A stretch of DNA of 64,000 bases from an uncultured Opitutia bacterium (GTDB taxonomy: Bacteria > Verrucomicrobiota > Verrucomicrobiia > Opitutales > UBA953), in NCBI GenBank assembly GCA_945957395.1, contig CAMFKE010000001.1, positions 248,001-312,000 on the forward strand, written 5' to 3'. The position numbers and the translations under genes are program-made. The notes beneath the pieces were generated by a model. That model was not told the DNA's origin. It was given only the letters and a program-made list of their open reading frames with translations, and made no database searches. Below are positions 1-64,000 of the stretch, piece after piece. Position 1 is the first letter of the stretch; each line of letters begins with the position of its first letter.

Positions 1-540
1 GTCCGCAAATACGACCGGTCTTCCGATTCTCGCATGGAGGTTTGGGTGGCGGTCGAAGTTATGAGCTTCGGCCTGTTATCCAAACTTTATGCCGACACGG
101 CACGGCCCAGTGACCATCGGGTGCCAAGTGCGCCCCGGGCCGTGGCGCAAACCTACGGTTACATTGAAAGCGAGTTCGCGCCGATGGTGAACGCCTTGGT
201 TCAGGTTCGCAACCGGGCGGCGCATCACGCGCGGCTCTGGAACTATACGGTGCCGGCAAAAGTGCCGCTGTCGCGCCATACGCCCCGGGCGGTTCGTGAG
301 AGCGTTTGCCCAGATATGACACCGGCTTCCGGCTACACGCCCGGAACCCGCGTTGAACCTTCAGTTTACAACATGTTGGTGCATCTGGCGCATTTGGAAT
401 CCATCATTGATCCGGATTCCGATTTGCCGGCTCGTATCGGCCGGCATCTTGCGCTGTTGCCTGCCGAACTTCGCGCTTTGGCTAGGATTCCCGGGGACTG
501 GGAAACCCGCCCCGTCTGGTTGGCCGCGATGCGGGATTGA
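1..540 (+). CDS. Abi_2/AbiD-like abortive infection protein, 5' end outside window
   Basis: The frame is open from base 1 (first Met at 34), so the N-terminus is missing and only the last ~179 residues are visible. The fragment has the Abi_2 hallmarks: VWVAVEVMSFGLLSKLY, then VRNRAAHHARLWN near bases 205-245. RNRAAH fits the R-x4-H signature of HEPN nucleases, to which Abi_2/AbiD proteins are related. Members of this family are implicated in phage defence by abortive infection, probably by cutting RNA. It lies at the distal end of the integrative element, on the opposite strand to the methyltransferase. Family assignment is fairly sure; activity is inferred. Confidence 0.75.
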   Translation, partial: VRKYDRSSDSRMEVWVAVEVMSFGLLSKLYADTARPSDHRVPSAPRAVAQTYGYIESEFAPMVNALVQVRNRAAHHARLWNYTVPAKVPLSRHTPRAVRESVCPDMTPASGYTPGTRVEPSVYNMLVHLAHLESIIDPDSDLPARIGRHLALLPAELRALARIPGDWETRPVWLAAMRD

Positions 541-574
541 GAGAAGCTCAGCTATTGGCCGCCCCGCCTCTGGA

Positions 575-781
575 TCAGCGGAAATGGATAATCCCCGCCA
601 TGCAGAACGAGAGCACTGCGGAGGTTGACGCGACGAAACGCCCCAGCTTGACGGCGAAAACCCGTTGGGCGGGGGCCTCCGGCGATTGTTCGGCCAAGGC
701 TTTTCCGGCTAACCTCCATGCAATGGCTCCGAGAATGCCCATAAGGGCGAAGCAGACGGCGAGGGCGGTGTGGGTGGTCAT
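575..781 (-). CDS. small hydrophobic protein of unknown function
   Basis: A 68-residue frame 32 bases downstream of the methyltransferase and on the same strand. It has two hydrophobic stretches, about residues 5-25 (ALAVCFALMGILGAIAW) and 50-66, so it may be a two-span membrane protein. No family is recognised and there is no clear ribosome binding site upstream. Gene reality is uncertain. If real it could be co-transcribed with the methyltransferase. Confidence 0.4.
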   Translation of the reverse strand: MTTHTALAVCFALMGILGAIAWRLAGKALAEQSPEAPAQRVFAVKLGRFVASTSAVLSFCMAGIIHFR

Positions 782-813
782 GGTGACGAAATCTTATGCG
801 GTTGGGGCGGCGC

Positions 814-3800
814 TCAACTGTCGCGGCGATAGGTGTCGGCGCGCTTGGCGTGGCGGGCGAAGCCGTAATCGACGAGCAGGGAGAGGTTTTTGCGCAGGGC
901 GTCGTCGAGTTGTGCGCGGGTGCCGTCCTTGGTGGTGAACTTAGCGGCGATGGTGTCGAAGGTTACGGGGGAGCCGTCGCGAGGGAGCATGGCGCGCAGG
1001 GTTCGGATGCGTTGTGCGCGGGTGCCGCGAAGTTCGATGCGAGCCGGTGCGGTGTCCTTGGCGGGCTTGGCGGCGGGTGACTTCTTCGCGGGTTTGGCCG
1101 GCTTCGCGGGGGCGGCTGCTTTCTTGGCCTTGGGCGCTTCGGATTGCTTGGCCTGATAGTCCGGGCGCAGGTAGCGGATCAGGCCGCGTTTCTCCTCTTC
1201 GGCGCGTTCGGCATTCAGGTCGCAGAGGTGTACGAGCCAATCGGGCTCCGGCATGTCGGCGGGCACGCCGTAGGCTTCGGCGACGAGTTTATCGAGTTCG
1301 TCGTGAAGCTGTCGGAGCGTGGCAGTGCCGAGCGCTTTCAAGGCTTCCTGTTGCTTAGTCGCGAGAGGCTTGCCGGCGCGCAGGTCGGCAAGGGCATTGT
1401 ATTGCGATGTAATCCCTTCACCAGTTTCGGCGGTGACGCGCTTGCGGTGCGCATCAAGTGATTCGGCAATCTTGCCGATTTGGCCCCGTGTGGCGTCGTC
1501 GCAACCGGGGAACGGAAACGGCTCGAAACAGGCGGTTTTGTTGTAGCGGGGGTCGTTGCCCATGCCCATGCGCCCTCCGGCGGCGAGCGCCCAATCGACA
1601 TGCCAGCGCGAACTTAGCACGCCAAGCGCGAAGGCGTCGGGCAACGCGATGCAGACGAGCATGTTGTCCGACGCGATATCTCCGGGCAGGAACTGGAAAA
1701 CGCGGTGTTTCGAGACTTCGCCGGTGGCGATGTAGCGCGGCAGGCCGGCGAGGGCGGGGCGGAAGTCGCGCCGCGCCTCTCCGAATGTCCACCAGTTTGT
1801 CCGGTAGGTGTCGCGCTTGTTGGCGTCACGCTCCGGTTTCACGGTGCGCAGGACATGATCGTAAACCTCCGGATACCGTTCGCGCACCTCGTCGACGGTA
1901 AGGCCGAACAGGTCGATGACCATGACGCCGCGAGGCGATTCAGTGAGGTCGCGGTTGTTGCGGTAGGGGCGGATGTGGTTTTCGAGTCCTTTGCGGCAGC
2001 CAAGACCAAGCGCTGCGGCTTCGGCGGGGGAAATTAGGAATCCAGCGCCATGCAGTTTGAATCCGGGGCAGGACACCCCTTCATTGGCTTGGAGTGGCAC
2101 GGCATCCCCTACGGGAGCGCCAATGGTGAGGTTGGCGTGGATTCGCCCGCGCGAGGGCGGGGCGAATTCCACGGGCACGGCCCCGTCCTGATCCGGTTCG
2201 CCCTCCTTGGTAACGGAGAGAAGCAGACCTTCGGAAGATTGGCCCGGTGCGAGTGGGGCGGCGGCGGTCATGGCGATGCGCACGGCAGCTCCGTCGGCGT
2301 TGTCCACCCACGGGTGGTCGGGGATGGCGAACCTGATTGAGAGAGGATTCGCCGAGCCTACGCCGCGAGGCGAGGCGAGGCGAGGCGAGGCGAGGCGAGG
2401 CGAGGCGATTTCATCGCCACCTGCCATTTTCTCGGAGATGCTCAAATCAATAACCCTGCGGTTGAAAATCTGTTTGAGGGAGTTGGTGGTGATGAATCCG
2501 AAGCGGCGGCAGTTGCCGGCGCGAGTGAGTGTGGCGGCGTTGTGCCACCAATACATGACGAGGTCGGCGCTGTCGGGCAGTTCCGGGTAGGCTGCCCACA
2601 GGGCTTCGGCGTAGCCGTCGCCCAAGTCTTCACGCAGCTTCGATCCGCCAAGGAAAGGCGGATTGCCGATGATGTAGTCCACCAGGTCTATGTCGAGGAG
2701 CGCGAGCCAATCGGCGGGGCGCGCGTCGGGGTAGTCGTAAACGGGGACGGTCTTTGACGCGTCGGGGACTTCGCGGCCGGTGGCCGGGTCGGTTTTCATG
2801 GAACGCCGATCCCAAGTGAAAACCTCTTTGCCGGATTTGTCTTTGCGGATGACCGGTTCGCCGTGGGTGAGCGCGGCGTCGGCGTGGCGGATGTTTTTGA
2901 AGTCCTTCAACACGGGTTCGGCCGGGGTGGCTTCGCCGTGGAAGCGGCGGTGCCAGCGGAGATGGCCGATCCAGAGGACGAGGGAGGCGAGTTCGACGGC
3001 GCGGGGGTTGAGTTCGAGGCCGAGGAATTGGTGCGGATCGACCGTGCGCAGGAGTCCGGCGTCGCGCAGGATGGCGGTTTTCTCGGTCGCACGCAGGTTG
3101 GGCGATTTGCCGAATTCGCGGAGGCGGTCGATCACCTCATGTTCGAGGGTTTTCAGCAGGTCGTAGGCGACATAAAGGAAGTTGCCGGAGCCGCAGGCGG
3201 GGTCGAGGACGGTGATCCCGCAGAGTTTGCGGTGGAAGGCGTCGATGGATTTGAAGGCGGCGGAATCCTCTCCCTCGTCAAAGGCGGCGAGTGCGTCGAT
3301 TTCCACGGCTTCCCACTCGGAGCGCAGGTCGGCGATGAAGGTGGGCACGATCAGGCGTTCGACATAGGCGCGAGGCGTGAAGTGTGCGCCGAGCTTGTGG
3401 CGCTCGTCGGGGTTGAGGGCGCGTTCGAGGAGGGTGCCGAAGATGGCCGGCTCCACGAGCGACCAGTTGCACTTGGCGGCGCGGATGAGGATTTCGAGGG
3501 TTTCGGAGACCCCGTTTTGGTCAGTTTCGAGCGGGAGGGCGCGGGCGTCGGCGAAAATGCCGCCGTTGAAGTGCAGGACTTTGGTGCGCAGCGAAAGCGA
3601 ATACGCCGCGCCGGTGTTCATCTCTCGGAAAAGCCCTTCGAGCGCGGGGACGAATCCGCCGGGGTTTTTGCGCAGGGAGATCAGCAGTTCCGCGAAGCTG
3701 TCCTTGGGTAGCAGCCCTACATCTTCGGCGAACATGCAGAAGAGGCAGCGGGTGAGGAAACCGGCGACGAGGGTGGGCGGGTATTTGGCGGCCTCGTAGC

Positions 3801-4488
3801 GGGTGGCGAGGGCGGCGAGGTAGCCGGCGATCTCGCGGGTGGCGTCGGCGGCCTTGCGGGATGTGTCAAGGGAGGTCGGGTCCGTCCAGATCAGGGCGAG
3901 CTTGCGGCGCACCTCGGAGTCGGCGAGGTCGTCGAGGGTGATGACATGCTTGCCCTCGTGGAGATAGTGGGGGGCGTAGTTTTTGCCGGTGCGGGAAAAC
4001 TCCTCGTAGAGTTCGAGGGAGTGGCCCACATCGAGAACGAGGATGAAGGGCGGTGCAGGTTCATCGGATGGCAGCGCTGCGGCGTAGCGCATGGCCTGAC
4101 GCTTGGCGGCGATGAGGCCCTTGCGGTGCGCGGCGGTGTCGCGACGAACGCCGGTGCGTGCGGCGGCAAGGCCGGGGAGAAGGGGCGTCTTGGCGTCGGT
4201 CGGTCGGGCCGCGTCGTATTGCTTGGCTTCGAGGATGAAGCAGTCGCGTTTGTAGAGGTCGATGAAGCCTTTTTCCTCGGTTTCCGCATCGAGGCGGGCG
4301 CGCACATCCCGCTCGAAAACATAGCCGTTGGCGTGGGAGCCTTTCGGGTGCGGACGCTCAACGCCGAGGAGGTCGCACAGTTCGACGAGGAAAAGGTCTT
4401 TGTTTGCGCGTTCGGCGGCGGTGTCGGCGAGGCGCTTCCAGCGGTCGATAAAGGCGAGAACGGGGTCGGATTTCGTCGGGGCGGACAT
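814..4488 (-). CDS. MmeI-like (Type IIL/IIG) restriction endonuclease-methyltransferase fusion, likely phase variable
   Basis: A 1224-residue single-chain enzyme. Near the N-terminus D77-x9-E87-A-K89 (the ILEAK motif) matches the PD-(D/E)xK nuclease motif of MmeI-type enzymes. SAM-binding motif I (DPACGSGNF) lies near residue 428 and catalytic motif IV (NPPF) near residue 610, as in adenine-N6 methyltransferases. The target-recognition part follows. At about residues 694-708 the protein reads SPRLA repeated, encoded by eight CGAGG units, inside a ~30-residue stretch that interrupts an otherwise family-like region. Residues ~1115-1157 are rich in Lys, Ala and Pro, followed by a ~70-residue basic domain that could be a winged helix. 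Known relatives methylate and cut outside an asymmetric site. The alternative is a DISARM-type DrmMI methylase, but no drm genes are visible. The target site cannot be predicted. Confidence 0.88.
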   Translation of the reverse strand: MSAPTKSDPVLAFIDRWKRLADTAAERANKDLFLVELCDLLGVERPHPKGSHANGYVFERDVRARLDAETEEKGFIDLYKRDCFILEAKQYDAARPTDAKTPLLPGLAAARTGVRRDTAAHRKGLIAAKRQAMRYAAALPSDEPAPPFILVLDVGHSLELYEEFSRTGKNYAPHYLHEGKHVITLDDLADSEVRRKLALIWTDPTSLDTSRKAADATREIAGYLAALATRYEAAKYPPTLVAGFLTRCLFCMFAEDVGLLPKDSFAELLISLRKNPGGFVPALEGLFREMNTGAAYSLSLRTKVLHFNGGIFADARALPLETDQNGVSETLEILIRAAKCNWSLVEPAIFGTLLERALNPDERHKLGAHFTPRAYVERLIVPTFIADLRSEWEAVEIDALAAFDEGEDSAAFKSIDAFHRKLCGITVLDPACGSGNFLYVAYDLLKTLEHEVIDRLREFGKSPNLRATEKTAILRDAGLLRTVDPHQFLGLELNPRAVELASLVLWIGHLRWHRRFHGEATPAEPVLKDFKNIRHADAALTHGEPVIRKDKSGKEVFTWDRRSMKTDPATGREVPDASKTVPVYDYPDARPADWLALLDIDLVDYIIGNPPFLGGSKLREDLGDGYAEALWAAYPELPDSADLVMYWWHNAATLTRAGNCRRFGFITTNSLKQIFNRRVIDLSISEKMAGGDEIASPRLASPRLASPRGVGSANPLSIRFAIPDHPWVDNADGAAVRIAMTAAAPLAPGQSSEGLLLSVTKEGEPDQDGAVPVEFAPPSRGRIHANLTIGAPVGDAVPLQANEGVSCPGFKLHGAGFLISPAEAAALGLGCRKGLENHIRPYRNNRDLTESPRGVMVIDLFGLTVDEVRERYPEVYDHVLRTVKPERDANKRDTYRTNWWTFGEARRDFRPALAGLPRYIATGEVSKHRVFQFLPGDIASDNMLVCIALPDAFALGVLSSRWHVDWALAAGGRMGMGNDPRYNKTACFEPFPFPGCDDATRGQIGKIAESLDAHRKRVTAETGEGITSQYNALADLRAGKPLATKQQEALKALGTATLRQLHDELDKLVAEAYGVPADMPEPDWLVHLCDLNAERAEEEKRGLIRYLRPDYQAKQSEAPKAKKAAAPAKPAKPAKKSPAAKPAKDTAPARIELRGTRAQRIRTLRAMLPRDGSPVTFDTIAAKFTTKDGTRAQLDDALRKNLSLLVDYGFARHAKRADTYRRDS
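2366..2408. repeat. pentanucleotide tract (CGAGG)8 plus partial unit inside the methyltransferase gene
   Basis: Eight perfect CGAGG units (2366-2405) followed by CGA. On the coding strand they read CCTCG, giving the five-residue period S-P-R-L-A. Gain or loss of one unit shifts the frame. One alternative frame meets TAG at 2358-2360, within a few bases of the tract exit, and the other appears to stop at 2081-2083. The gene is in frame (ON) at eight copies. Tracts of this kind mutate by slipped-strand mispairing. Confidence 0.95.
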
Positions 4489-4587
4489 GGGGCGGCAGGA
4501 AATGGGAAAATGAGGGGCGGCTAAAGGCCGAAAATGGGTGTTTTTGCAGGCGGAAAAACGGGGGCGGCGGAGCGGCGGGTGGAAAAT

Positions 4588-4625
4588 GAAATGCCCCCGT
4601 TCCCAGAGGGAAAGGGGGCGTTTCG
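4588..4625. terminator. rho-independent terminator after the DUF3987 gene
   Basis: GAAATGCCCCC-GTTCCC-AGA-GGGAA-A-GGGGGC-GTTTC folds into a strong hairpin. On the minus strand it is followed by a T-rich run, and it sits 24 bases past the stop of the DUF3987 gene. The methyltransferase therefore probably has its own promoter in 4489-4587. The rest of the 160-base gap shows nothing else. Confidence 0.75.
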
Positions 4626-4648
4626 TTTCGGTTACTCGCGGGGGCTTT

Positions 4649-6088
4649 TCATCCGTTTTCCGGGCGAAACGCGAAGCGGTGCAGGTTGCCGGTTTTTCCG
4701 AGGTCGCGGGCCTGATGCCGGCGGATCAGGTCGGGCAAAACCTTTTCGTAAAGGTGTTCGGGGGTGCGCGCACCTTTTCGGCCCGGATTTCCCGCAAAGC
4801 GGTGGGTGATTTGGCTTTTCGACAGGATGACCGGCTTTCCTGCGGAAAAAGCGCCCCATTCGGCGCGGATGGTGGCCAAAAGGGAATCCGCCTCGGAGCG
4901 GATTTCGGCGCGCTCGCCAATGGTTTGAATCACCCGAAAAGCCTCCATGCCCATTTTTGCGTGAGCAAAGGCGATTTTCAGGGTGTCGGGGCGTATTTCC
5001 AAAGGGTTTCCCCTTTTGGTTTTCGCCCAACGGCAGGCCTCGAAAATCATGGCGAATTTCAGGGTTTTCGCGGGTATTTCCGAAAGGGTCGAAAGGCGCG
5101 CTTCCTCGTCGAGCGAAACGCCGGCGTTCTCCTTTTTCATTTCGCGCACTTGGGCCTGAATGTCCTGCCACACGGCAAAGGTGTCGGGCAGTTGGCGCAG
5201 GTCGGTGAATTCGCCTTCGATTTCGGCGAGAGGGGCGAAAACAAGGGCGAGCTTTTTCAGATCGGTGCGGGCTTCGGGCCAGTCGAGTTCGCGCGCTTCG
5301 CATTCGGCGAAGTAGTAGTTCACCCGGCGCTGCATGCCGTCGCGGTTGTCGAGTCCGTTGAAGCGGCAGCAGTTGTAGGTAGCGCCAAGGACAAGCGAGG
5401 TGCAGGTTTCCTCGATGCGCACGCACCCGGTGCCGTCCTTGGAGTCGGCTTCCTGTCGCAAGTAGGCCTGTTCCCATGCGGCGCAGTCGTAGAGCTTGAG
5501 CATGCGTTTGGAGACCATCTGGCCGGGCGCGGAATCGGCCCAGTGCTTCAACACGGTGTTGCCTTCGTCCTCAAAGAAGAGGCGGTCGGGCTGCGCTTGG
5601 TAGTGCTTGAACAGCGCTTCCTCGCTGGCGGTGCCGGAGTAGAGTGCGCCGGGCGCAAGCATGCGCGAGGCGAGTTCGCGGGCGGGTTGCAGGGTGGTGC
5701 TTTTGCGCATGCCGGCGCGCCCCACGATCATGCTGAACAGGTTCGGGTATTTCTTGGAGCCGAAGCGGATGAAGGTGCGCCGGCCCATGAGTGCGGAGCA
5801 AACCGGCAGGATGCCGCCAAGGATGAAGGAATCCGGGGCCTCGGTGGTCTCGCGCATGGCGATCACCCAATCTTCGAGGATGCTGTCGCGGGGATAGGGC
5901 GGCGAGTGCATGCCGGGATGTGCCGAATTCGTGGAATTGGTGGAATCGTCGGATTCGGTGAGGGGCGGGAATTCCACCGTTTCCACAATTTCGGCATACC
6001 CCGGAGCAGAAGCGGCGGGCGGGACGCCTTGCGCGAGGGCGAAGTCGCGCTTGGATTCGGCATCGGAGAGGAGATCGGGGGAGTTCAT
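4649..6088 (-). CDS. DUF3987-type helicase/primase-associated ATPase
   Basis: A 479-residue protein with a P-loop-like element GRAGMRKS (residues 123-130) and a candidate Walker B RLFFEDEG (169-176), as in the DUF3987 family. These proteins are common beside primase-like genes in phages, plasmids and integrative elements and are thought to act as replicative helicases. The N-terminal ~60 residues are low-complexity linker. Its ATG overlaps the stop of the upstream primase gene by four bases (ATGA at 6085-6088), so the two are translationally coupled and probably form one replication module. Helicase activity is inferred from family and context. Confidence 0.8.
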   Translation of the reverse strand: MNSPDLLSDAESKRDFALAQGVPPAASAPGYAEIVETVEFPPLTESDDSTNSTNSAHPGMHSPPYPRDSILEDWVIAMRETTEAPDSFILGGILPVCSALMGRRTFIRFGSKKYPNLFSMIVGRAGMRKSTTLQPARELASRMLAPGALYSGTASEEALFKHYQAQPDRLFFEDEGNTVLKHWADSAPGQMVSKRMLKLYDCAAWEQAYLRQEADSKDGTGCVRIEETCTSLVLGATYNCCRFNGLDNRDGMQRRVNYYFAECEARELDWPEARTDLKKLALVFAPLAEIEGEFTDLRQLPDTFAVWQDIQAQVREMKKENAGVSLDEEARLSTLSEIPAKTLKFAMIFEACRWAKTKRGNPLEIRPDTLKIAFAHAKMGMEAFRVIQTIGERAEIRSEADSLLATIRAEWGAFSAGKPVILSKSQITHRFAGNPGRKGARTPEHLYEKVLPDLIRRHQARDLGKTGNLHRFAFRPENG

Positions 6089-7287
6089 CGGGCGGCCTCC
6101 GTTTCATTGTCGGCAATGCGGACAATCGGGGCGAGCGCGGCGTCGTCATGCGCCATGGCGTCATTCAGGTCTTTCCCGTCCGGAGGCAGGAACGGGCGCA
6201 GATCGAACCAATCGACGGTCGCGCCGGCGGCGGCGAGATCGGCGTCCCAGCGCAGCGCGGCGGCGGCTCCGGCTTTGTCGGCGTGGGGGATGATGCGAAT
6301 GCGCTTCCCGCGAAGCAGCGCGAGCGCTTCGGGGTGCAGCTTTTGGGAAGCGCCGGTGACGGCGAGCACGGCCCAAGCATCGGGGGCGGTCGCGTGCAGG
6401 GCGATCAGCGTGAAGGCGGCGAGGAAGTCGGGGCCGCCTTCGCAAAGGAGCACGAAGGGGCGGTTTTCGGCATCCGTCGCGCCGATGGGCCAGCCGGCGC
6501 AAGCGCCCTTCCAAGTGCGGGCCTTGGGCGTGCCGGGCAGGCCTTGCCACGGGAGGCCGTCGAGGCGGCGGGCTTGGGCGTTGGCGCGCTTCGCGTCGGT
6601 GATGAACCAAGCGGGCGTTTCGGCCCCGTCATCACGCACGGGGGCGAACCCCAAAATGGCGCGGGAAACGGCGAGAGCGATTCCCGAAACGGAGGGCAGT
6701 TTCCGGATATGGGCCAGCGCCTGCCGGTCTTCGGGGGTGCCGTTGCCCAACGGGGGCAGAGAAACGGGGGCCAAAACGGGGGGCGTTTGGGTGCCGTTGT
6801 TCCGCTTAACCATCGAGGGGAAGGGGGCCATGTGCCCATTTCTCAAAACGGGCGCGGCGAACGGGGGGCGGTGCGGGGGTTGAGGGCCCCCATTATCGGC
6901 CCTAACATTCGTCATACAGCGACGGAGAATGGGGCCGTAAACGGGGCCCATTTCCTCCCGCAAAATGGCTCCGATGGGGCGGGGGTGTTTCGGGGCGATT
7001 CCCGCCCAAGCGAGAAATGCGGCCACGGTTTCGGAAACGGGGCGGTTCATGGCCTTCGCCATGAAGTCGAGGGCATCCCCGTTTTCTCCGGTGGCGTGAT
7101 CCTTCCAGCGGGAGCCGTCGGCGTAGATCGAGAACGAAGGGGCACGGTCTTCACGGAACGGGGAGCGGCACGATTTGCCCGGCATGCCGGGCAGTCCGAG
7201 CTTTTCCCAGATTTCGGGAATCGTGAGGCGGCGTTTGGCTTCCCCGATCAGATCGGGGAGGGGGAGGGCGGCGCGGTGCATGTGCAT
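6085..7287 (-). CDS. CHC2/TOPRIM-type primase-like protein
   Basis: A 400-residue protein. The N-terminal ~90 residues resemble the CHC2 zinc-finger region of DnaG-like primases (CRSPFREDRAPSFSIY, then GENGDALDFM), but only one Cys of the usual CHC2 set is present, so zinc binding is doubtful. The C-terminal third has TOPRIM features: LLCEGGPDFLAAF (Glu and Asp) and IIPHADKAGAAAA, the metal-binding acidic positions. It should prime replication of the element together with the DUF3987 protein it overlaps. The middle ~150 residues are low complexity. Confidence 0.8.
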   Translation of the reverse strand: MHMHRAALPLPDLIGEAKRRLTIPEIWEKLGLPGMPGKSCRSPFREDRAPSFSIYADGSRWKDHATGENGDALDFMAKAMNRPVSETVAAFLAWAGIAPKHPRPIGAILREEMGPVYGPILRRCMTNVRADNGGPQPPHRPPFAAPVLRNGHMAPFPSMVKRNNGTQTPPVLAPVSLPPLGNGTPEDRQALAHIRKLPSVSGIALAVSRAILGFAPVRDDGAETPAWFITDAKRANAQARRLDGLPWQGLPGTPKARTWKGACAGWPIGATDAENRPFVLLCEGGPDFLAAFTLIALHATAPDAWAVLAVTGASQKLHPEALALLRGKRIRIIPHADKAGAAAALRWDADLAAAGATVDWFDLRPFLPPDGKDLNDAMAHDDAALAPIVRIADNETEAAR

Positions 7288-7302
7288 GGCGACGGCTCCC
7301 GG

Positions 7303-7545
7303 TTAGGCGTTGGCTCCCGCCAGGGCTTGCGGCCCACGGACGAGGAAGCGGTTTTCATAGGCCTCGATGTCGGCTTCGCGCAGGCGGGTCATGCGCTTGC
7401 CCATTTTCAGTGCGGGCAGCACGCCGGAGGCGATCAGGCCTTCGACATAGCGGCGGGAGCAATCCCAGCGTTCGGTGACGGTTTCGAGGGTGAGGAGGCG
7501 GCGGCCCGTGGGCTGCGCCGGCGTGACGGTGTTTTGGTTTTTCAT
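7303..7545 (-). CDS. AlpA/excisionase-like helix-turn-helix protein
   Basis: About 80 residues from the Met at 7545. An alternative ATG at 7572 adds nine residues with a close AAGGA. The segment LLTLETVTERWDCSRRYVEGLIASGVLPALKMGKRMTRLR contains a MerR/HTH_17 winged helix typical of AlpA and excisionase proteins. In satellites and integrative elements such proteins activate or direct excision. It lies 15 bases upstream of the primase gene on the same strand, consistent with a role as regulator or directionality factor. Confidence 0.75.
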   Translation of the reverse strand: MKNQNTVTPAQPTGRRLLTLETVTERWDCSRRYVEGLIASGVLPALKMGKRMTRLREADIEAYENRFLVRGPQALAGANA

Positions 7546-7647
7546 TGGTGAGGCCTGATGCGCAGGAATCATTCCTTGCGTGTCAGTGGCCCCACCTTCG
7601 CATAACTGCGCGCTTTCGTCCCGGACACCGATGGGGAGGGGGTTGTC

Positions 7648-8538
7648 CTACTTTTTTAAGTATGTGATGCTCAACTTGTTACCGTTGTTGGAAATGTTCA
7701 TTCCGAAACCGATTTTCCCCTCGATTGTCGGCTCCGTTGTGATGCGGTAATTGAGGTCTCTCCAGTTTGCGTCAGGTTTGAGGGTCAATCGTGTGCATAC
7801 AAAGTCCGTTCGATTCAAAACACGGGAAGAGATGGGCCATTTTTCCCAAGCTTCGTCCGTGAGGAATTTCTCCGGGCCTTCTTCTGGAAGTAGTTCTCCG
7901 GCGTGTTCATCGTTGAACGCCACTAGCGTGAAGCAGGGGTGTCGGGGGTCGTAATGGATGTGGTGATCCGCAAATTCAATCAGCCTGTTCGTCTCGTATT
8001 GCTTGCAGGCATGAAAGAGGCGCTGTCTCCGCTTCGTGATTAGGTCGGCATCCTGAAATGCATTGTTCAGGTTTCTGGATGAAATGATTTCAGAAAGCTC
8101 GGTGATGGATGCCTTTGGGCTTTCAAGGATCACTTTATCGACAGGATGGATGCGGTTTTTCCGGTCGCTGCAAAGGGCTGCGTATTTTGAGAAAAAGCGG
8201 GGGTTTGCCTCTGCTGTCGCGTCCAGATAGTTGCCGATGTTTTTGAGTTTATCAGGGCTAACCTTTCGTCCTTCTATTTCGATGTCGTATGGTATGAATG
8301 GGATGCATTTTGCCCGGAAATCGCAACGCTCGTCAAAGGGTAGGCTGAATGCGTGCGCTGCATAACTGCGTGCGGTGTAACTCGGAACGGGGATTCCTGT
8401 GTTCAGCCGTTCGTATTCGCTGATGTAATTCGTTTCTTCCGCAAAAAATGCGCATTGGATCGGCAGGCTGTCTTCGCCGAATTCATTACGGAAGGCGGTT
8501 CGACGCTTTCGGACGGTTTTCTTTGCTTTTGGCGACAT
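7648..8538 (-). CDS. conserved-looking orphan protein of the element, unknown function
   Basis: A 296-residue protein I do not recognise. It has a basic N-terminus (PKAKKTVRKRRTAF) and no signal peptide or membrane segment. A His-rich patch reads FADHHIHYDPRHPCF near residues 190-205. Its ATG at 8538 is four bases past the integrase stop, so it is probably co-transcribed with the integrase. By eye its base composition and codon use are clearly AT-richer than every neighbour, a sign of recent or separate acquisition. Position between integrase and alpA-like gene is where satellites often carry cargo such as defence genes. No function is assigned. Confidence 0.7.
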   Translation of the reverse strand: MSPKAKKTVRKRRTAFRNEFGEDSLPIQCAFFAEETNYISEYERLNTGIPVPSYTARSYAAHAFSLPFDERCDFRAKCIPFIPYDIEIEGRKVSPDKLKNIGNYLDATAEANPRFFSKYAALCSDRKNRIHPVDKVILESPKASITELSEIISSRNLNNAFQDADLITKRRQRLFHACKQYETNRLIEFADHHIHYDPRHPCFTLVAFNDEHAGELLPEEGPEKFLTDEAWEKWPISSRVLNRTDFVCTRLTLKPDANWRDLNYRITTEPTIEGKIGFGMNISNNGNKLSITYLKK

Positions 8539-8542
8539 GGGT

Positions 8543-9685
8543 TCAGGGGTAGATGTTCCAAAACCGCTGCGCGTCCTCGATGTGAACGAGTTCGCGGTAA
8601 TGGCGGTAGATGATGGCGGGGCTGTTCCCCATTTCCATAGCGAGCTGATGGTCGTTGTTGATCATCGGTAGCCGGTAGGAGCCGTAGGAGTGGCGCAGAT
8701 GGTTTTTGAATTCCGTCAGTGCGCCGCCCTCTTTCTTGGGTTTGACGAATCCAGCCTTGCGCCGGGCGTCATCGAACAGGTTGCGCAGGTCGTCGGGGGC
8801 GACGGGCCCGGATTTCTTTGCGTGGGGCTTTAGCCATGCGGCGAGGTTGGGCTGGATCGGGACTACGCGGCGCGACTTGGTCTTCGCGTTCGACGCCTTG
8901 ACCTCGATTACGGGCGTGCTGCGGTTCAGGTGAACCGAGGCCCAATCCAAGCGGCGGACTTCCTCGCGGCGCAGTCCGGCGAACAGGGAAACTGCGATGA
9001 ACGGCACGACCTCCGGCGCGGCGGCCTTCAGGAGCGTTTCCGCCTGTTCGGGGGTGAGGATCTCAATGTCCTTGGCGGGTTCCTTCACCCTTTCCACCCG
9101 TTCGACGGGGTTGACGGTGCAGTATCCCCGTTTGAAGGCGTAGGAAAAGAAGATGCCCATCATTCGCCGATACCAGTTGCGGGTGACTTGCCCGCAATCC
9201 AGCTCGCATAACCAATCATCGAGTTCCCGGGGCAGGATTTCGCTCACAAATCGGCTTCCGAAGGTCGCCGTGAGTTCGCCGCCCACCTTCACGATGTCCT
9301 TCATGTAGCGGGCCGAATAGGAGCCCTTTCGCTTGGCGGCTATGCACTCGTCCGCAAGCGCTTCGACGGTGCAGGTGCGTTCCACCCTTTCGAGGTAATC
9401 GAGGAAGTGGTTGGTGGCGTCGAGCAGTGTGCGCCCCGTGGGGGCGAGCTTGGCGATGCAGATTGCGGCCATGCGCCTGTCGTCCGCCGTCAGTCCCTTG
9501 CCTTCAAGCCCTTCGTTGTCCAGCCTGACTCGGGTTTGCTGGGCGTAGGCCTCCGCCTGCTTTTTTGTCGGAAAGAAGGTGCGCTTTCGCTTCCCGTCCA
9601 AGGTCTTTTCCCCGTCCACGCACCAGCGGGAGTTTGGGCCCTCGTTGGGGGTCTCGCGCACCCTGATTCGCTTCGATTCGCTCAT
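8543..9685 (-). CDS. tyrosine recombinase (integrase) of the tRNA-Leu element
   Basis: A 380-residue integrase. An N-terminal arm-binding region (RTFFPTKKQAEAYAQQ) and a SAM-like core-binding domain (~residues 100-200) precede the catalytic domain. Visible active-site positions are Arg in AGLRREEV, a Lys-containing hairpin (SNAKTKSRRVVPI), Arg in NHLRHSYGS and the nucleophile Tyr in YRHYREL. At the two usual His positions Asn appears (KNHLRH instead of HxLRH; MGNS instead of LGHS). The gene begins 130 bases from the tRNA 3' end, the typical place for a tRNA-targeting integrase. Confidence 0.92.
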   Translation of the reverse strand: MSESKRIRVRETPNEGPNSRWCVDGEKTLDGKRKRTFFPTKKQAEAYAQQTRVRLDNEGLEGKGLTADDRRMAAICIAKLAPTGRTLLDATNHFLDYLERVERTCTVEALADECIAAKRKGSYSARYMKDIVKVGGELTATFGSRFVSEILPRELDDWLCELDCGQVTRNWYRRMMGIFFSYAFKRGYCTVNPVERVERVKEPAKDIEILTPEQAETLLKAAAPEVVPFIAVSLFAGLRREEVRRLDWASVHLNRSTPVIEVKASNAKTKSRRVVPIQPNLAAWLKPHAKKSGPVAPDDLRNLFDDARRKAGFVKPKKEGGALTEFKNHLRHSYGSYRLPMINNDHQLAMEMGNSPAIIYRHYRELVHIEDAQRFWNIYP

Positions 9686-9814
9686 GTTCGGTTTTGTTCG
9701 AACCGAAGTTGAAAAATTGGCAGTGAGTTGGCAGTGAGATAGTGATTACGAATCCGGGTTTTGATTACAACCGCCGCCCCCGTGGCCATCTAGGCCGCAT
9801 GTTCACTGATAAAG

Positions 9815-9895
9815 TGCCGAAGGCGGGACTCGAACCCGCACGCTGTTAAGCAACCGATTTTAAGTCGGGGGTGTCTGCCATTCCACCACTTCGGC
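9815..9895 (-). tRNA. tRNA-Leu(UAA)
   Basis: An 81-base cloverleaf on the minus strand: 7-bp acceptor GCCGAAG/CTTCGGC, anticodon stem CCGA/TCGG with loop CTTAAAA (anticodon TAA), a variable arm, and the T-arm GCGGG-TTCGAGT-CCCGC. The discriminator base A is at 9815, with no encoded CCA. Its 3' end faces the integrase, so this is the likely attachment site. Confidence 0.97.
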
Positions 9896-10001
9896 CCGAG
9901 GGGCTGAGCCGCCGCGCATACGGTCGCACTCCGGCGTATCCGGCAAACCCAAATTGGGATTGCCCCGCACGCCGCCGGCGGAATCTTTCGCGGGCATCCG
10001 T

Positions 10002-10799
10002 ATGGACCGCATCGCCCACGCCTTCTCCTCCGCCAAAGCCGCCAAGCGCGCCGCCTTCGTCAGCTATGTCTGCGGCGGAGACCCCGACGCCGCCACCTCG
10101 CTGGCCGTGCTCAAGGCGCTCGCCGACAACGGCGCGGACATTCTGGAGATCGGCGTGCCCTTCTCCGACCCGCTCGCCGACGGGCTGACCAACCAGCTCG
10201 CCGCCCAGCGCGCGCTGGCCGCCGGCATGACGCACGACAAATTCTTCGCGCTCATTCGCGAGCTGCGCGCGCACACGCAGAAGCCGGTCGTCCTTTACAC
10301 CTACTACAACCTCATCTTTTCTCAGGGCGTCGAGGCCTATGTCGCGCGCTGCGCCGAGGCCGGCGTGGACGGCATCCTGGCGCTGGACTGCCCTCCCGAG
10401 GAGGCCGGCGAGCTCATCGCCGCCTGCCGCAAGCACCGCGTCGCCAACATCTTCATCGTCGCCCCGACGACGCCTCCCGAGCGCGTGAAGCTCATCGCCG
10501 AACACGCCTCCGGCTTCATCTACTATGTCTCGCGCACCGGTGTTACCGGCGAGCGCACCGACCTGGCCGCCGACATGGCCGAGGCCGTGGCCGGCATTCG
10601 CAAGCACGCCACGGTGCCGGTGGTCGTGGGCTTCGGCATCTCCACTCCCGAGCATGTGCGCGCGGTGGGCTCGGTGGCCGACGGGGTGGTCGTGGGTTCC
10701 GCGCTCGTGAACGTGATTTCCCAGAACCTGGGCGACCGCGCGGCCATCGCGCCGGCCATGGCGGCGAAGACCAAGCTGCTCGCCTCCGGACTCCGATAG
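10002..10799 (+). CDS. trpA: tryptophan synthase alpha chain
   Basis: 265 residues, close to the usual ~268. It cleaves indole-3-glycerol phosphate to indole and glyceraldehyde-3-phosphate and passes indole to TrpB. LEIGVPFSDPLADG carries the catalytic Glu and Asp. The TIM-barrel phosphate-binding end (VVGFGISTPEHV, then GVVVGSALV) is intact. I take the ATG at 10002 (MDRIAHAF), which matches family N-termini; an upstream in-frame start at 9954 would add unconserved residues. No other trp gene is adjacent. Confidence 0.95.
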   Translation: MDRIAHAFSSAKAAKRAAFVSYVCGGDPDAATSLAVLKALADNGADILEIGVPFSDPLADGLTNQLAAQRALAAGMTHDKFFALIRELRAHTQKPVVLYTYYNLIFSQGVEAYVARCAEAGVDGILALDCPPEEAGELIAACRKHRVANIFIVAPTTPPERVKLIAEHASGFIYYVSRTGVTGERTDLAADMAEAVAGIRKHATVPVVVGFGISTPEHVRAVGSVADGVVVGSALVNVISQNLGDRAAIAPAMAAKTKLLASGLR

Positions 10800-10808
10800 G
10801 AACTCCGC

Positions 10809-10916
10809 GTTTTCAGCTTTCGGTTTTCAGTTTTCGGAGGCGCATGAGTCGCTCGCGCCCGACGAAAACCCTCTGCGGAAACCGGGCTGAAAACCGAAAA
10901 CTGAAAAACTGAAAAC
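10809..10916. repeat. intergenic inverted repeat with heptamer-periodic arms (GTTTTCR family)
   Basis: The left arm at 10809-10837 is made of the heptamer GTTTTCA or GTTTTCG. The right arm at 10887-10916 is its imperfect reverse complement (CTGAAAA, CCGAAAA). The ~50-base loop is GC-rich. The element fills almost the whole trpA-pyrB gap, and its right arm stops three bases before the pyrB ATG, leaving no Shine-Dalgarno sequence. It is neither a classic terminator nor an IS. Confidence 0.85.
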
Positions 10917-10919
10917 TTT

Positions 10920-11864
10920 ATGTCCACCTGGACCCGAAAAGACCTCACCGGCATCGAGCCGCTCTCCCGCGAGGAGCTTGAAATCATCTTCGAGCGCGCC
11001 GAGTTCTACCATTCCGAGCTGCACGAGCACAAGCGCTACGACGCGCTGGCCAACCGCACGGTGGTCAACCTGTTCCTGGAGAACAGCACGCGAACGCGCA
11101 CCGCTTTCGAGGTGTCGGCCCGCCGCCTCGGCGCCGATGTGATCTCCATCTCCGGCAGCGCATCGAGCCTCTCGAAGGGCGAGACGCTGCGCGACACGGC
11201 GATGAACATCCGCGCGCTCAACGCCGACACCATCATCATCCGCCACAGCGCCGCCGGCGCGGCCGCCTACCTGGCGGGCGTGCTCGACATCCCGGTCATC
11301 AACGCCGGCGACGGCGCGCACGAACACCCCACGCAGGCGCTGCTGGACGCGTTCACCATGCGCCTTCACTTGGGCAGGGACCTGCGCGGCAAGAAGATCA
11401 CAATCCTGGGCGACATCCTCTTCTCGCGCGTCGCGCGCTCCAACATCCACTGCCTCACCAAGCTCGGCGCCGAGGTCACGCTCGCCGGCCCCTCCACGCT
11501 CGCGCCGCACAAGTTCGCCGAGGCGTTCCCGGGTGTGCGCGTCGTGCACGACCTGCGCACCGCGCTGGCCGAGGCGGACGCCGTGATGCTGCTGCGCATC
11601 CAGCACGAGCGCCAGACGACCACGCACTTCCCCTCGCTCGGCGAGTACACCGGACGCTTCGGCCTCAACCGCGAGCGCCTCTCGTGGCTCAAGCCCGGCG
11701 CCATCGTCATGCACCCCGGCCCCATTAACCGCGGCGTCGAGGTGGAGAGCGAGATCGCCGACGGCCCTCGCTCCGTGATCCTGGAACAGGTCTCCAACGG
11801 CATCGCCGTGCGCTCCGCCGTGCTGGAGCTTTGCAACAAGGCGGTGCAAGCCGCCAAGGCATAA
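10920..11864 (+). CDS. pyrB: aspartate carbamoyltransferase catalytic chain
   Basis: 314 residues, normal length. It condenses carbamoyl phosphate with aspartate in pyrimidine synthesis. ENSTRTRTAFE is the carbamoyl-phosphate-binding STRTR motif; HPTQALLDAF and the C-terminal HPGPINRGVE (aspartate loop) are intact. No pyrC or pyrI is adjacent. The start codon directly follows the periodic inverted repeat, and the stop codon directly precedes the next one. Confidence 0.97.
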   Translation: MSTWTRKDLTGIEPLSREELEIIFERAEFYHSELHEHKRYDALANRTVVNLFLENSTRTRTAFEVSARRLGADVISISGSASSLSKGETLRDTAMNIRALNADTIIIRHSAAGAAAYLAGVLDIPVINAGDGAHEHPTQALLDAFTMRLHLGRDLRGKKITILGDILFSRVARSNIHCLTKLGAEVTLAGPSTLAPHKFAEAFPGVRVVHDLRTALAEADAVMLLRIQHERQTTTHFPSLGEYTGRFGLNRERLSWLKPGAIVMHPGPINRGVEVESEIADGPRSVILEQVSNGIAVRSAVLELCNKAVQAAKA

Positions 11865-11985
11865 GGTAAAATGCAAAAGGCAAAAGTGGGCCGGCTGCGC
11901 CGTCCGGCACCGCCGGCTTTTTCGAAAACCCCTCACGCTCTCGCGAAGCGAAGCGGAGCCACTTCTGCATTCTGCATTTTGCCTT
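11865..11985. repeat. intergenic inverted repeat with heptamer-periodic arms (RAAATGC family)
   Basis: It starts immediately after the pyrB stop and ends immediately before the next ATG. The left arm (about 11865-11888) runs AAAATGC, AAAAGGC, AAAAGTGG. The right arm (about 11960-11985) is the reverse complement of AAAATGC, AGAATGC, AGAAGTGG. The ~70-base centre is GC-rich with a small hairpin (GCCGGC/GCCGGC). Same architecture as 10809-10916 with an unrelated sequence. Confidence 0.85.
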
Positions 11986-13431
11986 ATGACTTCGCTTAAC
12001 GGGCGTCATTTCGACGCCGTCGTCATCGGCGCGGGCATGTCGGGCCTCGCGGCCGGCATCCGCCTCGCGCACTTCGGCCTGAAGACGCTCATCCTGGAGC
12101 GACACAACGCGCCCGGCGGCCTCAACGGCTTCTACTCCATCGCCGGGCGAAAGTACGATGTGGGCCTGCACGCCATGACGAACTATGTGCCGGCCAACGC
12201 CAAGGGCACGCCGCTCGTGAAGCTGCTGCGCCAGTTGCGCATCCGGCGAGACGAGCTCGACCTGGCCCCTCAGGTGGGTTCGGCCATCCTGATGGGCGGC
12301 CGCCGTCTCTCGTTCACCAACGACTTCGCGGTGCTCGAGTCCGAGGTGGCGCGCGAGTTCCCGTCCCAGATCGACGGGTTTCGCCGGCTGGATTCTGCGG
12401 TGCGTGCGATGGACGAGACGGCGCTGGACGCCGCGGCCGGTTCGGCGAGCGAGTGGATACGCGGCTTCGTGAGCGACGAGGCGCTCATCGACATGCTCTT
12501 CATCCCGCTTTTCTACTACGGCAGCGCGCGGGAGAACGACATGGATGTGCCCCAGTTCGCCATCATGTGGAAGAGCCTCTACCACGAAGGCTTCGCTCGC
12601 CCCTACATCGGCGTGCGCCAGGTGTTGCGCGTACTGCTCGACAAGTACCGGCAGGCCGGCGGCGAGCGGAAGATGAAGTGCGGCGTGCGCCGCATCGTCG
12701 CCGACAAGGGCCGCGCCGCCGCGCTCGAGCTCGACGACGGCTCGGTCATCACCGCCGACCATATCATCTCCAGCGCCGGCATCGTGGAGACGCAGCGGTT
12801 GTGTTCCGACCTGTCCCCCGATATTGGCGCCGACAACATCGGGCGACTCGGTTACTGCGAGTCCATGGCGGTGTTTGACCGCGACCCGGCCGCCGACTTC
12901 GGCTGGAAGGACACCATTCTCTTCTTCTGCGACTCCGACCGCTTCCGTTACGAGCGCGCGCGGGACCTGGTGGACGCCCGTTCGGGCGTCATCTGCATCC
13001 CGAACAACTACGCCTATTCCGACGGCCGCAAGCTCGACGAGGGCTGGCTGCGCGTGACCGCGCTGGGCTCGTATGAGGCGTGGAAATCCCTTTCGCCCGA
13101 GGCCTACGCCTCCGCCAAGGCCGAGTGGCTGCCGAAACTGCTGGACCTCGCGCGCGCCCACCTGCCTACGGTGGAAGACTCCGCGTTCGCAAAGAGTATC
13201 CGGGCCACGGATATGTTCACGCCGTTGACCGTGAGCCGGTTCACCGGGCATCTGGGCGGCGCCATTTACGGCGCTCCCGTGAAGAGCCGCGACGGACGCA
13301 CGCACCTGGAGAACCTCTACCTGTGCGGCACCGACCAGGGGTTCCTGGGCATCACGGGCGCCATGCTCTCGGGCATCTCCATGGCGAACCTGCATGTGAT
13401 CGGCAAGGTCTCCGGCGGCGCCGGCGCCTGA
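11986..13431 (+). CDS. phytoene-desaturase/carotenoid-isomerase-like FAD oxidoreductase
   Basis: 481 residues. The N-terminal Rossmann FAD motif is VVIGAGMSGLAAGIRLA followed by ERHNAPGG. The C-terminal FAD/amine-oxidase signature is LYLCGTDQGFLGITGAMLSG. Overall layout matches the CrtI/CrtISO/RetSat superfamily. The substrate cannot be told: no crtB or other carotenoid gene is nearby, so a retinol-saturase-like or other lipid substrate is possible. There is no signal peptide. The start directly abuts a repeat and lacks a Shine-Dalgarno sequence. Confidence 0.8.
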   Translation: MTSLNGRHFDAVVIGAGMSGLAAGIRLAHFGLKTLILERHNAPGGLNGFYSIAGRKYDVGLHAMTNYVPANAKGTPLVKLLRQLRIRRDELDLAPQVGSAILMGGRRLSFTNDFAVLESEVAREFPSQIDGFRRLDSAVRAMDETALDAAAGSASEWIRGFVSDEALIDMLFIPLFYYGSARENDMDVPQFAIMWKSLYHEGFARPYIGVRQVLRVLLDKYRQAGGERKMKCGVRRIVADKGRAAALELDDGSVITADHIISSAGIVETQRLCSDLSPDIGADNIGRLGYCESMAVFDRDPAADFGWKDTILFFCDSDRFRYERARDLVDARSGVICIPNNYAYSDGRKLDEGWLRVTALGSYEAWKSLSPEAYASAKAEWLPKLLDLARAHLPTVEDSAFAKSIRATDMFTPLTVSRFTGHLGGAIYGAPVKSRDGRTHLENLYLCGTDQGFLGITGAMLSGISMANLHVIGKVSGGAGA

Positions 13432-13443
13432 TGCGTCGCGGCG

Positions 13444-14229
13444 TCAGGACTTGCTTCGCGCGGCGGCGGGTTCGAAGGCCTCGCCGAAAGCGAAGCGACA
13501 GCCCTGCATCACTCCTGCGGCATGGTTCGCCCGGGCGAGCAGCATGTGCGTGGCGGGGGCCTTTTTGAGGGCCTTGATCAGTTCCTTGTGGGCGTTGCCC
13601 ACGGCCACACCTTTCACGCCTTCCACCGTGAACATGTCGGTGTCGTTTCCCGTGTCTCCGGCCACCAGCACGCTTGCGTGCGGCACGCGGAATCGCTCGG
13701 CCAGCCGGCGTACGGCGGAGTGCTTGCCGGCGCCGGCGGGCAGGATGTCGAGGAATTCGTCCGCCGAATACACCAGCCGACAGCGCAGGCCGGCCAGCAT
13801 CAGCGCGGCTTCCAGCGCCTCAAGCGAGGCGCGCGGCGCATGCTTCCAGTACCAGGAGGATTTCAGCGGCCCCTGTCCGGCTTCGCCCTGGCGCTCAGGG
13901 CCGGAGTGGCGCATGACGATGGATTCGATCCGCCCCCGGTCCCAGGTCGGCTTGAACGAGCCGTGGTAGGCGTCGTCCCACGCGAGTTCCTTGGGCAGGT
14001 AGAGGCTCGTGCCCACATCGCCCGCGATGGCGTCGGGCCAGGGCAGTTCGGGGGTCTCGTCGAGCAGCTTGGTGACGCTTTCGACGGAGCGGCCCGTGAC
14101 ATAGGCGAGCGCCGCGCCCGTGCGGCGGCGGAAGTCGTCCCAACGGCGGGAGAATTCCGCCAGTGCGGCGGTGTCGCCGAGGAGGGTGCCGTCGAGGTCG
14201 CTGCAAAGAAGATGTTTGGTGCGTTTCAT
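13444..14229 (-). CDS. sucrose-phosphate phosphatase-like HAD hydrolase
   Basis: 261 residues from the Met at 14229, whose ATGA overlaps the stop of the glycosyltransferase gene. HAD motif I is CSDLDGTLLG (nucleophile Asp), motif II is in YVTGRS, and motif IV is AGDTGNDTDMF, all as in the Cof/SPP (HAD-IIB) family. It should remove the phosphate from the sugar phosphate made by the coupled synthase, most likely sucrose-6-phosphate. Mannosylfructose-phosphate phosphatase is the main alternative. Sucrose of this kind usually serves as a compatible solute. Confidence 0.87.
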   Translation of the reverse strand: MKRTKHLLCSDLDGTLLGDTAALAEFSRRWDDFRRRTGAALAYVTGRSVESVTKLLDETPELPWPDAIAGDVGTSLYLPKELAWDDAYHGSFKPTWDRGRIESIVMRHSGPERQGEAGQGPLKSSWYWKHAPRASLEALEAALMLAGLRCRLVYSADEFLDILPAGAGKHSAVRRLAERFRVPHASVLVAGDTGNDTDMFTVEGVKGVAVGNAHKELIKALKKAPATHMLLARANHAAGVMQGCRFAFGEAFEPAAARSKS

Positions 14230-15596
14230 CACTCGATGTCGTTGGCGGGTTCGTCCCACTCGTTTTCGATGAAGCCGGCATCCTCGGCGGCGTTGCCATC
14301 GGCGAGCGCGACGAGGTTTTGGGCGATGCCGGTCCAGGTGAAGAGGCTGCGCGCCCGGTAGGCGCCCATGCGCGACAGTCGCGAACGCAGGCGCGGGTGC
14401 TTCATCGGTTTGATCATGGTGATGCCGAGGTCCTCAGCATCCATCGGGTCGGCGAACAGCGCGTTGCGTCCGAAGGTCAGGGATTGGCACAGGCCGCCGT
14501 GCACGGTGACCACGCAGGGGGTGCCGCAGGCCATGGCCTCCACGGCCGTCATGCCGAAGGGTTCCACACGGCTGCTGAGCACGAAGACATCGGCGGCGCG
14601 GTAATAATCCACGGTGCGGTGGTGCGGGATGTAGCCGAGGAAATCGACTTTGCCCTCCACGCCGGCTTCGCGGGCCGTAGCCTTCAGTTCTTCAAGCAGG
14701 GCCTGCTGGGACGGGGAGAGGTCGTCGCCGCCCACGCCCAGGGCCAGGCGCGCGTCCGGGATGCGTTTGGCGGCCACGGCGAAGGCGCGGATGAGCAGGT
14801 CGAAGCCCTTGGTGCGGGCGAGTCGGCCGAGGGAAAAGAACACGGTGCCCTCGAAGCCGAGCCTGCGGCGCAGCACGCGTCGCGAGGCCTCGCCGACGGG
14901 GAAGAATCGGGCGTCGTCGTAGCCGGGGGGGATCATGGTGACGCGCGAGAGCGGCGCCTCGTAGTCGTGCACGATCATGTCCGCCATTTCCTGGGTCGTC
15001 GCGATGACGGCGTCGGAATCCGCATACAGGGAGCGTTCGGAATCGATGCGCACGGGGAAGTTGTAAGGCTCCTGCGGCAGCGCCGAGGCCTGCATCTGTC
15101 GGCGCTTGGCCATGCCCAGCGAGTGCGGCGTGTGGAAGTGTTTCACGCCCAGGGCGCGGGAGAGCGTGCGGCCGGCCAATCCGGCGTCCCAGTAGTGCGA
15201 GTTGATGAACTCGTATTTCAGGGACTGGGAGCGGATGAGGTTGAGCGCGTTGTCGCACCATTCGGGGATGCAACGGTGCATGACCTCCTTGCGCACGAAG
15301 CCTGCCGGGCCGCAGGCGACGCGCAGGATGCGCACTCCCGGCGCGACCTGCTCCTCGACCGGCTGTCCGTCGAAGCGGCGGGTCCAGATGTCCACGGCGT
15401 AGCCGAGCGACGCCAGCTTGCGGGAAAGTTCCAGCACATAGACCACCTGGCCGCCGGTGTCGGTGGCGCCCAGGGGCGGGTGGGGCGACACATACCCGTG
15501 GATGGAGAGCATGGCGATGCGCGGACGGTTGGCGACATCCTCGCCGGCGGGGTTTTCGGTATTCGGGTCCGTCTTGTGGGTGATGGTGTCGGTCAT
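14229..15596 (-). CDS. sucrose-phosphate synthase-like GT4 glycosyltransferase
   Basis: 455 residues, the length of the minimal bacterial form lacking the plant regulatory region. GATDTGGQVVYVLEL is the N-terminal sucrose synthase/SPS signature, INSHYWDAGL and HTPHSLG follow, and the GT4 donor-site element is EPFGMTAVEAMACGTPCV (E-x7-E). It should transfer glucose from a nucleotide sugar to fructose-6-phosphate. Mannosylfructose-phosphate synthase has the same signatures, so the donor is not certain. Translationally coupled to the phosphatase and divergent from a LysR gene. Confidence 0.87.
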   Translation of the reverse strand: MTDTITHKTDPNTENPAGEDVANRPRIAMLSIHGYVSPHPPLGATDTGGQVVYVLELSRKLASLGYAVDIWTRRFDGQPVEEQVAPGVRILRVACGPAGFVRKEVMHRCIPEWCDNALNLIRSQSLKYEFINSHYWDAGLAGRTLSRALGVKHFHTPHSLGMAKRRQMQASALPQEPYNFPVRIDSERSLYADSDAVIATTQEMADMIVHDYEAPLSRVTMIPPGYDDARFFPVGEASRRVLRRRLGFEGTVFFSLGRLARTKGFDLLIRAFAVAAKRIPDARLALGVGGDDLSPSQQALLEELKATAREAGVEGKVDFLGYIPHHRTVDYYRAADVFVLSSRVEPFGMTAVEAMACGTPCVVTVHGGLCQSLTFGRNALFADPMDAEDLGITMIKPMKHPRLRSRLSRMGAYRARSLFTWTGIAQNLVALADGNAAEDAGFIENEWDEPANDIE

Positions 15597-15614
15597 GCCT
15601 GAAACGGTGTCGGG

Positions 15615-15664
15615 AACCCTCGGAGCAACAAGTTTTCAGGGTTACCGATTGATTCCCGAGGGTT
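15615..15664. promoter_or_regulatory. candidate LysR operator between the sucrose genes and lysR
   Basis: A perfect 9-base inverted repeat, AACCCTCGG at 15615-15623 and CCGAGGGTT at 15656-15664, lies in the 87-base divergent gap. A third partial copy (AGGGTT) is between them, and a TTTAAA box follows before the lysR start. LysR-type regulators usually bind dyads in such divergent gaps. Assignment is inference. Confidence 0.5.
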
Positions 15665-15683
15665 AATTTAAAGTTATGTCACC

Positions 15684-16595
15684 ATGGAGCTTCATCAACT
15701 GAGGTACTTCGAGTCCGCGGCCCGGTTGGGCAGCATGATGGCGGCCGCGGCGGAGTGTCATGTGTCGCAGCCGGCGATGTCCGTGCAGATTCGAAAACTG
15801 GAGGAGGAGGCGGGGGCTCCGCTTTTGTTGCGGGGGGCTCGCGGGGTGCGCGTGACGCCGGCGGGCGAGCGGACGCTGGCGGTCGCCCGGCGCGTGCTGA
15901 GGGAGCTGTCGGTGTGGGAGGGCGACATGCGTGCCGGGGCGTACGGCACGGACGGGCCTTTGCGCGTGGCGGCCCAGCCGTTTCTGGCCAGCGAGATCCT
16001 GCCCGGCCCGGTGGCCGAGACGCTCAAGTCGCCGGAGGCGTCGCGTCTCAGGTTGCGCGAGCGCGCGCCGAGCCTGATTCCGTCGCTGCTCATGTCCGGC
16101 GAGTGCGACCTGGCCTTGGTGGACCTGTCGGCGGCGTCGATGGAGGGGTTCGATGTCGAGGTGCTGCTGAAGATTCCGTACGCGTTGTGCGTGCCCGCCG
16201 GGCACGCCTTGGCTCAGGGCGATTCGTCGGTCGGGCTCGCCCGGCTGGCCGAGCACAATGTGCTTTTGTACGCGCACGCGCCGGGGTTGGAGTCGCGTTT
16301 GGCGGAGGCGGCGGGCCCGCGCGGATTCGGGTGGGAGCCCGGTTTTGTCAGTGAGCACGCCTCGGCGGTTTTCGAACTGGTCGTGGCGGGCGCCGGTGTG
16401 GCCGTGTTGCCCGCCGTATATTCGAAGGCGGCCCTGCGTCGCACGCTCGTGGTTCGTTCCCTCTCGGATTACGACGGGCAGGTGGTCGTGGCGGCGGTGC
16501 GCCGCAGAGGCGAGGCGCTCTCAGCGGGGGCGGCTCTGCTTTTGCAAAACATCCGGCGCAAACACCGCCTGTGGGCGACGCCGTCGGCGGTTTGA
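15684..16595 (+). CDS. LysR-family transcriptional regulator (CynR/OxyR type)
   Basis: 303 residues. The N-terminal winged helix MELHQLRYFESAARLGSM, then HVSQPAMSVQIRKLEEE, is the LysR signature. The substrate-binding domain spans ~90-290. Divergent from the sucrose-phosphate synthase operon, which it probably controls together with its own gene. The effector is unknown. Confidence 0.93.
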   Translation: MELHQLRYFESAARLGSMMAAAAECHVSQPAMSVQIRKLEEEAGAPLLLRGARGVRVTPAGERTLAVARRVLRELSVWEGDMRAGAYGTDGPLRVAAQPFLASEILPGPVAETLKSPEASRLRLRERAPSLIPSLLMSGECDLALVDLSAASMEGFDVEVLLKIPYALCVPAGHALAQGDSSVGLARLAEHNVLLYAHAPGLESRLAEAAGPRGFGWEPGFVSEHASAVFELVVAGAGVAVLPAVYSKAALRRTLVVRSLSDYDGQVVVAAVRRRGEALSAGAALLLQNIRRKHRLWATPSAV

Positions 16596-16611
16596 CCGTC
16601 CGATTGAGCTC

Positions 16612-17238
16612 TCAGCCGATGACGAATTGGGCCTCCCGCGCCAGCCACTGCTCCAAGTCCCTTGAGAGCCCCTCGGTCAACGCGCGGGGCGCCGAGGTCT
16701 CGTCAAGCTCGGTGAGCGGCGTGGCGAGCAGCAGGGCGGCCAGGGCGCGTTCGCCCGGGCGCAGCCTTTGGGCGAAGTCCTCCTTCACGGGCCATCCCTC
16801 GTCGCGCGCCAGGCGCCAGAGGGTTTTGAAGTAGGCGGCGTCGGGGCGGGGCTTGGTCGCCAGCGCCTCGAGCGCCTCGACGGCGAGCGTGTGCAGGCCC
16901 GGCCAGGAATCGTGAGGGTGCGGGTTGCGCGCCAGCAGGTTCGCCAGCCGGCAGGCCTGGGTGAGCCGCGTGAAGTCGGCGGCCAGCCCGCTCATCCGTC
17001 GAATCAGGCGGTACTCGCGCACGAATTTCGCCGGTTCGCCGTCCTTGCCGGGGGAAAGGAAAATTTCGGCGCGGTCGAACAGGTCGGGCGTCACCGTCGG
17101 CGAGCCGGATTTGGACGCCGGTTTGTAAAGGCAGAGGACCAGTCCGTGCTCGGGGTCGAGCAGAGTGAGGCGCAGGTGTCGCTCCCCCGCGTTTTCCCGA
17201 CGGAGAACCACACCCTCGTGACGCGGCGAGCGGTCCAC
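16612..17238 (-). CDS. RecO-like DNA repair protein
   Basis: 208 residues. The N-terminal OB-fold pattern (EGVVLRRENAGERHLRLTLLD, then GLVLCLYKPASK) and a helical remainder resemble RecO, which loads RecA with RecR. It is somewhat short, and no zinc-finger cysteines are visible in the C-terminal part, as in divergent Verrucomicrobia homologues. It follows the DUF502 gene by 25 bases, suggesting co-transcription. Confidence 0.65.
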   Translation of the reverse strand: MDRSPRHEGVVLRRENAGERHLRLTLLDPEHGLVLCLYKPASKSGSPTVTPDLFDRAEIFLSPGKDGEPAKFVREYRLIRRMSGLAADFTRLTQACRLANLLARNPHPHDSWPGLHTLAVEALEALATKPRPDAAYFKTLWRLARDEGWPVKEDFAQRLRPGERALAALLLATPLTELDETSAPRALTEGLSRDLEQWLAREAQFVIG

Positions 17239-17263
17239 GGCGAAACGGGGCGAGGGGGGACCT

Positions 17264-17971
17264 TCAGGCCTTGGGCGCCCGGGGGACCTTGTGCGTTTCG
17301 GGCATGAAGGCGCCGCAGGAGACGACGAATTTCATGCCTTCCGCCACGCTCATGCCGGCGGGCGTGACCTGCGACTCGGGAAGCAGCAGGATGAATCCGG
17401 CGGTGGGGTTGGGCGCCGTGGGCACGAAGACATGCACGAGCTTCGTCTCGCCGGCGCCGGCGGAACCCCAGCGGGCGGCGTCGGTGCGGTTGGCCACGAA
17501 GCCCACCGACCTGCATCCGGCGCGCGGATACTCGACGATCACGACCTCCTTGAAGGTGTCGGCCTTGGAGCCGAAGGTGTCCACCATCTGCTTGGCCGCG
17601 TTGTACACGGTGTTCACCATGGGCACGCGCTCCATCATGCCCTCGAACGCGTCGAACATCACGCGGCCGAGCAGGTGGCGCGACACGAAGCCCACCGCCA
17701 GGATGACCCCCACGGCGAGCAGCGCCGAAACCAGGTTGATGGCGATGTCGCCGGCGACGGAGTCCAGCAGGGTTTTGACTTTCTCATCCTTGAGGAAGGC
17801 GTCGAGGATGGGCCGGATAAGGAAGTCCTTGGCCGGGGTGGCCAGGATGCCCAGGAGCACCTTCACCACATAGGCGGTGAGCGCGAGCGGCAGGCACAGC
17901 ACGAGCCCGGTGAAGAAGGTCTTGCGCAGCGTGCGCAAAGGGGTGCCCGTGCCGTCGTCCGTGGTGCTCAT
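17264..17971 (-). CDS. DUF502 family membrane protein
   Basis: 235 residues. Two membrane spans (FFTGLVLCLPLALTAYVVKV near residue 20; NLVSALLAVGVILAVGFV near residue 80) are followed by the family block ERVPMVNTVYNAAKQMVDTF and VVIVEYPRAGCRSVGFV. DUF502 proteins are widespread inner-membrane proteins of unknown role. The ATG at 17971 fits; the opposite strand's frame is a shadow. Upstream of the recO-like gene, divergent from rmuC. Confidence 0.88.
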   Translation of the reverse strand: MSTTDDGTGTPLRTLRKTFFTGLVLCLPLALTAYVVKVLLGILATPAKDFLIRPILDAFLKDEKVKTLLDSVAGDIAINLVSALLAVGVILAVGFVSRHLLGRVMFDAFEGMMERVPMVNTVYNAAKQMVDTFGSKADTFKEVVIVEYPRAGCRSVGFVANRTDAARWGSAGAGETKLVHVFVPTAPNPTAGFILLLPESQVTPAGMSVAEGMKFVVSCGAFMPETHKVPRAPKA

Positions 17972-18097
17972 GAGGCGGGAATTACTCCAACCCGGGCGCG
18001 TGGCAAGGGCGATGGGCGGGGCGCCCGGCAGGGGGGGGGCGGGGGCGGCTCTTATCAAATACTCGCCGTCGGGCGCATCGGCGTGCTTGCTGCGGGC

Positions 18098-19651
18098 ATG
18101 ACCGACGCCCTGCTGACGATTCTCCTGCTCCTTCAAGGGGCCGCCCTCGTCCTTGCCTACCTGCTCTTCTCCCGCCGCGCCGCCGATCACTCGGCGGATT
18201 TCGCGGAGCTGAAGGCCCGCGCCGCGGCCGACGCCGAACTCGCGCGCTCCCTGGAGCGCGCGCTGCGCGAGGAACTGGCTCGCAACCGCGAGGAGCAGGC
18301 GCGCACCGTGGCCGGCTTGCGCGAGGAGCTCACGCGCACGCTGCACGAGCGCCACGAGTCGGCCCGCGCCGAGCAGGCTCGCGCCGCGGCCGAGTCGTTG
18401 TCGAAATCGGAAGCTGTTCGGGTGGCCGTCACGGACGCCTTGCGCGCTCAGGGCGAGACGCTCGCCGGCCGTCTGGACGCCTTCGGCGGCGCGTTGCGCG
18501 AGTCGCTGGCGAAGACCGACGCGGAGGCGGCGCGGCGCGCGGAATCGCTGGCCAAGGTCGTCTCCGAGGCGCTCGCGGGGCAGTCCGAGACGGTGGCGCG
18601 CCGGCTGGAGTCGCTGGGGGCGTCGCAGCGCGCGGCGCTGGAGGAGCTGGGGCGCGGTAATGCGGAACGGCTTGAGCGCTTGCGCGAGACGCTGGAGCGC
18701 AATCTGGCGGAACTGCGCGCGGGCAACGACGCGAAGCTGGACGCCATGCGCGCGACGGTGGACGAGAAGCTCTCCGCCACGCTCGAGGGTCGCTTGGGCG
18801 AGACTTTCCGCCAGGTGAGCGAGCGTCTGGACAATGTGCAGAAGTCGTTCGGCGAGATGCAGAAGATGGCCGGCGACGTGGGCGACCTGAAGCGCGTGAT
18901 GACGAATGTGAAGACGCGCGGGGTGCTCGGCGAGTATGTGCTGGCCTCCCTGGTCGAGCAGGTGCTCACCCCCGACCAGTATGAGAAGAACTGGCGCCCG
19001 AAGAAGCGCGGTGCGGCCTCGCAGGACGCCGTGGAGATCGCGGTGAAGCTGCCCGGCGGCGCCGACGGCGAACCGGTGTTCCTGCCCGTGGACGCGAAGT
19101 TCCCCAAGGAGGATTTCGAGGCCATCCTGGCCGCCGCCGACCGGGCGGATCCGGCCGCGCTGGAGACGGCGCGCAAGGCGCTCGGGGCGCGTGTGGAGTC
19201 GTTCGCGGCCGACATTCGCGACAAGTACATCAACCCGCCGGCGACCACCGACTTCGCCGTGCTTTTCCTGCCCGCGGAGGGGCTTTATGCGGAGGTCATC
19301 AACCTGCCCGGGCTCGTGGAGAAGCTGCAGCGGCAGAAGATCACCGTGGCCGGCCCGACCACGCTGCTGGCCCTGCTCAACAGCCTGCACATGGGCTTCC
19401 GCACGCTGGCCATCCAGAAGAAGTCGGCGGAGGTCTGGAAGACCCTGCAGGCCGTGAAGACCCAGGTGGGCTCCTTCGGCGAACTGCTGGTGGCGGTGCA
19501 GGAGAAACTCGACGCGGCGTCCAAGACCGTCGGCCGCGCGGCGGACCGCCACCGCATCATGACCGACCGCCTCCGCAAGGTGGAGTCGCTGCCGGCCGCC
19601 GAGGCCGCCCTCGTGCTGGAGGATTCGGCGGGCGAGGCCAACGCCGGCTGA
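18098..19651 (+). CDS. rmuC: DNA recombination protein RmuC
   Basis: 517 residues from the ATG at 18098 (MTDALLTILLLLQG). An N-terminal membrane anchor is followed by a ~220-residue Ala/Arg/Glu-rich coiled coil. The conserved nuclease-like RmuC domain is from ~270 onward (KTRGVLGEY, DAKFPKEDF, ADIRDKYINPP, FLPAEGLYAEV, AGPTTLLALLNSL). RmuC limits inversions at short inverted repeats in E. coli. The 126 bases before it hold a G-rich run and no gene. Confidence 0.95.
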   Translation: MTDALLTILLLLQGAALVLAYLLFSRRAADHSADFAELKARAAADAELARSLERALREELARNREEQARTVAGLREELTRTLHERHESARAEQARAAAESLSKSEAVRVAVTDALRAQGETLAGRLDAFGGALRESLAKTDAEAARRAESLAKVVSEALAGQSETVARRLESLGASQRAALEELGRGNAERLERLRETLERNLAELRAGNDAKLDAMRATVDEKLSATLEGRLGETFRQVSERLDNVQKSFGEMQKMAGDVGDLKRVMTNVKTRGVLGEYVLASLVEQVLTPDQYEKNWRPKKRGAASQDAVEIAVKLPGGADGEPVFLPVDAKFPKEDFEAILAAADRADPAALETARKALGARVESFAADIRDKYINPPATTDFAVLFLPAEGLYAEVINLPGLVEKLQRQKITVAGPTTLLALLNSLHMGFRTLAIQKKSAEVWKTLQAVKTQVGSFGELLVAVQEKLDAASKTVGRAADRHRIMTDRLRKVESLPAAEAALVLEDSAGEANAG

Positions 19652-19736
19652 GCCCGACTTCGATTTTTTCAAATTCCGGCGAGCCTGTCCGCGCTTGCCG
19701 GAGAGGCTCGGGCGCTATGGTTTCCGGTCACTTCGC

Positions 19737-22037
19737 ATGCCATTTCTGATAGCGCTTCTGCTTGTCCCGCTTGTCCTCACGGCCCTGTTCCTGCTCGTGG
19801 TGACGGTCCGTTGGTTTTCGCCGCGCCGGCATCCGGAGACCGACTTCGGTTACCTGGCGATGCAGACCTGGTGCATCCTGCTGGTTAAACTTTTCTATCG
19901 TTCGCGCGTCATCGGCGCGGCGCATGTGCCGCAGAGCGGGGCGGCCATCCTCATCTGCAACCATGTCTCCTACGCCGATGTCGTGATCCTGGGCGCGTGC
20001 AGCCCGCGCCCCATCCGCTTCCTTTCATGGGACGGCTTCGAGCGCAACCCGGTCACCCGGCTGCTGATGCGTTCGGTGAAGACCATCCCGGTCTCGCCCC
20101 TGCGCGCCAAGGAGGCCGTGCGCCGCGCCTGCGAGCGCCTCAAGGACGGCGAACTCATCGGCATCTTCCCCGAGGGGCAGCTCACGCGCACCGGCGCGCT
20201 CAACGCGTTCCGTCCCGGCTACGAGCTCATCGCGCGCATGTCCGGCGCCCCCGTGCTGCCCGCGTATGTGGACGGGCTGTGGGGCTCCGTGTTCAGCCAT
20301 CGCGGCGGCGCCCCCTTCTCGCGGCGCCCGTCGCCGTGCCGCCGCGCCATCACCCTGCGTTTCGGCCCCCTGCTCAGCGACACCTCGCTGATGAAGGCGC
20401 GCGGCGCGCTGCTGGAGCTCGGCGCCGAGGCGTTCGAGCAGCGTGCCGAGCTGGGCGAACACCTCCTGCGGCCCGTCCTGCGCGCCGCATGCCGGCACCC
20501 GGGGCATCTCGCCATCATCGACCGCGCCTCGGCGCGCACCGAGTTCACCGCCGCGCGCACCCTGGCCGCCGCGCGGGCGCTGGCGGCCCGGTTGCGGGTC
20601 ATCGCGCCGGAGTCGCGGGTGGGCATCATCCTGCCGCCCGGCATTCCCGGCACGGTGGCCAACATGGCCTGCCTCATCGCCGGCAAGACGCCGGTGAACC
20701 TCAATTTCACGCTCGGGCGCGTCGCGCTGGAGCATTGTCTGGAGTCGGCGGGCATCCGCACGGTGCTCACCGTCGCCGCCTTCCGAGAGAAGGTGTCGGA
20801 GAAGCTCGATGTGCCGTGGCCGGCCAACACGGTCGATGTGCTCGCCGAACTGCGCGCACTCGGCAAGGCGCGCGTGGCGCTCTTCGAACTGGCCGTGCGC
20901 GCGCTGCCGGCATGCGTGCTGGCCCCGCTGTGGGGCGTGCCGCGCGAGGGCGGCGAAGGGGAGGCGGCGGTGCTGTTCACCAGCGGCAGCGTGGGCGCGC
21001 CCAAGGGCGTGGTGCTCTCCCACCGCAACATCCTCGCCAATTGCGAGCAGCTGCAGGAGTCCGGCATCGTGCCCGACGACGCGCGACTGCTTTCGAACCT
21101 CCCGATTTTCCACAGTTTCGGCTACACGGTGACCCTCTGGTTCGCCTACACGCGCGGCGTGACCGCCGTGTGCACGCCCAGCCCGCTGGATGTCTCCCGC
21201 ACGATCGCCGCGCTGCGCGAGGAGCGCGTGAACATCGCCATCGGCACGCCGACCTTCTACCGCGGCTACCTCAAGCAGCTTTCCCCCGGCGACCTGCCGC
21301 ACCTCGCGCGCGTCGTGGGCGGCGCCGAGAAGACGCCCGCCGGTTTCGCCGCGGAGTGGGAGGCCAAGGTCGGCGGCCGCTACTACGAGGGCTACGGCGC
21401 CACGGAGACCTCGCCGGTCGTGTCGGTGAATGTTCCCGACGCGCCCGATTCGGAGGCGCCCGGAGGCGTGCGCGTGGGCGTCAAGCCCGGCAGCGTCGGC
21501 CGGCTCTTCCCGGGCATGGCGGCGCGCATCCTCGATCCGGATACGGGCGCGCCCGTCGGCTTCGGCGAGCAGGGCCTTTTGCATGTGCGCGGCGCCAATG
21601 TGTTCGGCGGTTATCTCGACAACCCCGCCAAGACCGCCGAGGTGCTGCGCGACGGCTGGTACGCGACCGGCGACATCGCCCGCATGGACGAGGAGGGCTT
21701 CCTCACCATCGAAGGGCGCCTTTCCCGCTTTTCCAAAATCGCCGGCGAGATGGTGCCGCACGGCGTGGTGGAGGACGCCGTCATCGCCGCGCTGGGGCTG
21801 GGCGCCGAGTCCTCCGGCGCGGTGGCCATAGCCGGGCGCACCGACGCGCAAAAGGGCGAGGCGCTCGTGCTGCTTGCCACCATCGAGGTGGACATGGACG
21901 AACTGCGCCGCCGGCTCGCCGACTCCGGCCTGGCTAACCTGTGGATTCCCCGCGTGCTGAAGCGCGTGCCGGCCATCCCCATGCTGGCCTCGGGCAAACT
22001 CGACCTGCGCGAGCTTCGCCGCATCGCCGCGGAGTGA
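19737..22037 (+). CDS. aas: acyltransferase / acyl-ACP synthetase fusion (Aas-like)
   Basis: 766 residues from the ATG at 19737 (an in-frame TTG at 19695 is less likely). The N-terminus has a hydrophobic segment, then the PlsC-type acyltransferase block NHVSYADVV (HxxxxD) and FPEGQLTRTG. The second half is an AMP-forming ligase: LFTSGSVGAPKGVVLSH, EGYGATETSP, GWYATGDIAR, and LASGKLDLREL with the C-terminal lysine. It should re-acylate lysophospholipid with acyl groups activated in situ. Its last 85 codons are duplicated at 24870-25125. Confidence 0.9.
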   Translation: MPFLIALLLVPLVLTALFLLVVTVRWFSPRRHPETDFGYLAMQTWCILLVKLFYRSRVIGAAHVPQSGAAILICNHVSYADVVILGACSPRPIRFLSWDGFERNPVTRLLMRSVKTIPVSPLRAKEAVRRACERLKDGELIGIFPEGQLTRTGALNAFRPGYELIARMSGAPVLPAYVDGLWGSVFSHRGGAPFSRRPSPCRRAITLRFGPLLSDTSLMKARGALLELGAEAFEQRAELGEHLLRPVLRAACRHPGHLAIIDRASARTEFTAARTLAAARALAARLRVIAPESRVGIILPPGIPGTVANMACLIAGKTPVNLNFTLGRVALEHCLESAGIRTVLTVAAFREKVSEKLDVPWPANTVDVLAELRALGKARVALFELAVRALPACVLAPLWGVPREGGEGEAAVLFTSGSVGAPKGVVLSHRNILANCEQLQESGIVPDDARLLSNLPIFHSFGYTVTLWFAYTRGVTAVCTPSPLDVSRTIAALREERVNIAIGTPTFYRGYLKQLSPGDLPHLARVVGGAEKTPAGFAAEWEAKVGGRYYEGYGATETSPVVSVNVPDAPDSEAPGGVRVGVKPGSVGRLFPGMAARILDPDTGAPVGFGEQGLLHVRGANVFGGYLDNPAKTAEVLRDGWYATGDIARMDEEGFLTIEGRLSRFSKIAGEMVPHGVVEDAVIAALGLGAESSGAVAIAGRTDAQKGEALVLLATIEVDMDELRRRLADSGLANLWIPRVLKRVPAIPMLASGKLDLRELRRIAAE

Positions 22038-22040
22038 CCG
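21785..22040 (+). repeat. direct repeat copy 1: 3' end of aas
   Basis: This 256-base stretch recurs at 24870-25125 (offset 3085) with two mismatches, both near the stop codon and both synonymous (CGC/CGT, GCC/GCG). Identity ends three bases after the stop. See copy 2. Confidence 0.97.
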
Positions 22041-22069
22041 CGTTTGCGGGGGACTCCCCGCTCAACGGC

Positions 22070-22103
22070 AAGGCCCGCCCGGAACTGTTAAGGGCGGGTC
22101 TTG
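22070..22103. terminator. hairpin between aas and the nadA remnant
   Basis: CCCGCCC (22074-22080) pairs with GGGCGGG (22092-22098) around an 11-base loop and is flanked by AA and TCTT. A second small hairpin, CGGGGGACTCCCCG, lies near 22047-22060. Probably a bidirectional terminator between convergent transcripts. Confidence 0.55.
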
Positions 22104-22109
22104 TCGCTG

Positions 22110-22848
22110 ACGGAAGGGGAGTCCGGCGGGCTCACGGCTCCAGTCGAGCATGCGCTTGAGCGGCGCGTAGGCCTTCGCGCGCACGTGCTCGGGCAGCTCG
22201 AGCTAGCGCGACTGTTCACGAGGCGGTCGCGCAGCTTTTTCACCGTGTTCATCTTTACGTAGCGGCAGTCGTTGCACGCGCACTTGTAGGTCGGGCCGGC
22301 CACGAACATCCTGTTCGGGATTACGCGCTGGAGGCGGTGGATTATGCCCGTCTTGGTCACGATGATGAAGGTGTCGGCCGGGTGGTTCTTGCAGTCGCCC
22401 ACCATCTTTCTCCACGATGGTCTTGGCGTTGTCGGACGTGCAGATGACGTCGGTGAGCGCCTTCACCGCCGTCGAGCAGTTGATGTAGGGACGACGAAGG
22501 TGTTCGGGTGCTCCGCCTGTACTGGGCGAGCTGTTCGGCGGGGAGGGAGTCGGACAGGGAGCAGCCGGCCTCATGCTCGGGCAGCAGCACGGTTTTCGTG
22601 GGGTTCACAATCTTGGCGGTCGCAGCCATGAAGTGCACGCCGCAGAAGACGATGACGTCGGCGTTCGTCTCGGCGGCCGCGCAGGCCAGGCCGAGGGAGT
22701 CGCCCACATGGTCGTGATAGTTGTGCGCGGGGATGACGGCGTTGCGCTCCTTCTTTATGTGCAGGATCTCTTCCTGAATGGGGCTCAACGGCGCCTCGCC
22801 CATCTTGGGCGTGAAGGCTTTCGGCTGGAAAGCGGGGGTGACGGACAT
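22110..22848 (-). pseudogene. nadA: quinolinate synthase nadA, frameshifted and internally deleted
   Basis: The 5' part from the ATG at 22848 is a good NadA ([34 protein letters not shown]). The frame then changes at ~22500 ([15 protein letters not shown] continues in another frame), again at ~22410 ([17 protein letters not shown]), and again near 22205 (ELPEHVRAKAYAPLKRML). CNDCRYVKMNTVKKL near 22260 carries a cluster Cys. About 100 residues expected between [10 protein letters not shown] and the final third are missing. An intact enzyme (~350 residues, [4Fe-4S], NAD synthesis) cannot be made. Either decay or, less likely, clustered sequence errors. Confidence 0.85.
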
Positions 22849-23043
22849 GCACGCGAAATCACGGGCAACACCTGCTTCGGTGAGTCGGAAGGCCATTTGC
22901 CTCCGGAATCGTATTCCTGGTGGAGGGTTTTTGTCCACGAAAGGCAGGCACGGTCACGAACCCGGGGTGTGTCAAGTGCCCCCCAAGCCGGAGGTTCCCG
23001 CGAAGTGATTATGCGACAAAGTCCGAACGTATGGCTTGACTTT

Positions 23044-23063
23044 GTTTCTGTTTTTTCTGAAAC
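23044..23063. promoter_or_regulatory. candidate autoregulatory operator GTTTC-N10-GAAAC
   Basis: An inverted repeat, GTTTC (23044-23048) and GAAAC (23059-23063) across a T-rich spacer, lies seven bases upstream of the GbsR-like start. It overlaps a GAAACAACG box that also occurs just upstream of the next gene (23632-23640). A TTGACT at 23036 could be a -35 element. This pattern suggests one regulator controls both genes. Confidence 0.45.
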
Positions 23064-23070
23064 AACGGTC

Positions 23071-23595
23071 ATGACTCTCGCGGCCGTGCAAAAGAAGTTC
23101 ATCCTCCACTGGGGGGAGATGGGGTCGCGTTGGGGCATCAGCCGGTCGATGGCGCAGATGCACGCGTTGCTTTACCTGTCAGCCGAGCCGTTGACGGCGG
23201 AGACCATCGCCGAGACCCTCGACATTGCGCGCTCGAACGTCTCGACGGGACTCAAGGAGCTTCAGGGTTGGGGCGTCGTGAAGGTTACCCATCGCATGGG
23301 CGACAGGCGCGATTACTTTGAGTCCCTGGGGGACGTCTGGGACATGTTCCGACTCATCCTGCTGGAGCGCAAGCGGCGTGAGGCCGACCAGACTTTGACC
23401 CTGCTCAGGGAGTGCGAGGCCGAGGCCTCTTCCGGGCAGACGGCGGATCCCGCGACGGCGGCGAAGGTGGCCGCCATGCGTGAGCTTTTTGAGCTCGGGT
23501 GCTCGTTTGGCGATGCTGCGGGAAAGCTCTCTCCGTCCGCCATGCGCAGGGTGTTCCAGTTGGGTGAAGCCGTGTTCCGCTTTACGGGAAGCTGA
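23071..23595 (+). CDS. GbsR/MarR-type transcriptional regulator
   Basis: 174 residues from the ATG at 23071. An earlier in-frame ATG at 23011 would place the dyad inside the gene and add an unconserved leader. FILHWGEMGSRWGISRSMAQMHALLYLS and ETLDIARSNVSTGLKELQGWG, then HRMGDRRDYFE, are typical of GbsR-like winged-helix repressors. It lies 53 bases upstream of the oxidoreductase gene, forming a two-gene unit inside the repeat-bracketed segment. Confidence 0.87.
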   Translation: MTLAAVQKKFILHWGEMGSRWGISRSMAQMHALLYLSAEPLTAETIAETLDIARSNVSTGLKELQGWGVVKVTHRMGDRRDYFESLGDVWDMFRLILLERKRREADQTLTLLRECEAEASSGQTADPATAAKVAAMRELFELGCSFGDAAGKLSPSAMRRVFQLGEAVFRFTGS

Positions 23596-23648
23596 GCGGC
23601 TTCTTTTTTGCCCCAAGATTTCACTTTTTTTGGAAACAACGAAAATAT

Positions 23649-24566
23649 ATGAAGCAAGTAGTCATAACCGGGCCGCTGGGGTACAGCGGACGTCACATCA
23701 CACGTCGCGCGCTGGAGGACGGATATGCCGTGCGCGGGCTGACGAACTCGCCTGGTCGCGCGAACCCGTTTGGGAGCGTCGTGCCGTTGCATCCGCTGGC
23801 CTGGGCGGACGAGACGGCGCTGGCGCGCTCGATGGAGGGGGCGGATGCGCTGATCAACACCTACTGGGTGCGCTTCGACCATCGCCGGTTCACCCATGCG
23901 CAGGCCGTGGCGAACAGCGCGAAGCTCTTCGCCGCCGCGCGTCGAGCGGGCGTGAAGAAAATCGTGCACGTGAGTATCACGCGACCCGATGCGGAATCGC
24001 CGCTGCCGTACTTCCGGGGCAAGGCCGAGGTGGAGTCCTCGTTGGCGGCGAGCGGCGTGGACCACACCATCCTGCGGCCCGCCGTGCTCTTCGGGGAGGG
24101 GCCAGGGGAGGACATCCTCATCAACAACATGGCCTGGACGCTCCGCCGTTTTCCCGTGATCGGCGTGTTTGGCGACGGGGCTTACCGGCTGCAGCCCATC
24201 CATGTTGACGACTTCGCTCGCCTTGCGTTGCGCTCCCTCGCCGCGGATGGGCCTCGGGTCGTGGACGCCATAGGGCCGGAAACGTTCACCTTCCGCGAAC
24301 TCTTCGAACGGCTCGGACGCATCCTCGGGTATCCGCGTCCGGTCATCGGCGTGCCTCCGTCCCTGGGCTACGCCGTGGCTCGTCTGGTCGGGGTCGTGCA
24401 GCGCGACGTCTTCCTGACGCGCGAGGAGATACGCGGGCTCATGGAGGACCGCCTTTGCGTCGACGGCGCCGCGCCTGCCGGGCAAACACGGCTTACGGAG
24501 TGGGCGCACCGTCACCGCGACGCGCTCGGGTTGCGCTACGCCTCGGAGCTTGCGCGACGCGCGTGA
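23649..24566 (+). CDS. NAD(P)-binding NmrA/epimerase-like oxidoreductase
   Basis: 305 residues. The N-terminus VVITGPLGYSGRHITRRAL is an atypical SDR dinucleotide-binding turn. VHVSITRPDAESPLPYFRGKAEVE and ILRPAVLFG match the atypical extended SDRs related to NmrA and NDUFA9-like proteins. Several in that group are sensors or assembly factors rather than enzymes. The upstream GAAACAACG box suggests control by the adjacent GbsR-like protein. Substrate unknown. Confidence 0.8.
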   Translation: MKQVVITGPLGYSGRHITRRALEDGYAVRGLTNSPGRANPFGSVVPLHPLAWADETALARSMEGADALINTYWVRFDHRRFTHAQAVANSAKLFAAARRAGVKKIVHVSITRPDAESPLPYFRGKAEVESSLAASGVDHTILRPAVLFGEGPGEDILINNMAWTLRRFPVIGVFGDGAYRLQPIHVDDFARLALRSLAADGPRVVDAIGPETFTFRELFERLGRILGYPRPVIGVPPSLGYAVARLVGVVQRDVFLTREEIRGLMEDRLCVDGAAPAGQTRLTEWAHRHRDALGLRYASELARRA

Positions 24567-24619
24567 GGGCGGCGGCGTTGGGGATTGTCTTTTGCTATGC
24601 GACGGGAGCGCGGTGCGCG

Positions 24620-24869
24620 ATGCAACCGAAGCCGAACAAGCGCCGCGGGCCCGGAGAGCGTCGCGCTCCGGCCGGGCTGCAACCGCGCAACCGCCACCGG
24701 GGCCGCTATGACTTTGCTGCGCTCGTGTCGGCGTTCGTGTGCCGCATGATCTCGGAGAGCGCGCTCATGCCGGAGCGCTGCCTGTGGTTTTCCTCGCGCA
24801 TCGTGAAGTCGGCGAACCTGCCCGCGGTGTATGAGGCGTTGCGTCGCGCGGGGTGGCGGACGTGCGTAC
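24620..24869 (+). pseudogene. rlmF: rlmF remnant (23S rRNA m6A1618 methyltransferase), deleted and truncated
   Basis: The start GLQPRNRHRGRYDFAALV matches the N-terminus of RlmF. The sequence then jumps to FVCRMISESALMPERCLWFSSRIVKSANLPAVYEALRRAG, which belongs near the family's C-terminal third. About 170 residues, including the SAM-binding and NPPF motifs, are missing. A one-base shift follows (VADVRT is in another frame). At 24870 the sequence switches to the duplicated 3' end of aas. Non-functional. Confidence 0.8.
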
Positions 24870-25125
24870 CGCCGCGCTGGGGCTGGGCGCCGAGTCCTCC
24901 GGCGCGGTGGCCATAGCCGGGCGCACCGACGCGCAAAAGGGCGAGGCGCTCGTGCTGCTTGCCACCATCGAGGTGGACATGGACGAACTGCGCCGCCGGC
25001 TCGCCGACTCCGGCCTGGCTAACCTGTGGATTCCCCGCGTGCTGAAGCGCGTGCCGGCCATCCCCATGCTGGCCTCGGGCAAACTCGACCTGCGCGAGCT
25101 TCGCCGTATCGCGGCGGAGTGACCG
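24870..25125 (+). pseudogene. direct repeat copy 2: partial duplicate of the aas 3' end
   Basis: 254 of 256 bases match 21785-22040. It encodes the last ~84 residues of the aas ligase domain in frame to a stop at 25120-25122 but has no 5' part. It lies directly downstream of the rlmF remnant and directly before the convergent rluD-type gene. A hairpin (about 25138-25164, CCCGC/GCGGG) follows. The two copies bracket 22041-24869. Confidence 0.95.
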
Positions 25126-25163
25126 CCCTCCGGGGGGGGCGTTTCCCGCGCTTGCGGGGCGCC

Positions 25164-26165
25164 TCAGACCTGCAGGTGCGCCTTGCGCACGGGGCTGGAG
25201 CCGAAGGCGGTGCGCAGCCGGCCCAGCAGGGCGAGGAAGTCGTCCGGCAGGGGCGCCTCGAATTCCATGGGCGCGCCCGTGACCGGGTGGGTGATTTTCA
25301 GCGACGCGGCGTGCAGCATGACGCGGGGCGCCGCGAGTTCGCCGCAGAAGAGGTCGGGGAACTTGCCGTAGGTGTGGTCGCCCAGGATGGGCATGCCCAG
25401 ATGCGTGAGGTGGACGCGGATCTGGTGCGTGCGCCCGGTGTGGATCTTGCAGCGCATGAGCACGGCCTTGTTGCCGAAGCGCTCGTCCACCGCCCAGTCG
25501 GTGCGGGCCGGTTTGCCGGTGTCGCGCACCGCCATTTTCACGCGGTTGTTCGGGTGCCGGTCGATGGGTTCGCGGCAGATGCCGGAAAGCAGGCCGGGGA
25601 GGCCCGCGCAAAGCGCCACATAACGCTTGTCCGGCTCACGCTCGGCGAAGGCCCGGATGAGCGCCAGGTAGGCCTCGTCGGTCTTCGCGCACACGACGAT
25701 GCCGGAGGTCTCCTTGTCCAGCCTGTGCACGATGCCGGGGCGCAGCACGCCGCCGGCGGGCGCGAGCTTGCCCTTCGTGTGATGCAGCAGCGCGTGCACG
25801 AGCGTGTCTTCGCCCGTGCCGGCGCCGGGGTGCACGACCATGCCGGGGCGTTTGTTGACGACCACCAGGTGCTCGTCCTCGAAAAGGATGTCCAGCGGTA
25901 TGGCCACGGCGCTCACCGTGGTGGGCGGGGGGCGCGGCAGCAGGAATTCCAGCGTGTCGCCGGGCCTGAGGGTGCGCTTCTTGTCCACCGGGGCGCCGGC
26001 GAGGGTCACGCGACCTTCGTCGAGGGCGGTCTGCCAGCGCGATCTGCTGAGCTCGGGGAAGTTGGCCGCGAGGATCTTGTCGGCCCTGTCGGGCTCGGTG
26101 CCTTCCGGCACGGTGAACACCACGGGGGCGTCGGCGTCGTCCGGTATGGAGTCCTCGTCGTTCAT
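25164..26165 (-). CDS. RluA/RluD-family 23S rRNA pseudouridine synthase
   Basis: 333 residues. An S4 RNA-binding domain (ELSRSRWQTALDEGRVTLAG) precedes the catalytic domain with IVHRLDKETSGIVV, whose Asp is the nucleophile, and GRTHQIRVHLTHLG. RluD modifies helix 69 of 23S rRNA; the length matches RluD (326). Which uridines are targeted cannot be told from sequence alone. Confidence 0.9.
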   Translation of the reverse strand: MNDEDSIPDDADAPVVFTVPEGTEPDRADKILAANFPELSRSRWQTALDEGRVTLAGAPVDKKRTLRPGDTLEFLLPRPPPTTVSAVAIPLDILFEDEHLVVVNKRPGMVVHPGAGTGEDTLVHALLHHTKGKLAPAGGVLRPGIVHRLDKETSGIVVCAKTDEAYLALIRAFAEREPDKRYVALCAGLPGLLSGICREPIDRHPNNRVKMAVRDTGKPARTDWAVDERFGNKAVLMRCKIHTGRTHQIRVHLTHLGMPILGDHTYGKFPDLFCGELAAPRVMLHAASLKITHPVTGAPMEFEAPLPDDFLALLGRLRTAFGSSPVRKAHLQV

Positions 26166-26264
26166 GAGCGGCGCAGGGAAGGGGAGCGCGCCGGGTGAGC
26201 AAATGAAATGCGCGCCGGGGCGGGCGATTTCGTCGCCCGCGCCGGCGCGCCTGACGCCTGACCG

Positions 26265-27791
26265 TTACTTCACCTCGAGCGAGAAGGTGGAGGCGGGCAG
26301 TCCTTCGGCGTTCACCAGGTTGGCTTCCTTGCACCAGGAGGCCCAGGCGTAGCGCACGGCCTTGGGCGAGGCGACCTCCTTGGCCGACACCACGACCGTC
26401 TCGCCCACGATCTTGGCCTGCGCGGGCGCGAACTTGCCGTCGGCGCCGGCGACCTCGAACCCGGCGAGGGCGTCTCCGGAGGAGGCTTTCATGCCCTTGG
26501 CGGAGTCGAAGCTGACGGTGAGTTCGGAGCCCCTGGCGGTGGCCTTCAGCGGCGCGGGGCCGGACACGATGATGTCCTTCTTGCCGTACACATCGCGCAG
26601 CGCGAGGCGCGCGAGGCGTTCGCCGACCGGCTTCTTCTCGTTCGGGTGCACATCGGACTTGCCCTTCAGGGGCGGGCCGAAGTCGTAGGAGACGGCCATG
26701 CCGGCGGGCGGCGGGATGAGTGCCACGCCCAGTCGCTGGTTGTCGCGGAACTCGCCCCAGTTGAGGCGGTCGCGGCCTTCGCAGGCGGAAAGTTGGACGA
26801 AGTAGAAGGGCAGCTTGGGGTCGCCCCAGCGCTCGCGCCACTCGGTGGCCATGGCGGCCTGGAGAGCCGGGTACTCTTTCACGCGCGCCGGCTCGATGGC
26901 GTTGGATTCGCCTTGGTACCAGAGGAAGCCGCGCACCGGGATGCCCGCGATGCGGCCCATGCCGGCCTCCCAGGCGAAGCCGGGCTTGTAGCCGTGGTTC
27001 TTGCCCAGCGAGTCGCCCGGGGCGTCCTCGACCTTCGAGAGGTTCTGGCCGGCGCGCGTGGCGCACCACCTGGGCAGCTCGTTGTTCTTCATCCAGTCGC
27101 CCTGAAGCTTCTTCGGGTAGTGCTTCTTCAGGCCGTCCACGGGGAAGAACGCCTCCAGCGGCGCGCCGCCGATGGCGTAGCCGACCAGGCCGATGGGCAC
27201 GCCCGTCTCGGCGCGCAGTTTCTTGCCGAACCAGTAGGCCACGGCGGAGGAGGGGGCGGCGGATTTCTTGGCGTCGCGCGCCCAGGTGCCGGAGTAGTAA
27301 TGTTCGGCGTGCAGGCGCTTGTTGGCGTCCTTGCCCAGGGCCTTGCTGCCCACATCCGAGCCGGGCTTTTCGTAGGTCAGCAGGCGCAGCGCGTCGTCAC
27401 CGGCCGCGGCGAGCGCGGCGCGGCCGTCCTTGTCGCGGGCGAGGGTCCATTCCATGTTGGACTGGCCGGAACTCACCCAGACATCGCCCACGAGCACATC
27501 GGTGAGGGTGACCGTGTTCTTGGCCCCCTTGATCACGAGTTCGGCGCCCTTGGCGTTGGCCGACTTGGCCGGCAGCTTCGCCGACCAGACGCCCTTGGCG
27601 TCCGCGCGCACGGTGGCGGACGAGCCCGCGAAGCTGACGCTGACGGATTCGCCCGCGTCGGCGGTGCCGCGCACGACCACCGGCGCGTCGCGCTGGACGA
27701 CCATGGAGTCGGCGAAATACGGGTCGGGCTTCACTTCGGCGAAGAGAGGGGCGACGGCGAGGGTGGCGAAAAGAGGAAGGGTGGGGCGCAT
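26265..27791 (-). CDS. secreted sialate O-acetylesterase-like SGNH hydrolase
   Basis: 508 residues with an N-terminal signal peptide (LPLFATLAVAPLFA). A beta domain precedes SSGQSNMEW, the block I with the catalytic Ser. GFLWYQGESNA follows in the middle and SDVHPNEKKPVGERLARLAL near the C-terminus provides Asp and His. The family removes acetyl groups from sialic acids or other carbohydrates in the periplasm or outside. With the sialidase at 46090-47847 it hints at use of host or mucin glycans. The substrate could also be xylan-like. Confidence 0.85.
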   Translation of the reverse strand: MRPTLPLFATLAVAPLFAEVKPDPYFADSMVVQRDAPVVVRGTADAGESVSVSFAGSSATVRADAKGVWSAKLPAKSANAKGAELVIKGAKNTVTLTDVLVGDVWVSSGQSNMEWTLARDKDGRAALAAAGDDALRLLTYEKPGSDVGSKALGKDANKRLHAEHYYSGTWARDAKKSAAPSSAVAYWFGKKLRAETGVPIGLVGYAIGGAPLEAFFPVDGLKKHYPKKLQGDWMKNNELPRWCATRAGQNLSKVEDAPGDSLGKNHGYKPGFAWEAGMGRIAGIPVRGFLWYQGESNAIEPARVKEYPALQAAMATEWRERWGDPKLPFYFVQLSACEGRDRLNWGEFRDNQRLGVALIPPPAGMAVSYDFGPPLKGKSDVHPNEKKPVGERLARLALRDVYGKKDIIVSGPAPLKATARGSELTVSFDSAKGMKASSGDALAGFEVAGADGKFAPAQAKIVGETVVVSAKEVASPKAVRYAWASWCKEANLVNAEGLPASTFSLEVK

Positions 27792-27999
27792 GGTCGGGGG
27801 ATATGAGAGGTTTTATGGACAGAGGCAACCGCGTCAGGTTCACGCCCAATATCTGGTCTTGGATTTGACCAGCCAGCGTGAGTTCGCCCGAGGGCCCGCT
27901 CCGCCATCCGGGTTCCCCGTGGCGCGTTTGATTGAGGCTTGCCCCGCCGGCGCGCATCGCCGTCCTTCCGCCCGGTAAAAAACTTTCAGGAAAAAGCCC

Positions 28000-30720
28000 A
28001 TGTCCGAGATCCCCAAGACCTACGATCCCGCCTCCGTCGAAACCAAGTGGTACGACCGTTGGCTCGCCTCCGGCTGCTTCAAGGCCGCCGTGGACACGTC
28101 GAAGGAGCCCTTCGCCATCATGATCCCGCCGCCCAACGTCACGGGCGTGCTGCACATGGGCCACCTCCTGAACAACACCATTCAGGACATCCTCATCCGC
28201 CGCGCCCGCCAGGAGGGCAAATCCGCCCTGTGGCTGCCCGGCACCGACCATGCCGGCATCGCCACGCAGACGCGCGTGGAGCGCGAGCTGCGCAAGACGG
28301 GCAAGACCCGCCACGACCTGGGCCGCGAGAAGTTCAACGAGGTCGCCGCCGAGTGGCGCGACAAGCACGGCGACATCATCCTCAACCAGCTGCAGAAGCT
28401 GGGCGCGTCCTGCGACTGGTCGCGCAAGGTGCACACGCTGGACGCCGGCTACTCCAAGGCCGTGCTGCAGACCTTCGTCACCCTCTACGAGCGCGGCTAC
28501 ATCTTCCGCGGCAAGCGCATGGTGAACTGGTGCCCGGTCTCCCTCACCGGCCTCTCCGACGAAGAGGTGATCATGAAGCCCTCGAAGGGCTTCATGTACC
28601 GCATGCGCTACGAAATCGTCGAGCGCCCCGGCGAGTATATCGAAATTTCCACCACGCGCCCCGAGACCATCCCGGGCGACGCCGCCGTGGCCGTGCACCC
28701 GGACGACGAGCGCTACAAGCACCTCATCGGCCTGCATGTGCGCCGCCCCATCGCCCCCGCTAACATCCCCATCGTCGCCGACCGCGCGGTGGAGAAGGAC
28801 TTCGGCTCCGGCGCGCTCAAGGTGACCCCCGCGCACGACCGCACCGACTTCGACATCGGCCAGCGCCACAAGCTGCCCCAGATCGATGTCATGCGCCCGG
28901 ACGGCGTGATGAACGACCTCGCCGGCCCGCTCGCCGGCATCGAGCGTTTCAAGGCCCGCGCGAAGGCCGCCGAGCTCCTGAAGGAGTCCGGCAACCTGCT
29001 CGAGGCCAAGCCCTACGAGAACAACGTCGGCTTCTCCGAGCGCGCCGATGTGCCCATCGAGCCGCGCCTGTCCGAGCAGTGGTTCGTGAAGTACCCGAAG
29101 GTGCCCGAGGCCCTGCGCGCCGTGGAATCCGGCATGGTGAAGTTCCACCCCGAGCGCTGGAACAAGGTGTACGCCCACTGGCTCAACAACATCCAGGACT
29201 GGTGCATCTCGCGCCAGCTCTGGTGGGGCCACCGCATCCCCGTCTGGTACCGCAAGAACGCCGACCGCAACGACCCGGCGAACCGCCATGTGTCGCTCGA
29301 AGCGCCGGCCGATGTTGAAAACTGGATACAGGAGGACGACGTGCTCGACACCTGGGCCTCCTCCTGGCTCTGGTGCCTGGGCACCCTCGGTTGGGACAAG
29401 CCCGGCTCCACCAACCCGGAGCTCAAGTTCTGGTACCCCACCAGCGCCCTGGCCACCGGTCCGGACATCATCTTCCTGTGGGTCGCCCGCATGATCATCG
29501 CCGGCCTCGAGCTGCACGGCGAAGAGAAGAAGACGCTCACCGACGACGAGATCCGCGCGCGCATCCCGTTCAAGAACGTCTACTTCAACGGCATCATCCG
29601 CGACGCGCAGGGCCGCAAGATGTCCAAGTCGCTGGGCAACTCGCCCGAGCCGCTCGACCTCATCGCCAAGTTCGGCGCCGACGGCCTGCGCTTCGGCCTG
29701 CTCTCCATCGCGCCCAAGGGCGCCGACATCCTCTTCTCCGAGGACCGCGTCGAGCAGGGCCGCAACTTCTGCAACAAGCTCTGGAACGCCGCCCGCTTCC
29801 GCCAGATGTCCGGCCCCGCCGGCGACTGCTCCAGCGACGCCGCCATCGCCGCGCGCATCAACCCGGCCCAGTGCGACGCCGACGACCACGCCATCCTCGG
29901 TCGCCTCGTCGAGACGGTCGACACGGTCGGCAACGCTCTGGCCGAGTTCGACTTCGTCACCTACACCTCGTCGCTCTTCGAGTTCTTCCGCACCGACTAC
30001 TGCGACTGGTACCTGGAGGTCTCCAAGTCCCGCCAGCAGGACCCGGCCTCGCGCGACACCGTGCTGGCCGTCCAGGACCTGTGCCTGCGCAAGCTGCTCC
30101 AGCTCATGCACCCGCTCACGCCGTTCATCTCCGAGGAACTCTTCCACCTCCTCGGCTGCGCCGGCGAAGGCGAATACATCCAGAACTCCAACCCCGGTGA
30201 AGGCGAAGCGCTCGCCGGCGTGCTCGCCAAGGTCGGCATCGCCCTCGATCCCGCCGCCGTGGCCGCCACCGCCGCGCTGCGCGAGTTCGTCTCCGGCGCG
30301 CGCGCCATCAAGTCGCAGAACAACCAGGCCACCAAGCGCGACAGCAAGCTGAAGTTCGCCGCGCGCGACGAGGCCTCGCGCACGCTGGTCGAGTCCAACC
30401 TGGAGAAGATCAAGAAGCTCGTGGGCGCCGCCGAGGTGGCCTTCGTCACCGAAGCCTCCGGAGGCCCCGCCGCCGTCACGCCCCTGGGCACCGTCGCGCT
30501 CGACCTCACCGGCTCCGTGGACGCCGCGGCCGAGAAGGCCCGCCTCTCCAAGGAGATCGAGAAGCTCGACAAACTCATCGCCAGCTCCGAGGCCAAGCTG
30601 TCCAACGAAGCGTTCACCTCGAAGGCTCCGCCGCACATCCTGGAGGGCGCGCGCAATCAGCTCGCCGAAACCAAGGCCAAGCGCGACGAGTTCGCCCGCA
30701 TCATCGCGTCCCTCGGATAA
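28000..30720 (+). CDS. valS: valyl-tRNA synthetase
   Basis: 906 residues, normal for ValS. PPPNVTGVLHMGHLLNN contains the HIGH-type site (HMGH), KMSKSLGNSPEPLD is the KMSKS loop, and an editing domain lies between (STTRPETIPGDAAVAVHP). The C-terminal ~70 residues form the tRNA-binding coiled coil (EKARLSKEIEKLDKLIAS). The 208-base gap upstream shows no T-box or other recognisable leader. Confidence 0.98.
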   Translation: MSEIPKTYDPASVETKWYDRWLASGCFKAAVDTSKEPFAIMIPPPNVTGVLHMGHLLNNTIQDILIRRARQEGKSALWLPGTDHAGIATQTRVERELRKTGKTRHDLGREKFNEVAAEWRDKHGDIILNQLQKLGASCDWSRKVHTLDAGYSKAVLQTFVTLYERGYIFRGKRMVNWCPVSLTGLSDEEVIMKPSKGFMYRMRYEIVERPGEYIEISTTRPETIPGDAAVAVHPDDERYKHLIGLHVRRPIAPANIPIVADRAVEKDFGSGALKVTPAHDRTDFDIGQRHKLPQIDVMRPDGVMNDLAGPLAGIERFKARAKAAELLKESGNLLEAKPYENNVGFSERADVPIEPRLSEQWFVKYPKVPEALRAVESGMVKFHPERWNKVYAHWLNNIQDWCISRQLWWGHRIPVWYRKNADRNDPANRHVSLEAPADVENWIQEDDVLDTWASSWLWCLGTLGWDKPGSTNPELKFWYPTSALATGPDIIFLWVARMIIAGLELHGEEKKTLTDDEIRARIPFKNVYFNGIIRDAQGRKMSKSLGNSPEPLDLIAKFGADGLRFGLLSIAPKGADILFSEDRVEQGRNFCNKLWNAARFRQMSGPAGDCSSDAAIAARINPAQCDADDHAILGRLVETVDTVGNALAEFDFVTYTSSLFEFFRTDYCDWYLEVSKSRQQDPASRDTVLAVQDLCLRKLLQLMHPLTPFISEELFHLLGCAGEGEYIQNSNPGEGEALAGVLAKVGIALDPAAVAATAALREFVSGARAIKSQNNQATKRDSKLKFAARDEASRTLVESNLEKIKKLVGAAEVAFVTEASGGPAAVTPLGTVALDLTGSVDAAAEKARLSKEIEKLDKLIASSEAKLSNEAFTSKAPPHILEGARNQLAETKAKRDEFARIIASLG

Positions 30721-30738
30721 GCCCGGCTCGCTTGCCGC

Positions 30739-30793
30739 CAAAGGCCGCCGTCGCCGCGTGTTCTTCGGAATGCCGGCGCAGGCGGCCTTTTTC
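30739..30793 (+). terminator. valS terminator
   Basis: AAAGGCCGCC (30740-30749) pairs with GGCGGCC-TTTTT (30781-30792). An inner CGCCG/CGGCG extension leaves a bulged stem. The T-run follows directly. The remaining ~190 bases to the next gene show nothing else. Confidence 0.75.
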
Positions 30794-30979
30794 GTGCCGG
30801 AACGCGCGGTGATTCGTCAGGGACGGGGAGGCTCACCCCGACGGCCCGCAGCCGATGCGTCAGCGAACGCCGCGGTTTTTTTATGATTGGAGCATTTTCG
30901 CCGCCCTTGCTCCGCAGGTTGTCCGGGATAGTTTGCGGACTCCGTAATCCGGCGGAGTAACCCCTTGTCTTCCCTTGTC

Positions 30980-32065
30980 ATGACCCAACCCAAATCCCAC
31001 CCCGTCAAAGCCTATTCCGCGCGAAGCGCCGTGTCCCCTCTCGCGCCCGACTCCATTCCTCGCCGCGAGCCGACGCCGCACGATGTGCAGATCGAGATCC
31101 TCTACTGCGGCGTGTGCCACTCAGATATCCACTACGCGCGCGACGAGTGGCACGATTTCCTTCCCGCCGTCTATCCGTGCGTGCCCGGCCATGAGATCGT
31201 CGGTCGCGTGACGAAGGTCGGCGCCGCGGTCACCAAGTTCAAACCGGGCGACCTGGCCGGCGTCGGATGCCTGGTCGATGCGGACCCGGATTGCCCGCAT
31301 TGCCGGGCGGGCCACGAGCATTTTTCGCCCACCCAGATCCTGACCTACGGTTCGCCGGACAAGCATCTCGGCGGCGTCACCTTCGGCGGCTACTCCGAAG
31401 GCATCGTGGTGGATCAGCGCTTTGTGCTGCGCGTGCCTTCCAATCTGAACCTTGCCGGCGTGGCGCCGCTGCTGTGCGCCGGCATCACCACCTACTCGCC
31501 CATGCGCCAATGGGGCGACATCAAGGGCAAGAAGGTCGGCGTGGTCGGGCTCGGCGGACTCGGGCACATGGGGGTGAAATTCGCCCGTGCGTTCGGCGCG
31601 CATGTCGTGGTGTTCACCACCTCGCCCGGAAAGCGCGAAGACGCGCTGCGCCTGGGCGCCCACGAAGTGGTGCTTTCGCGTAGCGCCGACGAGATGGCCA
31701 AGCACGCCGGCAGCTTCGACTTCATCCTCGACACCGTCTCGGCTCAGCACGACCTGAACGCGTACCTTCACATGCTGCGCACGACCGGCGAGCTCACGCT
31801 GGTCGGCGCCCCGTCCAAGCCGCTCAATGTCGACGCCTTCGCCCTGCTGATCGGCCGGAGGCGCCTGTCCGGCTCGAACATCGGCAGCATCGGCGAGACG
31901 CAGGAGATGTTGGATTTCTGCGCCCGTCACAACATCACGGCCGATGTGGAGATCATCCCCATCGCGAAAATCAACGAGGCCTACGAGCGGCTCATCAAGG
32001 GCGATGTGAAGTACCGCTTCTCCATCGACATGGCCTCTTTGAAGAACGAGCCCGTGACGCGATAG
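30980..32065 (+). CDS. zinc-type NAD(P)-dependent alcohol dehydrogenase (YahK/CAD-like)
   Basis: 361 residues from the ATG at 30980. Catalytic zinc ligands are present (YCGVCHSDIH; CVPGHE), and the Rossmann motif is VGVVGLGGLGHMGVKFA. The structural-zinc loop, normally four Cys spaced as in C-x2-C-x2-C-x7-C, reads VDADPDCPHCRAGHEHFS, with the first and last Cys replaced by Asp and Ser. Relatives reduce broad aldehydes to alcohols with NADPH. It stands alone between terminators. Confidence 0.88.
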   Translation: MTQPKSHPVKAYSARSAVSPLAPDSIPRREPTPHDVQIEILYCGVCHSDIHYARDEWHDFLPAVYPCVPGHEIVGRVTKVGAAVTKFKPGDLAGVGCLVDADPDCPHCRAGHEHFSPTQILTYGSPDKHLGGVTFGGYSEGIVVDQRFVLRVPSNLNLAGVAPLLCAGITTYSPMRQWGDIKGKKVGVVGLGGLGHMGVKFARAFGAHVVVFTTSPGKREDALRLGAHEVVLSRSADEMAKHAGSFDFILDTVSAQHDLNAYLHMLRTTGELTLVGAPSKPLNVDAFALLIGRRRLSGSNIGSIGETQEMLDFCARHNITADVEIIPIAKINEAYERLIKGDVKYRFSIDMASLKNEPVTR

Positions 32066-32102
32066 GTTTTGTTCCGACCGCGTCCCTCCGGAGCGAGAAA
32101 TA

Positions 32103-32144
32103 CACGAAAAGAGCGCGCGAAGCCCTTCGCGCGCTCTTTTCGTG
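32103..32144. terminator. perfect 20-bp stem terminator
   Basis: CACGAAAAGAGCGCGCGAAG pairs base for base with the sequence ending in CTCTTTTCGTG around a two-base CC centre. Flanking A and T tracts make it work on either strand. It ends the dehydrogenase transcript 38 bases after its stop. Confidence 0.85.
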
Positions 32145-32181
32145 CTTCCCGCCGGAGCATTCGCACGGATGCTGCGCGCGA

Positions 32182-33045
32182 ATGAAACCTTCCGTCCTGC
32201 TCGCCGAGTCCGTCACGCCCGACGGCGCGAAAATCACGCTGCACGAGCGTGACGGCCGATACGCCATACGCATTGCCGGGCGCGAGTTGATGAACTCGGC
32301 CGTGCCGTCCTCCGAGATCCTGCTGGCCGAACTCGGCCTGGGCGGTCTGCGCAAGCCGAAGAAAATCCTCATCGGCGGACTTGGGCTCGGATTCACGCTG
32401 CGCCGCGTGCTGGAGCTGGCGGACGCCGATGCGTCCATCACCGTGCTGGAACTGCTGCCGGCGGTGGTGGAGTGGAATCGCACGCACCTGGCGAAGCTCA
32501 ACGGCGACTGCCTCTCCGATCCGCGCGTGACGGTGAAGACCGACAATGTGCGCACCCACATCGCGTGTTCCTCGCCCGAGGCTTACGACGCGGTGCTTCT
32601 GGATGTGGACAACGGCCCGGCCGCCATGGTGTCGGAGGACAACATGAAGCTCTACAGCGAGCGCGGCTTGCACCGTCTGAAGGGGTTGCTGCCGCGCGGC
32701 GGACGCGTGGTGGTGTGGTCGGCGGGCATCGATGTGCGATTCACCGCCCGCATGCAGCGCGCCGGTTTCATCGTCGAGACGGTGCGCGCGAAGACGCACA
32801 AGGGCGCGCACTGCAGCGCCTACGCCATTTTTGTGGGCGACAAGCCGCCCACGCAGGGCGGCCCGGTGATGATGGCGCCGAAGACCGACCCGGCGCACGG
32901 AGGCTCCCTCGCCGCGCGCATCAATCCGGACGCGCGCGCCCAGGGCGGGCCCGCCGCCGTGCGGCATGCGCGCGCCGTCAAGAAGGCGAATCCTTTCGAG
33001 CCCAAGAAGGCGCCCAAGAAGGTGTGGCGTCCGCGCGGCGCCTGA
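32182..33045 (+). CDS. spermidine synthase-like class I methyltransferase-fold protein
   Basis: 287 residues. ILIGGLGLGFTLRRVLE is the nucleotide-binding turn, followed by an acidic strand end (TVLELLPAVVEWN) and DAVLLDVDNGP, as in the SpeE superfamily. A basic ~70-residue tail (ARAVKKANPFEPKKAPKKVW) is unusual and may bind nucleic acid. True aminopropyltransferase activity is not proven. A stem (GCCGAG-ACCGGG / CCCGGTC-CTCGGC) lies at 33045-33099 after the stop. Confidence 0.7.
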   Translation: MKPSVLLAESVTPDGAKITLHERDGRYAIRIAGRELMNSAVPSSEILLAELGLGGLRKPKKILIGGLGLGFTLRRVLELADADASITVLELLPAVVEWNRTHLAKLNGDCLSDPRVTVKTDNVRTHIACSSPEAYDAVLLDVDNGPAAMVSEDNMKLYSERGLHRLKGLLPRGGRVVVWSAGIDVRFTARMQRAGFIVETVRAKTHKGAHCSAYAIFVGDKPPTQGGPVMMAPKTDPAHGGSLAARINPDARAQGGPAAVRHARAVKKANPFEPKKAPKKVWRPRGA

Positions 33046-33178
33046 GCCGAGACCGGGGAGAATCGGCTCGTCGAACGCGATTTCCCGGTCAGCCTCGGCT
33101 GAGCGAGACGCGGGGGGGGCTGTCGCCTCCCTTGCCGGCTCCCGAATAGTTTTCAAACCCCTGTCCGGCGAGGTGCGC

Positions 33179-36100
33179 ATGCCTTTGCCCGACGCCCTAT
33201 CGGTTCCCATGCGTTTATCTCCTCGGCGTATCCCCCTTCGACTGGTGCTTATCGTGCCGGCGACCGCTCTGCTCCTAGCCTTCGCCGGGGCCGAATGGTT
33301 TTTCTTCGACGAGTTTTCCAAGTCGGGGCGCCAGGCGCTTCTGCAGGCGCGCGGCGAGGGCTTGGAGCGTGACGCCAACGAGCGGCTGCGGCGGCTTTTT
33401 GACGCTCCCCGCTCAATTCTGGCGCCTGCGAAGGACCGGGTGAGGCTGCGTCCCGAGTGCCTGCGCGACAGCGAGGTGTGGAGGGCGGTTTTTCTCGGGC
33501 ACCTGATGGGCAACCCTTCGATTCGCAGAATCTATTTCGGGCTGCAGGACGGTGCCTACCTGGGCGTGTCGCGGGAGCCCGACGACACCTTCGTGTATGT
33601 CTGCGCCGACGCGCCGGCGCCCGGCGCCGCCCCCCTCTGCCACACCTATGCCCTGGGGGCCGACGGGACCCTCGGCCCGCTTCGGGAGAAGGACGCGTAC
33701 GACGCGCGCGTCAGGCCTTGGTACGCGCCGGCGCTCGCGGCGTCCCCGATGGATTCTCCGGTTTGGAGCGAGGTGTATGTCTTCGCTTCCGGCATGGAGT
33801 CCGGCATCACCGTTTCCCAGGCCCTGCGAGGTCCCGACGGACGCCCGCTGGGCGTCATCGCCGTCGACAACTCGCTCTCCCAATTGAGCAAGGCGCTGGG
33901 CGACATAGCGCCGACGCCCAACTCCCATGTGTGCATATTAGACGGCGACCTGCGTGCGCCGGGCCGGCGTTCGGTGATCGTCTCCTCCGAGGCCGGCCTT
34001 TGCGCTCCGGTGTCGAGTGACGGCGTGTCGGCTCTGGCGAGCGCGTCGAACTGCCGATGCGAAGAGTTCCGCCACGCCTTCGCGGCCCTGCGTGTGACAG
34101 GCGATTTTGAGCGCTCTCCTGCCGGCATGCAGTCGGCTCGGTACGAGAGCGGCGATGACACTTTCCATGTGGCCTCGTCCCGGCTGGCCGATTCGCTCGG
34201 GCGCGACTGGCGCATCGTGTCCGTGATTCCCGAGTCCGACCTGATGGGGGATATGAGTTCGCGCGAGCGCCGGCTGCTCATCGTGCAAGGCACGCTGCTT
34301 CTGGTCGCCATTCTCATCGCCTGGCTCTTCGCGCTTCGCTTCGCCGCGCGCGTCGGGCATTTGCGCGACACCGTCAGGCAGATGAGCCTGCGCGGCGCTC
34401 CCGGCTCGGGGCCCGCGCCGATGCCCAGCCGGGTGGCGGAACTGATGGACCTTTCGGAGGATTTTAGGCGTCTGCAGCGGCGCATCGAGCAGGCGTTCGA
34501 GATGCTCGAATCGCGCGTTCAGGAACGGACGGCCGAATTGGTGAAGGCCAATGGCGAGCTCACGCGGACGGCTTCGGACCTGCGCCTTTCGCGCTTCATC
34601 TTGGACAAGGCCTCCTCCTCGGTGTTCCTCATCGCGAGTGACGGCTCGCTGTTGTATGTGAACGAGCGCGCCTCGGCCTTTCTGGGTTACTCGAAGGAGG
34701 AGTTGCTGCGGATGAAGGTCGGCGATGTGGATCCGGAGTTTTCCGAGGAGGTCTGGTCCCGTCACTGGCGCGACATCACGGCGCCCGGCGCCCCCGAGTT
34801 TTTCCAGCTTCAGACGAAACACCGCCGTCGCGACGGGCATCTGTTCCCCATCGAGGTTTTCGCCCACCTAGTCGAGGTGGAAGGGCGGCTGTGTCAGGTC
34901 GCTTTCGCGTCGGACATCACCAACCGCGTGGAGGCGGACCGCCGGCTTCGCCTTGCGCTCACGCATGCCGACCAGGCGCTGGAACTGACACGCTCCGGCT
35001 ACTGGCGCGTGCCGCTGGCCCGCGGCGACGAGTATATCGGCTCCGAGAGGGCGTGCGCCCTGCTGGGCCTGCCCGCGCGGCCCGGCTGGCGCTACAGCCT
35101 GCGCGATTTTTATGCGTGCATCGAGGCGGTCGACCCCCGTGCGGCAGCCGAGGTGAAGTCCAGGCTGGAGGGGGCCTGCGAAGGCGCGCTGCCGTTTTAC
35201 GATGCGACCTTCCCCTACAGGCGCCCGGACGACGGCCGGGTGGTGTGGCTGAGGGATTCCGGCATGGTTTTGCACGAGACGAACGAGGCGCCGACCGAGA
35301 TGTTCGGCGTGTGTCAGGACGTTACGGATATCGTGGAGGCCCGGCGCGAACTGGAGGCCGCGCGCAACGCCGCCGAGGCGGCCAACCGGCTCAAGTCGGA
35401 GTTCCTGGCCAACATGAGCCATGAGATACGCACGCCCATGAACGCCATTCTCGGGTATGCTCAGCTGATGCGGCGGGATGCTTCTCTTCCCGAGCCCGTT
35501 CTGGCGCGGGTGGAGACCATCAATCGCGCCGGCGAACACCTGCTGACCATCATCAACGACATCCTGGAGATGTCCAAAATCGAAGCCGGACGCATCACGC
35601 TCAACCGCGGTGCCTTCGACCTGTCCGAATTCCTTCGCGGCATGGTGGAGTTGTACTCGGTGCGGGCCAAGTCCAAGGGGCTTTCGTTGTCGCTGTCGCT
35701 GGGCGAAGGGCTTCCCCGCCTGGTCTCGACCGACGAGGGCAAGCTGCGCCAGGCGCTCGGCAACCTGGTCGCCAATGCGGTGAAGTTCACCGAGCGCGGG
35801 AGCGTCGACATCACGGCGCAGTGCGCGCCCGCCCCGGGCGAGACCGGCCCCGGCGCGCGGGAGATGTTGCTGACTTTCGTCGTTCGCGATACCGGCCCCG
35901 GCATCGGGCCCGACGAGCTCGCGAATCTCTTCAGGCCGTTTGTTCAGGCATCCGCCGGGCACAGGCTCGGCGGCACCGGGCTGGGGCTCGCCATCAGCCG
36001 CCAGTACGCGAGGTTGCTCGGAGGCGACATCACGGTGCAAAGCGAGCCCGGTATCGGCAGCGTGTTCACCCTCACGGCCCGCGTCGGGCCCGCCTCCGAG

Positions 36101-36805
36101 TATGCCCTGCCGCCTGCGGCGTCGCGCGCCCGCGTCGAGCGGCTTTCCTCGGCGCAGCCGCCGGTGTCCGTGCTCATCGCGGACGACAATCCGCAAAACC
36201 GCGAGATGCTCGGGGCGCTGCTCACACCGCTGGGGTTCCAGGTCCGCTTCGCGAGGGACGGCGCGGAGGCCGTCGAGCTCTTCACGACCTGGCGACCTAG
36301 GGCGGTGCTGATGGACATGCGCATGCCCGTTATGGACGGCTATGAGGCCTGCCGTCGCATCAAGGCCTTGGCCGGTTCTGGCCAAGCCTACATTCTGGCC
36401 ATCACCGCCTCGGCGTTCGAGGAGGACAAGGCGGCCGTGTTCGCCGCCGGCGCCGACGATTTCCTGCGCAAGCCGGTCGGGCTTGACGAGTTGCTGGCCT
36501 TGTTGGGCCAGCGTCTTGGGCTCGACTATGTCTACCGGCCGACTTCGCCCGTCGCCAAGCCGGCGGGGCCCGTTCGCCTCGGCGAGGCCGATGCGGCCGA
36601 GTTGAGGGCCTCCCTCGCCAGGCTTCCCGTGGAAATCATCCGCGAGCTGTCAGGCGCGGCGCGCGCCGCCGACTACGAGCGGCTGCTGGAGTTGTGCGAG
36701 CGAGTCGCGCAGCAGGACGCGTTCGCCGCCGAAGTGCTCGGCGGACTGGTGTTGGCGTTCGATTACGACGGGGTGCTGAAGCACCTGGGCGGCGTCGAAG
36801 GCTGA
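33179..36805 (+). CDS. hybrid sensor histidine kinase (Cache-PAS-PAS-HisKA-HATPase-REC)
   Basis: 1208 residues from the ATG at 33179. Membrane spans lie at ~19-40 and ~362-385. Between them is a periplasmic Cache-type sensor region ([10 protein letters not shown]). Two PAS domains follow (~475-590 and ~600-715). The phospho-acceptor His is in [10 protein letters not shown] near 747; ATP-binding boxes are [16 protein letters not shown] and GTGLGLAI. A receiver domain has Asp in [12 protein letters not shown] near 1043. A ~110-residue tail has the size of an HPt domain, but I see no obvious HPt His. No partner regulator is adjacent. Confidence 0.92.
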
Positions 36806-36879
36806 CCGGCGTCGGTCGTTGCGCTTCTTACATATTGCGCACACGCGAGGCTCCGTTCTTTCTACCCGTCTTTCGCCGC

Positions 36880-38859
36880 ATGGACTCCCCCGCAGAACGC
36901 AAGGACCCCAAATACCTCGCCGGCATGGCGCTCGCCGCGCTGGGCGTCGTTTTCGGCGATATCGGCACGAGTCCGCTGTACGCGCTGAAGGAGTGTTTCT
37001 CGAAGCACTACGGCCTGGCGCCCTCGCCCGACAATGTTCTGGGCGTGCTGTCCATGATCATCTGGACGCTCACGATGATCGTCTCGGTGAAATATGTGAT
37101 GTTTGTGATGCGCGCCGACCACAAGGGGGAGGGGGGCATCATGACCCTCGTCCATCTGGCGCTTTCCAACGAGGAGAACCGCTCCAAGCACAAGGTGGCG
37201 CTGGTGCTCATGGGCATCTTCGGAGCCGCCCTGCTTTACGGCGACGGCATTATCACGCCGGCCATCTCGGTGCTTTCGGCCATCGAGGGTCTTATGGAAA
37301 TTCCGGCTCTGGCGCCGAGTCTGCTGGTCGACGCCCACAGCCAAGTCGTGCTCGACGCGCACGGCGAAGCCGTGATGCACGGGGGCATCCTGCCGTGGAT
37401 CGTGCCCATCACCATGGTCATCCTCGTCGGTCTTTTTGCGGTGCAGCGCTTCGGCACCGGCGGCGTGGCCAAAATCTTCGGGCCGGTCATGCTGCTGTGG
37501 TTCTCGACCCTGGCTCTGCTGGGGATTCGAGGCATTCTTGTTTACGACGCCGGCGTTCTGGCCGCCTTCTCTCCGCACTACGCCTGGAACTTCCTTACGG
37601 GAAATCCCGCCCAGGCGCTTCCCGTCATGGGCTCGGTCTTCCTGGCGGCGACCGGCGCCGAGGCGCTGTATGCGGACATGGGCCACTTCGGGCTCAAGCC
37701 CATCCGCCTCGGCTGGCTGGCGGTCGCCATGCCCGCGCTCATGCTCAACTACCTCGGTCAGGGTGCCATGATCCTTTCCGGCAAGGTGGCCGACGCGCAC
37801 ACGGCGCCGTTCTTCAAGCTCGCACCGGATTCCCTGTGGGCCTCGGTTCCCCTCGTGGCGCTGGCCACGCTGGCCACGGTGATCGCCTCGCAGGCGCTCA
37901 TCACCGGCGCGTATTCCATCACCATGCAGGCCATCCAGCTCGGGTATCTGCCGCGTATCCGCATTCTGCACACCTCCAAGGATGAGCGCGGGCAGATCTA
38001 CATCCCCAGCGTGAACTGGTTCCTGATGGTGGCGTGCATCGGCCTGGTTCTGGCCTTCAAGTCCTCTTCCAACCTGGCCGCCGCGTACGGTATCGCCGTC
38101 ACGCTGACCATGCTCATCACCACCTTCCTGTTCTACTTCATCGCCCGCAACCTGTGGGGCTGGGGCTGGGCCAAGGCGATGCTCATCTGCACCCCCTTCG
38201 TGATCCTTGAGAGCCTCTTCGCGTACGCGAACCTGCTCAAGATCGTCGACGGCGGCTGGTTCCCGCTGCTGGTCGGCCTGGGCGTGTTCACACTCATGAC
38301 GACCTGGAAGCGCGGACGCACCATCCTGCGCGAAAAGATCGCCGCCGGCCTGCTGCCGCTGGGCGATTTCGTCAGGGAGCTCAAGGGCGGGGCGAGTGTC
38401 ACGCGGGTGGGCGGCACGGCGGTGTTCATGGCCGGAAATCCGAATGTCACCCCGCTGGCGCTGCTGCATAACATCAAGCACAACAAGGTGATGCACAAGC
38501 GCGTCATCTTCCTGTCTATCGTCACGGAGACGGTGCCGCATGTGGAGCCCTCGCGGCGCGCGACCATCACGAACCTGGGCGAGGGATGCTGGAGCATCAT
38601 CGGCCACTACGGGTTCATGGAGGAGCCGCATGTGTCCGAGGTGCTGGAGGTCACGAAAAGCGTGGGCTTCGAGTGCCCGGTGAACCAGTGCACCTTCTTC
38701 CTGTCGCGCGAGACCATCGTGCCCGGCGCCAAGCGCTCCATGCCCCTGTGGCGTTCGACCATCTTCGGCGTCATGTCCAAGAACGCCCAGTCGGCCACCG
38801 CCTTCTTCCGTCTGCCGCCTAACCGCGTGGTCGAGCTGGGCATGCAGGTCGAGTTCTAG
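36880..38859 (+). CDS. kup: low-affinity potassium uptake protein Kup
   Basis: 659 residues from the ATG at 36880. The N-terminal signature LGVVFGDIGTSPLYALKE is diagnostic, followed by about twelve hydrophobic spans (GIFGAALLYGDGIITPAISVLSA; ATGAEALYADMGHFG) and a ~180-residue cytoplasmic C-terminus. It is a K+/H+ symporter of the inner membrane. It starts 74 bases after the histidine kinase and ends 21 bases before a convergent gene. Confidence 0.97.
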   Translation: MDSPAERKDPKYLAGMALAALGVVFGDIGTSPLYALKECFSKHYGLAPSPDNVLGVLSMIIWTLTMIVSVKYVMFVMRADHKGEGGIMTLVHLALSNEENRSKHKVALVLMGIFGAALLYGDGIITPAISVLSAIEGLMEIPALAPSLLVDAHSQVVLDAHGEAVMHGGILPWIVPITMVILVGLFAVQRFGTGGVAKIFGPVMLLWFSTLALLGIRGILVYDAGVLAAFSPHYAWNFLTGNPAQALPVMGSVFLAATGAEALYADMGHFGLKPIRLGWLAVAMPALMLNYLGQGAMILSGKVADAHTAPFFKLAPDSLWASVPLVALATLATVIASQALITGAYSITMQAIQLGYLPRIRILHTSKDERGQIYIPSVNWFLMVACIGLVLAFKSSSNLAAAYGIAVTLTMLITTFLFYFIARNLWGWGWAKAMLICTPFVILESLFAYANLLKIVDGGWFPLLVGLGVFTLMTTWKRGRTILREKIAAGLLPLGDFVRELKGGASVTRVGGTAVFMAGNPNVTPLALLHNIKHNKVMHKRVIFLSIVTETVPHVEPSRRATITNLGEGCWSIIGHYGFMEEPHVSEVLEVTKSVGFECPVNQCTFFLSRETIVPGAKRSMPLWRSTIFGVMSKNAQSATAFFRLPPNRVVELGMQVEF

Positions 38860-38880
38860 TCCTTTCCCGGTTTTCCGGCG

Positions 38881-39792
38881 CTACCGCACTCCCTTCGCCG
38901 GAGGCGTATCGCGCAGCAGGCCCCACGAGCGCAGTTCGGACTCGGCGCGAAGCGTTTCCGGGTCCGTCTCTTCGCCGAATTCCCGGTTGATGCTCAGGTG
39001 TGATTCGCCGCGTTGCGCGGCTATCACGACGGCGCTGCCCCCGGCTTGCCTGAGGGCGTCGGCCAGGGCCTCGGACTGGTGTTTGGCGTCCTCCCGGGAG
39101 GGGGTATGGAAAATCAGGAAAGGCGGGTAGCTCCGTCCCGCTTTGACCCTCAGGGCGGGTGAGGCGTCGCGTTGGGTCGAGGCGGAGGGGCCGAACGCCT
39201 CGCGGTAGCGCCGTCGCAACCAGGGGCCGGCTTCGCTCATCTGATAGGGTATGTCGTAGCCGGCGCCGTCCAGCAGGATGACCCCCTTCAGGCTTTCGGC
39301 AGGCACGCCCGCCGCGGAAAGCCGGTCGTGGTCGACCGTCGCAAGCGCCGCGAGGTGGGCTCCCGCGGAATGACCCAGAAGCACGATCTTGTCCGGATCG
39401 CCGCCGAACTCGCCGGCGTGGGCGCGCACCCAGGCGAGCGCTCGCGCGATGTCGGTGATGTGCGCGGGATGCTTCACCTGCGGGCTCAGCCGGTAGTTGG
39501 CGCTCACGACGACGAACCCGCGCCGAAGGAACCAGTCGGTCTTGGGCTGTGCGAACGCCGCGCCCTTGTCTCCGAACGCCCATGCGCCGCCGTGGATGAG
39601 GAAGGCTATCGGCCTCCCCGTCGCCTTGGCGCCGGCGGGCGCGGTGATGTCGAGCGTTTGCAGCGGGTGGTGCGTCACTCCCGGCACTTCGAAGTAGGGC
39701 ACGCTTTCCCTGCGGCGCACCTCGGTTTCGCTTGCGAAGAGCGCCGCCGCGGGCGCTGCGGCGAGGAGGAACGAGGCGAAGATCGGATTCAT
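38881..39792 (-). CDS. secreted alpha/beta-hydrolase esterase (BD-FAE/HSL-like)
   Basis: 303 residues with a signal peptide (IFASFLLAAAPAAALFAS). FLIHGGAWAFGDK is the HGG oxyanion motif, and GHSAGAHLAAL carries the nucleophile Ser. The acid and His positions are less clear (GESHLSINREFG near residue 265). Such enzymes cleave small esters of sugars or feruloyl groups. Convergent with kup and downstream of ppc, from which a terminator separates it. Confidence 0.83.
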   Translation of the reverse strand: MNPIFASFLLAAAPAAALFASETEVRRRESVPYFEVPGVTHHPLQTLDITAPAGAKATGRPIAFLIHGGAWAFGDKGAAFAQPKTDWFLRRGFVVVSANYRLSPQVKHPAHITDIARALAWVRAHAGEFGGDPDKIVLLGHSAGAHLAALATVDHDRLSAAGVPAESLKGVILLDGAGYDIPYQMSEAGPWLRRRYREAFGPSASTQRDASPALRVKAGRSYPPFLIFHTPSREDAKHQSEALADALRQAGGSAVVIAAQRGESHLSINREFGEETDPETLRAESELRSWGLLRDTPPAKGVR

Positions 39793-39806
39793 GGGTTTTG
39801 AAAAAG

Positions 39807-39869
39807 GAAACGCCCGCAGGACGGCGACGGTTTCGCAAAATTGCGGCCGTCGGCGGCGTGCGGGCGTTC
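39807..39869 (-). terminator. ppc terminator, nested hairpins
   Basis: On the minus strand AACGCCCGCA (39809-39818 on plus) pairs with TGCGGGCGTT (39859-39868), with inner GACGGC/GCCGTC and CGCAA/TTGCG pairs. It is followed on the minus strand by TTTCCTTTTT. A second stem, CCCGTCCC/GGGACGGG (39873-39895), lies nearer the ppc stop. Confidence 0.7.
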
Positions 39870-39910
39870 GTCCCCGTCCCCTTCGCTGGGACGGGTGAAC
39901 GGGGCTTCGG

Positions 39911-42670
39911 CTAGCCCGTGGTCTGCAGGCCGGCGGCCACGGCGTTGACCGACAGCAGCAGCCTGGGCAGCAGCTTGTCGGCCTCCTTGCCCTTGCCGGC
40001 TGCGAGAAGCTCGCGCCATTCGCGGATGAGCTCGATCTGGCGCTTGTGCAGCACGCCCACGGCCTCTTCGCGCAGGTCGAGCGCCTTCTTCAGGCGAGGA
40101 CGACTTTCCGTCTGCGTGGTGCCGAAGAGTTCGAAGAGCATGGCGTTGGTCAGCTCGTGCTCGGCGATCACCTTCTTCATGAAGTCGCGGCGCAGTTTCT
40201 CGTCTTCCACGAGGCCGGCGTAGAGCTTCATGACCTCGGGGTTGGCGGTGATCACCGAGGTGGAGGCGTTGGTCATCACATAGCGCAGCGCGGGCAGCGA
40301 GCGCACATTGGCCTTGATGGCCTCGAACCCGGCGGGGTTCTCCGCCTTCAGCCTGGCCAGGCCGGAGCCCACGCCGTACCAGCCGGATAGGTAGAAGCGC
40401 GACTGGCTCCACGAGAACACCCACGGGATGGCGCGCAGGTCCTCGATGGACGCGGCGCCCGTGCGGCGCGAGGGGCGCGATCCGATCTTGGCGCACTCGA
40501 TGACATCGATGGGCGTGGCCTGGCGGAAGAACTTGATGAAGCCCTCCATGTCCACGAAGTCTCGGTAGGCCTCGCGGGTGAGCACCGCGAGACGGTCCAT
40601 GGCGGACTCCACCTCGGCGAGCGACTTCTTGTCCTTCGCCTTGGGCTCGAGCGTCTTGCGCGCCGTACCGGCGGCGAGCAGCTCGAGATTGTGCACGGCG
40701 GTGATCTGGTTGGCGTACTTCTGCGAGATGGTTTCGCCCTGTTCGGTCATGCGGAAGCCGCCGTTGACCGTGCCGGACGGAAGCGCGTCCAGGAAGCGGT
40801 GGGTGGGGCCGGCGCCTCGCGAGATGGTGCCGCCGCGGCCGTGGAAGAAGAGGATGCGCACGCCGTGCTTGCGGCCCACTTCGACGAGGCGCTGCTGGGC
40901 GCGGTACAGGCCCCACTGCGAGGCGACGATGCCGCCGTCCTTGTTCGAGTCGGAGTAGCCGATCATGACCTGCTGCACGAGTTCCGTGGTCAGGCCCGCC
41001 TCGCGGCGCTTTTCCAGCGTGCGACGCGTGATGGGGTGGGCGAGGAAGCCGTCGAGAATCTCGACCGACCCGATGAGGTCCTCGATGGTCTCGAAGAGCG
41101 GGACGACCGGCAGGAGGCAGTGGGTGGCGTCGCCGGTGCCGGCGAGCAGGCCCGATTCGCGCGCCAGCAGGTAAACGACGAGCAGGTCGGAGACGCTGCG
41201 CGTCATGGAAACGATGAGCGAGCCGAGCCCGCGAGCGCCGTGGGCGGCGATGTGCTCGACGAGCACGCGGTGGCAGGAGAGCGTGGCGTCGGATTCGACA
41301 CCCACCTTGTATCCGGCGTGCACGAACGGACGCGGCGAGTTCAGCTCGCTCATGAGCAGGTCGACGCGGTCCTCCTCGGACCACTTCGCGAAGTCGGCGC
41401 CCTCGATGCCGGCGGCCACCAGGAGCTGCGACACGGCCTTGTCGTGCCAGGCGCTGTTCTGACGGATGTCCAGCGCGGCCATGTGGAAGCCGAACAGGCG
41501 CACCGCGCGGATGAGCGGCTCGACCTCGGTGCGCGCGATGCGCACGGCGCCGATCTCCACGAGGCAGTCGCGAAGCAGTTCGATCTCGGTGACGAACTCC
41601 TCGGCACGCGCGTACAGCAGGGGCGAGGGTTCGTCGTCGGGGCCGGGCACGCTCAGCTTGAGCAGGTTGACATAGCAGCGCCACGCCTCCTTCGGGTTGC
41701 GCTCCAGCGCGCGTTCGCCGATTTCGCCGAGCTCGGCGACCATCTTCTTGAGAGTCGTGTGCAGGCGCGCCGGGGCCTCCTGGATGGTGTCCGAGATGGA
41801 GAGCCGCGCGGCCAGCGTCTCAAGGCGTTCGTGCCAGAGCTTGAGCGCGGCGTTGCGCAGCGAGGTCAGCGCGGTGCGCGTGACATCGGCGGTGACGAGC
41901 GGGTGTCCGTCGCGGTCGCCGCCGACCCAAGTGCCGAAGGTGATGGCGGGGAGACGGTCGGCCGAGGCGAGAAGGGCGGGGTCGAATCCGGCCTCCTGCC
42001 AGGCCTGACGAAGGCGTAGGTCGTGGCGGTTCACCGCCTCGGGGAACACGTTCACGAGGTAGTGGCCGATGTGGCGCATCTCGGAGGCCACATCCGGCTT
42101 GTCCAGGTAGATTTCGCCGGTGCGCCAGAGGCGCTCGAGCACCAGCTTGATCTCCTCGCGGATGGCGGCCTGCTCGGACTGCGTCCACATGCTGTTCTCG
42201 CGCTTCACGAGCAGCAGGTACAGTTCGCGGTGAATCTCCAGCACGGTGGCGCGCTTGGCTTCCGTGGGGTGGGCGGTGAGCACCGGTTCCACCCGGATGT
42301 GCGGCAGACGCGTGGCGATTTCGGAGGGTTTCACGCCGGCCTCGCGCAGCTGCGCGAAAGTGCGTCCCCACAGGCCCGGGATGCCCGAGACCCCCTCGGT
42401 GTTCTCGCGGGCGCGCTTGGTCTGCGCGACCGAGTTTTCCTCGACCATGTTCAGAAGCTGGAACGCGATGGAGTGCGCCTGCACGGCGCGTTCGCCGAAC
42501 GCCTCGCCGGCTTTGGCCTGGCGTCCGCCGCGCCAGGGAAGCCCGGCGGCGATCTGCTTGTGGCCGAGTTCCTCGAGGACCTCGGCGAAGCACTCGATGA
42601 GGAAGGAAAGGTCTTCGTCGATCTTGCGCAGGCCGCTCGCCGCGAAGTCGGTTTTATGGGAGGTGCTCAT
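39911..42670 (-). CDS. ppc: phosphoenolpyruvate carboxylase
   Basis: 919 residues from the ATG at 42670; an ATG at 42736 would add an unconserved Cys-rich leader. It carboxylates PEP to oxaloacetate to refill the TCA cycle. LTAHPTEAKRATV (catalytic His), TWVGGDRDGHPLV, GYSDSNKDGG, FFHGRGGTISRGAGP and QGETISQKYA are all intact. The C-terminus reads GLQTTG where the family usually ends QNTG. Confidence 0.97.
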   Translation of the reverse strand: MSTSHKTDFAASGLRKIDEDLSFLIECFAEVLEELGHKQIAAGLPWRGGRQAKAGEAFGERAVQAHSIAFQLLNMVEENSVAQTKRARENTEGVSGIPGLWGRTFAQLREAGVKPSEIATRLPHIRVEPVLTAHPTEAKRATVLEIHRELYLLLVKRENSMWTQSEQAAIREEIKLVLERLWRTGEIYLDKPDVASEMRHIGHYLVNVFPEAVNRHDLRLRQAWQEAGFDPALLASADRLPAITFGTWVGGDRDGHPLVTADVTRTALTSLRNAALKLWHERLETLAARLSISDTIQEAPARLHTTLKKMVAELGEIGERALERNPKEAWRCYVNLLKLSVPGPDDEPSPLLYARAEEFVTEIELLRDCLVEIGAVRIARTEVEPLIRAVRLFGFHMAALDIRQNSAWHDKAVSQLLVAAGIEGADFAKWSEEDRVDLLMSELNSPRPFVHAGYKVGVESDATLSCHRVLVEHIAAHGARGLGSLIVSMTRSVSDLLVVYLLARESGLLAGTGDATHCLLPVVPLFETIEDLIGSVEILDGFLAHPITRRTLEKRREAGLTTELVQQVMIGYSDSNKDGGIVASQWGLYRAQQRLVEVGRKHGVRILFFHGRGGTISRGAGPTHRFLDALPSGTVNGGFRMTEQGETISQKYANQITAVHNLELLAAGTARKTLEPKAKDKKSLAEVESAMDRLAVLTREAYRDFVDMEGFIKFFRQATPIDVIECAKIGSRPSRRTGAASIEDLRAIPWVFSWSQSRFYLSGWYGVGSGLARLKAENPAGFEAIKANVRSLPALRYVMTNASTSVITANPEVMKLYAGLVEDEKLRRDFMKKVIAEHELTNAMLFELFGTTQTESRPRLKKALDLREEAVGVLHKRQIELIREWRELLAAGKGKEADKLLPRLLLSVNAVAAGLQTTG

Positions 42671-43019
42671 GATGGCGGCACAAAAAATGCGCGGTGGTCG
42701 CCCGCAATAGAAAAGACCGGGCAAACAAGATTCCATCAGGGCGGCTCAACTTCGCTCCGGCGCAGGATTAGCCGAGCGAGACGGGGTGCTCGCCATAAGG
42801 GAAGGACGGAGGGCTGGACGAGGGGCCGTTGATGGGCGCGGGTACGGCCGATTCGGCGCTCGACTTCGCCTGGTGCGTGACACCATGGGCGGGTTTGCCA
42901 AAAACGAGTGGCGAAACACATGGGATTGTGCCGCATCGGCGCATATCTCCGGGCTATTTGCGGCTCGCCAAAGCGGCCGCAGCCGGGGGATTTTCTCAGG
43001 CGGCGCGGCTGCGTCACGG
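42671..43019 (+). other. 349-base gap with no supported gene
   Basis: Short open frames cross it on both strands, but none has a recognisable domain or ribosome binding site. The ppc promoter should be at its left edge and that of the small membrane protein at its right. I see no riboswitch fold or terminator. Confidence 0.5.
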
Positions 43020-43289
43020 ATGATTTTCAGACGACTCACACTCCTGCTTTCCGGAAAGCGCCGCTATCGCGACGCTTCCTTTGCGCGTCCGAACCTGTCG
43101 GGGCGCACGGAGGCGGCCTGGTGGGAGCGGGTGCTGCGAGCGCTGCGGCGCAAGGAGGAGTTCGGTTATGATGAGCGCGAGGCGCGCGCGGGCGACCTGG
43201 TGCGCGTGCTGCTCGGGTCGGCGCTGCTGCTGCTGCTCTGCCTTTTCGTCATCCGCAGCCTGCTGGCCCTGAATTTCTTCGCCGGCTGA
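43020..43289 (+). CDS. small membrane protein of unknown function
   Basis: 89 residues from the ATG at 43020. The cytoplasmic-looking first 60 residues are charged (TEAAWWERVLRALRRKEEFGYDEREAR), and a single span near the C-terminus (LLGSALLLLLCLFVIRSLLAL) is followed by three to five residues. Family not recognised. The charge pattern and coding bias support a real gene. No clear operon partner. Confidence 0.6.
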   Translation: MIFRRLTLLLSGKRRYRDASFARPNLSGRTEAAWWERVLRALRRKEEFGYDEREARAGDLVRVLLGSALLLLLCLFVIRSLLALNFFAG

Positions 43290-43415
43290 AGGCTGTTTTG
43301 TGCGGCGCCTGTGTGGTCATGGGATGAGTCCGGCGTGGGATGAGGTTTTATGACCGGGTTGGCGATGTTGCCGGTGTGTTCGCGGGGCATCATGAGTGGG
43401 CCCCCGCCGTCTCCC

Positions 43416-44627
43416 ATGTTTCACCGACTCGCCCCCGTCCTGTCACTTGTCGCCATCGCCCCGCTGATGCAGGCCGCCAACGGCGACCTGACGACCTTGG
43501 TCAACAACGGCTCCAGCGCCAACCGCGTCGATATCGTGTACATGGGCGACGGATACACGGCCGATCAGCAGGCGACCTACGCCACGCAGGTGAATCAGAT
43601 GAACTCGGCGATGTTTGATGCCGGTTATTTCTCATGGAAGGTGGATCCGTTTCCCCGTTACGCCAAGTTTTTCAATGTCCACCGCATCGAGGTGGTTTCG
43701 GCTCAGAGCGGGGCCGATGACCCATCGACCAACACTTATGTGAATACGGCGCTTGGCGCCACCTATGCGTACCAGGGCGGCTCCCAGCGCACCCTTTACA
43801 TCAACGAGACCGAGGCGAACAAGTTGCTGCCCCACAACACCGGCAAGGGTTTTGTGGCCGACATCCGAATGGTCACTGTGAACGCGAGTTCATATGGCGG
43901 CGCCGCGATTAATTATGCCGTGTATTCCGCCGGATACTTTGCCGCGACCGAAATAGCCATGCATGAGATGGGGCATTCCTTTGGAAAATTGGAGGACGAG
44001 TATGGCGGCATCGCCTCCGCCTTCCCGGGCGCGGAGCCTGACCGCGTCAATGTGACCAAGGATCCTACGGGGGCGAAGTGGCAGCGCTGGATGGGCTACA
44101 ACGATCCCAGAACCGGCGTGGTCGGTGTTTACGAGGGTGGCGATGGCTACAACACCGGCATTTATCACCCCTCGGCCGACAGCAAGATGAACAATCTGAA
44201 CAAGGCCTTCGACCCGATCGCCAAGGAGCAGTTCATTTCCCGCATCTATGATTTCGTGAGGCCCATTGACGCGCATTTGGATAATTTAGGCACGCTGACG
44301 GATCCCACCAAGCTCTGGGTGAAGTCCGTGGACGCCCAGCTTTTCACCTTCGAGTGGTTCGTGGACGGAACACTTATCGCAGGAGCGACGGGCGAGGAGT
44401 TCGACCCGAGCCTGTTCGGTCTCTCCGCCGGTCTTCACACGATCAAGGCCAAGGTGAGTGATTTGACGGACATGGTGCGCGATGCGGCCATCCTCGCCAA
44501 GATGACCCAGGAGGTGTCTTGGACGGTCAACCTTGTGGCCGTTCCCGAGCCGGCCGCCTATGCCGGCGCCTCGCTGGCCTTTTCCGCACTTTGCCTGATT
44601 CGCCGTCGCAAGCGGGCGCGCGCGTGA
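43416..44627 (+). CDS. secreted M64-type metallopeptidase with PEP-CTERM anchor
   Basis: 403 residues from the ATG at 43416, chosen because it begins the signal peptide (APVLSLVAIAPLMQAAN); in-frame starts lie upstream at 43392 and 43350. VDIVYMGDGYTADQ and the zinc site AMHEMGHSFGKLEDEYGG (HExxH plus distal acidic) match peptidase family M64 (IgA-peptidase-like). The C-terminus reads VPEP, one span (AYAGASLAFSALCLI) and a basic RRRKR tail, the PEP-CTERM sorting signal processed by exosortase. An Ig-like stretch lies before it. Probably surface or matrix located. Confidence 0.88.
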   Translation: MFHRLAPVLSLVAIAPLMQAANGDLTTLVNNGSSANRVDIVYMGDGYTADQQATYATQVNQMNSAMFDAGYFSWKVDPFPRYAKFFNVHRIEVVSAQSGADDPSTNTYVNTALGATYAYQGGSQRTLYINETEANKLLPHNTGKGFVADIRMVTVNASSYGGAAINYAVYSAGYFAATEIAMHEMGHSFGKLEDEYGGIASAFPGAEPDRVNVTKDPTGAKWQRWMGYNDPRTGVVGVYEGGDGYNTGIYHPSADSKMNNLNKAFDPIAKEQFISRIYDFVRPIDAHLDNLGTLTDPTKLWVKSVDAQLFTFEWFVDGTLIAGATGEEFDPSLFGLSAGLHTIKAKVSDLTDMVRDAAILAKMTQEVSWTVNLVAVPEPAAYAGASLAFSALCLIRRRKRARA

Positions 44628-44672
44628 CCGAATCATGGGGCGCCGCTCGGGGCCGCCCGCAGTGATAACGCA

Positions 44673-44706
44673 AAGGGCGCCGGACGGATTTCCGTCGGGC
44701 GCCCTT
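44673..44706. terminator. bidirectional terminator
   Basis: AAGGGCGCC...GACGG-ATTT-CCGTC...GGGCGCCCTT folds into a stem of about 14 pairs, with CGTTTT after it on the plus strand and GCGTTA on the minus strand. It separates the convergent peptidase and helicase genes. Confidence 0.75.
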
Positions 44707-44731
44707 CGTTTTGGCGGCTTGGCGTCGTCAA

Positions 44732-46093
44732 TCAGCGGCCGCGGTTGCGGCGCTGACGGAAGTTGAAGGCCACCTTGGGCGTGCCGGCCTTGTGCGGCTG
44801 CTCGTACGGGTGCTTCGCCTCGCCGGTGGGCTGGCGGTTGGCGTCCTTGCCGCCGATCTTGAAGGGGTGCTCCGCGACGACGGGTATGGGCTGTTTGATG
44901 GTGCGCTCGATGTCGCGCAGGTTCGCGCGCTCGTCGGGGGCGCAGAAGGCGATGGCCTTGCCGGAGGCGCCGGCGCGGGCGGTGCGTCCGATGCGGTGCA
45001 CATACGCCTCGGGCTCGTCGGGCAGCTCGTAGTTCACGACCAGCTCCACGCCCTTCACATCGATGCCGCGCGCGGCGATGTCGGTGGCCACGAGGATGCG
45101 CGCCTTGCCGGTCTTGAACTCGGCCAGCGCGCGCTCGCGGGCGCCCTGCGACTTGTTGCCGTGGATGGCGTTGGCCGGGTGGCCGTTGGCGATGAGGAAG
45201 TCGGCCAGCTTGTTGCACTGGTGCTTCATCTTCATGAAGATGATGACGAGGCCTTCGGGGTGCTCCTGCAGGATGTGCAGCAGCAGGTGCTTCTTGTCGG
45301 GCTGGTTCACCAGGCACAGGTGCTGCTCCACCTTCTCCGCGGTGCTGGAAACGGGCGTGACGGCCACCTTCTCCGGGTTTGTCAGGAGCGAGTCGGCCAG
45401 GCGCGTGATGGTGTCCGGCATGGTGGCCGAGAACAGCAGCGTGTGGCGCTTCTGCGGGATGAACTCGACCACCTTGCGCACGGCGGGCGCGAAGCCCATG
45501 TCCAGCATGCGGTCGGCCTCGTCCAGCACGAACACCTCGATGCCGTCCAGGCGCAGCGCGCCGCGGTCCTTCAGGTCGAGCAGGCGGCCGGGGGTGGCCA
45601 CCAGGACATCCACGCCGCGCTTGAGCGCGTCGATCTGGTGTTGGAAGCCCACGCCGCCGAAGATGACGGCGGAGGTGAGCTTCGTGTGCCGGCCGTACTT
45701 GCGGAAGCTTTCCAGAATCTGCGCGGCGAGTTCGCGCGTGGGCGTGAGGATGAGCACGCGGCAATGCTTCGGCGGCGCCTGGCGCGGGTTGCGCACGAGG
45801 CGCTGGATGATGGGCAGCGCGAACGCGGCGGTCTTGCCGGTGCCGGTCTGCGCCAGGCCCAGCAGGTCGCGACCGGCCAGCAGGGGCGGGATGCAGCGGG
45901 CCTGGATGGGCGAGGGCGTTTCGTAGCCCGCTTCGGCCACGGCGCGCAGCAGGGCGGCGTCGAGACCGAGTTCGGCGAAGGCGGAGAGCGGCGCGGGGGC
46001 CGGCGTGGCGGAGGGATGTTGCACGGCGCGCTGTGTCGGCGATGCGTCCGCGAAGGGCAAACGCAAAAGGCCGGAGGGGGTGGGGCGGGTCAT
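44732..46093 (-). CDS. DEAD-box ATP-dependent RNA helicase (RhlE-like)
   Basis: 453 residues. Q-motif GYETPSPIQARCIP, Walker A AQTGTGKTAAF, the DEAD box VLDEADRMLDMGF, SATMP, and the C-terminal HRIGRTARAGASGKAI are all present, plus a short basic RQRRNRGR tail as in RhlE. It unwinds RNA duplexes in ribosome assembly or mRNA decay. Its ATG overlaps the stop of the sialidase gene (ATGA at 46090-46093), so translation is coupled. Confidence 0.95.
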   Translation of the reverse strand: MTRPTPSGLLRLPFADASPTQRAVQHPSATPAPAPLSAFAELGLDAALLRAVAEAGYETPSPIQARCIPPLLAGRDLLGLAQTGTGKTAAFALPIIQRLVRNPRQAPPKHCRVLILTPTRELAAQILESFRKYGRHTKLTSAVIFGGVGFQHQIDALKRGVDVLVATPGRLLDLKDRGALRLDGIEVFVLDEADRMLDMGFAPAVRKVVEFIPQKRHTLLFSATMPDTITRLADSLLTNPEKVAVTPVSSTAEKVEQHLCLVNQPDKKHLLLHILQEHPEGLVIIFMKMKHQCNKLADFLIANGHPANAIHGNKSQGARERALAEFKTGKARILVATDIAARGIDVKGVELVVNYELPDEPEAYVHRIGRTARAGASGKAIAFCAPDERANLRDIERTIKQPIPVVAEHPFKIGGKDANRQPTGEAKHPYEQPHKAGTPKVAFNFRQRRNRGR

Positions 46094-47847
46094 TCCACGC
46101 GGGCGGCCACGGCCTCGACGAGCGCGCCGGAGTCGGGCTTTTCGGCGAGGGTGACGAAGTGCAGGTAGCTTGCGCCGTTGGGGCTCGGCGCGTTGATTGG
46201 GAGCGTGGCCACGCGGCGGTCGTTGAGGAAGATTTCGGCGGAGGAGCCCTTGTTAACGCCGTTCCATTTCACGCCGAGATGGTACGGCGTATCCGCGCGC
46301 AGCGTCTCCGAGCCGATCTTTTCGCCGGGCGCGAGCTTGAGCGTGTACAGGGCGTAGGGGGCGATGTCGGCGTCGCAGGCGTTGAACAGGCGGTCGGCCA
46401 GGCTCAGGCGCATGCCGGCGCTGTCGCGGCCGAGGCGGAAGGCGATGTCGGCGCGGCCGCGTTCGCCGTTGGGGAAGTTCCAGGTGGCGCCGCCGCGGCG
46501 GTAGTCCGCGCCGGACTTCTCGTTGACCAGCGAGGGGTCGTCGAGGAAGCCGATGCGCATGGCCTTGGCTCCGGGCTTGCCGGGGTTGTCCACGAGTTCG
46601 GCGGCCGGCTTGCGGTTGTAGGAGGAGTGTCCCTTGATGACCGGGATGTAGGTGTGGTGGGTCCACGAGTCGAGGCCGTCGGCGAAGGTGCACACGCGCG
46701 ACTTCTCATACAGCCAGCGCGTATCCAGGATCATGAGGCGTCGGTGGTTCTTGTGCTGGCCCACGCTGAGCAGCAGGCGGTTGTCGTCGAGTTGGATGAA
46801 CTCGCTCTGGTGCTTGCCGCGGTCTTCGGAGCCGCCGAAGTTGGCGTAGTCGGAGCGGTTGCGGTGTTCGTCGAGGATGATCTCGCGGAAGCCGGTCCAG
46901 GTTTTTCCGTTGTCGGAGGAGATGGCGGCGTGGTGCGAATCGCGGTTGGTGAACACATCCTCCCACTGGTCCTTGACCGCGGTCTTCAGCTCGGGGAGCG
47001 CGTGCGTGTTCGTCCACAGCGCGATCAGTCGGCCGTCCTTGAGCTTGCCGACGGTGGGCATGGTGAGGGTGCCGAAGAAGCGGGAGGGTTCGCCCTTGCT
47101 CCAGGTCTCTCCGCGGTCGGTGGAGAAGGACTCGTAGTAGCGGTCCTGCGAGGTGCGGGTGAGCATCCACAGTTTGCCGTCCTTGAGCTCGACGATGGAG
47201 GCCTCCACACCGGCGTTGTACCAGCGCGCGCCGGCGTGTTCGCCGCCGGGGCGGTGGGGCGGGGCGCTCACGACGGTCTTGGACTTGCGCCAGGTCAGGC
47301 CGCCGTCGTCGGAGTAGTTGACCTCGGAGCCCCGGCGCATGGAGTGGCCGGGGACGAGCACGCGCTTGCCGTTGTCGATGAACAGGGGGCTGCGCAGGAT
47401 GCCGCCGAGCGTGATCAGGTTCTTGCGGTCGCCGGTGGCCCAGTCCTCGGTGAGCTTGCCGTCCTTGGTCACGGCGAGCCATTTGCCGTCGAGTCCGCCC
47501 TGGGAGATGAACACATGGTCGCCGGCCGGCTGGATGCGCATGAACTCCTTGGTGAGCGGGTTTTGGGCGAAGGCCGGCGACTCCTTGGGCACGCCGCCGA
47601 AATTGGGCGGGTAGCTCGCGGGCGCCGGTTCGTCCTTCCAGGTCAGGCCGTTGTCGCGGCTCACCAGGTAGTGAAGGGGCTTTTTGTCGCCCGAGTAGTG
47701 GCGGATCTCGGTGGCGCTCACGCGCACGAGACCGCGTCCGGCGTCGGAGGGCGGCGTGGCCACGATGACGGGGGCCTGGGCGGCCTGTTGGGCGACGACG
47801 GCGCAGGGGGCGATGAGTGCGGCGAGAAGGAGGGAGCGAAGCGGCAT
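46090..47847 (-). CDS. secreted sialidase (BNR/Asp-box) with C-terminal lectin-like region
   Basis: 585 residues with a signal peptide (LLLAALIAPCAVVAQ). Four Asp-boxes of the form S-x-D-x-G-x-T-W are visible: SRDNGLTW, SDDGGLTW, STDRGETW and SSDNGKTW, marking a six-bladed propeller of ~390 residues. The remaining ~190 residues look like a jelly-roll (VKWNGVNKGSSAEIFLNDRRV). It should cleave terminal sialic acids, although some BNR proteins act on other sugars. Coupled to the helicase gene downstream. Confidence 0.8.
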   Translation of the reverse strand: MPLRSLLLAALIAPCAVVAQQAAQAPVIVATPPSDAGRGLVRVSATEIRHYSGDKKPLHYLVSRDNGLTWKDEPAPASYPPNFGGVPKESPAFAQNPLTKEFMRIQPAGDHVFISQGGLDGKWLAVTKDGKLTEDWATGDRKNLITLGGILRSPLFIDNGKRVLVPGHSMRRGSEVNYSDDGGLTWRKSKTVVSAPPHRPGGEHAGARWYNAGVEASIVELKDGKLWMLTRTSQDRYYESFSTDRGETWSKGEPSRFFGTLTMPTVGKLKDGRLIALWTNTHALPELKTAVKDQWEDVFTNRDSHHAAISSDNGKTWTGFREIILDEHRNRSDYANFGGSEDRGKHQSEFIQLDDNRLLLSVGQHKNHRRLMILDTRWLYEKSRVCTFADGLDSWTHHTYIPVIKGHSSYNRKPAAELVDNPGKPGAKAMRIGFLDDPSLVNEKSGADYRRGGATWNFPNGERGRADIAFRLGRDSAGMRLSLADRLFNACDADIAPYALYTLKLAPGEKIGSETLRADTPYHLGVKWNGVNKGSSAEIFLNDRRVATLPINAPSPNGASYLHFVTLAEKPDSGALVEAVAARVE

Positions 47848-48065
47848 GGCGGTTCGGTGTTCAATGGTGGGTCGGCCTCGGGCCGCGGCGGTGCGCCGTG
47901 GGGCGCTAAACCGGCGTCGGGCGAAAGGGTGCCATGTTTTTTTGAAAAATCGTCCCGGGCAACGCCCGTTTCACCCGCCAACCCGGTCGTGATCCGCGAT
48001 CGGCGTCGCCGGCATTCTCATGTTTCGCGTTGTTTCACGGGCGTCGCGGTGTTCGCTGGGAAGGC

Positions 48066-48848
48066 ATGTCCGCCGTAACGCTGCACGCCCGCCATTTCGG
48101 CGGGGAAGGAAATCCGCCCCTGGTCGTCCTCCACGGGCTTCTGGGCGCTTCGCGCAACTGGCAGTCGGTGGGCCGCGAGCTCGCCGCGAGGTTCGATGTG
48201 CACGCGCTCGATTTGCGCAATCACGGGGCGTCGCCCTGGAGCGACGCGATGGACTATGCTTCGCTCGCCGCCGACCTGGCGGCCTGGCTGGACGCGAAGG
48301 GCTTGCGCGCCGTGCACCTGCTGGGGCACAGCATGGGCGGCAAGACGGCCATGCGCTTCGCCATGGATTTCCCGGAGCGGCTCCTGTCGCTGACGGTCGT
48401 GGACATCGCGCCGCGCGACTACGACTGGCACCACCGCACGGAGTTCGCCGCCATGCTCGCGCTGGACCTCGACTCGCTTCGCGACCGGCGCGAGGCCGAC
48501 GCGGCGCTCACGGCCGGGGTGCCGGACTGGGCGATGCGCCAGTTCCTGCTCACCAACCTCGCGCGGCGCGACGACGGCTCCTTCGCGTGGGAGGTGAACC
48601 TGCGCGCTCTGCACCGCGCGCTGCCCGAGATCTCCGCCACGCCGCTGGCCCCGGGCGAGACTTTCGCCGGGCCCACGACCTTCATCAAGGGCGGCAAGTC
48701 CGGGTTTGTGCGTCCCGAGGACCTTGAGGGCATCCGCGCGCATTTCCCCAACGCCGTGCTCGCCGAACTGCCCGGTTCCGGCCATAATCCGCATATCGAG
48801 GACCGCTCGGAGTTCGTGCGACTGCTGACCCTGTCGCTCGTCCCCTGA
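48066..48848 (+). CDS. alpha/beta-hydrolase (YbfF-like esterase)
   Basis: 260 residues from the ATG at 48066, which has GGGAAGG just upstream. VVLHGLLGASRNW, ALDLRNHGASPW and LLGHSMGGKTAM (nucleophile Ser) match the YbfF branch. The His is in PGSGHNPHIEDR. The substrate is probably short acyl esters. It is followed by two co-directional genes with small gaps, so it may head a three- or four-gene transcript. The 218-base divergent gap upstream shows no recognisable site. Confidence 0.87.
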   Translation: MSAVTLHARHFGGEGNPPLVVLHGLLGASRNWQSVGRELAARFDVHALDLRNHGASPWSDAMDYASLAADLAAWLDAKGLRAVHLLGHSMGGKTAMRFAMDFPERLLSLTVVDIAPRDYDWHHRTEFAAMLALDLDSLRDRREADAALTAGVPDWAMRQFLLTNLARRDDGSFAWEVNLRALHRALPEISATPLAPGETFAGPTTFIKGGKSGFVRPEDLEGIRAHFPNAVLAELPGSGHNPHIEDRSEFVRLLTLSLVP

Positions 48849-48897
48849 GCGTCCGACGCCCTTGCCGGTCCCATCCACGACATCTTTTCTTTTCACC

Positions 48898-49770
48898 GTG
48901 AGCGACGACGCCCAACCCCCGGATTTCGAGACGCTCAAACATCTCCTCGACGACCCCTCCCCGGTCGTGCGCGAGGCGCTTTTGGCACAGTTTCGCCGCA
49001 TGGGGCATGCCGCTATCGTCCTCTTGCGCGAGCTCGCCGACGACACGCGCGGGGCGCTCGCCGCGCCGGCGGCGGCGATGTTGCGCGAGCTGGGCGACTC
49101 CGACCACGCGGGGGCGTTCATGCGCTATATCCACGCCGGCGCCTTCGACCTGGAGGAGGGGTGCCTGCTTTTGGAGAAGGTGCTGCATCCCGCGGTGACC
49201 CCGGGCGATTTTTCGCAGCCGCTTGAGGCGATGACGGCGCGCGCGAAGGAGCTGCTCGACACCGGCGCGAGCGTGCGCGAGGCGTGCCGGGTGCTCAACC
49301 GCGTGATCTTCCACGAGTGGGGTTTTCGCGGCGACCAGGGCATCTTTCTGAACCCCGCCGGCAGCCTCATCGGACGCGTGCTGGCCACCCGGCGCGGCAT
49401 CCCCATCAGCCTTTGCATCATCTACCTGCTCGTCGCCCGCCGCTGCGGCGTCCGGCTCGACCCCATCGGGTTGCCGGGGCGCTTCATGCTCGGCCACCAC
49501 ACCGGGGCGCGCGACGGCTTCTTCGTGGACTGCTTCGACGGCGGCGTTTTCCGCACGCGCAACGAGGTCAAACTGATCCTGCTTCAGAACGGCCTGCCCT
49601 CCACCGACGACTTCCTGGCGCCCGTGGACACCTGCGAGGTGCTCTGCCGGTGCTGCCGCAACCTGGCCTCGCAGCTCGAGGCCGTCGAGGACGCCGCCAA
49701 CGCCGGGATTTTCCTCGGCTTCGTGCGCGAATTGGAAAAAACCGCCGTCGATGACGATGACTCCCGCTGA
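48898..49770 (+). CDS. SirB1-family transglutaminase-like protein
   Basis: 290 residues from the GTG at 48898 (VSDDAQPPDFETL); a TTG at 48862 is the alternative. The N-terminal ~110 residues look like HEAT-type repeats. The core has VLNRVIFHEWGFRGD and TRRGIPISLCIIYLLVARRCGV, then LPGRFMLGH and FVDCFDGG, as in SirB1/DUF1347-like proteins. Function is unknown; a transglutaminase-like fold without clear activity is usual. Overlaps aroE by 20 bases. Confidence 0.82.
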   Translation: MSDDAQPPDFETLKHLLDDPSPVVREALLAQFRRMGHAAIVLLRELADDTRGALAAPAAAMLRELGDSDHAGAFMRYIHAGAFDLEEGCLLLEKVLHPAVTPGDFSQPLEAMTARAKELLDTGASVREACRVLNRVIFHEWGFRGDQGIFLNPAGSLIGRVLATRRGIPISLCIIYLLVARRCGVRLDPIGLPGRFMLGHHTGARDGFFVDCFDGGVFRTRNEVKLILLQNGLPSTDDFLAPVDTCEVLCRCCRNLASQLEAVEDAANAGIFLGFVRELEKTAVDDDDSR

Positions 49771-50680
49771 CACCGAACGCGTGCTGACCCTCGAGGACCT
49801 GGCGGGCTGGAGCCGGCTTACACCGTCGCTGGCGGTGGTGGGCCACCCCATCGCGCACTCGCGCAGCCCGCTCATGCACAACGCCGCCCTGGCGCGACTG
49901 GGCGAGGCGATGCCGCAGTTTCGCGAGTGGTCGTACTTCAAGTTCGACATACCGCCCGAGCGCCTGGCGGAGGCGCTGCCCCTTTTCTACAAGCACAACT
50001 TCGTGGGGCTCAACCTCACCATCCCGCACAAGGTCGACGCCGTCTCGCTCGTTCACGGCATGTCCTCGCAGGGCCGCGCCGCCGGGGCGGTGAACACGCT
50101 CTTGCGCCAGGACGACGGCTACTACGGGCACAACACCGACGGCTCCGGTTTCGCCCGCGCCTGCGAGGCGCGACTGGGGATCAAGCTGCGCGGCGCGAAT
50201 GTCGTGCTGCTCGGCGCCGGAGGTTCCGCCCGCGCGGTGGCCGCCGCCGCGCTGGAGGCCGGTTGCAAGTCCCTGTGGGTCGGCAACCGCGACCCGCAAC
50301 GGTTGAACGGGCTGCTCGCCCAGCTGGCCCCGCTGGCGAAGAACGCCTGCGAGCCGCGCCCGTTCTCCCTGGGCGCGCCGCCTTCCGACCTTCCGGAAAA
50401 GTCGCTGCTGGTGAATTGCACGAGCCTGGGCCTCAAGCCCGACGACCCTTCGCCGTTCCCCTCCATCGCTCTCATGCCCGGCATGTGCGTGTACGACATC
50501 GTCTACGGCGCCAAGCCCACCGCCCTGGTGCGCGACGCGCGCGCCGCCGGCCTCCCGGCCGAGAACGGGCTGAGCATGCTGTGCTGGCAGGGCGCCCTGG
50601 CGCTGGAACTCTGGACGCGCACGCGTGTGCCGGTGGAGGCCATGTGGGCGGCCGTCGGCGGAGAAGGCGACATCGAGTGA
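49751..50680 (+). CDS. aroE: shikimate dehydrogenase
   Basis: 309 residues (293 from the second conserved region; Met at 49757 is an equally good start). It reduces 3-dehydroshikimate with NADPH. HSRSPLMHNAA is the shikimate-binding site, LTIPHK holds the catalytic Lys, NTDGSGF the catalytic Asp, and GAGGSARAVAAA the NADP loop. Longer than the E. coli enzyme (272) because of N-terminal residues. Overlaps the gene before it, so the two are coupled. Confidence 0.95.
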   Translation: MTMTPADTERVLTLEDLAGWSRLTPSLAVVGHPIAHSRSPLMHNAALARLGEAMPQFREWSYFKFDIPPERLAEALPLFYKHNFVGLNLTIPHKVDAVSLVHGMSSQGRAAGAVNTLLRQDDGYYGHNTDGSGFARACEARLGIKLRGANVVLLGAGGSARAVAAAALEAGCKSLWVGNRDPQRLNGLLAQLAPLAKNACEPRPFSLGAPPSDLPEKSLLVNCTSLGLKPDDPSPFPSIALMPGMCVYDIVYGAKPTALVRDARAAGLPAENGLSMLCWQGALALELWTRTRVPVEAMWAAVGGEGDIE

Positions 50681-50693
50681 ACGGAGTCGCGCC

Positions 50694-51641
50694 ATGGCGT
50701 ATTGCGATGATATCCGGGCGGTGAACGCCGAGTTCCCTGCGTTCTTCACCACAGTCTTCGCTCTTCTGGGCGCGATGGTGGGGAGCTTCCTGAATGTGTG
50801 CATTTACCGGATACCCAAGGGGGCGTCCGTGGTCTCCCCGGGCTCCCGCTGCGCCTGCGGCGCGCCCATCCCGTGGTGGCGCAACCTGCCCGTGCTCGCC
50901 TGGCTCATCTGGGGGCGCCGCACGCCCTGCTGCGGTCGCGCCTACAGCCCCCGCTACGCCGTCGTCGAGGCGTTCGTGGGCGCTCTGTTCGCGGCGTGCT
51001 GGGTGCTGCTGCCGTGGCCGGTCGCCCCGGTCGGCATGCTGTTGTGCGCGTGGCTCGTGACACTGGCGTTCATCGACCTGGACACCATGTACCTGCCCGA
51101 TTCGCTCAACATCGGGCTGGCCGTCGCCGGCGTGGCGCTCTCCGCGTTCGTCCCGGCGCTGCATGCGCGCGAGCACCTGCCCGCTCTCGCCGCCGGGGCG
51201 CTGTCCGCCGGCGACGCGTTGCTGGGGCTGGCTCTGGGCACGGCCCTGGTGTACTGGTTCCGCCTGCTGGCCGGGTGGCTCATGAACCGCGAGGCCATGG
51301 GCGAGGGCGATGTCATCCTGGTCGGCGCCATCGGGGCTTTCCTGGGCTGGCAGGGCGCTCTGTTCTCCTTCTTCGGCGGCGCCGTGTACGGCACGCTGTT
51401 CGTCATCCCCCGCATGCTCCTGGGACGAAAGCCGTCCGAGGGGCTGCGCCTGAGCAACGCCTCGCACGCCTCGCTGGAGGGCGACGAGGCCGACGAGGCC
51501 ATCGCGTCCGGTCAGGACATGGGCATCCCCTTCGGCCCCTGGATCGCCCTCGCCGCCGTGTCCTACCTCCTCTTTTTCAAGAAGCCTGTGGACGCGTATT
51601 TCGCGTCGTTCCTTGAGGTGTTCGCCGAGTTTCGCCCCTGA
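50694..51641 (+). CDS. pilD: prepilin peptidase (type IV leader peptidase/methyltransferase)
   Basis: 315 residues from the ATG at 50694, 13 bases after aroE. MVGSFLNVCIYRIPKG, the Cys motif region (CACG and PCCG rather than two CxxC) and the two catalytic Asp sites FIDLDTMYLPD and GEGDVILVGAIGAFLGW are present, with about eight membrane spans. It trims and N-methylates type IV pilins or type II secretion pseudopilins. An insertion between the last spans (~residues 245-275) is acidic. Confidence 0.93.
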   Translation: MAYCDDIRAVNAEFPAFFTTVFALLGAMVGSFLNVCIYRIPKGASVVSPGSRCACGAPIPWWRNLPVLAWLIWGRRTPCCGRAYSPRYAVVEAFVGALFAACWVLLPWPVAPVGMLLCAWLVTLAFIDLDTMYLPDSLNIGLAVAGVALSAFVPALHAREHLPALAAGALSAGDALLGLALGTALVYWFRLLAGWLMNREAMGEGDVILVGAIGAFLGWQGALFSFFGGAVYGTLFVIPRMLLGRKPSEGLRLSNASHASLEGDEADEAIASGQDMGIPFGPWIALAAVSYLLFFKKPVDAYFASFLEVFAEFRP

Positions 51642-51706
51642 GCGAGCATTCCGGCCTTTACACGAGTTGTTCACAGTCTCACTCTCCCAACCGCATTCAC
51701 CCCACC

Positions 51707-51976
51707 ATGACGCTCCGCAAGCTCACCCTCGCCTCGTTCGCCGCCTCCGCCCTCGCGCTGGCCGGCTGCGCCTACGACACCAGCCACTACGGCTCCTCCG
51801 CCCAGATCGAGCCCAGCCACAACTTCCTCGGCCTCGTGCAGACCTCGCCCGGCTCCTACATCAACAACGACGCCGCCGTCATCACCCTCAGCACCGACCA
51901 GCTCTGGGGCCGCCGCGACGTCACCGGCGACAATGTGAGCTTCCTGTGGGGCGCCGTGACCCTCACCGACTACTAA
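51707..51976 (+). CDS. small lipoprotein of unknown function
   Basis: 89 residues. The signal peptide ends in the lipobox LAGC (Cys near residue 21), so the mature protein is lipid-anchored, about 68 residues, rich in Ser, Thr and Asp. No family recognised. It has its own terminator downstream. Confidence 0.75.
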   Translation: MTLRKLTLASFAASALALAGCAYDTSHYGSSAQIEPSHNFLGLVQTSPGSYINNDAAVITLSTDQLWGRRDVTGDNVSFLWGAVTLTDY

Positions 51977-52017
51977 GGCCCGTTCGCGCCGTAACCCCCG
52001 CGGCGAAACAACCTTTT

Positions 52018-52046
52018 GAAAAAGCCCCGAGCGTCGGGGCTTTTTC
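52018..52046 (+). terminator. terminator of the lipoprotein gene
   Basis: AAAAAGCCCCGA-GCG-TCGGGGCTTTTT: a nine-to-ten pair stem with A- and T-tracts. It lies only ten bases before the next ATG, so part of it may affect translation initiation there. Confidence 0.88.
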
Positions 52047-52055
52047 GTTACACGC

Positions 52056-53714
52056 ATGTCCCGACCCGCCGACTCCTCCAATGTGGCGCGCCATCTGCGC
52101 GCCGCCGCCCTCGCCACACCCGACGGCTGTGCGGTGCGCGTGCCGTGCGGGCGGGAGCGCTCCGGCGACATCCGTTACCTGACGCGCACCTTCGCGCAGC
52201 TGGACCGCGAGACCGACGCCTGCGCGGCCTGGCTGGAGTCGCTCGGGGTGCGGCCCGGCTCGCGCGTGCTGCTCATGGTGAAACCCGGGCTCGACCTGAT
52301 CCTGTGCACCTTCGCGCTGTTCAAGCTCGGTGCGCCCCCGGTGGCGATCGACCCCGGCATGGGCCTGCGCAGCTTCTTGAAGTGCGTCGAGACGACGCGG
52401 CCCGACGCGCTGGTCGGCATCCCGCTGGCGCATGCGGTGGCGACGGTTTTCCGTTCAAAGTTCCGCACGGCCGGCGTGCGCGCGGTGGTCGGCACCGCCG
52501 GTTTCCGACGCCGGCTGGAGAGCGCCGCCGCGGCCCTGCCGCCCGGGGGGCGCCCCGTGCATCCGGCGAGGCCCGACGAGCTCGCCGCCATCCTGTTCAC
52601 CAGCGGTTCCACCGGCGTGCCCAAGGGCGTGCGTTACGAGCACGGCATGTTCGAGGCCCAGCTGGGCCTCGTGCGCTCCGCCTACGGCATCGAGCCCGGC
52701 GAGGTCGACCTGCCCATGCTGCCCATCTTCGCGCTGTTCAATCCCGCCCTGGGCATGACCACCGTGACGCCCGACATGAACCCGTCCAAGCCGGCGTCGG
52801 TGGACCCGGACGCCATCGTGCGCGCCATCCGGCAGAACGCGGTGACCAACAGCTTCGGCTCCCCCGCGCTGTGGGCGAAAATCGCGCGTCACTGTCTCGC
52901 CCGCGGCGAGACGCTGCCGAGCTTGCGCCGCGTGCTGTGCGCCGGAGCGCCCGTGCCGGCGGCGCTGCACCGCGACCTCAAGCGGGTGCTGCCCAACGGC
53001 GTCGTGCACACGCCATACGGCGCCACGGAGTGCCTGCCCGTTTGCACCATCACCGGCGACGAGGTGCTTGCCGAGACCTGGGCCGAGACGCAGTCGGGGC
53101 GCGGCACCTGCGTCGGGCGTGCGTTGCCCGGCGTGCGCGTCGCCATCATCCCGGTGAGCGACGCCGCCGTGGGCGAACTTTCCGAATGCCCGCCGTATGC
53201 GGAGCCGGATCGGGTGGGGGAGATCATCGTGCAAAGCCCGTCCTGCACCCGTGAATACGACCGGCGCCCCGAGGCCACCGCGCTTTCCAAGATACGCGAC
53301 GGCGCGGGTTTCTGGCACCGCATGGGCGACCTCGGCCGCATCGACGCGCAAGGGCGCGTCTGGTTCTACGGGCGCAAGGCGGAGCGCGTGCTCACGGCCT
53401 CCGGCGACCTGTACACGGAGACGGTGGAGGGCGTGTTCAACGCGCACCCGCGCGTGTTTCGCACCGCGCTCATCGGCCTTGGCGCACCCGGGGCGCAGGA
53501 GCCGGCGCTGGTGGTCGAGCCGCTTCCGGGCGAGTTCCCCTCCGGGGCCCGCGAGCGCGCGGCATTCGAGGCCTCGCTGCTCGAGCTCGGCGCGCGCCAC
53601 GAGCACACCGCGAACATTCGCAAAATCTATTTCGAGAAGCACTTCCCGGTGGATGTCCGGCACAACGCCAAAATCCACCGGCTCACGCTGAAGCGCCGTT
53701 ACGACCGCCGATAG
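52056..53714 (+). CDS. OleC-like AMP-dependent synthetase
   Basis: 552 residues. LFTSGSTGVPKGVRYEHG is the AMP-binding loop, HTPYGATECLPV the adenylation motif, and FHRMGDLG-type and GRKAERVLT follow. The C-terminal core FPVDVRHNAKIHR closely resembles OleC, which turns beta-hydroxy acids into beta-lactones in hydrocarbon (olefin) synthesis, rather than making CoA esters. No oleA, oleB or oleD is adjacent. An ordinary fatty-acyl-CoA ligase is the alternative. Confidence 0.78.
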   Translation: MSRPADSSNVARHLRAAALATPDGCAVRVPCGRERSGDIRYLTRTFAQLDRETDACAAWLESLGVRPGSRVLLMVKPGLDLILCTFALFKLGAPPVAIDPGMGLRSFLKCVETTRPDALVGIPLAHAVATVFRSKFRTAGVRAVVGTAGFRRRLESAAAALPPGGRPVHPARPDELAAILFTSGSTGVPKGVRYEHGMFEAQLGLVRSAYGIEPGEVDLPMLPIFALFNPALGMTTVTPDMNPSKPASVDPDAIVRAIRQNAVTNSFGSPALWAKIARHCLARGETLPSLRRVLCAGAPVPAALHRDLKRVLPNGVVHTPYGATECLPVCTITGDEVLAETWAETQSGRGTCVGRALPGVRVAIIPVSDAAVGELSECPPYAEPDRVGEIIVQSPSCTREYDRRPEATALSKIRDGAGFWHRMGDLGRIDAQGRVWFYGRKAERVLTASGDLYTETVEGVFNAHPRVFRTALIGLGAPGAQEPALVVEPLPGEFPSGARERAAFEASLLELGARHEHTANIRKIYFEKHFPVDVRHNAKIHRLTLKRRYDRR

Positions 53715-53735
53715 GCCGGCCCTGAGCGACCCGCA

Positions 53736-54014
53736 TCAGCGGCCGCCTTCGGAGTCCTTGGGCTCGGGTTTCGCGGAGGTGTCGCCGTCTTTCGCGGCTT
53801 GGTGGCAGCAGGGGGCGTCGTCGCAGGAGGTGCCCCATCCCATCTTTTTCAAAAAGATCTCTGGCGGGCAGAATCCGGTGAAGGCGGATTGGACGAGGTT
53901 GAGACCTGCGAAGCAGGTGAGCAGCAGCCACCATTCGCTGACGAAGTGTACGAGGGCCGCACTGGTGAGCACCACGGTGCCGGCAATGAGTCGGATGATG
54001 TGTTCGCGTTTCAT
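53736..54014 (-). CDS. DUF2892 inner-membrane protein
   Basis: 92 residues from the Met at 54014 (MKREHIIRLIAG). Two spans (VVLTSAALVHFV and WWLLLTCFAGLNLVQSAF) are followed by GFCPPEIFLKKMGW, diagnostic of DUF2892/YgaP-like membrane domains. A Cys cluster (SCDDAPCCH) lies in the C-terminal tail and could bind metal. The family often accompanies rhodanese or sulfide-related genes; none is here. Confidence 0.85.
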   Translation of the reverse strand: MKREHIIRLIAGTVVLTSAALVHFVSEWWLLLTCFAGLNLVQSAFTGFCPPEIFLKKMGWGTSCDDAPCCHQAAKDGDTSAKPEPKDSEGGR

Positions 54015-54151
54015 ATCCCGGAATTTTATGCGAGCGGGCCGCGCGGGCAAATCCTTCGTCTCACGCCCGATTTGGGCGGTGGTGCGCAGGTCGCCGCAGT
54101 CGTCACCGCGGGCAGGTCGCCCCGCACTTCGTCGCGAGTGATGCGGTCATT

Positions 54152-54301
54152 TTTAACCACGAAAATCACGAAACACACGAAAGCCAGTCCCCGTCCGACA
54201 AATTCGCCGCGCGCACGGACCTCTGCGGTCTCCGCGTTGAATCCTCCGAAAACGGAGCGCCGCCGGAGGCTTTCGTCTGTTTCGTGATTTTCGTGGTTAA
54301 A
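54152..54301. repeat. intergenic inverted repeat with octamer-periodic arms (CACGAAAN family)
   Basis: The left arm at 54152-54183 (units CACGAAAA, CACGAAAC, CACGAAAG after TTTAAC) matches the reverse complement of the right arm at 54270-54301 at 31 of 32 positions. The 86-base loop carries another octamer-like run (about 54217-54241, CTGCGGTC, TCCGCGTT). Same architecture as the heptamer elements upstream. Confidence 0.88.
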
Positions 54302-54329
54302 CGGTTGTTCGCCATTGGCGGCCTTTTCC

Positions 54330-54490
54330 TGTTCAGGTCTCACGCCAAGCCGCGAAAAGAGGAGACGGTACCGAATCCCCCCGCCGGATGAGCAGCGGAC
54401 ACAGAGCGTCGATGAATAGCGGTACGCCGGGCCTTTGAAAAGGCACCTCCCGGTGGTGCTCTCCGTGGGCTCCGTGACTCCGTGGCGAAT
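54330..54490. repeat. further octamer-periodic intergenic runs
   Basis: About 54338-54360 reads TCACGCC-AAGCCGCG-AAAAGAG in eight-base steps. About 54459-54487 reads CTCCGTGG, GCTCCGTG, ACTCCGTG in near eight-base steps. Together with the inverted repeat they fill the 506-base gap 54015-54520, which holds no gene I can support. Confidence 0.65.
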
Positions 54491-54520
54491 TTAGATTGGC
54501 TGCGGCACGCAGGGGGAGCG

Positions 54521-56248
54521 TCAATCGCCGCCGAAGAGGGCGCCGAGGGATCGAGAGCCGAGGCGGGAGCCGGCCCAGAGCAGGGCGCCCAAGGCGAGCA
54601 TGGACCAGGCGGCGAGGGCGCAGGCGAGGAAGGGGCCGTCGCCGAGCTGGCCGGCCGTCTCGTAGAGGGCCTTGGCCAGGGGGAAGTGTTCCTTCTTTTG
54701 AGCGAGCACGAGCGAATCGGAAACCTCCAACAGGCACCCGGCGAAAGCCGGCATGGCGCCGGCGAGAAGCCCGGCGGACACGATGGGCAGCGTGATGCGC
54801 CGGAAGGTGCGCGCGGGGGGCGCGCCGGCGGAGGCCGACGCCTCCTCGTAGGCGGGCGGGGCGACGGCCAGCGCGGCCGAGGCGGCGCGGGTGAGCAGGG
54901 GCAGTTTGCGCACGGCGTAGGCCAGGATGAGCAGCGCCACCGGGTTGCCCGCGGGGGCAAGCCAGGCGAGCTCTCGTCCGGGTTGGGAGGCGGCGAGGTA
55001 GCCGAACGCGAACACCACGCCGGGCACGGCGAGCGGCGCCATCGCCAGGGCGTCCAGCACGGCGGCGCCGGGGGCGCGGCGGCGCACGCAAAGCCAGGCG
55101 ACGAGCAGCCCGGCGGCGGTGGCGAGGGCCGTGGCGGCGGCGGCGTAGGCGAGGCTGTTGGCGGCGGCGCCGGAGGTGGCCGGGGTGGAGAGCGCCTCGA
55201 CGAGGTTGCCGGCGGTGAAGCGCGCGGGCAGGAGCGTGCGATACCAGTCTTTGGCGAGAGCCATGAGTACGACCGAGGCGTGCGGCAGCATGGCCAGCGC
55301 GAGGAAGGCCGACAGGGCGGCGGTCAGCCCGAACGCGGCCGGCGCGCCGAGCCGTTTCGCGGTGCGGCTGCGGGAGGCGCGGGCGGGGGGCGCCTTGGCG
55401 GAATCGCCGAAAGCCAGCAGGGCGGCGCCGTGCAGGGCGACGGAGACGGCGAGCATGAGCACGATGAGCGCGTAGGGCGTGGCGTCCGCGCCGAGGTCGC
55501 GCAGCCCGTCGAAGATCTGCACGGCGGTGATGCGTTCGTAGCGAAACAGGAGCGGCACGCCCAGGTCGGTGAACGCATGGATGAACGCCAGCACGCCGGC
55601 GGCGAGCAGGGCAGGGCGCACGGCCGGCAGTGTGATCTTGAGGAAGCGGCGCGCGGGCGAGGCGCCCAGGCAGGCGCCGGCTTCGTCCAGCGCCGGGTCC
55701 ACCGCCGCGAGTCCGGCGCGCAGTTGGAGGAAGGCGAGAGGGTAGGCGCCCAGCGCCGCCACGGCCACCATGCCGGGGAATCGGAACTCGCCGAACCAGT
55801 CGTTGCCGAGCGCGTCGGGCGCGAGCAGGCCGAGTTTGACGAGCAGGGCGTTGAACGCACCGGATCGGCCGAAGACCTGGGCGAGCCCGAGGGCGCCCAC
55901 GAAGGGGGGCAGGATGAGCGGGGCCAGCAGCGCGGCGCCGAAGAACTTTTTCAGGGGGAAGTCGTGTCGGTCGAACACCCAGGCCAGCGCGAAGGCGGGC
56001 AGCAGGGTCGCCGGCACCACGGCGAGTCCGTAGAGCGCCGCATTAAGCAGGCCCTCCCGGTAGGTCGGGTTGGCGATAACCGAGGCGAACCAGACGCCGG
56101 TGAGCTCGCCGGACGGGGCGAGGAAGGCGCCCCCCAGCACGCGAATCAGCGGCGGCAGCAGCAGGGCCGACAGGACCAGGCACGAGGCCGCCACGAGCAG
56201 GGTGTCGCGGCCGGGGCGGGGCAGGCGTCGGGGAAGGCGAAAGGGCAT
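54521..56248 (-). CDS. fused ferric-type ABC transporter permease (FbpB-like)
   Basis: 575 residues: two binding-protein-dependent permease domains in one chain with about twelve spans. Each half carries an EAA loop: EAGACLGASPARRFLKITLP (~residues 210-230) and EEASASAGAPPARTFRRITLP (~485-505), where the ATPase docks. This arrangement is typical of ferric iron (FbpB/SfuB) importers and of some 2-aminoethylphosphonate or thiamine systems. Neither ATPase nor binding protein lies in the window, so the substrate is open. Confidence 0.87.
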   Translation of the reverse strand: MPFRLPRRLPRPGRDTLLVAASCLVLSALLLPPLIRVLGGAFLAPSGELTGVWFASVIANPTYREGLLNAALYGLAVVPATLLPAFALAWVFDRHDFPLKKFFGAALLAPLILPPFVGALGLAQVFGRSGAFNALLVKLGLLAPDALGNDWFGEFRFPGMVAVAALGAYPLAFLQLRAGLAAVDPALDEAGACLGASPARRFLKITLPAVRPALLAAGVLAFIHAFTDLGVPLLFRYERITAVQIFDGLRDLGADATPYALIVLMLAVSVALHGAALLAFGDSAKAPPARASRSRTAKRLGAPAAFGLTAALSAFLALAMLPHASVVLMALAKDWYRTLLPARFTAGNLVEALSTPATSGAAANSLAYAAAATALATAAGLLVAWLCVRRRAPGAAVLDALAMAPLAVPGVVFAFGYLAASQPGRELAWLAPAGNPVALLILAYAVRKLPLLTRAASAALAVAPPAYEEASASAGAPPARTFRRITLPIVSAGLLAGAMPAFAGCLLEVSDSLVLAQKKEHFPLAKALYETAGQLGDGPFLACALAAWSMLALGALLWAGSRLGSRSLGALFGGD

Positions 56249-56450
56249 GGGGCGCCGGGGGGGGGCGGGACGCGAAGTTCATTGGGGGAGCGCGTCGCGG
56301 ATGTCCATCGTCATGATGGCGGACGCCCAAGGGGCCTTTTGTTTGGGCCCTCGGTGGGGCGCTCCGGGCGAGGTTTTACAATGAAACGCGGTTTGCAAGG
56401 GGCCCGGTTTTCTGCCCTGTTGGGGGCCCAATCCAATCCCCCACGCCTCC

Positions 56451-57545
56451 ATGAGTGCCGCCGTACGCCGACTGTCGATTATCGATCAGACCATGGAGCA
56501 CCTTCGTGCCGGCATCCGCCGTGGCCGATGGAGCGTCCGACTCCCCGGGGTGCGTCCCCTTTCCGAGGAATTGGGAGTCTCTCGCGAGACGCTTCGCACC
56601 GCGCTGCGCCGGTTGGAGAAGGAGGGTTTTCTCGCCGAGGGCGGTCCGAGCGGGTCGCGTCTGATCAAGGACAAGGACGCCGCGCCGAGTGCGCGCGGTT
56701 CGCTGCGCATCGCGATTTTGCCGATGCAGCGGCTGCAGTCCGTGGACATGCCCAACCAAGCCCTGCTTTTCCAGCTCATGCACGACTTGGAGGCGGCCGG
56801 ACACTCCACCACGCTGGTCAACCTGCCCGGCAACACGCCCGAGCCCAGCGAGGCGACCCTGGCGCGACTGGTGCGCGAGCGCGGGGCGGACGCCTGGGTG
56901 GTGTACATGGGCTCGCACGAGGCGCTCGAGTGGTTTTCCCGTCAGTCTTTCCCCAGTATCGCCCTGGGGGGGCGCTCACTCGGCCTGGCCATGGCTGCGA
57001 CCGGCGTGGATTATTCTCCCGCGCTGCGCGAAGCCACGCGCGATCTCGTTCGACTGGGGCATCGGCGCATCGTGTATGTGTGTCCGCGCTCGGCGCGACA
57101 GCCCGAGCCGGGCAAGCTGGTGCGCGCATTCCTCGATGAGCTCACCGTTTCGGGCATACCGGCCGGCGCCTACAACATTCCGGATTGGGAGGAGACTCCC
57201 GAGGGCCTGCGCCGCCTGCTCGACTCGCTGTTCAAATTCACTCCGCCGACTGCGCTCATCCTCTGGAACGGACTCCAGGTGGCCGGCACCCTGGCCTTCC
57301 TCTCCGAGCGCAAGCTGCGTGTTCCCGGGGATATCTCCGTCATCTCTCACCTCAGCGACGAGCAGGTGGCGTGGCAGAGCCCCGGCATGGGAGTCGCCGA
57401 CTTCGCCCGCGATGATTCGAAAATCATCCGGCGCATCGTGCGCTGGGCGGACAACACGGCGTTGGGCAAGGAGGACAAGGAGCAGGAGGTCTTCGTCGGA
57501 CACTTCACGCCCAGCGCCTCGCTGGGCCCCGCGCCCCGCGCCTGA
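56451..57545 (+). CDS. GntR-HTH / LacI-type sensor chimeric regulator, copy 1
   Basis: 364 residues. The N-terminal GntR winged helix (SIIDQTMEHLRAGIRRG, LPGVRPLSEELGVSRETLR) is joined to a LacI/PBP-like sugar-sensing domain (~85-350: RLGHRRIVYV; TALILWNGLQVAGTLAFL). This chimeric layout is frequent in Opitutaceae. Targets are probably carbohydrate genes, none of which is adjacent. The gap before it (56249-56450) contains no gene. Confidence 0.88.
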   Translation: MSAAVRRLSIIDQTMEHLRAGIRRGRWSVRLPGVRPLSEELGVSRETLRTALRRLEKEGFLAEGGPSGSRLIKDKDAAPSARGSLRIAILPMQRLQSVDMPNQALLFQLMHDLEAAGHSTTLVNLPGNTPEPSEATLARLVRERGADAWVVYMGSHEALEWFSRQSFPSIALGGRSLGLAMAATGVDYSPALREATRDLVRLGHRRIVYVCPRSARQPEPGKLVRAFLDELTVSGIPAGAYNIPDWEETPEGLRRLLDSLFKFTPPTALILWNGLQVAGTLAFLSERKLRVPGDISVISHLSDEQVAWQSPGMGVADFARDDSKIIRRIVRWADNTALGKEDKEQEVFVGHFTPSASLGPAPRA

Positions 57546-57577
57546 GCCGGGTTCCCGCCTTTACTTAGACAGACGAC

Positions 57578-58663
57578 ATGAGCGCCGTGCGCCGACTTTC
57601 CATCGTCGATCAGACGATGATCCACATCCGCGAGGGCGTCCGCGACGGACGCTGGAGCGGCAAGCTTCCCGGGGTTCGTCCGCTCTCCCGCGAGCTGGGC
57701 GTGTCGCGCGAGTCGTTGCGCAACGCCCTGCGCCGGTTGAGCGCCGAGGGGCTGCTCGCCGACGACGGACCCGGCGGCTCACGCCGCATCATGCGTCGTG
57801 AGACTTCCGCCGCGCGCGGATCTCTGCGCATCGCCATCCTGCCGGCGCGTCACATGCACACGGAGAGCGCCGCCGACCAGCTGCTCATCCTGCGCCTCAT
57901 GCACGATCTGGAATCGGCCGGACACGCGTGCGTGCTGGCCCCGCCCACCTGGACCGGCGCCGAGCCCAGCCCGGCCGCCCTCGAGCGACTCGTGAAGGAC
58001 AAGGACGCCGACGCCTGGATGATTTATCAGGGTTCGCGCGAGGTGCTGAAGTGGTTTTCGCAACAGGCGTTCCCCACGCTCGCGCTGGGCGGTCACAACC
58101 TGACCCTGCCCATCGCCGCCATCGGCTTCGACTACACCAGCGCGCTGCGCGAGGCCACGCGCAACCTGCTGCATCGCGGGCACCGGCGCATCGTCTTCAT
58201 CGCCCCGCGCTTCGCCCGCACGCCCACCCCCGCGCGCCCGGTGCGCACCTTCCTCGACGAACTCGCCGACGCGGGCCTGCCCACGGGCGAGTTCAACGTG
58301 CCCGAGTGGGAGGAGACCCCCGCCGGCCTTCGCGCCCTGCTCGTGTCGCTTTTCAGCCTGACCCCGCCCACCGCCATCATCACCTGGGACGGCTTCGAGG
58401 CCTCCGGCGTGCTCTCCTTCCTGTCCGAGCGCAAGCTGGCCATCCCGCGCGACATCTCCCTTGTGGCGCTCACCAGCGACGCGTCCATAGCCTGGCAGCA
58501 CCCGACCGTGCGTCTGGCCAACTGCGAGCAGGACCCGGAACCGTTCATACGCCACTGCGTGCGCTGGGCCGACGACGCGGCGCACGCGCGGGCCAAGGTG
58601 CAGAACGAGCTGCTGGCCGTGCGGCTCGACCCGGGCAACACGCTGGGCTCCGCGCCGCGGTAG
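57578..58663 (+). CDS. GntR-HTH / LacI-type sensor chimeric regulator, copy 2
   Basis: 361 residues, alignable with copy 1 from end to end (SIVDQTMIHIREGVRDG; LPGVRPLSRELGVSRESLR; HRGHRRIVFI; ALGGHNLTLPIA), so a tandem duplication. Recognition-helix residues are almost the same, suggesting similar operators, while ligand-pocket residues differ. It starts 33 bases after copy 1 and is probably co-transcribed. Confidence 0.88.
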   Translation: MSAVRRLSIVDQTMIHIREGVRDGRWSGKLPGVRPLSRELGVSRESLRNALRRLSAEGLLADDGPGGSRRIMRRETSAARGSLRIAILPARHMHTESAADQLLILRLMHDLESAGHACVLAPPTWTGAEPSPAALERLVKDKDADAWMIYQGSREVLKWFSQQAFPTLALGGHNLTLPIAAIGFDYTSALREATRNLLHRGHRRIVFIAPRFARTPTPARPVRTFLDELADAGLPTGEFNVPEWEETPAGLRALLVSLFSLTPPTAIITWDGFEASGVLSFLSERKLAIPRDISLVALTSDASIAWQHPTVRLANCEQDPEPFIRHCVRWADDAAHARAKVQNELLAVRLDPGNTLGSAPR

Positions 58664-58737
58664 GCGAGGGCGCCGCCGCCGGGGCTTGAGGCGGCTCTCT
58701 TTTTCAACATTCGAATCAACCCATACTTCGCTTTCCC

Positions 58738-59523
58738 ATGATTCGCCGCCTTCGCCCCTCTCCCGTCCTCTTCGCCCTCTTTGTCTGCGCCCTCGCCGGT
58801 GCGGCCGATCCCGCGGTGGGCGACGCGCGCAAGGCGGTCGAGGCCGAGCTGGGCGCGCCGGTCGCCACGCGCGTGACCCCCGAGGGCGAGGTGGCCTTGT
58901 ACGAACGCGGCACCGTGACCTACCGTGACGGGCGCGTGAGCGCTCTCAAAATAGTCCCCTCCGACGAGTGGCGCCGCCGCAACGAGGCGGCCGAGGCGGT
59001 GCGCCGTCGCGCCGAAATTCTGGAAGGCGAGCGGCTCAAGCGGGTGGCCGAGGCCAACGCCGCGCGCGACGCACTCCTGGTGCGGCCCGATTTCTCCCTG
59101 CTTTCCCCGGCCGGCAAAATCGAGCGGCTCGAGGCGCTGCTCGCCGAGCAACCTCAGGCCGAGGTCGTCCCTTTGCTCGCCGACCTGCGCCGAACCCTCG
59201 CCGCCGACACCGCCTCGCGCAAACTCGCCGAGGACGCCGACCGGGCCCGCCTGGCGCAGGCGCGTCGCGTGGACGAGCTGGTCTCGCGTCTGGACGCCGC
59301 CGAGAAGGCGCGCGCCGCGGCCGAGCGGTCGGCCGACGCGGCGGCCGCGCGAATCGGGGTGCTGGAGCGCGAGCTGGCGACGCTCAACGGGCGCATGGCG
59401 GTGATGGAGGACCTGGTGCGCACGCGCGTCGTGTACCCCGGGCCCGTGCCGCTGCCCGCGAGCTCCACGACGATTCAGACCTCGTCGGGTTCGGGTGTCA
59501 CCGTGACGAACACGAAGAAGTAG
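58738..59523 (+). CDS. exported coiled-coil protein of unknown function
   Basis: 261 residues with a signal peptide (LFALFVCALAGAAD). Residues ~30-75 form a small conserved-looking domain (EAELGAPVATRVTPEGEVALYERGTVTYRDGRV). Residues ~75-230 are Ala/Arg/Glu-rich coiled coil, then a Ser/Thr-rich end. Probably periplasmic. Family not recognised. Confidence 0.75.
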   Translation: MIRRLRPSPVLFALFVCALAGAADPAVGDARKAVEAELGAPVATRVTPEGEVALYERGTVTYRDGRVSALKIVPSDEWRRRNEAAEAVRRRAEILEGERLKRVAEANAARDALLVRPDFSLLSPAGKIERLEALLAEQPQAEVVPLLADLRRTLAADTASRKLAEDADRARLAQARRVDELVSRLDAAEKARAAAERSADAAAARIGVLERELATLNGRMAVMEDLVRTRVVYPGPVPLPASSTTIQTSSGSGVTVTNTKK

Positions 59524-59535
59524 GGCCGGGGCCGC

Positions 59536-59934
59536 TCAGGCGCGCAGTCCGCGCCGGCGGAATTCGGCGAGTATCTGCGCGTCGGAATACGCGGCGAGAG
59601 GGTTGGAGAAATCCGGCGGCGGCTCGTCGGCCGCGCCGCGCTCCTCGCGCGACAGGTGGTCGTACGCCTCCTGTTTGCCGATTTGAGTGAGGTCGCCGGA
59701 AAGTTCCACGATATGGAATTCCTGGATACTTTTAACGCCCTTCGTGTCCTTCTGGCCGAAGGCGAGAATCATGCCGGGCTCGGCCTCCACCACCACATCG
59801 CCCCCGCGTTCGTCGCCCTGGTACAGCCCGGTGAAATCATACCCGACCTTGAGCCCGTCGAGCCGGCACACGCCGCCCCACGGCCGGCTGAAGCGGGCCT
59901 TGTTGTACGGACGGAAGGTCTTTTTGCAGAGCAT
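59536..59934 (-). CDS. conserved-looking hypothetical protein
   Basis: 132 residues without signal peptide or spans. The first ~80 residues look like a small beta-rich domain (VCRLDGLKVGYDFTGLYQGDERGGDVVVEAEPGM). The C-terminus ends in a possible short helix pair (YSDAQILAEFRRRGLRA). Starts 22 bases after the sugar reductase stop, so probably the last gene of that transcript. Function unknown. Confidence 0.65.
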   Translation of the reverse strand: MLCKKTFRPYNKARFSRPWGGVCRLDGLKVGYDFTGLYQGDERGGDVVVEAEPGMILAFGQKDTKGVKSIQEFHIVELSGDLTQIGKQEAYDHLSREERGAADEPPPDFSNPLAAYSDAQILAEFRRRGLRA

Positions 59935-59956
59935 GGCGCTGTGTCGGTACGGTGCC

Positions 59957-60922
59957 TTAGAAGTCCACGCCCTTGACCAGGCGGCGCACGACGCTGCGCC
60001 CGGTGGCCGCGGCGTACCAGGCGGTCAGGTCGGCCGGCACGCTCATGGCGTCCAGAATCGTGTCAAAGGACTGCACGCGCGTGCGCAGCTTGCCCTGCAG
60101 CGGGTGCAGGATGAACGAGAGATCGCGCGGGCGCCGGCCCATGCCGGGCGCGTCGGCGTAGGTGACGGCGCGGATGTGGTCGGCGGGGTTGAGCCCGAGC
60201 TTTTCGCAGATGCGCACGCCGATCTCATGACGCGACAGCGCGTCCTCGCCGGCCCAGTGGTAGACGCCCGAGAGGTTGTCGCGTTCGCACAGCTCGATGA
60301 CGCAGTCGGCGAGGTTGGTGACCTCGACCGGCTGGCGGATTTCCTCGGTGAAAAGCGGGGTGACCTTGCCCGCCGCCCACTCGCGCAGCAGGCGTTCATG
60401 CAGGCCCTTGTCGCCCGTGGGCGAGTTTCCGGAAACCGGCGTGGTGCGCAGGACGACCGCGTGGGTCTTGCCGAACTTGAGCACCTCGCGTTCGCCGAGC
60501 AGCTTGGTCTGGCCGTACAGGTGCAGCGGCAGGGGCTTGTCGGTGTGCTCGTAGCGGCCCTTGTCGCCGTCGAACACCATGTCGGTGGACAGGTGAACGA
60601 AGCGCGAGCCGAGGTGGTTGGCGAGCATCGCCAGGTGGCGCGGCAGCGCGACATTCAGCCGCTCGGCGAGCGCCGGGTCGGCGTCGCATCCGGCGATGGT
60701 CGCGACGGCCGCGCAGTTGACGATGGCGCCGGGAAACTCGTCCAGGATGAGCCGCTCGAGGGCGGCCGTCTCGCGCAGGTCCATCGCGTGCGAGGCGGAG
60801 ACGCCGCGCTGGTCCGGCGTCCGCGAGCCGCCCACGGCGATGACGGTGTGCCCGCGTTCAAGCGCGGCGTTGACGACGGCGCGTCCGACGAATCCGGTCG
60901 CTCCGGTGACGATGATTTTCAT
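59957..60922 (-). CDS. dTDP-4-dehydrorhamnose reductase-like SDR (RfbD/RmlD superfamily)
   Basis: 321 residues. IIVTGATGFVGRAV is the NAD-binding turn, HLSTDMVFDG and LYGQTKLLGE (Tyr and Lys) the catalytic elements, and RQPVEVTNLADCVIELCE typical of RmlD. Without rmlA, rmlB or rmlC nearby, a role in rhamnose synthesis is not secure; some relatives regulate methionine adenosyltransferase or reduce other sugars. Confidence 0.8.
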   Translation of the reverse strand: MKIIVTGATGFVGRAVVNAALERGHTVIAVGGSRTPDQRGVSASHAMDLRETAALERLILDEFPGAIVNCAAVATIAGCDADPALAERLNVALPRHLAMLANHLGSRFVHLSTDMVFDGDKGRYEHTDKPLPLHLYGQTKLLGEREVLKFGKTHAVVLRTTPVSGNSPTGDKGLHERLLREWAAGKVTPLFTEEIRQPVEVTNLADCVIELCERDNLSGVYHWAGEDALSRHEIGVRICEKLGLNPADHIRAVTYADAPGMGRRPRDLSFILHPLQGKLRTRVQSFDTILDAMSVPADLTAWYAAATGRSVVRRLVKGVDF

Positions 60923-60968
60923 GCGGGGAAGGTGGGGCGGGGGTGATGGTTTTGTTCGGCCCGGAGCT

Positions 60969-61577
60969 TCAGCAGCCGAGCGACTTCAGGTGCTTCACGA
61001 GTTTGGCGAAAGCCTTGGCGCGATGGCTGAGCGAGTCTTTGAGCGCCGGGGCGATCTCGGCGAAGGTGACGGCGTGTCCGTCGGTGATGAAAAGCGGGTC
61101 GTATCCGAAACCGCCGCGGCCGGCTTCGGCATGAGCGATGCGCCCGGAGCACTCGCCGGTGAACTCGGCGCATTCGCCGCCGGGGCCCAGGAGCACGAGG
61201 TGGCACAGGAAGCGCGCCGTGCGCCGTCCGTCGGGCACGCCCGACATCTCCGCCAGCAGTTTGGCGCGGTTCTGCTCGTTCGTGGCGTGGGGGCCGGCGT
61301 ACACCGCCGTGTCCACGCCCGGCGCGCCGTCGAGGGCGTCGCAGGACAGGCCGCTGTCGTCGGCCAGCACCCAGTGGCCGTCGCCGGCGACGGCGCGCAG
61401 GGCGCGCGCCTTGAGCATGGCGTTGCCGGCGAAGGTGCCGGAGTCCTCGACCACCTTGGGCATGCCGCCGACGATTTTCGCGGAGTGCGCGGCGACATGG
61501 AGGCCGGCGGCGGCGAACATGCGGTCGAACTCTTCGACCTTGTGGGCGTTGCCGGTGGCGATGACGAGGGAGAGCAT
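60969..61577 (-). CDS. rdgB: XTP/dITP diphosphatase (RdgB/HAM1)
   Basis: 202 residues from the ATG at 61577 (MLSLVIATGNAHKVEEF, whose TxNxxK motif is diagnostic). ADDSGLSCDALDGAPGVDTAVYAG and GRGGFGYDPLF are intact. It hydrolyses ITP, dITP and XTP to keep deaminated purines out of DNA and RNA. Longer frames reading further upstream run into a repeat and are not part of the gene. Confidence 0.95.
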   Translation of the reverse strand: MLSLVIATGNAHKVEEFDRMFAAAGLHVAAHSAKIVGGMPKVVEDSGTFAGNAMLKARALRAVAGDGHWVLADDSGLSCDALDGAPGVDTAVYAGPHATNEQNRAKLLAEMSGVPDGRRTARFLCHLVLLGPGGECAEFTGECSGRIAHAEAGRGGFGYDPLFITDGHAVTFAEIAPALKDSLSHRAKAFAKLVKHLKSLGC

Positions 61578-61600
61578 GGGAAAAGGTGTCAGGTGGGGAG

Positions 61601-61701
61601 GTTTCAGGCGTAAGGTAAGTGAGTTCAGGTTTGCCGTGAGGGGCGGCGTTTCGGGTGCGGATGTGACCGGTTTAGCCGCCTGAAATTTGAACCCTGAACT
61701 C
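61601..61701. repeat. imperfect inverted repeat with TTCAGG-type units
   Basis: The left side carries GTTTCAGGCG (~61601) and GAGTTCAGGTTT (~61621). The right side (61674-61701) is the reverse complement of GAGTTCAGGGTTCAAATTTCAGGCGG in roughly seven-base steps. It lies just upstream of the rdgB start in the gap to the VC0807-like gene. More degenerate than the other repeats. Confidence 0.55.
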
Positions 61702-61717
61702 CTTGCGCGAAGCGCGA

Positions 61718-62419
61718 TCAGCCGCGGTAGAGTTCGTCCTCGGAGAGGCCGGAGATGTCGCGCAGGCCCTTCATGAACTTGATCATGAGCCAGATGAGGT
61801 AGCCCATGGAGGGCAGCAGGATGCTCGGCCACGCGGTGAAGTTGAACTTCGAAAGCTGGGCGTTGAACGCGTCGCCGGAGATTTCCGGGTGGGCTGTCAC
61901 CATGTACCGGGCCAGCAGGAAGTGAGCGACGGCGCTGATGAGGAAGGCCGGCGAGAGCCAGTTCGTGCACCACGCGAAAAGCCGGTCCACCTCGGCGGTG
62001 CGCCCGCGGGCGGCCACGGCGGCGTTGATGCGGTCGGTGTGCAGGAGGGTCTCGTTCCACACGAACGCCTTCACCAGCGGCTTGCCCGCCCATTGCGACA
62101 GGTACAGGCCCGCGCCGATGACGGCGGGGAAGGTAGCCTCCTTCACGGCGAACCAGAACGGGTCGAGCTTCATGAGGCCCACCACGCCGCTGAGCAGCGT
62201 GCCCGCGAAGCCGAACATGGAGATGACATTGGCCTGGCGCCGCCGGATGTAGTCGAAAACGAAATACGCGACCGGGAACAGGAGCGCGCCGACCAGGCGC
62301 TGTTCCGGCGACAGGAAGGCGAGCGCGCTGCGCCCGTAATCGCTCAGGATGAGGCCCGGGATGACGAGGTTGAAGGCGATGTTGACGAGGATGTTCTCCT
62401 TCTTGGGGGATTCGGGCAT
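61718..62419 (-). CDS. VC0807-like inner-membrane protein
   Basis: 233 residues with about five spans (NLVIPGLILSDYG; LLFPVAYFVFDYIRRRQ; MFGFAGTLLSGVVGLM; LSPAFLISAVAHFLLARYMV; LLPSMGYLIWLMIKFM). The layout resembles VC0807-family membrane proteins of unknown function. Lies between hslO and rdgB on the same strand. Confidence 0.7.
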   Translation of the reverse strand: MPESPKKENILVNIAFNLVIPGLILSDYGRSALAFLSPEQRLVGALLFPVAYFVFDYIRRRQANVISMFGFAGTLLSGVVGLMKLDPFWFAVKEATFPAVIGAGLYLSQWAGKPLVKAFVWNETLLHTDRINAAVAARGRTAEVDRLFAWCTNWLSPAFLISAVAHFLLARYMVTAHPEISGDAFNAQLSKFNFTAWPSILLPSMGYLIWLMIKFMKGLRDISGLSEDELYRG

Positions 62420-62488
62420 GGGGTGTCGGTTAATGGCTGACTTCGGATCAAACGGGGCGGGGCGGGTGGGGCGCCTGTGGCGCGAAGC

Positions 62489-63307
62489 TTACGAGCCCTT
62501 CTTGCGCAGGGCCTCGCTCGCGGCGAACGCCTGCATCTCGGTGGCGGCGATGGTGTGGCGGCCGGCGCAGCGCGGGCAGGCGAGTTCGAGGGTGAGCTCG
62601 TCGCCGAAGAGCTCGGCGGGCTGCTTGAGGTAGGTGGGCAGCAGCGCGCGAAGCAGGCGCGAGCGCTCCTCGCAGCCGCAGTGCCAGCCGAACGAGCGAG
62701 TCTCGATGCGGCCGAGTTCCTCCTTGGCGGCGATGTCGCGCACGAGGTCGGCGGTGAGGTGCGTGAACCAACCCTCGTCGTAATCGGGGTGGGCGTGCGC
62801 CATGGCGAATCGGCAGCCGCCCAGGTCGAACAGCTTGGCCGGGCGCTGCTCGCTCATGGCGTAGTACTGCTCGACGGCCTCGAAGATATCGTGGCTCACG
62901 AAGGTGGCGTGGCTGCGGAACGGGCCTTTGCCGCCCACGATGGCCTCCTGGTAGAACTGGCCCTTGGGGAAGGTCGCCACATCCTCGGTGAACACGCGGC
63001 CGGTCACGCCGCCGGAGATGGTGTCGCCGCCCAGGAACAGGTTGATGGCGGGCGAGCCGATGTTGACCGTCCAGGTCATGTGCCGGTTGCGCGACTGGCC
63101 GGCCAGGTGCAGGACGAACGCGGCGAGGGCGTTCTCGAACTGCGAGGCGTGCTCGGGCGCCAGGTCGAGCCGGTTGGTGTCGTGGTGGCGGTGCCAGCGT
63201 TCGAAAAGCGGCCGCAGATCGCCGTGCGTGAGCAGCACGCTGCGGTTGCGCACGAAGTCGCAGGAGATTTCGACGACGCCGTCGGCGTTGGCGGTTTCTT
63301 CACTCAT
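62489..63307 (-). CDS. hslO: redox-regulated chaperone Hsp33
   Basis: 272 residues. The C-terminal redox switch is present: CGC (HCGCEERSR, near residue 206) and CPRC (ELACPRCAGRH, near 243), the four Cys that bind zinc when reduced. The N-terminal core is diverged but of Hsp33 length. On oxidation it unfolds and holds client proteins. First gene of a minus-strand run down to 59536. Confidence 0.85.
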   Translation of the reverse strand: MSEETANADGVVEISCDFVRNRSVLLTHGDLRPLFERWHRHHDTNRLDLAPEHASQFENALAAFVLHLAGQSRNRHMTWTVNIGSPAINLFLGGDTISGGVTGRVFTEDVATFPKGQFYQEAIVGGKGPFRSHATFVSHDIFEAVEQYYAMSEQRPAKLFDLGGCRFAMAHAHPDYDEGWFTHLTADLVRDIAAKEELGRIETRSFGWHCGCEERSRLLRALLPTYLKQPAELFGDELTLELACPRCAGRHTIAATEMQAFAASEALRKKGS

Positions 63308-63420
63308 GCGGGCACGGCAATGTACAAGCGGCGGGGCGTCAAGCCGGGGCCGGTGCGCGTGTTGCGCGAAGGCGCCGCGGCGCCGTTGACGAGGAGGCGC
63401 GCCGGCGCATGGTGGCGCGC

Positions 63421-64000
63421 ATGTCCGCCGTCCTCGACGCCCTGCCCGGCACGCCCATGCGCGTGGCCGAAGTGATTCCCGCCCTCGCCAAATACTGGCA
63501 GGACGCGCCTCACGACACGCCCACCTCGCGCGCCTCGCAGATGAATCTGGTGCTGGTTTTCGGCCGCGGCGTGGGCGAGGACTCGGCGCGCGAGCAAATG
63601 GACCACGCCCTGGCGCTGGCTCGCCGCTACCCGTGCCGCATCGTCGTGCTGTGCCCCGACGCCGCGGACGCGCCGCCGCGCGGGCGCCTGCACATCGCCT
63701 GCTACCCGGCCGCCAACGGCAAGTCGCGCCGCTGCGGCGAGGCGCTGCTGATGAGCTTCCCCGCGCAGGCCGCGCCCGAGTCGCTGGAGAACCAGGTGTC
63801 GGTGTGGCTGGAGAGCGATCTGCCCGTGTATGTGTGGCTGCACGGCGTCGACGCCGCCGAGGCCTCGCGCTACGCGAGGCTGGTGCGCACCGCCCGCCGG
63901 GTGGTCTATGACAGCTCGGCCTGCGGCGGGCTTCTCCCCGACGCCGTCTGGCCGAAGCCGGAAATCGTGCGCGACCTGGCCCGCTCGCGCACGCTGGCCG
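63421..64000 (+). CDS. OpcA-like glucose-6-phosphate dehydrogenase assembly protein, 3' end outside window
   Basis: 193 residues visible from the ATG at 63421 (an in-frame ATG at 63409 adds four). QMNLVLVFGRG, ALALARRYPCRIVVLCPD, GEALLMSFP and the segment LESDLPVYVWLHG match the OpcA/DUF5068-like family that activates Zwf in the oxidative pentose phosphate pathway. zwf should be outside the window or elsewhere. Divergent from hslO. Confidence 0.75.
   Translation, partial: MSAVLDALPGTPMRVAEVIPALAKYWQDAPHDTPTSRASQMNLVLVFGRGVGEDSAREQMDHALALARRYPCRIVVLCPDAADAPPRGRLHIACYPAANGKSRRCGEALLMSFPAQAAPESLENQVSVWLESDLPVYVWLHGVDAAEASRYARLVRTARRVVYDSSACGGLLPDAVWPKPEIVRDLARSRTLA

Follow-up and report, generated by a model that had tools for sequence, protein, structure and literature searches.

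An intergenic hairpin with heptad-triplet arms in an uncultured Opitutia bacterium, and the GxxExxY nuclease genes that similar arms enclose

Paired arrays of short tandem repeats have been described in Geobacter metallireducens, whose class 2 sites each consist of TCTCCGTS[Y] in three tandem copies, paired on opposite strands at variable distance and listed as putative IHF/HU sites in the accessible portion of the 2009 paper (PMC2700814). Four tandem GTTGCTYN repeats on opposite strands are given there as well, and the intergenic regions of G. bemidjiensis are, in the available excerpt of PMC2996986, filled by direct repeats of 6 to 42 nucleotides. The G. metallireducens sites resemble the arms described here in being three or four tandem short repeats, paired and intergenic, and TCTCCGTS[Y] is our CACGGAG heptad. 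They differ in coming from one genome and in being read as regulator sites, and the accessible portion of that paper mentions no enclosed nuclease (PMC2700814). REPIN-RAYT systems also consist of short intergenic hairpins in many copies with a single-gene family as presumed mover, but there the enzyme is Y1/HUH rather than PD-(D/E)XK, and the arms here are three tandem heptads (PMC3116915 and PMC2817692, both in excerpt). The Coxiella 23S rRNA intervening sequence is a 428-nt element with one small ORF (PMC4990558, in excerpt). Such a selfish element of about 430 nt with a single small ORF is similar in plan, and inverted tandem arms are likewise found around PF05635 genes that lie outside rRNA; however, going by the same excerpt, its S23p protein is a four-helix bundle and not a nuclease, it lies in rRNA, and its arm sequences are different (PMC4990558).

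Of the known systems, REPIN-RAYT and the rRNA intervening sequence offer the closest working models for our locus, which belongs to neither. It lies between protein genes with a loop that holds no ORF, no Y1 gene was found in its genome, and motif arms lie on both sides of none of 17 Y1 genes. A search of the open-licence literature found no paper joining such repeats to GxxExxY, a search there for the octamer strings by their letters gave nothing relevant, and the accessible parts of the open-licence papers that name GxxExxY are not about repeats. Intergenic heptad strings abound in environmental bacteria and are easily misread as spurious proteins, but the literature we found gives them no accepted explanation. 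New here is that the arms enclose a GxxExxY nuclease gene and that arm type follows the nuclease clade.

We analyzed a 64-kb stretch of DNA (the window) from an uncultured Opitutia bacterium whose genome (2.79 Mb) is 96% complete. The window copy, at 54152-54301, is an inverted arm pair of 34 nt, 97% complementary, spaced by 82 nt. Its features and surroundings are as follows.

53736..54050, minus strand: flanking gene, YgaP-like transmembrane protein (PF11127, 2e-10)
54152..54185, plus strand: left arm; TTTAAC, three CACGAAA heptads (54158, 54167, 54176) joined by AT and CA, then GCC
54186..54267, no strand: loop, 82 nt, no recognisable gene or ORF
54268..54301, minus strand: right arm; 33/34 positions match the left arm's reverse complement; heptads at 54289, 54280 and, with 1 mismatch, 54271
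54341..54359, plus strand: partial arm of the CGCCAAG class (CACGCCAAGCCGCGAAAAG); in islands elsewhere this class adjoins CACGGAG arms
54461..54485, minus strand: three-heptad arm of the CACGGAG class (CTCCGTG x3 on the plus strand)
54521..56248, minus strand: flanking gene, ABC transporter permease (PF00528, 6.5e-19)

An earlier note on this DNA had reported an arm pair of 32 nt with 31/32 matched. The inverted pair is real, with the slightly greater length and the 33/34 match given above. The period of eight assigned to it does not hold, since CACGAAA heptads with 2-nt linkers give a period of nine (CACGAAANN). A neighbouring octamer run was rightly noticed, but its CTCCGTG units start at 54461, 54470 and 54478, a spacing of nine and then eight. 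What had been called a 'CACGCCAA-type' run is present as a single partial arm, CACGCCAAG C CGCGAAAAG. Neither this partial arm nor the CACGGAG arm has a partner recognised nearby. Folded as single-stranded DNA, the window copy reaches -49.6 kcal/mol against -24.7 +/- 3.1 for shuffled sequences (z = -8.0), and 0 of 200 shuffles folded as well. CACGAAA occurs 12 times in the window, five of them inside the window copy.

The genes on either side of the window copy run in the same direction. With inverted arms of three tandem heptads, the copy shares one defining feature of the GxxExxY element class that we propose; no nuclease gene lies between them, the loop being only 82 nt, and we therefore file it as a gene-less relative and not as a full member. 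A target-site duplication is ambiguous because TTAA is palindromic. The junction is kept in none of the relatives searched, and no empty site was found among them. An Rfam scan of the window returned a single match, a tRNA. We also considered an intrinsic terminator and rejected it: four terminator-like sites were found against 0.9 +/- 1.1 in shuffled sequence, none of them with both arms as the stem. Elsewhere in the window, a run of the pentamer GGCGA at 2361-2410 was the sole strong short-period tandem run in a stricter scan with periods 7-10.

Five more paired CACGAAA copies are present in the genome (C7:57798-57936, C2:241870-242016, C10:14045-14182, C9:13777-13908 and C8:46651-46795), supplying the further copies that the earlier note had suggested looking for. 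Between the loops of the six copies only two of 30 comparisons exceeded z>3, window copy with C2 and C2 with C8, and both were weak. Four bare copies on one viral contig have diverged but common loops, and the 18 rows of a family in genus g87 have a mean loop identity of 0.63. Since loops are recognisable in these younger copies, we take the unrelated loops to have drifted while the arms stayed under constraint. Sister arm classes (CACGGAG, CACAGAT, CGCCAAG and CGCAGAG) form intergenic islands at C8:146-153 kb, C1:104-115 kb, C2:44-47 kb and C2:300-302 kb, some of which hold a hairpin nested within another. The island at C8:145.9-153 kb (L048) has nested hairpins of mixed arm classes, with a CACAGAT pair within a CACGGAG pair at C8:146467-146637, and was called as many spurious ORFs.

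Arms avoid genes, as a comparison of intergenic with coding sequence, also suggested earlier, bears out. Within 303 kb of stretches from the genome, called ORFs take up 67% of the bases, yet 67 of 73 three-heptad arms fall outside them (33% expected to do so, p = 1.7e-25), genes being called with a home-made GC3 caller in regions picked around arm matches. The strict three-heptad pattern is found in 115 of the 188 genomes of the class. The reversed pattern gave 13 matches over all 188 genomes (summed by hand), and the window's own genome has 39 real matches vs 0 reversed. The impression that such strings are familiar from environmental genomes was thus sound, and they flank one nuclease family across phyla.

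The arms enclose a gene for a GxxExxY protein (TIGR04256/PF13366) in an arm-gene-arm order, a gene-family link missed by the earlier note, which gave no mechanism. Motif arms lie on both sides of the gene, pointing inward, at 27 of 44 GxxExxY loci, and at least one arm is present at 36. Only 0/17 Y1-transposase loci have both arms and 1/17 an arm on either side; the numbers for PF05635 (23S_rRNA_IVP) loci are 1/20 and 1/20. Arm density is 3.03/kb within 300 bp of the GxxExxY gene vs 0.245/kb beyond, and the one-mismatch motif matched 137 times at the 44 loci vs 28 times in reversed sequences. With the strict motif, five of the 10 best-scoring GxxExxY loci have both arms and nine have at least one, against 0/10 and 0/10. 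Among 18 further loci, nine have both arms and 11 at least one, while three others carry ACAGGAT- and CACTAAT-type arms that lie beyond the motif and were recognised by eye. Eight of the 44 loci from the class lack arms by motif, and three lack flanking repeats by a model-free test.

To look across phyla, GTDB genomes were scanned with one protein from the window's own genome, giving 76 loci from many phyla. One of these (L311) was left out as too short, and windows shifted by 900 bases served as controls. Without use of the motif, inverted repeats around the gene (z>4) were found at 47 of the 75 loci vs 4 of 138 shifted windows; the repeats are CACAGAG, CACGAAG, CGCAAAG, CGCCAAG and similar. 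Most of the 28 loci without flanking repeats are from Bacteroidota. The GxxExxY profile scored over its cut-off in 116 of the 188 genomes of the class, including 102 of the 115 arm-positive vs 14 of the 73 arm-negative genomes. Three gene families that often accompany repeats were compared in this way: the odds ratio for co-occurrence with arms in these 188 genomes (Fisher) is 33 for GxxExxY (p 1e-22), 5.5 for PF05635 (IVP) and 3.1 for PF01797 (Y1), from hand-compiled counts in which Y1 is, for some genomes, an at-least number among the 22 candidates scored. The window's own genome has arms, seven GxxExxY genes and no Y1_Tnp match.

The gene-bearing unit is 416-580 bp long, mostly near 440, and ends in the arms plus about 6 palindromic bases. 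At the loci read, it follows one gene's stop codon and precedes the start of the neighbouring gene, as between gatA and gatB. Outer terminal repeats exceed the 95% level of the null in only three of 32 elements, the other 29 having flanks no more alike than the null. Other gene families are flanked too. The model-free test found inverted repeats of other sequence at 13/17 Y1 loci, but at only 1/9 top loci. The design principle that the earlier note saw as common to heptamer elements is borne out by PF05635 genes, which have inverted repeats of other short tandem units at 17/20 and 9/9 loci. The specificity for GxxExxY therefore rests on the heptad motif and the match of arm to nuclease, not on inverted repeats alone. 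An arm-first search of viral contigs found GxxExxY inside only one of 22 CACGAAA pairs, and none inside three viral-contig pairs with 301- or 554-nt spacers. With one query protein, GxxExxY was found in eight of 72,556 plasmid records, all at <60% identity, and in none of 50,697 phages.

In 33 GxxExxY sequences, E22, D62, E72-x-K74 and Q86 are invariant and Y90 is present in at least 90%. The enclosed gene has both the family profile (PF13366, 8e-42) and the conserved residues. Sequence and model fit a minimal PD-(D/E)XK nuclease, predicted to be of the DNA type with an intact active site. The QxxxY motif we take to be as in RecB/Cas4 proteins. An AlphaFold model of a member from Acidobacteria (pLDDT 96.5) aligned best in VIA-align with SSO0001 (4ic1; Z 9.2, rmsd 3.3, 95 residues). 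Next, among ties, came the Holliday-junction resolvase Hjc (1gef; Z 6.9, rmsd 3.1, 83 residues), and the excision-controlling factor XisH (2okf) aligned with Z 6.1 and rmsd 3.0 over 86 residues, Z values below 8 possibly reflecting just a common fold. A sequence search found no solved structure for GxxExxY, Foldseek used by itself found nothing at E <= 0.001, and Cas4 profile matches were weak. The core fold and the E-D-ExK-QxxxY residues are common to GxxExxY, the Cas4/RecB-like proteins and Hjc. Unlike these, GxxExxY is a stand-alone 115-aa protein between tandem-repeat arms.

Arm type tracks the nuclease clade and not the host. The two arms of an element have an identity of 0.84 compared with 0.60 between elements (largest of 2000 permutations 0.65), so the co-variation of arms that the earlier note proposed to check is seen across gene-bearing elements. 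Arm identity correlates with protein identity (Mantel r = 0.41, or 0.36 when only pairs at <55% identity are used; p = 2e-4, the lowest value that 5000 permutations allow) over the 62 loci kept once those with a stop in the translation were dropped, the 127 given including the dropped ones. As arms and gene are linked, common descent alone yields part of this correlation; at such protein divergence, 25-nt non-coding arms should have been randomised. On a tree of 71 proteins, built from few columns and with 29 of 67 inner branches open, arm type (heptad ending in A/T or in G) changes twice vs a shuffled mean of 16.8, and 0/500 shuffles were as low. The phylum label changes 18 times on that tree, a count with up to two extra changes if the window's class, labelled separately, is put in one phylum with Verrucomicrobiota. 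One clade of 16 proteins (SH-aLRT 96) has all A/T arms. In the first set, A/T-ending heptads accompany 8/8 GxGF vs 4/54 GxGL proteins (hand-counted; p 1.5e-7). Among further loci, five GxGF proteins with both arms fit the A/T rule, and two GxGL proteins of the KPYE kind have T.

Both arm types occur in the window's own genome, each nuclease with its own (L164 with CACAGAT, L162 with CACAGAG), which argues that the arms are read by the nuclease and not by a host regulator. CACGAAA arms like those of the window copy belong to a subclade of four nucleases (L142, L155, L359 and L364); L360 of the same subclade has CACGGAA. On a viral contig, a CACGAAA pair (L432) encloses a protein resembling this subclade. 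None of the seven GxxExxY proteins in the window's own genome is of the subclade, and none has CACGAAA arms. With no such nuclease found in the genome, the window copy is probably an orphan.

On balance we favour an account in which the window copy belongs, without a gene, to a class of small mobile elements built around the nuclease. Each of the two inverted arms of a member would be a short unit, usually C[AG]CNNAN with a 1-3 nt linker, repeated three times in tandem; gene-bearing members would be arm-gene-arm units of ~440 bp that encode GxxExxY. That arms and nuclease form one element we regard as very probable, and recognition of the arms by the nuclease as likely; whether the nuclease drives movement is evenly balanced. 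The data show the enclosure, the conserved active site, the arm-clade match and the dispersal; binding, cutting and copying are the steps that we infer. The nuclease may bind the heptad triplets of its own clade, either as duplex or as an extruded hairpin or cruciform, and may cut at the arms. Repair would then copy or insert the unit at another intergenic site, and gene-less copies would be mobilised in trans and then decay.

With arms that can be read as a code for the nuclease clade and not the host, a repeat class so far without explanation becomes an enzyme-substrate system open to testing, and gene-less copies could be assigned to a source nuclease lineage. The PD-(D/E)XK class is not, to our knowledge, known to act alone as a transposase. 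If the nuclease moves the unit, this would be a mobile element based on an enzyme class new as a lone transposase. More tentatively, and with rather more doubt than confidence, we suggest an unrecognised kind of mobile element in many phyla, in which a lone minimal PD-(D/E)XK nuclease moves a hairpin unit with clade-specific heptad-triplet ends without a known transposase class and seeds gene-less copies that make up much of the 'octamer string' content of environmental bacteria; PF05635 genes with their own heptamer arms would be a parallel system.

Signs of movement come from two genera. In genus g18 the gatA-gatB gap holds arm-gene-arm in two genomes (G169 and G189) and other DNA in two more (G122 and G188). 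The presence of the element thus differs between sister species, with no clean empty site. This gap is a hotspot for different small insertions; G122 has an unrelated small ORF there and G188 a tandem hairpin of CATTTAGC units (L326/L327). A 177-bp unit whose arms are CACGGAT is found in genus g87 at dozens of places in three genomes (G154, G187 and G126) with the same sharp ends. Identical 5-bp direct repeats lie outside seven of 10 distinct two-ended copies vs 16 of 306 crossed rows. The seven of 10 are distinct copies counted by hand, from 18 rows of which 14 were identical, with copies in up to two orientations, and in one of the three failures (L210) the right end was misplaced by the script. 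The duplications and the dispersal together indicate that arm-bearing units do transpose. Several copies in this family (L208-L231, L390-L414) have a common extra ~77 bp in the right arm.

The g87 unit speaks for ordinary MITEs. On that reading a DDE transposase moves miniature elements in which the arms are internal repeats, while GxxExxY would be cargo or a second selfish gene that happens to have the same ends. In G154 and G187 the unit has further ends of its own, CCTA...TAGG, no GxxExxY was found inside it there, and its 5-bp duplications suggest a DDE transposase in that genus. Gene-bearing elements, however, end at their arms, as the 29 of 32 ordinary outer flanks indicate. They show no general target-site duplication in a comparison of 189 arm pairs drawn from loci picked for arms or nuclease, and a cargo role leaves the match of arm type to nuclease clade unexplained. 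We consider the MITE reading unlikely.

An RNA-level element similar to the 23S rRNA intervening sequence would have its arms pair in the transcript, with RNase III excising the hairpin, the host operon undisturbed and movement rare. Gene-bearing copies do lie between co-directional genes such as gatA and gatB, and the 428-nt Coxiella element, as the excerpt describes it, resembles the ~440-bp arm-gene-arm unit in size and layout (PMC4990558). We find this reading quite improbable, as GxxExxY, its active site intact, is predicted to be a nuclease of the DNA type and the element is intergenic, not in rRNA. Very improbable, in our judgement, are host regulatory sites in which paired tandem octamers bind IHF/HU-like global regulators. 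They were proposed for the class 2 sites of G. metallireducens, from sequence alone according to the available portion of the paper (PMC2700814), whereas here the arms crowd at one gene family and their type follows the enclosed nuclease, with both types in one genome. Movement of REP/REPIN elements by a RAYT (Y1 tyrosine) transposase has next to no chance, although short intergenic hairpins in many copies and the 13/17 Y1 genes with inverted repeats of other sequence would suit it. The window's own genome, 96% complete, has 39 strict arms, yet none of its 4 candidates matched Y1_Tnp; of 17 Y1 genes, 0 are enclosed by motif arms, and 6 of 60 genomes with at least 10 arms have no Y1. RAYT/Y1 as mover was accordingly rejected for the window's own genome, where it is contradicted short of a Y1 gene hidden in the missing 4%.

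Beside the nuclease-driven element that we favour, PF05635 four-helix-bundle genes with heptamer arms are a possible parallel system. Many of the PF05635 loci with z>4 (L112-L121 and L182-L201, the window's own genome included) have short tandem units, e.g. AGTTGATAG or GTGGCTA. In arm-rich genomes, 13 of the 17 Y1_Tnp genes (L165-L181) lie between strong inverted repeats of other sequence, which is what REP-type repeats would lead one to expect. In IMG/VR contigs, 45 stretches (L415-L459), either putative viral DNA or bacterial flanks, carry CACGAAA x3 arms, and several contigs have more than one.
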